Below are positions 1-34,524 of a stretch of DNA of 34,524 nt, piece after piece. The stretch is taken from positions 1 to 34,524 of IMG/VR virus record IMGVR_UViG_3300023180_000196; one strand, written 5' to 3'. The first letter of the stretch is position 1. Each line of letters starts with the position of its first letter. Source of the DNA: a virus. The notes under the pieces were generated by a model. It was not told the origin of the DNA. It ran no database searches and worked only from the letters and a program-made list of their open reading frames with translations. The position numbers were made by a program, and so were the translations under genes.

Positions 1-637
1 CAATTGCTCGTGCGGCAGAACGTGCGTCATTGTCATTTTCGTACAATGCATCCTGTACCCATTTAGGCTGGTCTTCTGCCCAAGTATGAAAGTCGTCACT
101 GTCACGAATTTCATCAAAGTCAGGATGAAGGCGCATAAGTTCTGCTTCAGCTTTTTCTTTAGTTGCGCTAAGTTGCATCTCATCAATTGCTTTAAGTCGT
201 TCTTCCAAAGCAGATGATTGCTCACGTGCCTTCTTCATTGCAATTGTTTCAACGATAGCAGCTACGTCTGGATAATCTGCCGCCCACTGTTCAATGTCTT
301 CATCAGACTTAGGCAGTTTCATTTCTTTTTTTGTAGCTTCACTTAGCTGTCGTTTGAGTGCATCTAATTCAGCTTTAAACTCTTCAGCTTGTTTTTGTTG
401 ATGCCTACGTAGATCAGAGTAACGCTTTTTAAATGTTTTCTCTTCTGCTGATGTAGGCTCTTCTTCTTCAGGTTCAGCAGCTTCTTGCTCTACCTCACCT
501 CGTTGTTCCTTTAGCAACTGTTCAAGTTCTTCTTCTTCCATTTTGCGTTTTTCTTCGTTAGTGTATTTACGATTTGCAAACGCAACTTTCTTTGGTGACT
601 GCATTTCTTCAGCCATGATTTCTGCGGCTTCTGCCAT
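1..637 (-). CDS. Scaffold-like protein, 3' end cut by window edge
   Basis: The frame starts at ATG 637 on the minus strand, with an AGGAG ribosome site 8 nt upstream, and stays open to base 1, so at least 212 codons are present and the C-terminus is missing. The visible protein is very rich in Glu, Lys, Gln and Ala, has no Cys, and looks mostly helical and coiled-coil (acidic stretch near residues 33-62, then long heptad-like segments). The later part contains a compact HPDFDEI-type segment followed by a Trp-rich stretch (TWAEDQPKW). Scaffolding proteins of podoviruses have this composition and lie after the portal and before the major capsid gene, so the capsid gene is expected just left of the window. 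Function is inferred from composition and position. Confidence 0.6.
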   Translation of the reverse strand, partial: MAEAAEIMAEEMQSPKKVAFANRKYTNEEKRKMEEEELEQLLKEQRGEVEQEAAEPEEEEPTSAEEKTFKKRYSDLRRHQQKQAEEFKAELDALKRQLSEATKKEMKLPKSDEDIEQWAADYPDVAAIVETIAMKKAREQSSALEERLKAIDEMQLSATKEKAEAELMRLHPDFDEIRDSDDFHTWAEDQPKWVQDALYENDNDARSAARAI

Positions 638-641
638 TTTT

Positions 642-713
642 CTATTCTCCTAGTTGGGGCCAACCGTAGCCACATTGGGGTGGGGGATCAGGTAGCCAAC
701 ATAATGCGGTTAT
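642..713 (-). other. Gap with in-frame 23-codon Pro/Trp-rich extension
   Basis: The gap between the 899-codon gene (TAA at 716-714) and the scaffold-like gene (ATG 637) is open in the same frame as the upstream gene: 23 sense codons, then TAG at 644-642. The predicted peptide is rich in Pro, Trp, Gly and Cys (contains CWLPDPPPQCGYGWP). It has no ATG, GTG or TTG in this frame; the first codon after the TAA is ATA. The DNA also contains a short hairpin (GTTGG-CC-CCAAC). It could be stop readthrough, translation from a non-standard start, or a structured leader that is open by chance. Confidence 0.3.
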
Positions 714-3413
714 TTATTTAGAAGCTAAACCGCCACGCTTCATCTTTTTAGTTTTCTTTGGTTTTGGTTTAGAAGCTAGGCCGCCTTCTGCAAAGCCGCG
801 ACCACTAGCAACACGTGACTCTACATCACGAACCGCTTCTCTAGTAAATGAGTCTGCTTCTCGTTGACGTTCTGCAGCACGTTGCTGCCCTTCGTCACGA
901 TCAGAACTGTCTCCATACATTCTATTAATATTTGTTTCAGAAAGTTCACGAAGTCGCTCCTGCTCAATTCGCTCTTGTTCTCTCTTTGTTTCCTCTGCTT
1001 TTTTCCTAGCAGCTTCTGTAGCTGCGGCTTTAGCTTGTGTAGCAGCTTCAAGTTTTCTCCGTCTAGCTTGTTCCGCTTGTGCCTTTTCTAAAGCTGCTTT
1101 CTTTTCTAAAGCAGAGTCTCTCATTTTGGAAAACGCTTCTTCCGCTTCCGGTGAATTATATCCGGCTTTTTCAGCAATACTTTTAAAGGTATTGTAGTCC
1201 TTACCAGCAACTGCAAATTGTGTGTCACCTCGTTTAAAGTTAACTGTAGTTGTTTCAGGAATAGGTTTCCCAAAAGCCAAATTAAACGCTGTTTTTGCAA
1301 CCCCCATTGTGCTAGGGAAAAAACCTTCTGGCATATCAAAAGATACACCGTACGTTTTTCCAGCGACACCTACACGCCCTCCACCCGGACCATACATTTC
1401 TTCTTCACGGCGTTGACGTTCTGCGTCACCGTCACCTTCTTCTTTAGTAACTTGCGCTGTTTGAGGTGTTGTAGGCGTAGTTGTTACTTCTTCTGTAGCC
1501 GTAGCTTCTGGATCAACATAGGTGTATCCTTCTGGGATTGGACTAATAGGTTGACCGTTACGGAATGGTACATTAATAATATTACCAGCTTCATTTTTAT
1601 ATTGGCGCAATTCATCATAAGAACCAAACTCGCCACCTATAGTTTGCTGAAAGGTAGGAATCTCTGAAGGCTTATATTGCTGCATTGTAGGAACAGCGGC
1701 TTGTGCTGGCCTAATTGGTTGCACAAATTGCTGAGATGCTGCTTGGGTAGGTGCTGGAGCAAAACCAGTTGTAGGAGCAGCAGCAGGTTGATAACCTGAA
1801 ATTCCAAATTGCTGTTGCTGTTGAGAAGCTGGAATGAACGCACCCTGTTGTGCATACACAAGGCCACCTTGCGCCATTTCCATTTCATTATTATACTCGT
1901 CTTCTTCTTCCATGTCAAGATCATTAATGTCAAATGGAATATCGTCAGGAATGGTAGCTTCTTCACTATTGCCCATCTGACCCATTTCTTCCATTACTTT
2001 AAGACCCATTTTAGCTTCTTGACGCATACGCATTAAGTTGCCTAAACCGATGTAACGTACAACGTCAGCAGGGAATACAAACTCGCCTTCACTTAACTGC
2101 GCAGGAATATCATCACGCACTTCTTCTTGTGTAGAGCCGGGTGGCACGTCATTGCCAGACACAGGGTCCACTGTGCCGCCCTCGTCCATAAGACCGCCGT
2201 CCTCAAACATTTCCATTTGTTCTTTCATAGGTACTGCTCCACCTTCATTAAAAGTTCTAAGTTTGCCATCTTTAGTTCTGGCTACAGATGTGCTTAACAC
2301 AGATTTTACTTCAGACAGCGTTGGTTTTTTATCCATGCCTAGACCTACAACATTTTTTGCAAGAACTAGAGGGCCAACCTGAATAACTTCATCCGCACTG
2401 GTTACAAGATTACCTGTAGCCTTATCGTAAAAGTAACTACCCCTGTAAGGGTTCATGCCTACTTGCGTCCAACCTGAGTCTTTGTCGGCTAATACTTTTT
2501 TTGCAAACTGATATAGTTCGTATGGATCTTCTGGAACATAGTCTCCAAATACACGTGCTATTGTTGCCTTTCCCATAGGCTTTTCTTCGCCTGTACTCTT
2601 TGCTACTCTTTTACCTTTAGCTATATCTAGTGCAACTTTTGGGTCAGAACCAAATGTAATATTTTTTAACCTAATTGCTTGCCCATACCCTACAACAGAA
2701 CCACTTCTAGTTTTTCCATCGTGTATGGATACAACCCACTTATCATATTCATTGTACGCTGGAATATCTAATCTAGCACCGACACGTTGACCCGGCTCTA
2801 TATCAAATCCCTTTACGCCTAAAATACCCTTTTCTGATTTTTTTCCCATAGCACCTACAACATCTGTTACTGTAGGCATCTCTGGCATTGTTTCTGCAGT
2901 ATATAACTTAGGCTCTGGAAAAACCTCTTTAATACGTTTACGTGCTTCTTTTGATTTTATATTTCCTTGAAATAAATCTTCTGCGGCCTGTTCCGCTTCT
3001 GGTATGTTTTTCTGCCTTTGAGACTCTGGGAGTTTGTTGCTATTTCTCCACTGCTCTAACTTATCGGCATCACCCAATAACTCTTCCGCATCTGCAACGT
3101 CTTTTTTTCTAAATTTTTTTGCAGCAGCTTTAATTGGTTTATTTAAAATATCTCCACCGGGAAGAACCCCAACAGCTAATGCTGCTGTTCCTAACCCAGC
3201 ACTAGCATAATCACCTTTTGACGCATCAGTAACAATATCTTTTGCAAGAATTGCTTCTCCTACACCCGGAATATTTTCAGCAACAGTTTTACCTGCGCTA
3301 CCTAAACCAGCCATCTGCTCTGCAAGCATTTCTTCTTTTGTGCGAGTATCAACACCAGTGTCAATATCTTCTGCCTCTTTTATTGCTTGCATTTGTGCTT
3401 CAGTCGTTGCCAA
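714..3413 (-). CDS. Large composite virion or injected protein, unknown function
   Basis: 899 codons. The start is TTG 3413, preceded by AGGGA at a good distance; the first ATG (3392) has no ribosome site. The protein looks modular: an N-terminal part with a Gly/Ala-rich hydrophobic stretch near residues 69-91, a globular region (about 180-390) ending in a SADEVIQVGPLVLAKNVV-type segment, a Gly/Met/Glu-rich linker, a motif around residues 430-480 (SEGEFVFPADVVRYIGLGNL) that I know as recurrent in marine phage proteins, a Gln/Pro/Ala-rich linker (525-590), a charged coiled coil (about 760-830) and a Lys-rich tail repeating GGLASK. It lies between the portal-side gene and scaffold, so a structural or ejected role is likely. 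The globular part may be a polyvalent-protein-type domain; this is inference. Confidence 0.6.
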   Translation of the reverse strand: MATTEAQMQAIKEAEDIDTGVDTRTKEEMLAEQMAGLGSAGKTVAENIPGVGEAILAKDIVTDASKGDYASAGLGTAALAVGVLPGGDILNKPIKAAAKKFRKKDVADAEELLGDADKLEQWRNSNKLPESQRQKNIPEAEQAAEDLFQGNIKSKEARKRIKEVFPEPKLYTAETMPEMPTVTDVVGAMGKKSEKGILGVKGFDIEPGQRVGARLDIPAYNEYDKWVVSIHDGKTRSGSVVGYGQAIRLKNITFGSDPKVALDIAKGKRVAKSTGEEKPMGKATIARVFGDYVPEDPYELYQFAKKVLADKDSGWTQVGMNPYRGSYFYDKATGNLVTSADEVIQVGPLVLAKNVVGLGMDKKPTLSEVKSVLSTSVARTKDGKLRTFNEGGAVPMKEQMEMFEDGGLMDEGGTVDPVSGNDVPPGSTQEEVRDDIPAQLSEGEFVFPADVVRYIGLGNLMRMRQEAKMGLKVMEEMGQMGNSEEATIPDDIPFDINDLDMEEEDEYNNEMEMAQGGLVYAQQGAFIPASQQQQQFGISGYQPAAAPTTGFAPAPTQAASQQFVQPIRPAQAAVPTMQQYKPSEIPTFQQTIGGEFGSYDELRQYKNEAGNIINVPFRNGQPISPIPEGYTYVDPEATATEEVTTTPTTPQTAQVTKEEGDGDAERQRREEEMYGPGGGRVGVAGKTYGVSFDMPEGFFPSTMGVAKTAFNLAFGKPIPETTTVNFKRGDTQFAVAGKDYNTFKSIAEKAGYNSPEAEEAFSKMRDSALEKKAALEKAQAEQARRRKLEAATQAKAAATEAARKKAEETKREQERIEQERLRELSETNINRMYGDSSDRDEGQQRAAERQREADSFTREAVRDVESRVASGRGFAEGGLASKPKPKKTKKMKRGGLASK

Positions 3414-3615
3414 TTACTTCATCCCTAAGTTGCTTTAGTCTGCGTAGCACTGCAATTGCACCTTGCTGTCTGTGCAACGCAATAACGTCTGTTGATTGTT
3501 CCATTACTTTATGATGCTGATTAATCATATCATCTAAGTAATTATTGAACGCCTCCCATTGGTGGTTGTTGCCCACCAGCGGCTTGAGTTTGCTCAATAT
3601 TTGCTGCTTGTCCAT
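3400..3615 (-). CDS. Small helical protein overlapping portal 3' end
   Basis: 71 codons from ATG 3615, with AAGGA about 11 nt upstream; a GTG at 3636 is an alternative start. The gene begins inside the last 74 nt of the portal gene in another frame, and its 3' end overlaps the next gene's TTG start by 14 nt. The protein is hydrophilic and all-helical in appearance, with His/Gln-rich middle (NQHHKVMEQ) and a RRLKQLRDEV amphipathic end. Its place between portal and scaffold suggests a small head or connector-assembly protein. No family name can be given. Confidence 0.6.
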   Translation of the reverse strand: MDKQQILSKLKPLVGNNHQWEAFNNYLDDMINQHHKVMEQSTDVIALHRQQGAIAVLRRLKQLRDEVIGND

Positions 3616-5677
3616 TTGCACTAAATCCTTGTTCACCCGGCAAAGGAGCCTGTCCTACGCCTATATTGCCGCCACCTGCACCTGAAGTATCCATAGCGTC
3701 TGCACCTGCTGGTGCTTGCTGTCCTTCAGGAATAGGTGCTTGGAAGCCTTTCATAATTTCTGCTTGCAAGGCGGCTTCATCCATATTATTGGTTACTTTG
3801 TCGGGGTCCAAGTCCATTGACTTCGCAATCTCACGAATGATATATTGAAACTTGGCAAAGGGAGCAAGTGCTGGATTACTTGCAACTTGCAAGAATTGCA
3901 TCAAGCGTTGGCTACGTACTTCATTAGCCATAAGACTTTCTGTTCCACGTGCCTTAACCTCAAGATCACCTTTAATCTCAGGATCAAAGTCAAATTGCAT
4001 ATTGAAACGGAAAAATCCTTCACCAAGAGGGCGAAGCAAATAATCGTCTACGTTTTTAATAACTGTCTTTGTTCCACCAGCAGCGGCACCCATAAGCATT
4101 GAGATACCACTAGCCGTCCGACCAACACCAGATACGCCAGTTTGCCCGTGCGCAAATGATGGGAAGCCAGTGCTTTCATCTGCAAGGACACGTGCTTTAT
4201 CAAACAGCATCATGTTCTCGCTAGATACGTTAGGGAACTTAGTTCCAAAGATAGCTTGACCCGGCGCACCACCTTGTCTACGGAATATCTTGCCCGGATA
4301 AAGCGATAGGTCTTGACCCGGAACCAAGTTAGTCTCGTCAACTTCAACGATAAGATTACCCGATAATACCGCATTATCTACTGCCATACGCATAAAGCCA
4401 TTCATCAGCGTCTGCGTATCGTCCATATTTTCTGCAATACCTACGCCAAAGAATGAATATGGATTCAACTCATATGGTGCGGCATGATATGGAATTTTAG
4501 CGGGTTTAAATGGGTTAAGAACCATGCGAAGTAGTTTATTATTACAAATCCACACATTCGCTTGCAACTCATCGAAGTCACGAAGTTCTTTTGGAATATC
4601 TACGCCTTGCTCTTCGAGCATCTCTGTATCAACCATACCCCAATATTCAAGGACTTCAAATCGGTCAATACCATGTTCAGGAGCATAGTCAGAGAGATCA
4701 TCTTCCCAATACTTTTTGGTATAGTTTTCTCCCATACGAATAGCTTCGTCAATAACTTGACTACGGAAGTAAGGACGTTTTTTCAACCCACGCAACTGAG
4801 AACGAGACATTTTGTGACGCTCAATTACAAACTGCGCTTCGTCCATGTTGTTTGCATCGGGGTCTGGATAAAAGTTCCAAACGGATACGTGTTCAACTTG
4901 AGGTACAGTTTTCAAGACAGGATCATAGTCACCGTCTTCGTTCCAGTTTGGATACTCCTTATCTGAAGCAAATGGACCTTTCATTACGCCAGTGCCAAAA
5001 AGAGCCATTTCAAATGCAGAGTTTCGTAGATGTTTAGTTGCACCAGATTCTTCAAGCTGATCGTGAATTTTCTTTTGCATCTTTTTAGCCGCAATCATTG
5101 CTGGGCTAAATGTAATTGCGGTTGGAGTTTTACCCGGACCTTCTTTTAGTTTATCTTCTACAGGCTCAAGTTTATTAGCCATGTTACCAAGGCGATCCAT
5201 AAGAGACTGTGCTGTAGCACCCGGAGGTAGGTCTTGTCCATCTCCAGCAAAGCCATATGGACTACTTAGCATAGTCTCACCACGAAGTTGCTCTGGTTCT
5301 TTAGGATCAAAGTGTACGTCAGAAACTACACCTTCTGGGAGTTCCGTTGGTTCAATAGAAAGCGGAAAACGATGATTGGCAAACAGCACATCTACGATCT
5401 GACCGTATGCAGCAAGTGTTTTTGTTTTAGTTACTTTGATAAATACGCGAGACTTTTCGGCTTCAGTAAATTGAACATCAGGACCATACAAACCACGATA
5501 ATTGCGATATGCTTTTATCCAACGCTCTTCATCTTGATAGCGATAATCTTCTGAACGCTGAAATCGTTCCATTATAAAAGGAATGATTTTGGAAACGTCT
5601 GCATCTTCGATAGCAGTATCGTCCGTATCTTCTAACGCAATTGCGTCATCTTCAATCATGATTTCATCTTCATCCAT
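3542..5677 (-). CDS. Portal protein
   Basis: 711 codons from ATG 5677 with AAGGA 9 nt upstream. Portals form the dodecameric ring at one capsid vertex through which DNA enters and leaves and to which the terminase docks. The N-terminus is very acidic (first 40 residues), followed by a WIKAYRNYRGLYGP-type segment typical of podovirus portals, a central part with VEHVSVWNFYPDPDA and PYHAAPYELNPYSFFGVGIAENM, and an HGQTGVSGVGRTASGISMLMGAA segment near residue 510-540 as in portals of marine podoviruses. The C-terminal tail is Gly/Gln/Pro/Ala-rich and likely disordered. It starts 11 nt after the large terminase, the normal order for packaging genes. Length is in the usual range for large podovirus portals. 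Confidence 0.88.
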   Translation of the reverse strand: MDEDEIMIEDDAIALEDTDDTAIEDADVSKIIPFIMERFQRSEDYRYQDEERWIKAYRNYRGLYGPDVQFTEAEKSRVFIKVTKTKTLAAYGQIVDVLFANHRFPLSIEPTELPEGVVSDVHFDPKEPEQLRGETMLSSPYGFAGDGQDLPPGATAQSLMDRLGNMANKLEPVEDKLKEGPGKTPTAITFSPAMIAAKKMQKKIHDQLEESGATKHLRNSAFEMALFGTGVMKGPFASDKEYPNWNEDGDYDPVLKTVPQVEHVSVWNFYPDPDANNMDEAQFVIERHKMSRSQLRGLKKRPYFRSQVIDEAIRMGENYTKKYWEDDLSDYAPEHGIDRFEVLEYWGMVDTEMLEEQGVDIPKELRDFDELQANVWICNNKLLRMVLNPFKPAKIPYHAAPYELNPYSFFGVGIAENMDDTQTLMNGFMRMAVDNAVLSGNLIVEVDETNLVPGQDLSLYPGKIFRRQGGAPGQAIFGTKFPNVSSENMMLFDKARVLADESTGFPSFAHGQTGVSGVGRTASGISMLMGAAAGGTKTVIKNVDDYLLRPLGEGFFRFNMQFDFDPEIKGDLEVKARGTESLMANEVRSQRLMQFLQVASNPALAPFAKFQYIIREIAKSMDLDPDKVTNNMDEAALQAEIMKGFQAPIPEGQQAPAGADAMDTSGAGGGNIGVGQAPLPGEQGFSANGQAANIEQTQAAGGQQPPMGGVQ

Positions 5678-5688
5678 ATTATTTTTCC

Positions 5689-7257
5689 TTAATAACCAAA
5701 GGTTGCATCCGCTACTCGCATACCGCCACCGGGTCTGCCCATAGGATCATAGTCAAATATACTAAATCTTGGTCTGGACATTATACCATATCTTAACGCA
5801 TCATACAAGTGATCTTCTGAATTAGTGTCGATGTCTTCAGGGTTTTTCTTGTCCAACGGTATGGCGGGAAGTTGGGCCGTGAGGTTTGTGCAAGTATTAA
5901 AGAAAACAATTCTAGGTTCCTCTGTAAATTCATCTATCTGCAAACGTCTGTGTATCTCATTTTTACCTGCTACACGACTGCCCTTACTTCTGTCTGATGG
6001 ACGCCAACGGCATCCTCGACTAATCATTTGTTCAGCAAGGCTAGGACCAGTATCGCCACGCTTATGCCAAAGAGAACTGTCAAGAACACCATACTTAATA
6101 TTGCCGTCTCCTGCCTCTGCCTCTAAGATCATATCTGCCAAGTCTGTTGCCAGAACTTTTGACACGTATAATTCTCTATATACGATAAGCTGTTCATCAG
6201 GTGCGACAGCAAACCAAACAACGCCAGACTTGCTACCATAACCATAGTCACAGGCACGAAACTTAACCCAGTTGTTAGGGATATCGTAAGGCTCAATAAC
6301 ATGAACACGGCGATCAAACTCAGTAAACGCCGCACCTTCTTTGATATCCCAATCCCCTTCAAGAAGTTGCCTTCTTTGCTGCTCCGGCAAGGAGAGAAGC
6401 ATTGCTTCGTAATCTCCTGCTTCCGCAAGGTATGGATTATCAGAAAGTCGTGCGGGTATAAACCTTCGCTTAAAAAGAGATTTTCCAGCCTTGCTATGTC
6501 CTGCTGGGTATCGTAATACTTCTCCTGTTTCACTGTCCGTTGCCTCAAACGCTTTATTATATGGCGAGGGATCAATGAACATTTTCTTTACCCAGTGATG
6601 CCCTCTACCACCGGGGTTAGTTGTAGCCCTCATAAAGATAGGCAAGTCAGGCGCAGTGGACCGTAGACGAGAACGCATATAATTCCATGCGTAGGGTGTG
6701 GACCATTGAGTTAACTCGTCAAACCCTATCCAGCTAAATGCTAGACCCTGATAACGCAACACATCATCATCTCTGTCGAGATATGACATCCACAACCTTG
6801 CGCCAGACGGTGCAGTCCACTGCATCTTTCTTTCTGACCATTTAATTCCGGGCCAGATTTTTGGGTACAGTTCTTGCGACTTAAAAATAAGTTCTCGCAA
6901 TTCTTCTGTGGTATGGCGAAGAAGCAATCCACTGAAAGCGGGATGCCCCATGTACCTAAGAGGGTCAGCCAGCATAGCGTAAGATTTACCGCCACCCGCT
7001 GAACCACCGTATAATACCTCTCGTTCACTTGCTGCAAGAAACTCAGTCTGTGGGCCGGGGTTAGGTTTGAATAGTACGTTAGCGTGTTCTTCTATACTGC
7101 TAGTTTCGTATTCCGGTACTACAGTTTCCTGTATTTCAACCGTTGGCTTTTGCGCCTGTTCTCGCTTTTTCGATTTCTTGCGCTTTGGCGATTGCCTTTT
7201 CCGCATAGTCTGCCCATTTGCGGAGGCTTCTAGCTTGGTCCTTACGCTGTCGCTCAT
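5689..7257 (-). CDS. terL: Terminase large subunit
   Basis: 522 codons. The packaging motor: an ATPase that pumps DNA into the prohead plus a nuclease that cuts concatemers. Visible ATPase motifs are Walker A GGSAGGGKS (residues 84-92), Walker B WIGFDE (176-181) and motif C ATTNPGG (211-217). The RNase H-like nuclease domain shows acidic residues D337 (CDYGYG), D393 (VLDSS) and D482 (EDHLYDALRY). The N-terminal 40 residues are Lys/Arg-rich and overlap the preceding gene by 122 nt; no strong ribosome site precedes ATG 7257, so the true start could be further in (ATG 7206). Followed directly by the portal gene. Confidence 0.95.
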   Translation of the reverse strand: MSDSVRTKLEASANGQTMRKRQSPKRKKSKKREQAQKPTVEIQETVVPEYETSSIEEHANVLFKPNPGPQTEFLAASEREVLYGGSAGGGKSYAMLADPLRYMGHPAFSGLLLRHTTEELRELIFKSQELYPKIWPGIKWSERKMQWTAPSGARLWMSYLDRDDDVLRYQGLAFSWIGFDELTQWSTPYAWNYMRSRLRSTAPDLPIFMRATTNPGGRGHHWVKKMFIDPSPYNKAFEATDSETGEVLRYPAGHSKAGKSLFKRRFIPARLSDNPYLAEAGDYEAMLLSLPEQQRRQLLEGDWDIKEGAAFTEFDRRVHVIEPYDIPNNWVKFRACDYGYGSKSGVVWFAVAPDEQLIVYRELYVSKVLATDLADMILEAEAGDGNIKYGVLDSSLWHKRGDTGPSLAEQMISRGCRWRPSDRSKGSRVAGKNEIHRRLQIDEFTEEPRIVFFNTCTNLTAQLPAIPLDKKNPEDIDTNSEDHLYDALRYGIMSRPRFSIFDYDPMGRPGGGMRVADATFGY

Positions 7258-7540
7258 TTGCTAACCGTTTCCTTAATCCCACGTGAGATATATATCTATT
7301 TGTATTTGCACTAAGCCAATTCGCTACTTCACGATAAGAATACTGATTTACGTGTTGTCTAGCTTTTTCAAGCAAATCCAATTCAATTTTTATTGGGTCA
7401 AGAATGTCGGGGTCTTCTTCGTTTTGTTTATAGCCAAATGGTACAGTCCTTGCAATGCGAGGTATCTGTACCCATTCGTTTTCTTCTTTAATGTCTGTTG
7501 GCTGTGGAAGTTTCCACTTACCTACGCTTCTTGTTGACAT
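7136..7540 (-). CDS. HTH protein next to terL; possible terminase small subunit
   Basis: 134 codons from ATG 7540 (weak GGTGG upstream; a TTG at 7573 would add 11 residues). The C-terminal half has a recombinase-type helix-turn-helix appearance (YREVANWLSANTNRYISHVGLRKRL) followed by a basic helix. A DNA-binding protein directly before, and overlapping, the large terminase would suit a terminase small subunit, which recognises the packaging site. A second candidate for that role lies at 7973-8347, so the assignment is shared between the two. The overlap with terL (122 nt) is unusually long. Confidence 0.65.
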   Translation of the reverse strand: MSTRSVGKWKLPQPTDIKEENEWVQIPRIARTVPFGYKQNEEDPDILDPIKIELDLLEKARQHVNQYSYREVANWLSANTNRYISHVGLRKRLANERQRKDQARSLRKWADYAEKAIAKAQEIEKARTGAKANG

Positions 7541-7973
7541 TTCCACCACGTCCATATGCTGGGGTTGATGCAAATAACGAAAGGAATGCCCCTACACCCG
7601 GAATAGATTTTAGACCAACTTTAGAAGCAATACTAGTTAAAGTACGAGGTTTTAATCCTTTGATAACATCTTTTTCTCTGTTTATTAATTCGCGTCTTAT
7701 TTTTTTGTCTCGTGCGCTAAGATGTTTTTCATTAATATTTTCTAGCTGCCCTATTTTTTGTTGTGCTATTTTAGCCGTAGTAGCATCAATTTTAGCACGG
7801 CGCACCTTTGACTTTTCGCGTCTCTTTGTATCTCTGTCTTTTTTAAACTTTTTACGTCTTCTTTCATCTTCAGTGCCTAAATAAGTAGCTGCAGCAGCAC
7901 CACCTAGCATAGTGCCGCCCAAAATTGCAGCATCTTTAGCTTTTCTTTTATTAGTGTCGTTTCTTCCAGCCAT
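7518..7973 (-). CDS. Basic protein with one possible membrane segment
   Basis: 151 codons from ATG 7973, which overlaps the stop of the upstream gene as TGATG. After a short basic N-terminus there is a Gly/Ala hydrophobic stretch (AAILGGTMLGGAAAATYLG, about residues 15-34), then a very Lys/Arg-rich helical region (RRRKKFKKDRDTKRREKSK) and a final Gly-rich piece ending GRGGNVNKKRR. The pattern resembles small internal virion or DNA-associated proteins in marine phages. It sits between two terminase-related genes. No named family recognised. Confidence 0.6.
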   Translation of the reverse strand: MAGRNDTNKRKAKDAAILGGTMLGGAAAATYLGTEDERRRKKFKKDRDTKRREKSKVRRAKIDATTAKIAQQKIGQLENINEKHLSARDKKIRRELINREKDVIKGLKPRTLTSIASKVGLKSIPGVGAFLSLFASTPAYGRGGNVNKKRR

Positions 7974-8347
7974 CAATCATCTTCCTCAACAATAGCTTTA
8001 GGCGGCATAAGCATCACACCACCACTTGCCTCTACCTGCATCTTCTCTGTCTTCACTAGACCTACACGATCAAGCAATTCTTTAGCGGCAGACATCTTAT
8101 CACGAATACCCAGTTCCGTTGGATTATACAACGCACCTGTCATCGCCATCGCAGCCTTCGGCGCATTACGTGCCATATACATTTGAGTTGCCTCAAGTAT
8201 CTCTTCTTTAAGACCCTTAACAATTTCGCCAGTGCTAGAAGTGTCAGCATACCCTGCCATTTTCTTGGCAGTAACCATATCACCGCCAGCTTCATCAAAT
8301 AGTACAGCAAGAAATTTTTGCTGTTTCTCTGTTAATTGCCTAGCCAT
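7973..8347 (-). CDS. terS: Probable terminase small subunit
   Basis: 124 codons from ATG 8347 with GAGGATG upstream. The N-terminus (LTEKQQKFLAVLFDEAGGD... AKKMAGYAD) matches the terminase small subunit pattern, in which a helix-turn-helix of the Terminase_2 type follows a T-x-KQ-x-x-F start. The middle (IRDKMSAAKELLDRVGLVK) is also typical of this family, and the C-terminus is acidic. The role would be recognition of the packaging site and regulation of the large subunit. It is three genes before terL in transcription order. The HTH protein at 7136-7540 is the competing candidate. Confidence 0.7.
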   Translation of the reverse strand: MARQLTEKQQKFLAVLFDEAGGDMVTAKKMAGYADTSSTGEIVKGLKEEILEATQMYMARNAPKAAMAMTGALYNPTELGIRDKMSAAKELLDRVGLVKTEKMQVEASGGVMLMPPKAIVEEDD

Positions 8348-8377
8348 TTGTTTTCATCCTCTGTATAAGGCCACATA

Positions 8378-8455
8378 TTATTTGCCTTTGTTTTGACACT
8401 TACCTACGGCCTTACAGTTGCTTGGTGTAGGGCAATTCTTACAAGTCTTAAACAT
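8378..8455 (-). CDS. 25-residue Cys-rich microprotein
   Basis: Starts at ATG 8455, which overlaps the lysozyme stop codon as TAATG, and ends at TAA 8378. The peptide has four cysteines in the order CKNC-PTPSN-C-KAVGK-C within 16 residues and a basic tail, which suggests a single bound metal (zinc knuckle-like) or disulfides. I have the impression that very similar Cys4 peptides recur in marine phage genomes, which together with the coupled start argues that it is real. Function unknown. Confidence 0.5.
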   Translation of the reverse strand: MFKTCKNCPTPSNCKAVGKCQNKGK

Positions 8456-8940
8456 TAAAATTCTCCATTATGCATTGCATTTGCTAATTTTGTTGAACGT
8501 GATTTTACCTGAATTGCCCACCTGCTGTCAAGCATTTCTTTTGCTGCATTAGGAAAATCTTCGTTGTGGATAGCGTTCCACATATTTTTAAACTTACATA
8601 GACGTGGCACACCCATGTTAAAAGCCATATCCATGAGTACAAGCTGACGCACAGAGTCTAGCTTGTCTACGCAAGGGTGCGCTCTCACAAGTTCCTCTTC
8701 GACAATCTGCACGTCATTCTCTGCAAGATACCGTGCATCAGCTTCTGTAATACCATGTTCGTAAACTACAGCCATACTTGGTATGTCCATGTAGTCTAAC
8801 TCTTCTTTGCTGATACCACGGTCTTCTAGGTTCCTACCAATTCCAATCGTATCAATACCAAGGCTATCTTGGTACACAGTCAAGACCAACCCTTCATGCG
8901 CTATTAATTTGTCAATAAAGTTGGCTCTACTATATTTCAT
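8455..8940 (-). CDS. GH24 phage lysozyme (endolysin)
   Basis: 161 codons from ATG 8940. A muramidase of the T4 lysozyme family (glycoside hydrolase 24) that cleaves the N-acetylmuramic acid to N-acetylglucosamine bond of peptidoglycan at lysis. The catalytic triad spacing E-8-D-5-T is exact: E16 (HEG), D25 (YQD) and T31 (DTIGIG); T4 lysozyme has E11, D20, T26. The conserved core (LVLMDMAFNMGV) and C-terminal W are present. No signal peptide, so export probably depends on the holin. The start overlaps the stop of the holin-like gene upstream (ATGA), making a lysis cassette. Confidence 0.92.
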   Translation of the reverse strand: MKYSRANFIDKLIAHEGLVLTVYQDSLGIDTIGIGRNLEDRGISKEELDYMDIPSMAVVYEHGITEADARYLAENDVQIVEEELVRAHPCVDKLDSVRQLVLMDMAFNMGVPRLCKFKNMWNAIHNEDFPNAAKEMLDSRWAIQVKSRSTKLANAMHNGEF

Positions 8941-9137
8941 TTTTCATGCCCCATCCAAACGGCAAACGCACCAGTCATTGCACCAGTTACAACGCTAACC
9001 AATGCGGACTGTTGTGTTGTAGGGTCTGGTAATGTCATAAACCACTCCACAACCCGCCAAGCGGATATTGACATCATAATCATCATCAAGCGGGGTAAAA
9101 GCTTCCACGCCAGAACTCGTTCCATTACCAGTGTCAT
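8937..9137 (-). CDS. Small two-TM holin-like protein
   Basis: 66 codons from ATG 9137 with GAGGAAG 5 nt upstream. Two membrane segments are visible: LMMIMMSISAWRVVEWFM and SALVSVVTGAMTGAFAVWM, with a short polar loop (TLPDPTTQQ). It ends overlapping the lysozyme start. Size, topology and place between a 3-TM holin and an endolysin suit a second holin, antiholin or spanin-like membrane protein; which one cannot be told. A different reading frame (8995-9192) overlaps it and is discussed under findings. Confidence 0.7.
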   Translation of the reverse strand: MTLVMERVLAWKLLPRLMMIMMSISAWRVVEWFMTLPDPTTQQSALVSVVTGAMTGAFAVWMGHEK

Positions 9138-9191
9138 TATTCTTCCTCGCCTGATCTTCTGTAGTTTGTTGGTGCGCTGCCCACATAGTCA

Positions 9192-9575
9192 TTATTTTTT
9201 ACCAAAGAATTTTGTAGCTGAACGTACGCCAAAAGAAGCGGCAACGATAACTCCCAAGGAATATTGATACCATTCAGGCATTGCTTGCAGTTGTGCGAAT
9301 CCGTTTGCAACTACTTCCTCCATGCCGGGAATAAATGCAAGGATTAAAGGAATGCTAAACAGTATGGTTAGCCACTCGTCTTTCCACGAGTTAGCCGACC
9401 CTTTAGCCATTTCCAAATCCCAATCAATCTCGCCTGTTGCCTTTTTTTCCATGATGACAGCTTCCGCTTTAGCTTTCGCCACTTTGGTTGCAGCCTGTGC
9501 TTTAGTGCTTTCAACTTTTCCATTTAACCACGTTCCTGCCAGTTCAGTGACTGGTCCAATCAATAAGTTTAACAT
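9192..9575 (-). CDS. Holin, 3-TM GTA-type
   Basis: 127 codons from ATG 9575, overlapping the upstream stop as TAATG. The N-terminus begins with an amphipathic helix and a Lys/Ala-rich helix (KAQAATKVAKAKAEAVIMEKK), then NSWKDEWLTILFSIPLILAFIPG (membrane segment), an amphipathic WYQYSLGVIVAASFGVRS second segment, and a basic end. This order resembles the holins of gene transfer agents and many alphaproteobacterial phages (3TM holin family). It would make the membrane lesion that releases the lysozyme. Upstream of the holin-like gene and lysozyme in the same transcript. Confidence 0.75.
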   Translation of the reverse strand: MLNLLIGPVTELAGTWLNGKVESTKAQAATKVAKAKAEAVIMEKKATGEIDWDLEMAKGSANSWKDEWLTILFSIPLILAFIPGMEEVVANGFAQLQAMPEWYQYSLGVIVAASFGVRSATKFFGKK

Positions 9576-9823
9576 TACATACCCCTCCTAAACCGTGCGG
9601 TCTTTTTTGCAATAGATTTAGGTTGTTTTACAAACTGCTGTCCTTTTGCCGTACCTTCTCTTTTAGCTTTAGTTGTAGCAGAATACTCAGCAGATGTCAA
9701 GGACTTTATTGCTTTTTCAGGTAAATACCTTTCACCTGTCTTTGCACTAGGCTGTCCTGACTTAGTGCGCCACTTTTGTTTTGTCCATGCTTTTAGACTT
9801 TTTTGTGGGCTTTTAAGTGCCAT
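9575..9823 (-). CDS. Small basic protein, marine-virus family
   Basis: 82 codons from ATG 9823, coupled to the upstream gene by TAATG. Very basic (Lys/Arg/Thr/Ala/Gln). The pattern WTKQKWRTKSGQPSAKTGERYLP followed by YSATTKAKREGT is one I associate with a small protein family seen in marine phages and large DNA viruses (possibly DUF5872; not verified). A DNA-binding or virion role is suggested only by charge and position beside the lysis genes. Confidence 0.65.
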   Translation of the reverse strand: MALKSPQKSLKAWTKQKWRTKSGQPSAKTGERYLPEKAIKSLTSAEYSATTKAKREGTAKGQQFVKQPKSIAKKTARFRRGM

Positions 9824-10302
9824 TAAACAATTCCTCTACGGGCCATTCCCCAATACACAAGACCAGCTAGTATGCCTATTCCTGTTATAACGGCTAGAAT
9901 TATTACAACAATCTCCATAAACTTCTGCCTACGTTCTCGTTGACGGTATAATGTCTGCTGCCGCTGTTTGCGAATGTCAGCTTCCATACGAATGAGTTCA
10001 TCCCATTTGGATTGACCCATCGTGTATTGTATCCACGTCTTTAATTCTTCTCTCTGTTTTTCTGCCTTAGTCTTTGCAGCAAAGGCTTCCATAGCCTCTT
10101 GTTCTACAGACGAACCAGCAAACAGCTTTTTAAAAATGGGCGGGTTCTTTGCTTCTTTTTCTGCTTGCTCTAGGTCAGACAGTGCGCCCATCCAGCGACC
10201 TAAGTCACTAGCCATCTGCTCTATGTCACGACCTACAGCAAAACCTTTTTTAATAGTATTAAAAGCCGCCGAAGCGGTTGCCATTGCACTAATGGGGTCC
10301 AT
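9823..10302 (-). CDS. C-terminally anchored helical protein, unknown function
   Basis: 159 codons from ATG 10302. Starts MDPISAMATASAAFNTIKKGF, has a middle with KNPPIFKKLFAGSSVEQEAMEAFAAKTKAE and a long basic helix (RKQRQQTLYRQRERRQKF), and ends in one strong membrane segment (EIVVIILAVITGIGILAGLVYWG, about residues 129-151) with a short basic tail. Recurrent next to lysis and tail genes in marine podoviruses and cyanophages by my recollection. The topology (long cytoplasmic helical domain, C-terminal anchor) could suit an internal or membrane-interacting virion protein. Confidence 0.7.
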   Translation of the reverse strand: MDPISAMATASAAFNTIKKGFAVGRDIEQMASDLGRWMGALSDLEQAEKEAKNPPIFKKLFAGSSVEQEAMEAFAAKTKAEKQREELKTWIQYTMGQSKWDELIRMEADIRKQRQQTLYRQRERRQKFMEIVVIILAVITGIGILAGLVYWGMARRGIV

Positions 10303-10494
10303 TTAATATATCCTTACGTTGCCGGGGTTAACGTATTTAGGAAGACAATATGCGGTAATCTGGCTCCCTTGTTTGTGCAGTGTCTGCGCATACCAGACAC
10401 ATTCTTTCAAATCTCTAAAATATAAATCTCTGCTGTCTAATCGTTTTTCTTCTCCGATGCCTACAAATACAAATAGGAGGAATACGTGTTCCAT
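10303..10494 (-). CDS. Small conserved protein with N-terminal hydrophobic stretch
   Basis: 63 codons from ATG 10494, one nt after the upstream stop; AGGAGG lies about 17 nt before the ATG inside the upstream gene. Starts MEHVFLLFVFVGIGEEKR, so a short signal-like or membrane segment, then a Cys-containing domain (CVWYAQTLHKQG, AYCLPKYV). Two Cys could pair. The pattern is familiar from marine phages, usually without an assigned function. Confidence 0.6.
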   Translation of the reverse strand: MEHVFLLFVFVGIGEEKRLDSRDLYFRDLKECVWYAQTLHKQGSQITAYCLPKYVNPGNVRIY

Positions 10495-10495
10495 A

Positions 10496-10858
10496 TCATT
10501 TGTAACCGCCTCCTGCTGCCTTGTATTCACGTGCTAGCATCTGTGCCTTACGTGCTGACCACTGACCCGGTTTACCACCCTTGCTGCCAGCTTTAATTTT
10601 TTCAAATAATCTTTTTCTTAATGCTGGCTTAGTGTAGTTGCCAGCTTCATTAACTCTACTCTTGCTCTTCTTTTTAGTGACCTTCGATTTGCTAGTTTTT
10701 CTAACGCTGCCACCTTTCTTGTATTCTTTTTGTTCCTTCTCCACGCCGCTAATCGTGCCTCTTTGTGCTGCCCCGTAGAAAACTCTCTCACCTTTTTTCT
10801 CCCCATATTGCTTGGTCATAGCAGATTTAATCTTTTTTCCTTTAGGTGTAAGCGGCAT
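10496..10858 (-). CDS. Lys-rich two-part small protein
   Basis: 120 codons from ATG 10858. GGAG touches the ATG directly, but a second GAGGAG 8 nt upstream gives normal spacing. Part one (LTPKGKKIKSAMTKQYGEKKGERVFYGAAQRGTISG) looks like a small folded unit that recurs in phages; part two (YTKPALRKRLFEKIKAGSKGGKPG, then WSARKAQMLAREYKAAGGGY) is a second unit also known from marine viruses and giant viruses. The linker between them is nearly all Lys, Ser and Thr. A nucleic-acid binding role is likely from charge only. Confidence 0.65.
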   Translation of the reverse strand: MPLTPKGKKIKSAMTKQYGEKKGERVFYGAAQRGTISGVEKEQKEYKKGGSVRKTSKSKVTKKKSKSRVNEAGNYTKPALRKRLFEKIKAGSKGGKPGQWSARKAQMLAREYKAAGGGYK

Positions 10859-10863
10859 CTCCT

Positions 10864-11202
10864 TTAACTCCTCTGGGGCAGATATGATTCTTTTAACTTC
10901 ACAATGACTGTCACTGCATTGTTGGCACTGGCAAGGCCACGCAGTTTATCACCTTTGTAAAGCCAGAATGGGTCATCATTAATCTGCAGCATTGAGTTGG
11001 CAAGCAACTCTACTGTTTCAGCAACCGTGTAGTAAGTAGTGTTTTGATTGTCATACCAATCAAGGCTGAATGTAACTTTAGAACCTGAAGCATTACTAAT
11101 AAAAATACTGTCCACCTCTGCTTCATAGTTAGCTGGCACAGTGTAGATGTCAGCATTACTTGTGGTCAGTTCAAATCCAACGGTGCGGTTTTTTGTTTCC
11201 AT
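10864..11202 (-). CDS. Beta-rich small virion protein
   Basis: 112 codons from ATG 11202, 1 nt after the upstream gene's stop, with GGAG 6 nt upstream of the ATG. The sequence alternates hydrophobic and polar residues in short strands (VGFELTTSNADIYTVPANYEA, then FISNASGSKVTFSLDWYD) and predicts a beta sandwich, as in neck, fibre-base or decoration proteins. It follows the likely appendage gene, so the two products may act together in the particle. No motif for enzyme activity. Confidence 0.6.
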   Translation of the reverse strand: METKNRTVGFELTTSNADIYTVPANYEAEVDSIFISNASGSKVTFSLDWYDNQNTTYYTVAETVELLANSMLQINDDPFWLYKGDKLRGLASANNAVTVIVKLKESYLPQRS

Positions 11203-11203
11203 G

Positions 11204-12454
11204 TTACACTCCGTTGGTCAAATCATAAAAGATAAGTGAGCCAATAGCTGAACCTGCAGGTGTACCTGTTACGGCAGTACGAATACCAACCGTCATAATA
11301 TCGCTTGTGCCACCTATTGTTCTACCAAGCTGCAAACTAAACTTGTAACCTGTTGGTGCGTCAACGCCACTACCAGCCTGTACAGTATTTGTAATATAAT
11401 CTAACTGCACAACTTCACCACCTGTCATTGCGGTAGCACTTACATCATAATCCACATTGGTAAATGTGCTGGTATCCCAAGATGGGCTTGTTAATGTGGC
11501 ATTACGAACAAGTGTTATAATGTAATCTTGTCCAGTAGTAGGCAAGACTTTAACAATTTGTGGAAGTACAACAGCATCAAGAGAACCACTATTCAAACGG
11601 ACGGATACTAAAGGTAAAGTTGTTAGACCGATACTTGAAAGCGTAGTAGTTCGTTGTGCAGCCAATTCGTTTACATCTTGTTGGTAGCCACCTTCGCTTA
11701 TGACTGTGCTACAAATTTGTTTCATTGTAGCGGCAGAACTAATAGTATCTGTTGCGGTAATCTCGTAACGTATCGGCAGAATAGCTGTCTTCATATATAC
11801 TGAAGACAAGTTATTAGCGTTGTGAAATTTGTGGCAGATTATATTCTTACCATCAATTACAAAACCTACACGAACTGTGCCAACGCCAAGCCACTCGTAG
11901 TCAATTAAAAGAATCTGTGTTTTCGTTTCATCTAGTGTGTATCCGCTAGGACCAGTACCATCCAGTTTATCTACATTCCAGTTAGCCTGTGTCACATATC
12001 GTGCATCACTTGCGCTACCACTTGTTGATGTACGAATTACAAAACGTAAATCTGTTTCATTCTGTTCAAAGTATACACCATCATTAGCACCAAAGTATCC
12101 TACACGTTGGCGTAAATTAGCCTGTGATTCAGCCATTGCAAAAGTAGCAAGAGTAAGCAGTGACTTTCCCGGCTGGTATGGAAATACACGTTTTGTTTGA
12201 CGTATAACTTCACCAGTAGCAGTACCTACCGTCATAGAGTTGCTGCTCTCGTCAGATAAATGAGCAAATGCTCCACTGCCTGTTGAACTTGTATCAAACT
12301 GTGGGTCAGCCTGAAAACGGTTCTGACTATCAAACAGAGTATAGGGCTGACTTATACGCAGTCTACCAAACGCATCAACTGTGTGGTCAGCAAATGCAAC
12401 ATCATTACCAGTAGTGCCAAAGACAACTTTATTTGGATAGCTTGTGATGGACAT
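11204..12454 (-). CDS. Virion structural protein, probable tail or fibre component
   Basis: 416 codons from ATG 12454 with AGGTG upstream. Rich in Thr, Ser, Gly, Ala and Val, nearly no Cys or Lys clusters, and beta-rich throughout. The N-terminal segment (VDAFGRLRISQPYTLFDSQNR) is one I know from structural proteins of marine phages and cyanophages. The middle contains a lectin-like or laminin-G-like set of strands (VRVGFVIDGKNIICHKFHNAN). A receptor-facing or tail-associated role is likely. Flanked by basic small proteins upstream and a beta-rich small protein downstream. Confidence 0.65.
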   Translation of the reverse strand: MSITSYPNKVVFGTTGNDVAFADHTVDAFGRLRISQPYTLFDSQNRFQADPQFDTSSTGSGAFAHLSDESSNSMTVGTATGEVIRQTKRVFPYQPGKSLLTLATFAMAESQANLRQRVGYFGANDGVYFEQNETDLRFVIRTSTSGSASDARYVTQANWNVDKLDGTGPSGYTLDETKTQILLIDYEWLGVGTVRVGFVIDGKNIICHKFHNANNLSSVYMKTAILPIRYEITATDTISSAATMKQICSTVISEGGYQQDVNELAAQRTTTLSSIGLTTLPLVSVRLNSGSLDAVVLPQIVKVLPTTGQDYIITLVRNATLTSPSWDTSTFTNVDYDVSATAMTGGEVVQLDYITNTVQAGSGVDAPTGYKFSLQLGRTIGGTSDIMTVGIRTAVTGTPAGSAIGSLIFYDLTNGV

Positions 12455-12463
12455 TGATTACAC

Positions 12464-12574
12464 CTATCCAAAATATGCTTTAGGCTTGTTCCGCTTATTC
12501 ACATTTTTCTTGTGAACACCCGGACGCCTAATGCGCTTCTTCTTCATAAAACTATTGGCGTATTGCTTTGCCAT
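12464..12574 (-). CDS. 36-residue basic microprotein
   Basis: Starts at ATG 12574, overlapping the stop of the upstream HNH-like gene as TAATG, and ends at TAG 12464, 9 nt before the next start. About 14 of the 36 residues are Lys or Arg (contains MKKKRIRRPGVHKKN). I recognise the MAKQYANSFMKK-type start from small basic proteins of marine phages. Function unknown; probably binds nucleic acid. Confidence 0.5.
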   Translation of the reverse strand: MAKQYANSFMKKKRIRRPGVHKKNVNKRNKPKAYFG

Positions 12575-12849
12575 TATGCTCTAGGATTCCTTTTGCCAGC
12601 AGTATGTGTACGTGCATAAGACCTGTTCTTTGTCTTGCTGACTACTTTCAAATTACTACGCCTGTTATCACGTGGGTTGCCATTACGGTGTGCAACATCC
12701 TTGCCATCACCTTTTTTGGCTACGCCAGCCTTAACCAAAGTACGCCTAGCAGCATTACGCGCATTTCTACGCTTAATCTGCTCTGGCTTACCGTGGTAGT
12801 TATCGTATTCCTTGCGATAATTACGTTTGTAATTTTTGCTATTTGGCAT
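12574..12849 (-). CDS. Small HNH-like protein, possibly without nuclease activity
   Basis: 91 codons from ATG 12849, coupled to the upstream gene by TAATG. Highly basic. The C-terminal half (DVAHRNGNPRDNRRSNLKVV) matches the D/V-H-x-N-G-N-x-x-D-N-R-x-x-N-L core of HNH endonucleases. The zinc-binding Cys pairs of larger HNH proteins are absent and the first core residue is not the usual D-H pair (A-H instead), so activity is uncertain. It could be a virion-packaged HNH protein or a pure DNA-binding relic. Lies among other very basic small genes. Confidence 0.6.
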   Translation of the reverse strand: MPNSKNYKRNYRKEYDNYHGKPEQIKRRNARNAARRTLVKAGVAKKGDGKDVAHRNGNPRDNRRSNLKVVSKTKNRSYARTHTAGKRNPRA

Positions 12850-13235
12850 TACTTTTTCTTAGCGTAGCCGCCCTTCATCATATAACCCATTTTATTGCGT
12901 ACAGGAGTAGGCAGTTTAGCAAGACCCGGATTATCTGGTTTTTTGAGCATACCACCTTTAGCCATCTTCTGTGAAGACTTTTGTGTAGCCTTCATAGATG
13001 CGCCACAATTAGCATATCCACCTTTATTGTACTTCTTAGCCATACCGCCTTTAGCCTTACGCTTTGGCTTTGGTGTTGGAAGTGTAATATCTACACGAAG
13101 TCCACCTGTCTTGTCTTTAGAGGTCTTAGGACCGTATTCCATAAGTACACGTTTAGCGTCCTTACGCTCCTGTACTGTGTAGTCTTCTGGATTCTCCATA
13201 ATCCGCATTGCTTCTGAAGGTCTCATATCAGCCAT
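12849..13235 (-). CDS. Basic protein with repeated KGG(M/Y)AKK units
   Basis: 128 codons from ATG 13235, coupled by TAATG. The first 50 residues look folded (MRPSEAMRIMENPEDYTVQERKDA). The rest is a low-complexity basic tail with repeated units: KGGMAKKY, KGGYANCGAS, KGGMLKK, KGGYAKKK. The same GGxA-K unit occurs at the C-terminus of the 899-codon protein (GGLASK) and in several neighbours. Function unknown; a shared docking, processing or nucleic-acid role of this unit is possible. Confidence 0.6.
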   Translation of the reverse strand: MADMRPSEAMRIMENPEDYTVQERKDAKRVLMEYGPKTSKDKTGGLRVDITLPTPKPKRKAKGGMAKKYNKGGYANCGASMKATQKSSQKMAKGGMLKKPDNPGLAKLPTPVRNKMGYMMKGGYAKKK

Positions 13236-13882
13236 TATTTCTTTCCTTTCTTAGCGTAGACACCCTTACGCATAGGTTTCTTTTTAGCGAGGCTCGTATC
13301 TGCCGCTTTTAGTATCTTGCTGTACGCTTTGTACTTGTCTTCCTGCTTTAGCCTCTCAGCTGCTGTCACTTTAGGTGCATCCCACTTCGGCTTACCAGTA
13401 CGAACATCAATGGCTGTGTACATCTTAGGCTTAGACTTCGGGGGTGTTACCTTCTTTGCAACAGTCTTGGCTGCTCGTTGTGGTGGCCCCTTACGTGCCT
13501 CTTTAGTTGTTTTTGTCTTAGCTGCACTTCTAACTGCACTACGCTGTGCAGATTCCTGACTAGCAGCGGCAGCTGACTTTTTAGTTGCTGCACGTTTAGC
13601 TGTACCTTCTGCCTGTGTCATCTTACGCTTGGCAGCAGCCCTTTCAGCAGCAATACGTGCCTCTTCCTGTCTGCGCTTCTGCGTAAGGTTAGGCTTAAAC
13701 GTAGGCTTGTCGGTAAGAAAGCTGATAAACTTCTTAATACCTGCTGTAGTCCACGGATTAGTACGTGAGGCTGTTTTTTCAAAATTCTTAACAGCCTCTG
13801 TCATGCTAAATTTAACTTTGTTATCGCTTTTGGCTTTGCTGTGCATTGCTGCTGTTTCTGATTTATAACCCGGATCAGGCAT
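13235..13882 (-). CDS. Histone H1-like Lys/Ala-rich protein
   Basis: 215 codons from ATG 13882 with AAGGAGAT upstream. The central 100 residues are almost only Ala, Lys, Arg, Thr, Ser and Gln (ERAAAKRKMTQAEGTAKRAA and similar), as in bacterial histone H1-like proteins. The C-terminal part contains KPKMYTAIDVRTGKPKWDAPKV, then a basic end (MRKGVYAKKGKK) similar to the neighbour's tail. A DNA-condensing or virion-internal role is plausible from composition only. Confidence 0.6.
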   Translation of the reverse strand: MPDPGYKSETAAMHSKAKSDNKVKFSMTEAVKNFEKTASRTNPWTTAGIKKFISFLTDKPTFKPNLTQKRRQEEARIAAERAAAKRKMTQAEGTAKRAATKKSAAAASQESAQRSAVRSAAKTKTTKEARKGPPQRAAKTVAKKVTPPKSKPKMYTAIDVRTGKPKWDAPKVTAAERLKQEDKYKAYSKILKAADTSLAKKKPMRKGVYAKKGKK

Positions 13883-13895
13883 TGGTCTTATCTCC

Positions 13896-14174
13896 TTACC
13901 ATTTTACTTTATCTGCCCAGTAAGCTGCACTGGTCTTACCACGGGCAATGTTCTTACGATGCCTAGCCTTAAACGAGGCACGTTTCTTTTTCATTTTATC
14001 TGACTCACCTGCCTTGGGCTTGCCAGCAGTCTTAGCACCTTGCTCACCAAAACGAATCATCTTGATAGTGTCACCTTCCTTGGCAAGTACTACGTGTGAT
14101 TTCTTAGGATGATTAGGTGTACGCTTTGGTTTGTTGTAACCAGCAAAGGTTTCACCACGGTATGTGATACTCAT
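13896..14174 (-). CDS. Conserved small basic protein (DUF6321-like)
   Basis: 92 codons from ATG 14174, overlapping the upstream stop as ATGA. The pattern IRFGEQGAKTAGKPKAGESD followed by SFKARHRKNIARGKTSAAYW and a final ADKVKW is a widespread phage protein family; I associate it with DUF6321, unverified. The conserved C-terminal SFKARHxKNI...SAAYWxxKVKW core is intact. Function not established. Part of the block of basic genes near the start of the leftward transcript. Confidence 0.7.
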   Translation of the reverse strand: MSITYRGETFAGYNKPKRTPNHPKKSHVVLAKEGDTIKMIRFGEQGAKTAGKPKAGESDKMKKKRASFKARHRKNIARGKTSAAYWADKVKW

Positions 14175-14368
14175 GTCTGTGTTCCCAGCTTAATGCATTT
14201 AGAATCCATAGGAATGTGATTTGGAATAGTGTTCAGTATGGATGCTGACATCTCAACTGTACGATCTTGACACTGTTCTATAGTCTCATACGGACCTCTA
14301 GTGTCTCTAGCAGAGATACATTGGTTTAATTGACCAGCTATACAAACCAGTACCCATGCCTCAAACAT
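14171..14368 (-). CDS. Small secreted or membrane-associated Cys protein
   Basis: 65 codons from ATG 14368, with GAGGA 7 nt upstream. Starts with a hydrophobic stretch (MFEAWVLVCIAGQLNQC) like a short signal or anchor, then DTRGPYETIEQCQDRT and a late Cys (SKCIKLG). The Cys pattern could form disulfides in the periplasm. A familiar type of small phage protein without assigned function. Second gene of the leftward operon. Confidence 0.6.
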   Translation of the reverse strand: MFEAWVLVCIAGQLNQCISARDTRGPYETIEQCQDRTVEMSASILNTIPNHIPMDSKCIKLGTQT

Positions 14369-14371
14369 TGT

Positions 14372-14587
14372 TTAGTCCTCACTAGGTTCTTTCCACCCTT
14401 CAGCCCTCATTGCGTCCTCTACGTGCTTTAACGAGAATGATCTGCCATAGTGAGCCTCAACTGCCTTACGCACAAAGAACACATCACTGTGGGGGATATG
14501 AAGTTTATCTAGGGAGTTGGTACGGATAGCATGATAAAATGCTTCAAGAATATTATCTGTGTATAGTTTTACGGATTTTTTTGCCAT
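14372..14587 (-). CDS. First leftward gene, small conserved protein
   Basis: 71 codons from ATG 14587; a TTG two codons upstream (14593) is less likely. The ribosome site is weak (AAAG). The middle (HIPHSDVFFVRKAVEAHYGRSF) and end (LKHVEDAMRAEGW) look like one small helical domain that recurs in marine phage genomes. It is the first gene after the consensus leftward promoter (14800-14772), so it should be expressed early in that transcript. Function unknown. Confidence 0.6.
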   Translation of the reverse strand: MAKKSVKLYTDNILEAFYHAIRTNSLDKLHIPHSDVFFVRKAVEAHYGRSFSLKHVEDAMRAEGWKEPSED

Positions 14588-14650
14588 TGTCAAGCACTTT
14601 CTATGAAAAATACAAATATTGACACATGGTACTTGGGGTAATACGAGTGG

Positions 14651-14754
14651 ACACTTAGGTGTATTAACAATCTAACTATAAAATCACTTACAGTGTACAT
14701 TTAAGTGTTATTATAAGTTTAATTAAAGGATATTTAAGTGTATCACTGTTAGTG
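14651..14754. repeat. AGTGT/ACACT repeats in leftward promoter leader
   Basis: Between the leftward start point and the first gene are ATTTAAGTGT at 14699-14708 and again at 14732-14741 (33 bp apart, about three helical turns), a related TTAGGTGT in ACACTTAGGTGT (14651-14662), and two short inverted repeats with the same arms: CACTTACAGTG (14685-14695) and CACTGTTAGTG (14744-14754). They look like binding sites for a regulator acting on the leftward transcript; iterons are an alternative. Confidence 0.4.
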
Positions 14755-14771
14755 TTCTTTAGTTATACATA

Positions 14772-14800
14772 ATTATAACAGATTTCCGCTTTCGTGTCAA
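14772..14800 (-). promoter_or_regulatory. Perfect sigma70 promoter, leftward
   Basis: On the minus strand, -35 TTGACA (14800-14795), a 17-nt spacer, and -10 TATAAT (14777-14772): 12 of 12 consensus bases with ideal spacing. Transcription should begin near 14765 and run into the gene at 14587. This points to host RNA polymerase driving the leftward arm; no phage polymerase gene is in the window. An A/T-tract (14825-14838) lies upstream. Confidence 0.85.
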
Positions 14801-14814
14801 CCCCATCTTTTCAT

Positions 14815-14847
14815 CTGGTACCACATTTTTTTATTTTATGGTACCAG
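14815..14847. repeat. Inverted repeat CTGGTACCA / TGGTACCAG
   Basis: Perfect 9-bp arms at 14815-14823 and 14839-14847 with a 15-nt AT-rich centre. Each arm contains the self-palindrome TGGTACCA. It begins 15 bp upstream of the leftward -35 box, a normal place for an activator or repressor site. Confidence 0.6.
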
Positions 14848-14858
14848 TTATGTTAAAG

Positions 14859-14896
14859 TTGCCTATTTTTTAGGCAAATTGCACAATGCTTGTGCA
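14859..14896. repeat. Two adjacent perfect hairpins
   Basis: TTGCCTA-TTTTT-TAGGCAA (14859-14877) is followed 2 bp later by TGCACAA-TGC-TTGTGCA (14880-14896). Both have 7-bp perfect arms. They may be operators or RNA hairpins in one of the divergent leaders. Neither has a proper T-run on either strand, so they are weak as terminators. Confidence 0.6.
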
Positions 14897-14959
14897 TATA
14901 TGTTTGTCAGTTACTCTTGTGGTTAACACTCAATTTTCCTGATCTGTGTATTTGTGTGT

Positions 14960-14972
14960 ATACGTAACGTAT
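14960..14972. repeat. Palindrome ATACGTAACGTAT
   Basis: Perfect 6-bp arms around one base. A possible operator half-site pair; no matching second copy was seen in the region. Confidence 0.35.
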
Positions 14973-14977
14973 GTACG

Positions 14978-15005
14978 GGGGTGTGGCCCATGCCCGACCC
15001 CTTTT
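14978..15005 (+). terminator. GC-rich hairpin with T-run, possible terminator
   Basis: Outer stem GGGGT (14978-14982) with ACCCC (14997-15001), inner GGC/GCC with CCAT loop, then TTTT (15002-15005). It is the only GC-rich block in the region. It would stop rightward transcription entering from further left, insulating the two arms. The stem is imperfect, so this is tentative. Confidence 0.35.
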
Positions 15006-15013
15006 GTATCAAT

Positions 15014-15031
15014 GTGTTAGCACATTAAAAC
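15014..15031 (+). repeat. 18-bp repeat, copy 1
   Basis: GTGTTAGCACATTAAAAC; a second copy with 3 mismatches is at 16154-16171. Both follow a hairpin plus T-run by about 10 bp, and both precede rightward genes. A phage-specific promoter or regulator site is possible. Confidence 0.35.
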
Positions 15032-15131
15032 AAAACTTCTATCATTTGCGCTGGATTTGCCGCAATTTTTCAATCAATCGGACCAGTAAAGCATTGTTTT
15101 TGTTTATTTATGGGATATTGCCGCAAACTGT

Positions 15132-15159
15132 TTTGCTATCAGTAACCGCCACATATAAA
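15132..15159 (+). promoter_or_regulatory. Rightward promoter candidate 1
   Basis: -10 TATAAA (15154-15159, 5 of 6) with a weak -35 (TTGCTA at 15133-15138, 15-bp spacing, or TTTGCT one base left at 16 bp). The perfect inverted repeat at 15158-15179 overlaps the expected start point, as operators do. Confidence 0.35.
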
Positions 15160-15179
15160 AGTTAGACGTGGCTAACTTT
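15158..15179. repeat. Inverted repeat AAAGTTAG / CTAACTTT
   Basis: Perfect 8-bp arms around ACGTGG. It overlaps the end of rightward promoter candidate 1 and lies upstream of candidate 2, which suits a repressor site controlling the rightward arm. No T-run follows, so a terminator is unlikely. Confidence 0.5.
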
Positions 15180-15186
15180 ATTAGGC

Positions 15187-15217
15187 TGTACAAAACAACA
15201 ACGGCGGTGCTTATAAT
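15187..15217 (+). promoter_or_regulatory. Rightward promoter candidate 2
   Basis: Perfect -10 TATAAT (15212-15217). The -35 is poor: TGTACA (15187-15192) at a long 19-bp spacing. Transcription from here would read the palindrome copy at 15348 and the gene at 15442. Confidence 0.4.
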
Positions 15218-15249
15218 CTTAGACTATACCCCACTTCTAGCGTTCCGCT

Positions 15250-15273
15250 TTTGTTCCACCATGAGAACAAAAC
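15250..15273. repeat. Inverted repeat TTTTGTTC / GAACAAAA
   Basis: Perfect 8-bp arms around 8 bases, followed by CGTGAAC. In a rightward transcript it would form a hairpin in the leader of the gene at 15442. It could also be an operator. Confidence 0.45.
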
Positions 15274-15347
15274 GTGAACAACTTCTATCACCGGATTGTG
15301 GCGGCGGTGGCAAGCAAAAAATGCATAAAATACACATAAAAAAAAAC

Positions 15348-15361
15348 GTGATAAATAACAC
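15348..15361. repeat. 14-bp palindrome family, copy 1
   Basis: GTGATAAATAACAC, with A-tracts and ACGTG on the left and CAAAAA on the right. It is 80 bp before the start at 15442, so unlike copies 3-7 it does not directly precede a ribosome site. Confidence 0.8.
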
Positions 15362-15405
15362 AAAAACCAGCTTGCATATGCTTTCCGAATATGCGATAAA
15401 AAGAG

Positions 15406-15419
15406 TGTCAATAGTGACA
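15406..15419. repeat. Inverted repeat TGTCA-ATAG-TGACA
   Basis: A 14-bp perfect inverted repeat 22 bp before ATG 15442. Same length as the palindrome family but different arms, so it is listed apart. Could be an operator of the first rightward gene. Confidence 0.4.
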
Positions 15420-15441
15420 AAACAAATGAAAGGTAAAACCA

Positions 15442-16080
15442 ATGACTAACGTAATCTATGATATTTTCGTAAAGCGCAACAATGCAACACAAGCGTTAAT
15501 CGTAAAGCAAGCGCCGCAAATTCTGGCGCAATGTTGCCAATTTGCAAACGTCATAAACGATGCCCACAATGCCGCGCAATTCGAAACAAAAAACAGCGAA
15601 GCGAAGGCGGGAACCGATGCCATTCGCGAAGCGATTATGAATGACGGCCATTTTGCTTGGCTGTATGATACGAAAGGCAAGCCAAATAAGAAAGGCATAT
15701 CAAAATTGATTATGTCCGATGCAATGCGTAAAATTCGCGAAGGTATGCTTTTCCTTGCCGATGAAAATAACGCCGATTTATTCATAGCGTGGGCCGAAAG
15801 CAAGCCAAATAAATCCGGTGTTTGCGACTTTGCAAATATCAAAAAAGCAATCACGCCGAAAGCAGAAAAGACAAAAAGCGCAAGCGAAGCCACAAGCGAT
15901 GAAAGCGAAACAATCGAAAGCGCAACCGATACCGATGCAAAAAGAACACCAGCAGAATTTTTGGCATGGGTTTACAAGCAAGCAATGGTAGAGTTTAACA
16001 TGGACCCTGTAGAGTTTGCACAATTTGCCGAAAGTCCAGAAGGCATGAAAATTGCCGATGAATTTATCAAAGCGGCATAA
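15442..16080 (+). CDS. First rightward gene, unknown function
   Basis: 212 codons from ATG 15442 with AAAGG 9 nt upstream. The protein is Ala/Lys/Glu/Asn-rich. The N-terminal half (residues 1-130) looks like one folded helical domain (QAPQILAQCCQFANVINDAHNAAQF, then FAWLYDTKGKPNKKGISKLIM). A Lys/Ser/Glu/Thr linker at about 140-175 leads to a C-terminal helical unit (TPAEFLAWVYKQAMVEF). The coding strand is A-rich with many GAA, GCG and AAA codons and uses CGC and CGA more than neighbours, a possible sign of separate origin. Its stop touches palindrome copy 2. First gene after the control region, so a regulatory or host-takeover role is conceivable, but no DNA-binding motif was recognised. Confidence 0.7.
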   Translation: MTNVIYDIFVKRNNATQALIVKQAPQILAQCCQFANVINDAHNAAQFETKNSEAKAGTDAIREAIMNDGHFAWLYDTKGKPNKKGISKLIMSDAMRKIREGMLFLADENNADLFIAWAESKPNKSGVCDFANIKKAITPKAEKTKSASEATSDESETIESATDTDAKRTPAEFLAWVYKQAMVEFNMDPVEFAQFAESPEGMKIADEFIKAA

Positions 16081-16083
16081 AAC

Positions 16084-16097
16084 GTGATAAATATCAC
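16084..16097. repeat. 14-bp palindrome family, copy 2
   Basis: GTGATAAATATCAC, fully paired arms (A/T at the variable position), inside CGTG...CACG. It starts 3 bp after the stop codon of the 15442 gene and is followed by the terminator at 16111 instead of a gene. Confidence 0.85.
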
Positions 16098-16110
16098 GAA
16101 AAACCAATTC

Positions 16111-16142
16111 AATAGGCTGGATTTATTCCGGCCTATTTTTTT
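16111..16142 (+). terminator. Rho-independent terminator
   Basis: Stem AATAGGCTGG (16111-16120) with CCGGCCTATT (16128-16137), 10 bp with one G-U pair, 7-nt loop, then seven T (16136-16142). It ends the transcript of the 15442 gene and isolates it from the rest of the rightward arm. Confidence 0.9.
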
Positions 16143-16153
16143 GCCTGTGTTTT

Positions 16154-16171
16154 GTATTAGCATACTAAAAC
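16154..16171 (+). repeat. 18-bp repeat, copy 2
   Basis: GTATTAGCATACTAAAAC, 15 of 18 identical to 15014-15031. It lies 11 bp after the terminator and before the cluster from 16353, where a new promoter is needed. Confidence 0.35.
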
Positions 16172-16190
16172 GCCAGCCAGCACATTAGGA

Positions 16191-16228
16191 TAGTAGTGGT
16201 GCGGTGGTGGTGCGGTGGTGGTGGTGGC
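16191..16228. repeat. GGT/TGG triplet repeat
   Basis: A G/T-rich simple repeat with units of GGTGC and GGTGG, between the terminator at 16111 and the gene at 16353. The rest of this 270-bp gap holds only palindrome copies 2 and 3 and the 18-bp repeat. The tract may be slippage-prone. Confidence 0.7.
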
Positions 16229-16321
16229 AATGCCATTTTGGTGGGCCACTGGACATACCTATTTATATGTGCTACAGTATATGGACAGTCAGAAATTGGT
16301 CTGGCTGATGGTTCAAAAAAC

Positions 16322-16335
16322 GTGATAAATAACAC
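16322..16335. repeat. 14-bp palindrome family, copy 3
   Basis: GTGATAAATAACAC in CAAAAAACGTG...CACGAAAA. Seventeen nt separate it from ATG 16353, and the ribosome site GGAG falls in that interval. Left flank GATGGTTCAAAAAACGTG is shared with copies 4 and 5 apart from one base. Confidence 0.85.
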
Positions 16336-16352
16336 GAAAATGGAGTAGCACG

Positions 16353-16592
16353 ATGCAAGAATTAGTGACAGTGACAGCCAAAAACTTCTTTGTTTCATAC
16401 ACATCTGGATATGGAATTGAAGGTAGCCGTTTGAATGTAAGTTATGGCGTGTCTGGTAAGACATCCCATATATTGACTAGGGATTTTCCTACAGAAGATG
16501 AGGCAAAACAATATGCGCTTGACATGGGCTATTTAGTACCACATCGTAAAACCATGCAGGTTGTCGTTGGCAATGGTCAAAAAACGTGTTAA
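16353..16592 (+). CDS. Small protein, unknown function
   Basis: 79 codons from ATG 16353 with GGAG 7 nt upstream. Beta-rich pattern (FFVSYTSGYGIEGSRLNVSYG) followed by a helix (TEDEAKQYALDMGYLVP) and a strand, like a small alpha/beta fold. The stop codon and the last residues (QKTC) are encoded by palindrome copy 4 itself, so the element invades the coding end. No family recognised. Confidence 0.6.
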   Translation: MQELVTVTAKNFFVSYTSGYGIEGSRLNVSYGVSGKTSHILTRDFPTEDEAKQYALDMGYLVPHRKTMQVVVGNGQKTC

Positions 16593-16599
16593 TTATCAC
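16586..16599. repeat. 14-bp palindrome family, copy 4
   Basis: GTGTTAATTATCAC (T/T mismatch at the variable pair). The stop codon of the previous gene lies inside it (16590-16592). ATG 16621 follows 21 nt later with GAGG between. Confidence 0.85.
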
Positions 16600-16620
16600 A
16601 AAATTTAGCGAGGTAGTCTG

Positions 16621-16872
16621 ATGAAAAACAAGGGTTTTGAGAATGGCAATGTGGTGCCAATCGTGTCTGGTAATGTTCAATCGTTTTGGGTGGAGATGCC
16701 TAATGAATACAGAAAACGTGATGAACGTATCTATCCGATATTGCGTACAGGTATGCACGACAGCGCAATGCAAACTTACCTTGAGGCTGAGTGTAGGCGA
16801 AAAAAAGAGAAAGCCGCCAGAATATTTGGTGGGCTTGCTGCCAAACTTCGTGCCAAGCGGGATGCCGTTTGA
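16621..16872 (+). CDS. Small basic protein, unknown function
   Basis: 83 codons from ATG 16621 with GAGG 8 nt upstream. The N-terminal half is mixed (ENGNVVPIVSGNVQSFWVEM), the C-terminal half a basic helix (ECRRKKEKAARIFGGLAAKLRAKRDAV). Flanked on both sides by palindrome copies 4 and 5. No family recognised. Confidence 0.55.
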   Translation: MKNKGFENGNVVPIVSGNVQSFWVEMPNEYRKRDERIYPILRTGMHDSAMQTYLEAECRRKKEKAARIFGGLAAKLRAKRDAV

Positions 16873-16916
16873 CATTCGCAGATGGCTATGCTAGGCTTTA
16901 TTCATGGTCAAAAAAC

Positions 16917-16930
16917 GTGGTAATTACCAC
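16917..16930. repeat. 14-bp palindrome family, copy 5
   Basis: GTGGTAATTACCAC, a perfect 14-bp palindrome (G/C at the variable pair). It lies 44 bp after the previous stop and 20 nt before ATG 16951, with GAAAGG between. Confidence 0.88.
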
Positions 16931-16950
16931 AAAATATGAAAGGCAAGATA

Positions 16951-17136
16951 ATGACTATCAATCACAATCTTCTGACTGATGTTATCCGTAGCATCAAGGC
17001 TGATCCTTCCGACAAAAACATGGAAACACAGGTTAACCGTCTGGACAGAGAACACAAACTGCATTTCGCTACGCTTCTGCGTATTGTTGAACGTGGAGAC
17101 GGCTTGCATCCTAACCTTGAAAATGTTGAGGTGTAA
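16951..17136 (+). CDS. Small helical protein, unknown function
   Basis: 61 codons. ATG 16951 is chosen over ATG 16936, because GAAAGG lies between the two and gives 7-nt spacing to 16951. The protein is polar and helical (LTDVIRSIKADPSDKNMETQ, then EHKLHFATLLRIVERGDG). The next gene starts 2 nt after its stop, so the two are probably co-translated. No family recognised. Confidence 0.6.
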   Translation: MTINHNLLTDVIRSIKADPSDKNMETQVNRLDREHKLHFATLLRIVERGDGLHPNLENVEV

Positions 17137-17138
17137 TC

Positions 17139-17369
17139 ATGGTTATCCATCAATTCACAACATCTGAACCCAACCCACCATTTGCTGAGATGCGTATGTC
17201 GTCCTATAATGACTATTGCTTTGACTGTGACTGTGAGGGCATCAAACCTATTGACTGGGGTACATACAAAATGCTAGTCGGTGAATTGATTGCTATTCGC
17301 AAATATACTGAAGCGGCGGCGTGTATGTATGCACAAAAGCTGGCGTTTGATCGCTATCATTCAAACTAA
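17139..17369 (+). CDS. Small Cys-containing protein, unknown function
   Basis: 76 codons from ATG 17139, with GAGG 9 nt upstream inside the preceding gene's end. A Cys/Asp cluster (DYCFDCDCEGIKP) sits near residues 25-37 and may bind metal, followed by helices (AIRKYTEAAACMYAQKLAFD). Palindrome copy 6 follows its stop after 5 bp. No family recognised. Confidence 0.55.
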   Translation: MVIHQFTTSEPNPPFAEMRMSSYNDYCFDCDCEGIKPIDWGTYKMLVGELIAIRKYTEAAACMYAQKLAFDRYHSN

Positions 17370-17374
17370 AAAAC

Positions 17375-17388
17375 GTGTTATTTAACAC
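17375..17388. repeat. 14-bp palindrome family, copy 6
   Basis: GTGTTATTTAACAC, fully paired arms (T/A at the variable position). Begins 5 bp after a stop codon and ends 17 nt before ATG 17406, with CGGAG between. Confidence 0.88.
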
Positions 17389-17405
17389 AAAAAACGGAGA
17401 TGAAA

Positions 17406-18107
17406 ATGACTTACAATCTTATCGGTGTCGGCAACAATGCCAAGACAATCAAGGGTGACGGCTCTGAATACATGACAGCCATCAAGTACATGAAGCCATT
17501 CAAGACTGTCTATCGTGGTAAGGTTCACAATCTATGCGCCATGGCTGAGACTGCCTTGTGCCACCAAGGTTGCCTCTATTCCGCTGGTCGTGGGCAGATG
17601 TCTAGTGTACAGCGTGGTCGTGAGCGTAAGACATTGTGGTATATCTCAGATCGCATCGGGTTTATGGATGCGCTTATCAACGATATCAATGTGTTCAGAC
17701 GCAGACAGATCAAGAATGGTGTTCAACCTTGTGTGCGCCTAAATGGTACTAGCGACATAATGTATGAGAAATCTGGCATCATGGAGCAGTTTCCAGACGT
17801 GCAATTCTATGACTACACAAAGATTGTCAAACGTGCCTATGCCAAATTGCCTGACAATTACCATCTGACGCTATCCTACAGCGAGGCTGACATGGATTAT
17901 GCTGACAGTGTTTATCAGGCAGTGCTTGACACTGGTGTCAATATGGCTGTAGTGTTTCGTGACAAATTGCCTGAGACATTTCGTGGATTGCGTGTTATTG
18001 ACGGTGACAAGGACGATCTGCGCTTTCTTGACCCGAAGGGTGTTGTTGTAGGACTAAAAGCCAAGGGCAGTGCCAAGAAAGACACCAGCGGCTTTGTTGT
18101 AGGCTAA
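17406..18107 (+). CDS. DUF7227-like protein with three-Cys motif
   Basis: 233 codons. ATG 17406 is chosen because GGAG ends at 17399; an ATG touching it at 17400 has no spacing. The sequence LCAMAETALCHQGCLYSAGRG gives three Cys (C44, C52, C56) followed by GRG, then a helix with the SVQRGRERKTLWY pattern, a RLNGTSDIMYE strand end, QFPDVQFYDYTK, LTLSYSEADMDYA, and MAVVFRDKLPETFRG...GDKDDLRFLDPKGVVVGLKAKG. I recognise this as a widespread phage protein family (DUF7227, unverified) whose alternating strands and helices suggest a TIM-barrel. The Cys cluster at the N-terminus with a barrel recalls radical-SAM-type proteins, but the canonical CxxxCxxC is not present, so this is only a hypothesis. 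Flanked by palindrome copies 6 and 7. Confidence 0.65.
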   Translation: MTYNLIGVGNNAKTIKGDGSEYMTAIKYMKPFKTVYRGKVHNLCAMAETALCHQGCLYSAGRGQMSSVQRGRERKTLWYISDRIGFMDALINDINVFRRRQIKNGVQPCVRLNGTSDIMYEKSGIMEQFPDVQFYDYTKIVKRAYAKLPDNYHLTLSYSEADMDYADSVYQAVLDTGVNMAVVFRDKLPETFRGLRVIDGDKDDLRFLDPKGVVVGLKAKGSAKKDTSGFVVG

Positions 18108-18113
18108 AAAAAC

Positions 18114-18127
18114 GTGATAAATAACAC
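18114..18127. repeat. 14-bp palindrome family, copy 7
   Basis: GTGATAAATAACAC, identical to copies 1 and 3. Begins 6 bp after a stop codon and ends 17 nt before ATG 18145, with GGAG between. It is the last copy seen. Confidence 0.85.
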
Positions 18128-18144
18128 AAAAAATGGAGACTAAT

Positions 18145-18399
18145 ATGACTATGTTACATAACATTATCAAGCTACAGCTACCAGACGGTAGAGAAGTGAG
18201 CATCATCCAGAATGGCAATGGGCGTGAAGGCGGTGCTTATGGTCACGCTGACCAGCATATGTGTGAGGTGTCTGTAGAGGGTGAGCCTGACGTGAAGGGT
18301 TATCTTGATCTGTCAGAACTGGTTGAGTACCTGAGATATTTGGACACTACACAGACGCTTAGTGGCCCGATTGATGGGAGCAAATATGAACATGACTGA
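18145..18399 (+). CDS. Small protein, unknown function
   Basis: 84 codons. ATG 18145 has GGAG 6 nt upstream; the ATG at 18133 overlaps that ribosome site and is rejected. Beta-rich start (IIKLQLPDGREVSIIQNGNG), His residues (GHADQHMCEV), then a DLSELVEYLRYLD helix. Overlaps the next gene by 14 nt. No family recognised. Confidence 0.55.
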   Translation: MTMLHNIIKLQLPDGREVSIIQNGNGREGGAYGHADQHMCEVSVEGEPDVKGYLDLSELVEYLRYLDTTQTLSGPIDGSKYEHD

Positions 18400-18607
18400 G
18401 CAACAGCAAATGAGTATGTTTGGGTGTCTATTATCTGACTTGGATGCGGATATTCAGGAGTGTAAAGACGATCTTGTGTATAGTTTGACAGGGTTTGCAA
18501 TGTCTGTATTATCTGACGCACAGGAGCAGATGGCTATGGGTTTGTATGATAAATCCAGACAGTATATCAACATTGCTAAGTATATAATCAAACAAATGGA
18601 GGACTAA
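18386..18607 (+). CDS. Small helical protein, unknown function
   Basis: 73 codons from ATG 18386 with GGGAG 5 nt upstream; an earlier GTG (18362) lacks a ribosome site. All-helical and acidic in its first half (MSMFGCLLSDLDADIQECKDD), then YSLTGFAMSVLSDAQEQMAMG. The next gene follows by 1 nt. No family recognised. Confidence 0.55.
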   Translation: MNMTEQQQMSMFGCLLSDLDADIQECKDDLVYSLTGFAMSVLSDAQEQMAMGLYDKSRQYINIAKYIIKQMED

Positions 18608-18608
18608 A

Positions 18609-18842
18609 ATGGAACACTATATGTCACATTGGGAATTGCAACCTGACACGCAGAACACATGGACAAGTGTAAATTGTGCCAATGGTCGTGCGGAGATTAT
18701 CAAGAACATTGGGTGTTGGATGCTTGAGATACGATTTGACAGTGGCAAGTATCATGTGTCATCGCATAACACTCGTGAGGAAGCTATGCGTCAGGCTGAG
18801 TGCCAAGCAACGTGGACAGTGGATGTTAGTGACTGGTATTGA
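18609..18842 (+). CDS. Small protein, unknown function
   Basis: 77 codons from ATG 18609 with GGAGG upstream. Trp-rich beta pattern (WELQPDTQNTWTSVNCANGRA, IGCWMLEIRFDSGKYHVSS) and a short helix (TREEAMRQAECQATW). The alternation suggests a small beta-sheet fold with one helix. No family recognised. Confidence 0.55.
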   Translation: MEHYMSHWELQPDTQNTWTSVNCANGRAEIIKNIGCWMLEIRFDSGKYHVSSHNTREEAMRQAECQATWTVDVSDWY

Positions 18843-18845
18843 CAA

Positions 18846-19010
18846 ATGGTATATCGTAGTGGTAGAGTTAATCCAGTCGCAAAGGCATTGCTACAGACAG
18901 ACAGACGTAGGTCACAAGTAGTGCCAGACAAAACCAAGTACAACAGAAAGAAGGACAAAGACAATGCAAATAAAAGTAGAAAAGATGAAGCGTATCGCAC
19001 CGAAGGCTGA
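18846..19010 (+). CDS. 54-residue basic protein of recurrent phage type
   Basis: Starts at ATG 18846, 3 nt after the previous stop, and ends at TGA 19010. The peptide begins MVYRSGRVNPVAKALLQTDR and continues with a VVPDKTKYNRKK motif. RNPVAKAL...VVPxKxxYxRK is a pattern I know from many phage genomes as a small conserved protein without function. The last third is Lys/Asp/Asn-rich. It overlaps the next small gene by 47 nt in another frame. Confidence 0.6.
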   Translation: MVYRSGRVNPVAKALLQTDRRRSQVVPDKTKYNRKKDKDNANKSRKDEAYRTEG

Positions 19011-19104
19011 CGGTCAGCGTGACCATTGGCGGCGTGATAAAAAGACTAAAACCCTGAAGCGTAAGGCGGCCCGACAAGCCAAGCGTTTCACCCAAGCGGC
19101 ATAA
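18964..19104 (+). CDS. 46-residue basic protein, unknown function
   Basis: Starts at ATG 18964 with AAGGA 8 nt upstream and ends at TAA 19104. About 40% of residues are Lys, Arg or His (contains WRRDKKTKTLKRKAARQAKR), so it likely binds nucleic acid. It overlaps the end of the preceding gene. An inverted repeat starts right after its stop. Confidence 0.55.
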   Translation: MQIKVEKMKRIAPKADGQRDHWRRDKKTKTLKRKAARQAKRFTQAA

Positions 19105-19119
19105 TGTAACGCCGTTACA
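19105..19119. repeat. Inverted repeat TGTAAC-GCC-GTTACA
   Basis: Perfect 6-bp arms immediately after a stop codon and 30 bp before the next gene's ATG, the same placement as the 14-bp palindromes, but with a different sequence. Could be an unrelated operator or a diverged functional counterpart. Confidence 0.5.
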
Positions 19120-19149
19120 AAAACTAACCAACAGAAAAGGAGACAAATC

Positions 19150-19398
19150 ATGTCATACATCAAAGTGAAAGCAGTCAACATTCTCAACACAGTAACAGGC
19201 ACAAAGCCAACCATTGATCGTGTCAATGAGTACACATACAACCACATGGGCAAATACTATGTAGGCCCATCGGCTGGTGGTCAGTTTCTGCAAGTCAATG
19301 ATGGTCTGCACATTCGCTATTATGGCAATCCATTCTGGAACCTGTATCGGATTGTATCCAAGCAGGGTACAGACTTTGTAATCCATCAAGCAAAGTAA
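19150..19398 (+). CDS. Small beta-rich protein, unknown function
   Basis: 82 codons from ATG 19150 with AAAGGAGA 8 nt upstream. Tyr/Asn/Gly-rich, with strand-like stretches (YIKVKAVNILNTVTGTKPTI, then GKYYVGPSAGGQFLQV). Probably a small beta-sheet fold. No family recognised. Confidence 0.55.
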   Translation: MSYIKVKAVNILNTVTGTKPTIDRVNEYTYNHMGKYYVGPSAGGQFLQVNDGLHIRYYGNPFWNLYRIVSKQGTDFVIHQAK

Positions 19399-19447
19399 CA
19401 ACATAGGGGTGGTCATAGTGCCACCCCACCTACTCTGGAGACAGATA

Positions 19448-19879
19448 ATGACTTCTATTACTCAATACACAGTAGCCGACTACAATGTGAATGTATTTCG
19501 TGGTCATGTGCGAGAAGATGGTCGCATACTTCACGGCATCAGATCAGATGGTGTCTTGGAGTGGCGCAAACCAGATGCCTATAAACGGCATGAGGACAAT
19601 CGCCGTAAGCGTAATGCCTACAAACGTGCAAGGCGTAAGCATTGGCTGGACAAATACAAGTTGCATCATGGGTGTAGCGTGTGTGGCACAAAGGACATTC
19701 ACCCATTCATGCTGCAAATGGATCACCTTGATCCAAGCACTAAGATTGGTAATGTCGGTGATCTTGCGACAGGAAGTCTGCGTAAATTCATTGACGAGAT
19801 ACGTAAATGCCGCATCGTATGTCTGCCATGTCATGTGGAACATACAAACATACAAAGACAGAATGGAGAACTCTCATGA
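19448..19879 (+). CDS. HNH endonuclease
   Basis: 143 codons. ATG 19448 has CTGGAG 8 nt upstream; an in-frame GTG at 19409 lacks one. The N-terminal 65 residues end in a strongly basic helix (RRKRNAYKRARRKHW). The HNH part has a zinc pair CSVCG (C76, C79), the core MDHLDP (D92-H93), and a second pair CLPCH (C125, C128) with H132 as third catalytic-type residue. It should cut DNA. It could be a free-standing homing endonuclease or a phage DNA-metabolism enzyme; no intron is visible near it. Overlaps the next gene by 4 nt. Confidence 0.8.
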   Translation: MTSITQYTVADYNVNVFRGHVREDGRILHGIRSDGVLEWRKPDAYKRHEDNRRKRNAYKRARRKHWLDKYKLHHGCSVCGTKDIHPFMLQMDHLDPSTKIGNVGDLATGSLRKFIDEIRKCRIVCLPCHVEHTNIQRQNGELS

Positions 19880-20109
19880 GACCCAAGTTCGAAAACACAC
19901 TGGAGATCGTGAAACTCAGACAAAAGTTGTGTTTTTACCAAGGTAAGTTGTCAGGTATCTATGAACTACTGGATATGGCTTCAGAATGGCTATCAGAAGA
20001 TGAAATGGACAACATAAAGCTAGAAGTGGAAACCCTCGCTTCCATTTACTACATGACTGTAGAAAGCACAGAAGATGAAATCGAAGAATTGTTGCAGAAG
20101 GAGAACTAA
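19876..20109 (+). CDS. Small acidic coiled-coil protein
   Basis: 77 codons from ATG 19876 (ATGA overlap with the HNH gene; GGAG 6 nt upstream). Helical with heptad-like spacing (ENTLEIVKLRQKLCFYQGKL), a Trp (SEWLSEDEMD), and a very acidic end (ESTEDEIEELLQKEN). Could be an adaptor or inhibitor. No family recognised. Confidence 0.55.
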   Translation: MRPKFENTLEIVKLRQKLCFYQGKLSGIYELLDMASEWLSEDEMDNIKLEVETLASIYYMTVESTEDEIEELLQKEN

Positions 20110-20110
20110 A

Positions 20111-20263
20111 ATGGAAGAAATTAAAATGGACATTACGTGTGACCTTAATGAATGGGATCAAGAGCGTATTTGTGAAATAGTCATTGATTTCCTTGACGAT
20201 AAAGGGATAGAGTGGGATTCATGCAGTTTCACGTTAATAGCGGAGTACTCACCAGATGAATAG
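20111..20263 (+). CDS. 50-residue acidic protein, unknown function
   Basis: Starts at ATG 20111, 1 nt after the upstream stop, with GGAG about 7 nt upstream; ends at TAG 20263. Rich in Asp and Glu, with two Cys (TCDLNEWDQERICEIV). Overlaps the next gene start by 8 nt. No family recognised. Confidence 0.5.
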   Translation: MEEIKMDITCDLNEWDQERICEIVIDFLDDKGIEWDSCSFTLIAEYSPDE

Positions 20264-20756
20264 GTTCATAATTGACTTTCACCCCGCTGGCATTGCCAAG
20301 TCTATGTGTGACAAGCACATTGTCAAAATGCCACTGGAAGAAGCGCAGATGCTGTCTTTTGCTGTCAAGCGTTATCTGCCTGACATTGAAGGCTTGCAGG
20401 GTGGTCCAAAGGCACACGCCAAGCACCCATGTACTCTGTGGGCAGGTAATACACGAGCAAACTATATGTTCGGTTGCATGATGCTAGATGAGATGTCGCA
20501 AGAATACACAAGGCGATATGGAAAAGTGCATAAATGCTCATTGCTCTTGCCACGGCTAAAGGAACTTGCTATACATATTCCAGAAGGCCAAATTACTAAG
20601 CACCCACAGTGCTTTGGTGTAGGTAATGACCATCTAAAGACTACAGAAACATGGCCTGTCGAGGCTTACAGAAACTATTACCGCTGGAAGTATCAAACTA
20701 CAGACTGGTGCGGTAAGTACAAACTGAGGGAGGTTCCAAAATGGTTATCCGCATAG
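20256..20756 (+). CDS. Conserved phage protein, possible DNA repair glycosylase-like
   Basis: 166 codons from ATG 20256. The start (IDFHPAGIAKSMCDKHIVKMPLEEAQML) with CDKH-V-KM and the later HPCTLWAGNTRANYMFG, EYTRRYGKVHK, and final AYRNYYRWK...W motifs form a family common in marine phages and cyanophages. The HIVKMxLE and HPxxxW residues are conserved-looking and the fold is helical. I have seen members compared with pyrimidine-dimer glycosylase-type proteins, but cannot verify it. Overlaps the neighbours on both sides. Confidence 0.65.
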   Translation: MNRFIIDFHPAGIAKSMCDKHIVKMPLEEAQMLSFAVKRYLPDIEGLQGGPKAHAKHPCTLWAGNTRANYMFGCMMLDEMSQEYTRRYGKVHKCSLLLPRLKELAIHIPEGQITKHPQCFGVGNDHLKTTETWPVEAYRNYYRWKYQTTDWCGKYKLREVPKWLSA

Positions 20757-20950
20757 ACAATCTTACAGATGAAGAAGCAGTAGCAATTTTGCAGATGTTG
20801 AATGAAGCGATTGACCTACACTTCGGTGAAGCAATGTTCAGTGTGCGTGATTGGGAATACTTTGACCTTGACGCCGCAAGACTTTCAGCCTATAAAAAAT
20901 ATCGTACATGGTACGAAATGATCTATGGAAAGGAGACTAACGATGCCTAA
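20741..20950 (+). CDS. Small helical protein, unknown function
   Basis: 69 codons from ATG 20741, with GGGAGG 9 nt upstream within the preceding gene. Acidic helices (LTDEEAVAILQMLNEAIDLH), then Trp/Tyr-rich (VRDWEYFDLD, YRTWYEMIYG). Overlaps both neighbours by 16 and 8 nt. No family recognised. Confidence 0.55.
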   Translation: MVIRIDNLTDEEAVAILQMLNEAIDLHFGEAMFSVRDWEYFDLDAARLSAYKKYRTWYEMIYGKETNDA

Positions 20951-21434
20951 TCATACAGACAACAGAGTAATCCTGTCACATGATGACAGCCAGAAGATTG
21001 ACATGATTTACAACATCATGAACACAGATGACACGCCACTGTGCCAGACACTTATCCCTATGGATGAAGCATTGCTCGACAACGATGCTCATGCAGATGA
21101 TGGATGGTACACTTGGCGTCTACAGAATTGGGGTACCAAGTGGGATGTGTACGAGACGCATTGCACTCGCATTGACGCTAACACATTACAACTGTACTTC
21201 TACACTGCATGGTCGCCACCTATGCCTATCTATGACAAGCTGGTAGACATGGGCTTTGAGGTGACAGCACGTTACCTTGATGAAGGCTGGGGATACATTG
21301 GCGAATACGTTAATGGTGATGACTGGTGTATTGATGACGTTGAGAGTGTTGCTGAACACTACCCTGAACTGGACGAGGAGTTTGGTATTAGTGAGCGTAT
21401 AGCTGAGTATCAGGATGAGGAGAATGCGGCATGA
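20943..21434 (+). CDS. Api92/YubB-like protein (DUF1281 type)
   Basis: 163 codons from ATG 20943 with AAGGAGA 8 nt upstream. MPNHTDNRVIL at the start, WGTKWDV in the middle, TAWSPPMPIYDKLVDMGFEV, and ARYLDEGWGYIGEYVNGDDW near the end are the hallmarks of the Api92/YubB family found in phages and plasmids: a ferredoxin-like fold with unknown function. The C-terminus is acidic. Followed by a 4-nt overlap with a membrane microprotein. Confidence 0.75.
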   Translation: MPNHTDNRVILSHDDSQKIDMIYNIMNTDDTPLCQTLIPMDEALLDNDAHADDGWYTWRLQNWGTKWDVYETHCTRIDANTLQLYFYTAWSPPMPIYDKLVDMGFEVTARYLDEGWGYIGEYVNGDDWCIDDVESVAEHYPELDEEFGISERIAEYQDEENAA

Positions 21435-21529
21435 CAATGGATATGATTCCACTTGTAGTGAACTGCATTGCCTTTGGCTGGTGCCTCGCACTGTTCTTAC
21501 ACAGAAAGGAGAACACAAATGACTACTGA
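21431..21529 (+). CDS. 32-residue single-TM microprotein
   Basis: ATG 21431 overlaps the upstream stop (ATGA) and the frame ends at TGA 21529, overlapping the next start by 11 nt. One membrane helix (MIPLVVNCIAFGWCLALFL) and a short basic tail. Start context supports translation; function unknown. Confidence 0.45.
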   Translation: MTMDMIPLVVNCIAFGWCLALFLHRKENTNDY

Positions 21530-21788
21530 CCTACAACTTACAGACTATGAGCGTGGCTATCTGACTGCCTATTATGACACAGTTGTGTTTGATGCTATGG
21601 CAGACAGTTGTGACGAAGATTGGTTTGGTGTTCAGGTAGGCGACAGAATGTTTGACCTGAACGCATGGGCAGATGAGGACACAGGAAAGTTTGTCTGTGT
21701 AGTTTATGACTGCATATGGGTGAACGATAATTGGCAGACAAATTCTGTCCAGAATGGATGGGTGTTGACAGATGAGGCAAGTGAATGA
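21519..21788 (+). CDS. Small acidic protein, unknown function
   Basis: 89 codons from ATG 21519 with AAAGGAGA 7 nt upstream; earlier in-frame non-ATG codons are not used. Tyr/Asp-rich (TDYERGYLTAYYDTVVF), then DEDWFGVQVGDRMFDLNAW and a Trp-containing end. Looks like a small beta-rich fold. Overlaps the next gene by 4 nt. Confidence 0.6.
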   Translation: MTTDLQLTDYERGYLTAYYDTVVFDAMADSCDEDWFGVQVGDRMFDLNAWADEDTGKFVCVVYDCIWVNDNWQTNSVQNGWVLTDEASE

Positions 21789-21940
21789 ACTGCTGGAACT
21801 GTAAGACAGAACTTATCTGGGGCAGTGACTTTGACCTTGACCATGAGAATGAATACTATTCAATGATGACTGCCTTACACTGCCCTAACTGTAAATGTGA
21901 TATAGAGGTATATTATCCAAAGGAGAATGACGATGAGTGA
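21785..21940 (+). CDS. Zinc-ribbon protein, 51 residues
   Basis: ATG 21785 overlaps the upstream stop; ends at TGA 21940. Two Cys pairs, CWNC at the N-terminus (C3, C6) and CPNCKC near residue 36, form a typical zinc ribbon, separated by an acidic loop (DFDLDHENEYY). I recognise this arrangement from small phage zinc-ribbon proteins. Likely acts in binding nucleic acid or a host protein. Confidence 0.65.
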   Translation: MNCWNCKTELIWGSDFDLDHENEYYSMMTALHCPNCKCDIEVYYPKENDDE

Positions 21941-22112
21941 ATACAGACCTTTCATAGACAGGAAACATCTTATGCAACACATATCTGCATTGCTGGATGA
22001 GATTGATTTGCTGAGAGAACAACTGCAACCCCACGACACTGGACACATACACACTGCAATCGGTGTGCTAGAAAGTCGTGTAGATAAATTATGGGAGAGT
22101 ATGAAAACATGA
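21933..22112 (+). CDS. Small helical protein, unknown function
   Basis: 59 codons from ATG 21933 (AAGGAG upstream; an ATG at 21927 is too close to it). Helical with a coiled-coil look (MQHISALLDEIDLLREQL). Overlaps the glutaredoxin start by 4 nt. No family recognised. Confidence 0.55.
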   Translation: MSEYRPFIDRKHLMQHISALLDEIDLLREQLQPHDTGHIHTAIGVLESRVDKLWESMKT

Positions 22113-22339
22113 TACAAGTAATTGGACAATTTGGTTGCGTCTATTGCGAATTGCTTTGCAATGACCTTGACCTGTATGCTATACCTTACAAGTACCGTGA
22201 ACTTAATCCACGGCTGAAGCGTTGGTTTCGTAGGCGTGGGTACACAACAGTGCCACAGGTATGGTTAGACGGTGTACACATAGGTGGACACAAAGAGTTT
22301 CAACACTGGCTAAAGGAGAGAGAAAATGCAGAAAAATAA
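22109..22339 (+). CDS. Glutaredoxin
   Basis: 76 codons from ATG 22109, overlapping the upstream stop. CVYC (residues 9-12) is the CxxC redox site and TVPQVWLDGVHIGGHKEF near residues 44-61 is the cis-Pro (TVP) and GSH-binding GG motif of glutaredoxins. Length is right for a phage glutaredoxin. The likely client is the class II ribonucleotide reductase at 32382-34325, which needs a dithiol to reduce its active-site disulfide. It is separated from that gene by 10 kb. Confidence 0.88.
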   Translation: MIQVIGQFGCVYCELLCNDLDLYAIPYKYRELNPRLKRWFRRRGYTTVPQVWLDGVHIGGHKEFQHWLKERENAEK

Positions 22340-22556
22340 AATCAAGATTGAATTGGAAGGATACGAGATTGAACGTATTCGTAGCATCATCAATGCTATC
22401 AAGGATTTTAACACATCCACACAAGATAAGGCACCCATTGATTATGATATTATTCGTGAGTTAGATGGTGCTGATAATTTTTTTGCTAGTCGTTTAGGTT
22501 TGTATCAGCAAGATTGTTATGCTGATTATCAGTGGGATAAAGGAGATGAAGACTGA
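22326..22556 (+). CDS. Small protein, unknown function
   Basis: 76 codons from ATG 22326 with AAGGAG upstream, overlapping the glutaredoxin end by 14 nt. Starts with a basic strand (KNKIKIELEGYEIERIRSII), then Asp/Asn-rich (DNFFASRLGLYQQDCYADY). The stop overlaps the next start as TGATG. No family recognised. Confidence 0.55.
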   Translation: MQKNKIKIELEGYEIERIRSIINAIKDFNTSTQDKAPIDYDIIRELDGADNFFASRLGLYQQDCYADYQWDKGDED

Positions 22557-22975
22557 TGTTTGTTGAAGCACTTGTATGCCTAGCACTCAATGTGTATCAC
22601 GAGGCACGTGACCAGCCCTTCATTGGGCAGGTTGCGGTAGCCCAAGTGGTAATGAACAGGGTCAAAGACAATAGATACCCTGACAATGTGTGTGATGTAG
22701 TTACACAAGGCCCGACATACGCATGGAAGCCTGACTTCCCTGTGCGCCATCGTTGCCAGTTTAGTTGGTACTGTGACGGCAAATCAGATGAGGTAAAAAA
22801 TGAGAAGGCTTGGCAGACAGCAATGCGTATTGCACATGGTGTGTACTACGGCAACCTAGATGACTTTGTTGAAGGTGCCACGCATTATCATGCAACCTAC
22901 GTCCTGCCTGAATGGGCAGAAACCAAGACACCTATTGTACAAATAGGACAACATATGTTTTACAGATGGGATTAG
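22556..22975 (+). CDS. SleB-like cell wall hydrolase
   Basis: 139 codons from ATG 22556. The sequence ALNVYHEARDQPFIGQVAVAQVVMNRV has the catalytic-type Glu (E16) and the VAxVxLNRV helix of the Hydrolase_2 (spore cortex-lytic enzyme SleB) family; later QFSWYCDG, AYAWK-like and ATHYHATYVLPEWA segments complete the fold. The family are lytic transglycosylases acting on peptidoglycan. There is no obvious signal peptide. Its place among early genes, far from the lysis cassette at 8.4-9.6 kb, is unusual and suggests use other than final lysis. Confidence 0.85.
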   Translation: MFVEALVCLALNVYHEARDQPFIGQVAVAQVVMNRVKDNRYPDNVCDVVTQGPTYAWKPDFPVRHRCQFSWYCDGKSDEVKNEKAWQTAMRIAHGVYYGNLDDFVEGATHYHATYVLPEWAETKTPIVQIGQHMFYRWD

Positions 22976-22988
22976 ATAGGAGAACTAT

Positions 22989-23045
22989 ATGGACATTATT
23001 ATTGGACTAGTAATATTTTTTATCCTAGCGGTCTTTACTTTATGA
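22989..23045 (+). CDS. 18-residue TM microprotein
   Basis: ATG 22989 with AGGAG 7 nt upstream, stop TGA 23045. Nearly the whole peptide is one hydrophobic helix (DIIIGLVIFFILAVFTL). The ribosome site is good, but such short frames also arise by chance. If real, a membrane peptide. Confidence 0.35.
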   Translation: MDIIIGLVIFFILAVFTL

Positions 23046-23098
23046 TCTACTAGTGATATAACACAGTAACAGTTAACGAACATGAAAGGAGAATTATC

Positions 23099-23944
23099 AT
23101 GCCACTAGATTTTACACCACAAGAGATTGTACCTGAGAACCTGAACTTCCCTGTGGTCTTTGAGCAGACCAAGTTTGACAAATCAAAGTACGTCATCAAC
23201 GGCAACACAGGTGAGTACCTTGGTATCGTTGGACACAAGTTTAACTGCGCCAGCCACGGTGACTTCTTCACTAAAGCACACAACGCAGTGTCTAAAACTC
23301 TTGGCGAAGAGTACTGTGATAACATGAACATCAACTATAAGACCGCTCGTAACAATGCGTGGGCCATGATGGACATGGTTATGCCAAATGTTCTTCGTAA
23401 GATTGTCACAGACAAGCATAGCACTACCATTGCACCACGCCTGATTGCCCTGCATGGCATTGATGGTTCATGTAGCAACATGGTCTTTTTCGGTGCTATC
23501 GACTTCTTTTGTACCAACGGCATGGTCACAGGCGACTACGACAAGATCAAGAAAAAGAATACAGCAAACTTTTCACTTGACTTGTTTATCAAGGAACTTG
23601 AGACATCAGTAAATGACTTCTATGCGACAGCAGACAAGTTTCAAGCATGGGCTGAGACAAGCCTGATGACTGTTGACGTTAAGGCATTGCTTGAGAGCAT
23701 CATTAAGTCTGACCGCAAGTCAGAGAAAATGTACGGCTTGTATAATCAAGAGGTCAGTGTTCGTGGTCGTAATGTGTGGGCATTGTATTCTGCCTTCACT
23801 AACTATGCCACATATGCTGATGAGCGTAATGGGTTCAACCTTCGTAACACTGGCAATGACACACAGGCTGAATCTATGTGGGCCAGAGAGCATGAGGTTG
23901 CTAAGTGGATTGACTCACCGCAGTTTCGGAGTATTGCTGCATGA
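23099..23944 (+). CDS. DUF932 (phage/plasmid-like) protein
   Basis: 281 codons from ATG 23099 with AAAGGAGA 8 nt upstream. The N-terminal YVINGNTGEYLGIVGHKFNCASHGDFF and the central part DGSCSNMVFFGAIDFFCTNGMVTG match the phage/plasmid-like DUF932 family, found in phages and conjugative plasmids with unknown function. The order of strands and the FFCTNGM site look intact. The C-terminus ends with RNTGNDTQAESMWAREHEVAKW. The stop overlaps the start of the integrase gene (ATGA), so the two are coupled. Confidence 0.8.
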   Translation: MPLDFTPQEIVPENLNFPVVFEQTKFDKSKYVINGNTGEYLGIVGHKFNCASHGDFFTKAHNAVSKTLGEEYCDNMNINYKTARNNAWAMMDMVMPNVLRKIVTDKHSTTIAPRLIALHGIDGSCSNMVFFGAIDFFCTNGMVTGDYDKIKKKNTANFSLDLFIKELETSVNDFYATADKFQAWAETSLMTVDVKALLESIIKSDRKSEKMYGLYNQEVSVRGRNVWALYSAFTNYATYADERNGFNLRNTGNDTQAESMWAREHEVAKWIDSPQFRSIAA

Positions 23945-24858
23945 AGGTACTCAAGTTAGTAAATGATTACTACAAATCGTATGATTTCAGGAACATACGA
24001 GATGAAACTAAGAAACAGTATGAATATTTCATAAATGTTATGCTTAACACTGAGGTGGACGGACAGGCTCTGTCCACTCTCAACATCAATGATCTAACCA
24101 CTCGCATGGCTAAAGTTGCTTACGATGGCTGGTGTGAAAAGGGCATTCATATGGCAAATCATATCATGTCTGCATCCAGTATTGTATTCAATCACGGTCT
24201 GAGAATGGAACTATGTACAATAAACCCCTTTTCAAACGTGCGTAGGAGAGCCGCTGAGAGGCGTAAGACAGTTTGGAGTAGGGAGGATGTCAGAAAGTTC
24301 TTAGACACCGCCTACGGCGATTTTAGCACTCGTAACATCGGTCTTATTGCACACATGGCATACGAATGGTGTCAGCGGCTTGGTGATATGCGCCTTTTGA
24401 CTTGGGATAACATCGACTTTGACACAAAGACTATGCGTCTTGAACAATCAAAGCGTAAAGCGGATGTTCATTTGCCTATTTCAGATGACTTGTGCGATAT
24501 GTTGTCGCAACAGAAAGAGGATTTTGGGTTTCAGAAGTACATAGCACCAAGACCTAATCCAATTAACGGTGAATACAGACCCTATTCACTGCAAAAGTTG
24601 CCTCTATTTGCCAGAAGGATCATGGATGATGCAGGTCTACCTAAAGAACTACGTTTGGCTGACCTTCGGCGTACAGGTACCACAGAAATGGTTGAGGCAG
24701 GTGTTGGTATGGCACAAATCATGTCGGTTACTGGACACTCTAATCCAGCGTCAGTAAAACCTTACATGAAAAATACTTTAAAAAGTGCAAATTTTGCATT
24801 GACTGAGCGAAAAATACATGGTAAAAGCATACCAAGTGCCGCAAAGGAAGGTGTATAA
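23941..24858 (+). CDS. int: Tyrosine recombinase (integrase)
   Basis: 305 codons from ATG 23941. The N-terminal half (about 1-100) is the SAM-like core-binding domain. The catalytic domain shows Arg I in CQRLGDMRLLTWDNI (R146), a beta-hairpin Lys (KRKAD, K171/K173), LADLRRTGTTEM (R243, with Ala in place of the usual His at 240), TGHSNPAS (H266) and PYMKN (Y275). The His/Lys position of box II often varies, so it may still be active. It could join and excise the phage at an attachment site, or resolve replicated DNA. No attP could be identified. It sits in the replication cluster, 1 nt before the primase gene. Confidence 0.9.
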   Translation: MKVLKLVNDYYKSYDFRNIRDETKKQYEYFINVMLNTEVDGQALSTLNINDLTTRMAKVAYDGWCEKGIHMANHIMSASSIVFNHGLRMELCTINPFSNVRRRAAERRKTVWSREDVRKFLDTAYGDFSTRNIGLIAHMAYEWCQRLGDMRLLTWDNIDFDTKTMRLEQSKRKADVHLPISDDLCDMLSQQKEDFGFQKYIAPRPNPINGEYRPYSLQKLPLFARRIMDDAGLPKELRLADLRRTGTTEMVEAGVGMAQIMSVTGHSNPASVKPYMKNTLKSANFALTERKIHGKSIPSAAKEGV

Positions 24859-24859
24859 T

Positions 24860-25642
24860 ATGTATAACTATAATAACACTTATGTGTATAAATACATAAA
24901 TGAATTAAACATACCTAATGGAACTACAAAAAGAATGGTATGTCCTAACTGTGGAGAGAGGACATTTTCTGTGACCAATAACATGGGTTCTCTTTTGTGG
25001 AATTGTTTTCGTGCTAGTTGCGGCATCAAAGGTGGTGACAGAGTTCATCTATCTGTAGATGACATCCGTAAAGGTTTTACTGGAGTAAAAGAATTTGCTG
25101 AAGATACATTTGAGTTACCAACCTATGTAGTTTCTAACAGATACCCTAGACACTTGGTTAAGTGGTGTGCTGAGTGGGGCATTGATGAAACAGAGTTAGG
25201 GCTTCTGTATGATGTAAAGGAAGATCGTGTTGTGTTTCCTGTGTATCATAATGGAAAGATTGTTGATGCCACTGGTCGTGCATTAACAAAAAGATTACCT
25301 AAATGGAAAAGGTATGGAAAAAGTGGCTTGCCATACTCGTATGGTTGTGGTAAAGTCGCAGTTGTTGTTGAGGACTGTGTAAGTGCAGCCGTTGTTGGTT
25401 ACGGTTCCTTTGTTGGGGTTGCGCTTCTTGGTACTTCTTTACAGGAATCGCATAAAGGATTTCTTACGCAGTTCTCAACAGCCGTAATAGCATTAGACCC
25501 CGATGCACTGAAGAAAAGTTTTATAATGGCTAAAGAATTAAGAGGCTATGTAGACAACGTAAAGATACTAAAACTGAAAGATGATTTGAAGTATCGTAAC
25601 CCCGAAGATATGGAGAAATTAAATGGAATTATCACTGATTAG
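24860..25642 (+). CDS. DNA primase, T7 gp4-like N-terminal type
   Basis: 260 codons from ATG 24860 with AAGGAAG upstream, 1 nt after the integrase stop. A zinc ribbon at the N-terminus (C28, C31, C49, C54) binds the template, and a TOPRIM core follows: VVVEDCVSAAV with the catalytic Glu, GVALLGTS, and ALDPDALKKS with the DxD. Together these are the primase half of T7 gp4 without its helicase. It makes RNA primers for replication, and the helicase starts within its 3' end, so the two act as a split primase-helicase. Confidence 0.85.
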   Translation: MYNYNNTYVYKYINELNIPNGTTKRMVCPNCGERTFSVTNNMGSLLWNCFRASCGIKGGDRVHLSVDDIRKGFTGVKEFAEDTFELPTYVVSNRYPRHLVKWCAEWGIDETELGLLYDVKEDRVVFPVYHNGKIVDATGRALTKRLPKWKRYGKSGLPYSYGCGKVAVVVEDCVSAAVVGYGSFVGVALLGTSLQESHKGFLTQFSTAVIALDPDALKKSFIMAKELRGYVDNVKILKLKDDLKYRNPEDMEKLNGIITD

Positions 25643-26846
25643 AAGTCTTATGGACAGATCGTTTTACGAAGACCATCGTGGTGCTAAATGCCCAAACAGG
25701 TTATTCAGCAAAGATGTTCGGCGTATCAAAGAAACTATTGACAATGCTATGGATCGTTACGAGCGTACTGTAACACCAGATGAAGTTGAGGCATTGTTTA
25801 TGTCAAGTAATCCAACTATGACTACGGCACAGAAAGAGGCGTTCTCTTCTTTGTTCAACAAGATCAAGAAGGAACAGCCAATGGGTAGTGACGTTGCACA
25901 GGAGGTTTTATCTAAACTGTTTCAACAGGTGATTGGCGAGGACATTGCTAATCTTGGTGTTGACTATGTTACAGGTGACAAGTCTAGCCTAGAGCCTCTG
26001 CGTATGTTGCTTGAACAGTATGGTGACGACTTTACACCAAACCTAAATGTAGAATGGGATGACATCGACATTGAGACACTGCTACAGCGCAATGATCTTG
26101 AGGCACGTTGGACATTCAATATCCCTAGTCTAACCAGAAAGGTTGAGGGTGTTAACGCTGGTCACTTGATTGAGATTGGTGCTAGACCAAATACAGGTAA
26201 GACATCCTTTCATGCCAGCCTGATTGCCAGCCCCGGTGGTTTTGCACATCAGGGTGCTAACTGCATCATCCTGTGTAACGAGGAAGGGTATCACCGTGTG
26301 GGTGCCAGATACCTTACAGCCGCAACTGGCATGACGATGCGTGAGATTAAGGCTAATCCATCTAAGGCACGAGACTTGTACGCACCTGTGAAGGAACGCA
26401 TCAAGATCAAGGACGCCACAGGTCGTGATATGTCTTGGGTGGAGAGCATCTGTAAATCCTACAGACCTGACATCGTTTTGCTAGACATGGGTGATAAGTT
26501 TGCCAAGACAGGTGGCTTTGCTCGTACAGATGAAGCACTGAAGGCAAATGCAGTACACGCTCGTCAAATTGCTAAAGCATATGATTGCGCCGTATTTTAT
26601 ATGTCTCAGTTGAGTGCTGACGCAGAGGGTAAGGTTCTACTTAATCAGAGCATGATGGAGGGATCACGCACAGGTAAAGCGGCAGAGGCAGACCTTATGG
26701 TCCTGATTGCTAAGAACCCTGTTGTGGATGGTCAGGATGAAGAAGATACGCAGCGTCACTTGAATGTTGTAAAGAATAAGTTGACAGGGTGGCATGGTGT
26801 GGTACATTGTGAACTTGAATATCAGACAGCAAGGTATACAGTGTAA
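25623..26846 (+). CDS. DnaB-like replicative helicase
   Basis: 407 codons from ATG 25623, overlapping the primase by 20 nt. A RecA-like motor: Walker A GARPNTGKTS (186-195), Walker B IVLLDMGD (284-291), a Gln-containing sensor stretch YMSQLSADAEGK, and a C-terminal KNKLTGWHGVVHCELEY segment as in phage DnaB/T7 gp4 helicases. The N-terminal 150 residues lack a zinc primase domain, consistent with a separate primase. It unwinds the fork as a ring. It overlaps the next gene as TAATG. Confidence 0.88.
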   Translation: MELSLIRSLMDRSFYEDHRGAKCPNRLFSKDVRRIKETIDNAMDRYERTVTPDEVEALFMSSNPTMTTAQKEAFSSLFNKIKKEQPMGSDVAQEVLSKLFQQVIGEDIANLGVDYVTGDKSSLEPLRMLLEQYGDDFTPNLNVEWDDIDIETLLQRNDLEARWTFNIPSLTRKVEGVNAGHLIEIGARPNTGKTSFHASLIASPGGFAHQGANCIILCNEEGYHRVGARYLTAATGMTMREIKANPSKARDLYAPVKERIKIKDATGRDMSWVESICKSYRPDIVLLDMGDKFAKTGGFARTDEALKANAVHARQIAKAYDCAVFYMSQLSADAEGKVLLNQSMMEGSRTGKAAEADLMVLIAKNPVVDGQDEEDTQRHLNVVKNKLTGWHGVVHCELEYQTARYTV

Positions 26847-27274
26847 TGCAACAGGAACTGTTTGGCGATACGCCATTCTTCGACACTAAGTCTGAAACGA
26901 AAAAGTGCAGTAAGTGCAAGAATGAATTACCACTAAATGCTTTTTCCGACTGTCATGGTGGAACGTACAAACGTCCTGAATGCAAAAAGTGTATGCGGGA
27001 TATGGCAAAATCGAGAGAGGCTATACGAAAGCAGTACGGTATGCCAGATGAGGATACATATAAATGCCCAATCTGTTTGGGAAGTTCTGAGGAAGTAGGA
27101 GATTTACAGAACCGTACAGCTTGGGTATTGGATCACTGTCATAAAACTAATACCTTTAGAGGGTGGTTATGTCATAAATGTAATAGGGCATTAGGAAATT
27201 TTAATGACGATATAGGTATATTACAAAGAGCGATAAAATATTTGAAAGGAACCAACAATGAAACTAACACTTGA
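26846..27274 (+). CDS. Recombination endonuclease VII
   Basis: 142 codons from ATG 26846 (TAATG overlap). A first zinc unit CSKCKNELP...CKKC (about 21-49) is followed by the endonuclease VII core: CPICLGSS, VLDHCHKTNTFRGWLCHKCNRALGNFNDD and an L-x-x-A-x-x-Y-L helix. The family (T4 gp49) resolves Holliday junctions and branched DNA before packaging, with the core His-Asn residues here intact. A T7-type endonuclease I is also present at 31080, so the phage has two resolvase-type enzymes. Overlaps the polymerase start by 17 nt. Confidence 0.9.
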   Translation: MQQELFGDTPFFDTKSETKKCSKCKNELPLNAFSDCHGGTYKRPECKKCMRDMAKSREAIRKQYGMPDEDTYKCPICLGSSEEVGDLQNRTAWVLDHCHKTNTFRGWLCHKCNRALGNFNDDIGILQRAIKYLKGTNNETNT

Positions 27275-29300
27275 TATAGAAAACACAGTCACTAATCGTG
27301 ACGGTAAAATGCACCTTGATCCATTTGAGCCAGAGAACTCACTGACTATGGTTGGTATGCTCAATGACCAAGGCGTTGAGCGTATAGTCACATTCGATCA
27401 CAGTGAGGTAGAGGCAGATGATAATGGACACGTATTGGTACAGGAGTGGCTGGACGCAACTACTATCCTGATCTGCCACAACGCCGCATATGATTTACTT
27501 TGGCTATGGGAATCTGGCTTTAAATACGATGGCCCTGTCTTTGACACTATGCTGGCAGAGTATGTACTGCAGCGTGGACAGAAAGAACCATTGTCACTTG
27601 AGGCTTGCGCTGAACGATATGAACTGGCTACACAAAAGCAGGATACACTGAAGGAATACTTCAAAAAGGGATACAGCACTCGTGATATTCCTCATAATGA
27701 GTTATCTAAGTATCTCTCTGCTGACCTTCATGCTACTCAGCAATTATCTGACAAACTGTATTATCGTCTTAATACAGAAGAGGACAGCACTTTGATGAAC
27801 ACTGTTCTATTAACAAACGAAGTGGCTGTCCGTCTTGCACGTATTTATCAGAGAGGCTTTGCAGTTAACATGGATGTTCTTGATAGTGTGCGTATTGAAT
27901 TTGAGGAAGAGAAAAAGCAGTTGACTGAAGACTTGCAGTCTTACGTGCGTAAGGTAATGGGTGACACACCTATCAACCTCAACAGCCCTGAACAATTGTC
28001 TTGGGTTATTTACGGACGCAAGGTTATTGACAAGCAGGATTGGGCATCCAAGATTGACCCATACATGGATGACTCTGAGTTCCGTAGCATGGTTTCATCT
28101 GGCACAGAGAAGATGTATAAAACAAATGCAGTGCAGTGTCGCAGTTGCAATGGAACTGGATACATTCGCAAGATAAAGAAGAATGGTCAGCCTTTTGCAA
28201 AACCTAGTCGTTGTCCAGATTGTAATACGGCAGGTTTCTTATTTGTACCAACAGATATAGCGGCTGGCTTTAAGTTCAAACCACCTTCACCTAAATGGGC
28301 TAGTGCCAATGGGTTCACTACTAGTAAGATTAACCTTGAGATACTAGAGGGTGCAGCAAGGACTAAGGGCATGGAAGATGCCACAGACTTCTTGAGCAAG
28401 GTTCGTAGGCTTAGTGCAGTGGATACGTACCTTTCATCTTTCGTTGATGGCATTAAAGCATATGTTAAGCCTGATGGAAAACTTCATGTGCGATTACTGC
28501 AACATCGAACTTCCACTGGAAGGTTCAGTGGTGCTGATCCGAATATGCAGAATATGCCACGTGGTCAGACATTCCCTGTAAAAAAAGTGTTTGTATCTCG
28601 CTGGGAAAATGGTAAGATACTGGAGGCTGACTTTGCTCAACTAGAGTTTCGTGCAGCCGCATATTTATCACAAGATGGAGTTGCAATTGAGGAAGTTTCT
28701 ACTGGATTTGATGTACACAGTTACACCGCTAAAGTTATTACCGATGCTGGTCAGCCTACGGATCGCCAGACTGCAAAAGCGCACACGTTTGCTCCGCTCT
28801 ATGGCGCAACAGGCTTTGGAAGAACAAGAGCAGAGGCGGCGTACTACGAACACTTCAACGAGAAGTACAAGGGGGTCGCAGCTTGGCATTCCAGACTGGC
28901 TAAAGAGGCTTTAGAAACACAGAAGATACGAACACCTAGTGGTCGTGAGTTTGTATTTCCTGATGTAGTCCGTAAATCAAGTGGTCGTGTGTCACACTTC
29001 ACACAGATAAAGAACTACCCTGTGCAGAGTTTTGCTACAGCAGATATAGTTCCTCTTGTGTTAATACACATTGATGACTTGCTTAAAGATATGCAATCGT
29101 GTATAGTGAATACAGTTCACGACAGTATTGTTATTGACGTTCATCCAGACGAAGAAGAGAGGGTTATCAATGTAATAAATGAAACTAACAGAGTATTAAA
29201 AGATTTGATTACACTTAGATGGGGTATTGACTTTAATGTGCCTCTTCTATTAGAATCAAAAATAGGTCCAAATTGGCTTGACACTAAAGACGTAGCGTGA
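27258..29300 (+). CDS. polA: Family A DNA polymerase with DnaJ-type zinc insert
   Basis: 680 codons from ATG 27258 with AAAGGA 10 nt upstream. 3'-5' exonuclease: DIE (D6, E8), HNAAYD (D79), YLSAD (Y151, D155). An insert then carries CRSCNGTG (C294, C297) and CPDCNTAG (C319, C322), the CxxCxGxG pattern of the DnaJ central zinc domain. The polymerase has motif A ADFAQLEFRA (D458), motif B RQTAKAHTFAPLYG with F511 at the position of E. coli F762, and motif C VHDS (D622). No 5'-3' exonuclease. It is the replicative polymerase. The insert is known from the SAR116 phage HMO-2011 group. F at the 762 position is common in lytic-type phages. Confidence 0.95.
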   Translation: MKLTLDIENTVTNRDGKMHLDPFEPENSLTMVGMLNDQGVERIVTFDHSEVEADDNGHVLVQEWLDATTILICHNAAYDLLWLWESGFKYDGPVFDTMLAEYVLQRGQKEPLSLEACAERYELATQKQDTLKEYFKKGYSTRDIPHNELSKYLSADLHATQQLSDKLYYRLNTEEDSTLMNTVLLTNEVAVRLARIYQRGFAVNMDVLDSVRIEFEEEKKQLTEDLQSYVRKVMGDTPINLNSPEQLSWVIYGRKVIDKQDWASKIDPYMDDSEFRSMVSSGTEKMYKTNAVQCRSCNGTGYIRKIKKNGQPFAKPSRCPDCNTAGFLFVPTDIAAGFKFKPPSPKWASANGFTTSKINLEILEGAARTKGMEDATDFLSKVRRLSAVDTYLSSFVDGIKAYVKPDGKLHVRLLQHRTSTGRFSGADPNMQNMPRGQTFPVKKVFVSRWENGKILEADFAQLEFRAAAYLSQDGVAIEEVSTGFDVHSYTAKVITDAGQPTDRQTAKAHTFAPLYGATGFGRTRAEAAYYEHFNEKYKGVAAWHSRLAKEALETQKIRTPSGREFVFPDVVRKSSGRVSHFTQIKNYPVQSFATADIVPLVLIHIDDLLKDMQSCIVNTVHDSIVIDVHPDEEERVINVINETNRVLKDLITLRWGIDFNVPLLLESKIGPNWLDTKDVA

Positions 29301-29342
29301 TATAACTATGTCTCTTAACCCAAAAGAAAGGAGTAGAAATAT

Positions 29343-30242
29343 ATGACTCAACTTACAACAATAGATACTAATAATTACGCAGCTATGGCAAAGGCTATGG
29401 GTATTGCTAACGAAGGCAGTACATCTTCAAAGTCTAGTTCGTTGGCTCGTATGCGTATCCATCATTCACCAATTATGGGTACAACAGAAATGAATGGCAA
29501 GAAGGTAAACGTAGAAGTAGTAGAGGGTGGTACATATAAACTGGAGATTCCAGATGGCCCAACTTACTACGCATCTAGTGTTAAAATTCGTCCATTCTTA
29601 CAACGCTTCATGTACAAGCGTTACGTTCAAGGTGCAGGTACTACCCCTAATCGCTTTGTAAAAAGCATTATGGCTGATACCTTGAACATTGACTTGAAGG
29701 ACAATGATGGTGGCTTTAACTGCGGTAAACCTGCTGGCTACATCAAGGACTTCAAGGCACTACCAGAGAAGACACAAAAGCTAATCAAAGAAATTAAGCG
29801 TGTTCGTGTCGTACTTGGTACTGTTGAGATGGTCAATCCTACAGATGAAAAGGGTCAGGCTGTAGAACTTGAGCCTACCCCATTTATATGGGAGATTGAC
29901 AATCGTGATGCATTTAAAGAGATTGGTGGTAGCTTTGAAACGCTGGCTAAGATGCAACGTCTTCCTATTCAGCATATCATTACTGCCAATACGCAAGAAC
30001 GTAAAATTCCAACTGGAGCATCCTTTTATGTTCCTATTGCGTCTTTGGATGTAACAAAAACAATTGAGTTGACTGATGAAGATCAGGTGCTTTTCTCTGA
30101 CTTTATGGCTTGGGTAGACAATTACAATAACTACATTGTCAATGCTTGGGCTGAGAAAGCAAACTCACGCATGGAGGATGGTGATGCCGAAGTCCTTGAT
30201 GATCTCATTGATATTGAGATTGATGATGAGGATGCAGCATAA
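29343..30242 (+). CDS. Probable single-stranded DNA-binding protein
   Basis: 299 codons from ATG 29343 with AAAGGAG 9 nt upstream. The protein has a mixed beta-rich middle (VEVVEGGTYKLEIPDGPTYY, FIWEIDNRDAFKEIGGSF) and a very acidic C-terminus (DDLIDIEIDDEDAA), as in T7 gp2.5-type binding proteins, whose acidic tail contacts the polymerase. It directly follows the polymerase gene and precedes the recombination nuclease, the usual place for an ssDNA-binding protein. No sequence motif proves it, so the call rests on tail and position. Confidence 0.6.
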   Translation: MTQLTTIDTNNYAAMAKAMGIANEGSTSSKSSSLARMRIHHSPIMGTTEMNGKKVNVEVVEGGTYKLEIPDGPTYYASSVKIRPFLQRFMYKRYVQGAGTTPNRFVKSIMADTLNIDLKDNDGGFNCGKPAGYIKDFKALPEKTQKLIKEIKRVRVVLGTVEMVNPTDEKGQAVELEPTPFIWEIDNRDAFKEIGGSFETLAKMQRLPIQHIITANTQERKIPTGASFYVPIASLDVTKTIELTDEDQVLFSDFMAWVDNYNNYIVNAWAEKANSRMEDGDAEVLDDLIDIEIDDEDAA

Positions 30243-31105
30243 TGCACCATCCTGCTGAACTAGCGTTGCATCAGTACATGGAAGATGCAACAAAGGGCAA
30301 GACAACTATGTCAGAGGCTACCATTAAACAGGTAGCTTCTGATGTTGCTGACGCTCTTTCTCGCCAGTTCGGTAGTGGTAAAAGTAGAGGCGACTTCACA
30401 TTGCGTATGTCAAATGTGGGTCGTCCTACTTGCCAGCTTTGGTATGAAAAGAATAAGCCAGAGAAGGCATTGCCATTGCCAACTACATTCGTAATGAACA
30501 TGATGTTTGGAGATATTGTGGAAGCAGTATTTAAGGGCATTATGAAAGAAGCGGGGGTAAAATATGAAGACACTGATAAAGTTACACTGGAAGTCGGGGG
30601 CCATAATATTAATGGGTCTTATGATATTGTTGTGGATGACGCCGTAGATGACATTAAATCTGCATCTGATTGGTCGTACAAACACAAGTTTGAATCCTAT
30701 GACAGCCTAGCTGAAAAGGATGGGTTTGGTTACATTGGTCAACTTGCTGGTTACGCAAAGGCATCGGGCAAACGTGCTGGTGGTTGGTGGGTAGTCAACA
30801 AAGCCAATGGACAATTCAAATATATTCCAGCTACTGGTATTGACATTGATTCAGAGATTGCTAAAATAGAAAGCACTGTTAAAACTGTAGAGGAGAATAA
30901 ATTTGAAAGATGTTTTGAACCAGTTCCTGAGAAATTCAGAAGTAAGCCTACAGGGAATATGGTACTTAATGATGGATGTAAGTTTTGCCCATATCGTTTC
31001 GATTGTTGGGATAACATTACTGAGCGTCCTTCTGTAATGTCAAAGGCTCAAAATCCACCTATGGTATGCTACATTGGAGATGTCGTTGCACCACAAGCAG
31101 TTTAG
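30242..31105 (+). CDS. Cas4-like Fe-S PD-(D/E)XK exonuclease
   Basis: 287 codons from ATG 30242, overlapping the preceding stop. The nuclease core is GDIVEAV (D91, E94), SYDIV (D128), DDIKSAS (D137, K139) and GQLAGY (Q167, Y171): E, D, DxK and QxxxY, as in RecB/Cas4-type enzymes. A Cys at residue 64 (RPTCQLWY) and a late CKFCPYRFDC (C246, C249, C255) give the four ligands of the 4Fe-4S cluster of Cas4 and AddB. It probably processes DNA ends in recombination or host-DNA degradation. No CRISPR array is near. Confidence 0.85.
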   Translation: MHHPAELALHQYMEDATKGKTTMSEATIKQVASDVADALSRQFGSGKSRGDFTLRMSNVGRPTCQLWYEKNKPEKALPLPTTFVMNMMFGDIVEAVFKGIMKEAGVKYEDTDKVTLEVGGHNINGSYDIVVDDAVDDIKSASDWSYKHKFESYDSLAEKDGFGYIGQLAGYAKASGKRAGGWWVVNKANGQFKYIPATGIDIDSEIAKIESTVKTVEENKFERCFEPVPEKFRSKPTGNMVLNDGCKFCPYRFDCWDNITERPSVMSKAQNPPMVCYIGDVVAPQAV

Positions 31106-31538
31106 AGCAGCTAGAAAATACGGCTACCGTAGTGGGCTTGAGTTAAAAGTAGCACAAGACTTAGACGAACAGGGTGTACAGTATCTGTATGAGAAGGTAA
31201 AGATTGAATGGGAAGACCTTGCATACAGAACTTACACACCTGACTTCGTACTAAACAACGGAATAATTATTGAAACAAAGGGAATGTTTACAGCAGCAGA
31301 TAGACGTAAGCATCTCGCAATTAAGAAGCAGCATCCAAAACTAGATATTAGATTTGTGTTTGAAAGCAGTAAAAGAAAGTTGCGAAAGGGTGCAAAGTCT
31401 ACCTACGCTGAATGGTGTGTTAAGTATAATTTTTTATATTATGATCGTATCATTCCAGAGGACTGGCTAAAAGAAAAGGGTAAAAATAAACACCCAAAGT
31501 TTATTAAGTTTAATGGCACTAAAGTAAAAAGGAGATAG
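31080..31538 (+). CDS. Endonuclease I (Holliday junction resolvase, T7 gp3 type)
   Basis: 152 codons from ATG 31080, directly behind GGAG; a TTG at 31074 is another possible start. The catalytic residues are E21 (SGLELK), D55 (TPDF), E65 and K67 (ETKG); T7 endonuclease I has E20, D55, E65, K67. The RKHLAIKKQHPKLDIRFVF stretch also matches. It cuts four-way junctions and breaks down host DNA. Start overlaps the end of the Cas4-like gene by 26 nt. With endonuclease VII it gives the phage two branch-resolving enzymes. Confidence 0.93.
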   Translation: MSLHHKQFRAARKYGYRSGLELKVAQDLDEQGVQYLYEKVKIEWEDLAYRTYTPDFVLNNGIIIETKGMFTAADRRKHLAIKKQHPKLDIRFVFESSKRKLRKGAKSTYAEWCVKYNFLYYDRIIPEDWLKEKGKNKHPKFIKFNGTKVKRR

Positions 31539-31540
31539 CA

Positions 31541-31909
31541 ATGAACAAAAATGAAGTAGTAGAACAATTATCTGAAGAGGATTTCCTTATTAGAGTTAGG
31601 CCATATACAGATGAAGATGGCGAATGGGCAGGTGAGATAGACTTATCTGTAATAGCCCTACCAAACAATCCGCTGAATGATGAGGGGTATTTTCAAGTAA
31701 TGCATTTCTGCAAGATGATGTGTGCCACGATTCCTATTATGGAACAGTCAGAAGAAATTCGTAATATTGTCCACGAATATGTGTTAAATGTCATTGACAA
31801 TGAAATGGAAGTTGATGTAAAACTTGAGGAAGAGATGGGCGTTGAAAAGACATATGACGGCAATGTGGTTCATCTTAGCTTTAATACCAAGACAGGAGGC
31901 AATGCATGA
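31541..31909 (+). CDS. Acidic protein, unknown function
   Basis: 122 codons from ATG 31541 with AAAGGAGA 7 nt upstream. Acidic and helical with a mixed centre (GEIDLSVIALPNNPLNDEGYF) and Cys/Met-rich helix (HFCKMMCATIPIM). The end is polar (VVHLSFNTKTGGNA). It overlaps the DUF3310 gene by 4 nt. No family recognised. Confidence 0.6.
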   Translation: MNKNEVVEQLSEEDFLIRVRPYTDEDGEWAGEIDLSVIALPNNPLNDEGYFQVMHFCKMMCATIPIMEQSEEIRNIVHEYVLNVIDNEMEVDVKLEEEMGVEKTYDGNVVHLSFNTKTGGNA

Positions 31910-32229
31910 CAGACTACAACAAGATTATGAAAGATATTGAAATGAAGCAGCAATGGAAAGATGTTGATTGGGAGGCAGATTATTCTTTTGCAGACAATGT
32001 AAGACCTGATATGGTAAACAATCCACCACATTATAATGCTAGTGGTATTGAGTGCATTCAGGCAATTGCTGCTGCCACTGATGATGGCTTTCAATACTAC
32101 TTACAAGGTAACATACTGAAATATCTTTGGCGTTATCGCTACAAAGACAAACCACTTGAAGACCTAGAAAAAGCCAAGTGGTACTTGGATAAGTTAATTG
32201 AGGAAACTATGGCAAATGATAAGAGTTAA
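31906..32229 (+). CDS. DUF3310 (T7 gp1.7-like) protein
   Basis: 107 codons from ATG 31906. The segment NNPPHYNASGIECIQAIAAATDDGFQYYLQGNILKYLWRYRYKDKPLEDLEKAKWYLDKLI fits the DUF3310 family; key elements are PPHYN, GIEC, GNxxKYLWRY and EDLxKAxWYLD. The T7 homologue gp1.7 is a nucleotide kinase acting on dGMP and dTMP, so a role in dNTP supply beside the ribonucleotide reductase is likely. The first 35 residues are an acidic extension. Confidence 0.88.
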   Translation: MTDYNKIMKDIEMKQQWKDVDWEADYSFADNVRPDMVNNPPHYNASGIECIQAIAAATDDGFQYYLQGNILKYLWRYRYKDKPLEDLEKAKWYLDKLIEETMANDKS

Positions 32230-32377
32230 AGTATTTATTACACTTGACATTGATGAGGATGAATATCCAATACCTGCCGATGGACAAGTCGGGGAGGAAA
32301 TTGAGGACGGAATACATGAGTATTTCTATGATGTAGAAGGTGCTGATATACGCACTATAAAAACAATAACGGAGTGA
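32216..32377 (+). CDS. 53-residue acidic protein, unknown function
   Basis: ATG 32216 to TGA 32377, overlapping the DUF3310 end by 14 nt. Asp/Glu/Ile-rich (ITLDIDEDEYPIPADGQVGEE) and strand-like at both ends (IRVKVFITLDI, IRTIKTITE), so a small beta-sheet fold is likely. The next gene starts 4 nt later. No family recognised. Confidence 0.5.
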   Translation: MIRVKVFITLDIDEDEYPIPADGQVGEEIEDGIHEYFYDVEGADIRTIKTITE

Positions 32378-32381
32378 CACT

Positions 32382-34325
32382 ATGAATAATTATTTACCTA
32401 CAGACTACCAAACATTTATTGCTACCTCACGGTATGCACGTTGGATTGAAGATGAACAGAGGCGTGAGACATGGGCTGAGACAGTTCAGAGATATTTTGA
32501 CTATATGGAAAAGCATCTGGCTGATAAGCACAACTATGCCTTGTCTGACCAATTACGTGCTGAACTTGAAGAGGCAGTGCTTAATCAAGATATCATGCCA
32601 AGCATGAGGGCATTGATGACTGCTGGCCCTGCACTTGATAGGTGTCATGTTGGTGGTTATAATTGTTCTTATGTTCCTGTGGATAGCCCTCGTGCATTTG
32701 ACGAGACTATGTATATTCTTATGTGTGGCACTGGTGTTGGCTTCTCTGTGGAACGTAGTTGTGTTGAGAAACTGCCTATTGTAAATGAACATTTTGAAGA
32801 AAGCGACACAGTAATCAAGGTTGGAGATAGTCGTCCGGGCTGGGCCAAGTCTCTGCGTGAACTAATCTCCCTACTATACGCAGGGCAGATTCCCAAATGG
32901 GATACCAGCGAAGTTCGTCCTGCTGGCGCAAGGTTGAAAACATTTGGTGGTCGTGCGAGTGGCCCAGCCCCACTGGAAGAACTGTTTGAGTTTGTCATTC
33001 AAAAATTCAAGGGTGCTGCTGGTCGCAGACTCTATCCCATCGAATGTCATGACATCATGTGTAAGATTGGTGAGGTTGTAGTTGTAGGTGGTGTACGCCG
33101 TAGCGCACTTATCAGCCTGTCTAACCTAAATGATGACCAGATGGCACACGCTAAGTCAGGTGACTGGTGGAAGTATGAAGGACAACGTACTCTTGCAAAC
33201 AACAGCGTTGCCTACAAAGAAAAGCCACAGATGGGTACGTTCATGCGTGAGTGGCTGTCACTGTATGAATCAAAGTCAGGTGAGCGTGGTATCTTCAATC
33301 GCCAGTCTGCCAAGAAACAGGCAGCTAAGAATGGACGCCGTGATGCTGACCATGACTTTGGATGTAATCCTTGTTCAGAGATTATCCTACGTCCATATCA
33401 GTTCTGTAATCTGTCAGAGGTAGTAGCACGTGCATCAGATACTCAGCAGTCATTATCTGATAAGGTTCGCCTTGCCACTATCTTGGGTACATTCCAAGCA
33501 ACACTAACTAACTTCAAGTATCTTCGGAACATCTGGAAGAAGAACACAGAAGAAGAGCGTTTGCTTGGTGTATCCCTGACAGGCATTATGGACAATCAAT
33601 TGCTGTCAGGTAAATCGGCACATTTGGGTATTAATATCGGTCAGACACTTGAGCGTCTACGTGACGTTGCTGTAGAAACTAATGCAGCAATGGCTGAACA
33701 GCTTGGTATTCCACAGTCAACAGCCATTACTTGTGTTAAACCTAGTGGTACAGTATCGCAGCTTGTAGACAGTGCCAGTGGCATTCATGCACGACACAAC
33801 CCATACTACATTCGTACTGTTCGTGGTGACAACAAAGACCCACTGACACAGTTCATGATTGCACAGGGTGTTCCTAATGAGCCTGATGCGTATGGAAAGC
33901 ATGAAAGCACTACAGTGTTTAGCTTCCCTATGAAATCACCTGAAGGGGCAGTAACACGTACAGACATGACAGCTATTGAACAGCTTGAGTTGTGGCTTAT
34001 GTACCAGCGTTATTGGTGTGAGCATAAACCAAGTGTTACCATTACTGTAAAAGAACACGAGTGGTTTGAGGTAGGCTCTTGGGTGTACAAAAACTTTGAT
34101 GAGGTATCTGGTATTAGCTTCTTGCCACATGATGACCACGTATATAAGCAAGCCCCATACCAAGACTGTACAGTTGAAGAGTATGGTGCTATGCTAAAGC
34201 AAATGCCTAAGTCAATTGACTGGTCAAAGTTACAAGAGTTTGAGAAGGAAGACACCACATCAGGTGGACGTGAGTTGGCTTGTACCGCTGGCGTATGTGA
34301 AGTAGTAGATTTGGACGCAGCGTAA
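32382..34325 (+). CDS. nrdJ: Class II (adenosylcobalamin-dependent) ribonucleoside-triphosphate reductase
   Basis: 647 codons from ATG 32382 with CGGAG 8 nt upstream. Converts NTPs to dNTPs with a B12 radical. The active-site motif NPCSEI carries the thiyl Cys C331 and E333; the redox pair is C95 (GGYNCSY) and C342 (FCNLSE). The C-terminal shuttle pair is C634 and C639 (ACTAGVCEVV). The monomeric Lactobacillus leichmannii-type enzyme is 739 residues, so this is about 90 residues shorter, perhaps lacking part of the N-terminal allosteric region. The phage needs cobalamin from the host. Glutaredoxin at 22109 is a candidate reductant. Confidence 0.93.
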   Translation: MNNYLPTDYQTFIATSRYARWIEDEQRRETWAETVQRYFDYMEKHLADKHNYALSDQLRAELEEAVLNQDIMPSMRALMTAGPALDRCHVGGYNCSYVPVDSPRAFDETMYILMCGTGVGFSVERSCVEKLPIVNEHFEESDTVIKVGDSRPGWAKSLRELISLLYAGQIPKWDTSEVRPAGARLKTFGGRASGPAPLEELFEFVIQKFKGAAGRRLYPIECHDIMCKIGEVVVVGGVRRSALISLSNLNDDQMAHAKSGDWWKYEGQRTLANNSVAYKEKPQMGTFMREWLSLYESKSGERGIFNRQSAKKQAAKNGRRDADHDFGCNPCSEIILRPYQFCNLSEVVARASDTQQSLSDKVRLATILGTFQATLTNFKYLRNIWKKNTEEERLLGVSLTGIMDNQLLSGKSAHLGINIGQTLERLRDVAVETNAAMAEQLGIPQSTAITCVKPSGTVSQLVDSASGIHARHNPYYIRTVRGDNKDPLTQFMIAQGVPNEPDAYGKHESTTVFSFPMKSPEGAVTRTDMTAIEQLELWLMYQRYWCEHKPSVTITVKEHEWFEVGSWVYKNFDEVSGISFLPHDDHVYKQAPYQDCTVEEYGAMLKQMPKSIDWSKLQEFEKEDTTSGGRELACTAGVCEVVDLDAA

Positions 34326-34339
34326 GAAAGGAGTTGACA

Positions 34340-34524
34340 ATGGTAGGAAAGATTGTTATAGAAGAACTAATAGAACACGAAGACGGTTCTGCTACTGTAA
34401 CATTTGAGTGTGATGAAGATGCAAGACAAGCACTGATTAGTGAAGGCATATTGTCACTACTCACAAAGGCAGTAGATGAGCATAATAAAGATTACAATTG
34501 GAAGAAAGGAAGGTTTGAAAATGA
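34340..34524 (+). CDS. Small protein, cut by window end
   Basis: ATG 34340 with AAGGAG upstream; the frame is open to the last base (61 codons). Visible sequence is acidic and helical (IVIEELIEHEDGSATVTFEC) with a Lys/Trp/Arg end. A new ATG with AAAGGAAGG before it appears at 34521, so the stop of this gene is probably just outside. No family recognised. Confidence 0.55.
   Translation, partial: MVGKIVIEELIEHEDGSATVTFECDEDARQALISEGILSLLTKAVDEHNKDYNWKKGRFEN

Follow-up and report, generated by a model that had tools for sequence, protein, structure and literature searches.

Dispersed palindromes as putative operators for a first-early-gene protein in an HMO-2011-type podovirus

Phage P1 encodes a single repressor, C1, that acts on operators dispersed over the genome; these operators are asymmetric, and the repressor is unrelated to the protein considered below. 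In the cluster A mycobacteriophages (L5, Bxb1), the immunity repressor acts through sites known as stoperators, which have one predominant orientation relative to transcription; the bound repressor halts transcription and confers superinfection immunity. These short sites are numerous and dispersed genome-wide, both up- and downstream of the repressor gene, and diverge together with the repressor (PMC6550527). Stoperators are asymmetric sites of 13 bp (PMC6550527) that are read by a monomer (PMC9283540). In SPbeta, which has one master repressor, the repeated element SPBRE is encountered at various intergenic regions and has been discussed as a regulator binding site, and MrpR (YopR) has been compared with tyrosine recombinases (PMC10516654). 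The HMO-2011-type phages are considered a dominant group with a wide marine distribution; names are lacking for most of the early genes, and the paper on the group mentions no regulator or promoter, the words promoter, repressor, and palindrome being absent from it (PMC9038755).

This study describes an array of seven palindromes in a window, i.e., the whole stretch of 34,524 nucleotides of IMG/VR record IMGVR_UViG_3300023180_000196, which represents part of an HMO-2011-type podovirus genome. Its family A DNA polymerase is 77% identical to the HMO-2011 polymerase and contains the inserted DnaJ central domain by which HMO-2011-type phages are recognised (DnaJ_CXXCXGXG match at E 4e-5, below the curated cut-off), and the phage carries an integrase. 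The palindromes are probably DNA operators for the protein encoded by the first early gene, here called gpA, the binding of which would repress the early block by a roadblock. The features of the locus are as follows.

15348..15361, + strand: putative operator copy 1, GTGATAAATAACAC (half-sites GTGWTA / TAWCAC), 5' of the regulator gene and of the TTGCAT-N17-GATAAA promoter-like pair
15372..15400, + strand: possible gpA promoter, TTGCAT-17 nt-GATAAA, weak, found by eye and absent from the promoter scan list
15442..16080, + strand: gpA, a 212-aa orphan and putative operator-binding regulator, positional equivalent of HMO-2011 gp74
15820..15852, + strand: gpA codons 127-137 (VCDFANIKKAI), paired by hhalign with the sister-family helix of residues 112/116 (A131, K135)
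16084..16097, + strand: putative operator copy 2, GTGATAAATATCAC, 3 nt past the gpA stop codon and ahead of the terminator
16111..16137, + strand: intrinsic terminator past gpA, 11-bp stem followed by a T run
16250..16278, + strand: promoter-like TGGACA-N17-TACAGT with TG, before the first downstream gene, also in L094, L095, and L098
16322..16335, + strand: putative operator copy 3, GTGATAAATAACAC, with ATG 16353 located 17 nt further on
16353..16592, + strand: 79-aa early gene, function unassigned, 92% identical to its L095 copy
16586..16599, + strand: putative operator copy 4, GTGTTAATTATCAC, including the stop codon of the 79-aa gene
16621..16872, + strand: 83-aa early gene with homologues in five array-bearing relatives
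16869..16897, + strand: promoter-like TTGACA-N17-TAGGCT, also preceding the corresponding operator in L094, L095, and L091
16917..16930, + strand: putative operator copy 5, GTGGTAATTACCAC
16936..17136, + strand: 66-aa early gene; spacing favours the ATG at 16951
17139..17369, + strand: 76-aa early gene with homologues in L094, L095, L096, and L015
17375..17388, + strand: putative operator copy 6, GTGTTATTTAACAC
17400..18107, + strand: gp88-type protein (PF17338), conserved anchor of the array region
18114..18127, + strand: putative operator copy 7, GTGATAAATAACAC, the final copy
18133..18399, + strand: 88-aa gene 3' of the last operator; spacing favours the ATG at 18145

The seven GTG-N8-CAC copies of the original prediction were all recovered, at 15348, 16084, 16322, 16586, 16917, 17375, and 18114, and take the form GTG-N-TA-WW-TA-N-CAC. 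The pattern GTGNTANNTANCAC occurs seven times in the window, against a mean of 0.02 and a maximum of 1 in 100 dinucleotide shuffles. No copy had been seen after 18127, and indeed no further copy with at most one mismatch was found across the whole 34.5 kb, the closest strings with two mismatches (17636, 22646, and 31781) all lacking the flanks. The spacings predicted between copies 3-7 and an ATG proved exact (17, 21, 20, 17, and 17 nt), and the contact of four copies with stop codons was likewise confirmed, in that copy 4 contains one and copies 2, 6, and 7 follow one by 3, 5, and 6 nt, respectively. The A-tract setting is real as well, with the A-tracts on the same strand on either side of the copies, so that the flank is oriented and the core symmetric.

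Related phages share this layout: their early region has about 3-11 palindromes, placed right ahead of ribosome sites. Each array is accompanied by an orphan protein of approximately 200 aa from the first early gene, with palindromes upstream of that gene as well as inside or just after it. The palindrome is lineage-specific, being GTCCRA-NN-TYGGAC, TGTCTGA-N3-TCAGACA, TGTCAA-N3-TTGACA, TGACGGA-N3-TCCGTCA, or of the GTG type, and the other palindrome classes pair with other first-gene proteins, several of which are linked by profiles. This matching of different palindromes to the first-early-gene protein supports the stoperator-like operator array that had been put forward as one of three options. 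The HMO-2011 gp74 family led to 80 loci, 69 of which contain at least three spaced copies of one 5+5 palindrome, compared with 3 of 240 shuffles. Rather than being scattered randomly inside the genes of relatives, 178 of 318 sites lie ahead of a Shine-Dalgarno sequence and start codon (random positions, 32%; other strand, 45/435). In the gp74 family, sites occur upstream of the regulator gene in 52/62 cases and inside it, in one reading phase, in 58/62; in the GTG, TGTCTGA, and TGTCAA phages a site stands right after the regulator stop, mostly with a terminator next. A-rich flanks are oriented in the GTG-type phages, around a symmetric core without orientation. Many gp74-type sites have a second inverted repeat on their 5' side, the stem of which was split by the alignment used for the consensus fold. 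HMO-2011, CRP-1, and CRP-345 encode a gp74-family protein and have an array of the GTCCRA type; no homologue could be detected in the first 14 kb of CRP-2, -3, -207, -603, -738, and HTVC033P, a region that is likewise free of such an array.

A residue-level link between protein and palindrome is seen in the largest family, comprising 69 phages with a gp74-family regulator. The operator GTCCGA coincides with S/K/D112+K116 in 16/16 phages and GTCCAA with T112 or S112+R116 in 53/53, so that two residues on one predicted helix match the A-versus-G choice without exception, although this rule was read off the same data. Independent tree contrasts were concordant with the pair rule in 10/10 cases, and K116 alone gave 8.7 same versus 0 opposite changes. 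The strongest of 112 columns were 116 and 112, next 138, which is encoded by the palindrome itself, and then 119 and 122, which belong to the helix of 112/116. In the gpA family (n=3), whose two other members, both from contigs with a GTG-type array, are the only gpA relatives found, G occupies 14/14 half-sites of L091 (S131/K135), and the half-sites of L094 (A131/T135) show A or T exclusively, a pattern that is consistent with the rule drawn from the sister family.

The predicted gpA layout consists of a helical N-domain, a disordered linker (about 141-167), and C-terminal helices; its structural model is weak (pLDDT 66), that of the gp74 family better (82). Hhalign pairs gpA with the gp74 family across the helix region. 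Profile searches recovered further first genes, namely those of L067 (3e-8) and L094 (1.4e-4) with the gp74 profile and those of L053 (1e-8) and L051 (9e-7) with the gpA profile; the L011 regulator family has no profile link to other regulator families. Neither gpA nor its relatives match Pfam, and in PHROG gpA has no match and its relatives a single weak one. A tblastn search of gpA against the phage collection gave no hits. No solved structure was matched by sequence or, with the gp74-family model, by fold, and the single clear match in a viral structure library is an unnamed protein of 205 aa, equal in length to HMO-2011 gp74. No plasmids with similar DNA were found. Neither gpA nor the gp74 family had a relative in bacteria (one genome per species, 84,980 species; pattern-based searches, best for close relatives), so that lysogeny is only a possible setting for this group.

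Operator binding by these proteins is a well-supported prediction, the support coming from coevolution in the case of the sister family and from homology in the case of gpA; that gpA itself binds, is a dimer, and represses upon binding is what we infer. A gpA dimer would occupy each 14-bp dyad, using the helix at about residues 127-137. The gpA gene, which has its own terminator, lies between copies 1 and 2, and these two could allow autoregulation. Copies 3-7 lie in transcribed gaps just 5' of ribosome sites, so that RNA polymerase would meet bound gpA as an obstacle at one gene boundary after another and the early block could be switched off in a stoperator-like manner, a roadblock mode suggested by position alone. 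The setting may be lysogeny, in view of the integrase, or an early-to-middle switch. An own promoter at each site was considered and rejected: a sigma-70 promoter occurs in the 30 nt upstream of 9.5% of gp74-type sites compared with 4.2% of random positions, which is only a slight enrichment. Because most sites have no such promoter, promoter occlusion is not the general mode. Activation, in which the regulator would recruit host RNA polymerase to each early gene, is unlikely; copy 1 precedes the likely gpA promoter, a position that would suit it, and many sites lie ahead of a gene, but where promoter-like sequence is near (16892-16897 for copy 5, which begins 19 nt past this -10; TATACT; several gp74-type sites) the site is often 3' of the -10, a rare position for an activator, and sites inside genes and at gene ends fit it poorly.

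The palindromes might alternatively act as 5' leader RNA hairpins controlling translation or decay, the second option of the original prediction, which we regard as very unlikely. Their location on the coding strand 17-21 nt ahead of start codons, the 5-6 bp stems possible in copies 2, 5, and 6, and the 6-7 bp stems with short loops of other classes would agree with it. However, the three A/A copies reach a stem of only 3-4 bp, the best fold of copy 4 lacks the hairpin, and folding barely beats shuffles (z -1.8 to +0.5). The changes at positions 4/11 that had been called compensating are symmetric in only 3/7 window copies, and among 33 GTG-type sites of six contigs 22 were symmetric versus 21.8 expected with bases shuffled within each phage (P=0.56); this symmetry is a half-site preference and not base-pair covariation. 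Centres occur as TG and CA in other phages, i.e., both orientations of one DNA site, one HMO-2011 copy is an exact reverse complement, and the site sequence follows two residues of one helix. The third option, in which the palindromes would be gene-shuffling linkers maintained through homologous recombination and would have no binding protein of their own, appears the least probable reading: gene content between sites differs among relatives and copies 3-5 have upstream flanks in common, but lineages that differ in sequence keep dyad symmetry, the core and A-rich borders are conserved across phages and further flanks are not, and the sequence tracks the regulator's recognition helix, with the in-gene regulator site of the gp74 family also speaking against shuffling as the main role. 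The gpA locus, in which palindromes are scattered around the gene for a small, helical, putatively DNA-binding protein that has a disordered linker and ends in a helical tail, is also reminiscent of parS layouts. A partition or genome-organising system with centromere-like palindromes for a ParB-like protein is nevertheless highly improbable, as neither gpA nor its relatives match ParB in Pfam or PHROG, the sites are associated with gene boundaries and ribosome sites, and the phage has an integrase instead.

With the palindromes taken as gpA operators, the array provides a candidate master regulator for these phages, its putative sites, and a two-residue specificity rule. A wider proposal, to which we give slightly less than an even chance, is that an unrecognised superfamily of phage DNA-binding regulators, with a fold lacking a PDB match, reads dispersed palindromes in abundant marine phages, that its specificity switches repeatedly through two helix residues with all operators of a genome following in step, and that immunity groups could thereby be predictable from sequence. 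Should the regulators prove to be repressors, mutually immune phages would be predictable from their palindrome class. Whole operator sets that switch repeatedly also offer a natural case of coordinated change in a transcription factor and its full set of sites.

Compared with described systems, the array resembles the stoperators in that repeated short sites are matched to, and diverge with, one phage regulator, the repressor activity here being presumed; it differs in that its sites are dyads, 14-17 bp long, whose two halves are used independently of each other, and in a regulator that matches no Pfam family. With SPBRE it shares the repetition of one element at intergenic positions as a proposed regulator site, but gpA and its relatives lack a Pfam match of the kind that would relate them, like MrpR of SPbeta, to tyrosine recombinases. 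As in P1, one repressor would serve dispersed operators, those of P1 being asymmetric. Finally, Puniceispirillum phage HMO-2011 and Roseobacter phages CRP-1 and CRP-345 belong to the window's own group; these isolates combine a gp74-family protein with GTCCRA sites, whereas the window combines gpA with the GTG palindrome.

All seven copies of the GTG-N8-CAC palindrome were found exactly where the original prediction had placed them, inside the opening 3 kb of the rightward early region, and its claim that the motif is absent beyond this array held throughout the window with up to one mismatch allowed. Since shuffled sequence contains 0.02 copies on average, the occurrence of seven is not due to chance. 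The record (34,524 bases) encodes a DNA polymerase with 77% identity to that of Puniceispirillum phage HMO-2011, including the DnaJ insertion typical of the HMO-2011 group, and genes for integrase, DnaB-like helicase, endonuclease I, and B12-type ribonucleotide reductase are present in the usual order.

Features of the window
14772-14800, minus strand: perfect consensus sigma-70 promoter (TTGACA, 17 nt, TATAAT, TG before -10), facing the leftward genes, with no operator copies nearby
15348-18127: seven GTG-type palindromes
15442-16080, plus strand: gpA, putative operator-binding regulator
17400-18107: gp88-type gene, flanked by copies 6 and 7
20256-20756, early region: PF03013 pyrimidine dimer DNA glycosylase, weak, just under cut-off
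22556-22975, early region: PF07486 cell wall hydrolase

Loci of relatives were located via homologues of the gp88-type gene, and arrays were sought as any repeated dyad. Reading upstream of these homologues revealed, in several relatives, a different palindrome at the place of the GTG type, which itself was found again in contigs retrieved by pattern. Arrays were detected in about half of the loci, a fraction that includes short contigs; metagenomic contigs are partial, and absence from short ones carries little weight. For the HMO-2011 gp74 family, the sister family of gpA, IMG/VR holds 193 loci, of which 80 were fetched; 69 of these contained an array (3/240 shuffles pass the same test), and some of those failing are short contigs.

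Palindrome classes in relatives
TGTCTGA-N3-TCAGACA: about ten copies, L011-L015
TGTCAA-N3-TTGACA: L051-L053
TGACGGA-N3-TCCGTCA: eleven copies, L067
GTCCRA-NN-TYGGAC: large group including HMO-2011, CRP-345, and CRP-1

One GTG-type copy (L091:1919) is flanked by palindromic AAAAACGTG...CACATTTTT, not by A-tracts on both sides. In the relatives L023 (at about 7930-8000), L026, L028, and L032, a promoter-like TTGACA-N17-TAACGT ahead of the gp88-type gene overlaps with an inverted repeat, GGCAATCT...AGATTG, which could be a different operator in relatives that lack a palindrome array; L056 and L058 present a comparable case with ACAACAATG...CATTGTTGT.

The protein encoded by the first gene of each array is about 200 residues long; its N-terminal part is helical, as is its short C-terminal part, and a variable linker joins the two. 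Structural models are predictions and, for gpA, weak. Neither Pfam nor PHROGs gave a convincing match for any of these proteins. Relatives of gpA are confined to two contigs, each with a GTG array. Profile comparison, with E-values calculated over a small set of ORFs, connects gp74 with the proteins of L067, L094 and, weakly, the window, and gpA with those of L053 and L051; the L011 family had no profile link to other regulator families.

In the gp74 family, a Shine-Dalgarno sequence and start codon follow within 90 nt of 178 of the 318 sites, mostly at a spacing of 15-25 nt, as compared to 32% at random positions and 45/435 on the other strand. A site lies upstream of the regulator gene in 52/62 cases and within its reading frame in 58/62, always in identical phase. 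In other palindrome classes, a site follows the regulator stop codon and is succeeded by a terminator in most cases checked. Thus, sites delimit the regulator as a separate unit and also occur in the leaders of the genes downstream; few of them are accompanied by a promoter of their own. Just upstream of two operators, gp74-type phages carry a further inverted repeat (e.g., AATACACTTGAAACATAGTGAAAGTGTATT) with arms varying between copies, followed by TTACTTARRTATACT (L016:7448-7507, L016:8537-8596, L029:8726-8785, L040:523-582 and similar); this repeat may act in RNA processing or as part of a promoter.

Compensating changes at position 4 and its partner had been proposed, but the pair matches as often as independent half-sites would. 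Because of this independence, the occurrence of palindrome centres in both orientations, and the weak RNA folds, a double-stranded DNA dyad is favoured.

The fifth half-site base is A or G across 69 gp74-family phages. Alignment columns were scored for association with this base, each phage being classed from all sites on its contig, so that the association is not explained by linkage of the helix codons to the in-gene site alone. The best-associated of 112 columns were 116, 112, 138, 119, and 122; the in-gene palindrome itself encodes column 138, and the other four share one predicted helix (111-127). Every one of the 16 G phages combines K116 with S, K or D at 112; the 53 A phages all carry either T112 or the pair S112/R116. 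On a tree made without columns 112 and 116, each of ten independent contrasts, taken on well-supported branches, agreed with this pair rule (sign test p 0.002); as the rule was derived from the same data, single-column figures are safer (K116 alone: 8.7 contrasts same, 0 opposite). The S112/R116 phages also have mixed half-sites; asymmetric GTCCGA-NN-TTGGAC sites alongside GTCCAA sites in L127, L136, and L140 may represent a state between the two specificities. With moderate confidence (hhalign probability 68%), gpA residues 126-137 align with the predicted 111-127 helix, where the two positions correspond to A131 and K135. The gpA-type protein of L091 (S131/K135) accompanies G at position 4 in 14/14 half-sites, and that of L094 (A131/T135) only A and T; the three gpA-type proteins thus fit the residue rule in outline. 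The variable base of their sites lies one position farther from the centre than that of gp74-family sites.

The simplest reading would be that the putative regulator binds between genes, restricts its own synthesis, and restrains early transcription. It may serve lysogeny: the window encodes an integrase, and CRP-3, a phage of another subgroup, integrates (PMC9038755). However, the first 14 kb of CRP-3 show no array, and among one genome for each of 84,980 species, pattern-based searches best suited to close relatives found no prophages with gpA or gp74-family regulators. In cluster A mycobacteriophages, repressor sites are found both upstream of the repressor gene and past it, and they diverge along with the repressor (PMC6550527). 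Although the sites described here form dyads, the protein is by family search unrelated, and the system is not counted among the cluster A stoperators, the arrays resemble these in their putative mode of working, in the location of sites upstream of and beyond the regulator gene, and in the co-divergence of sites and regulator.
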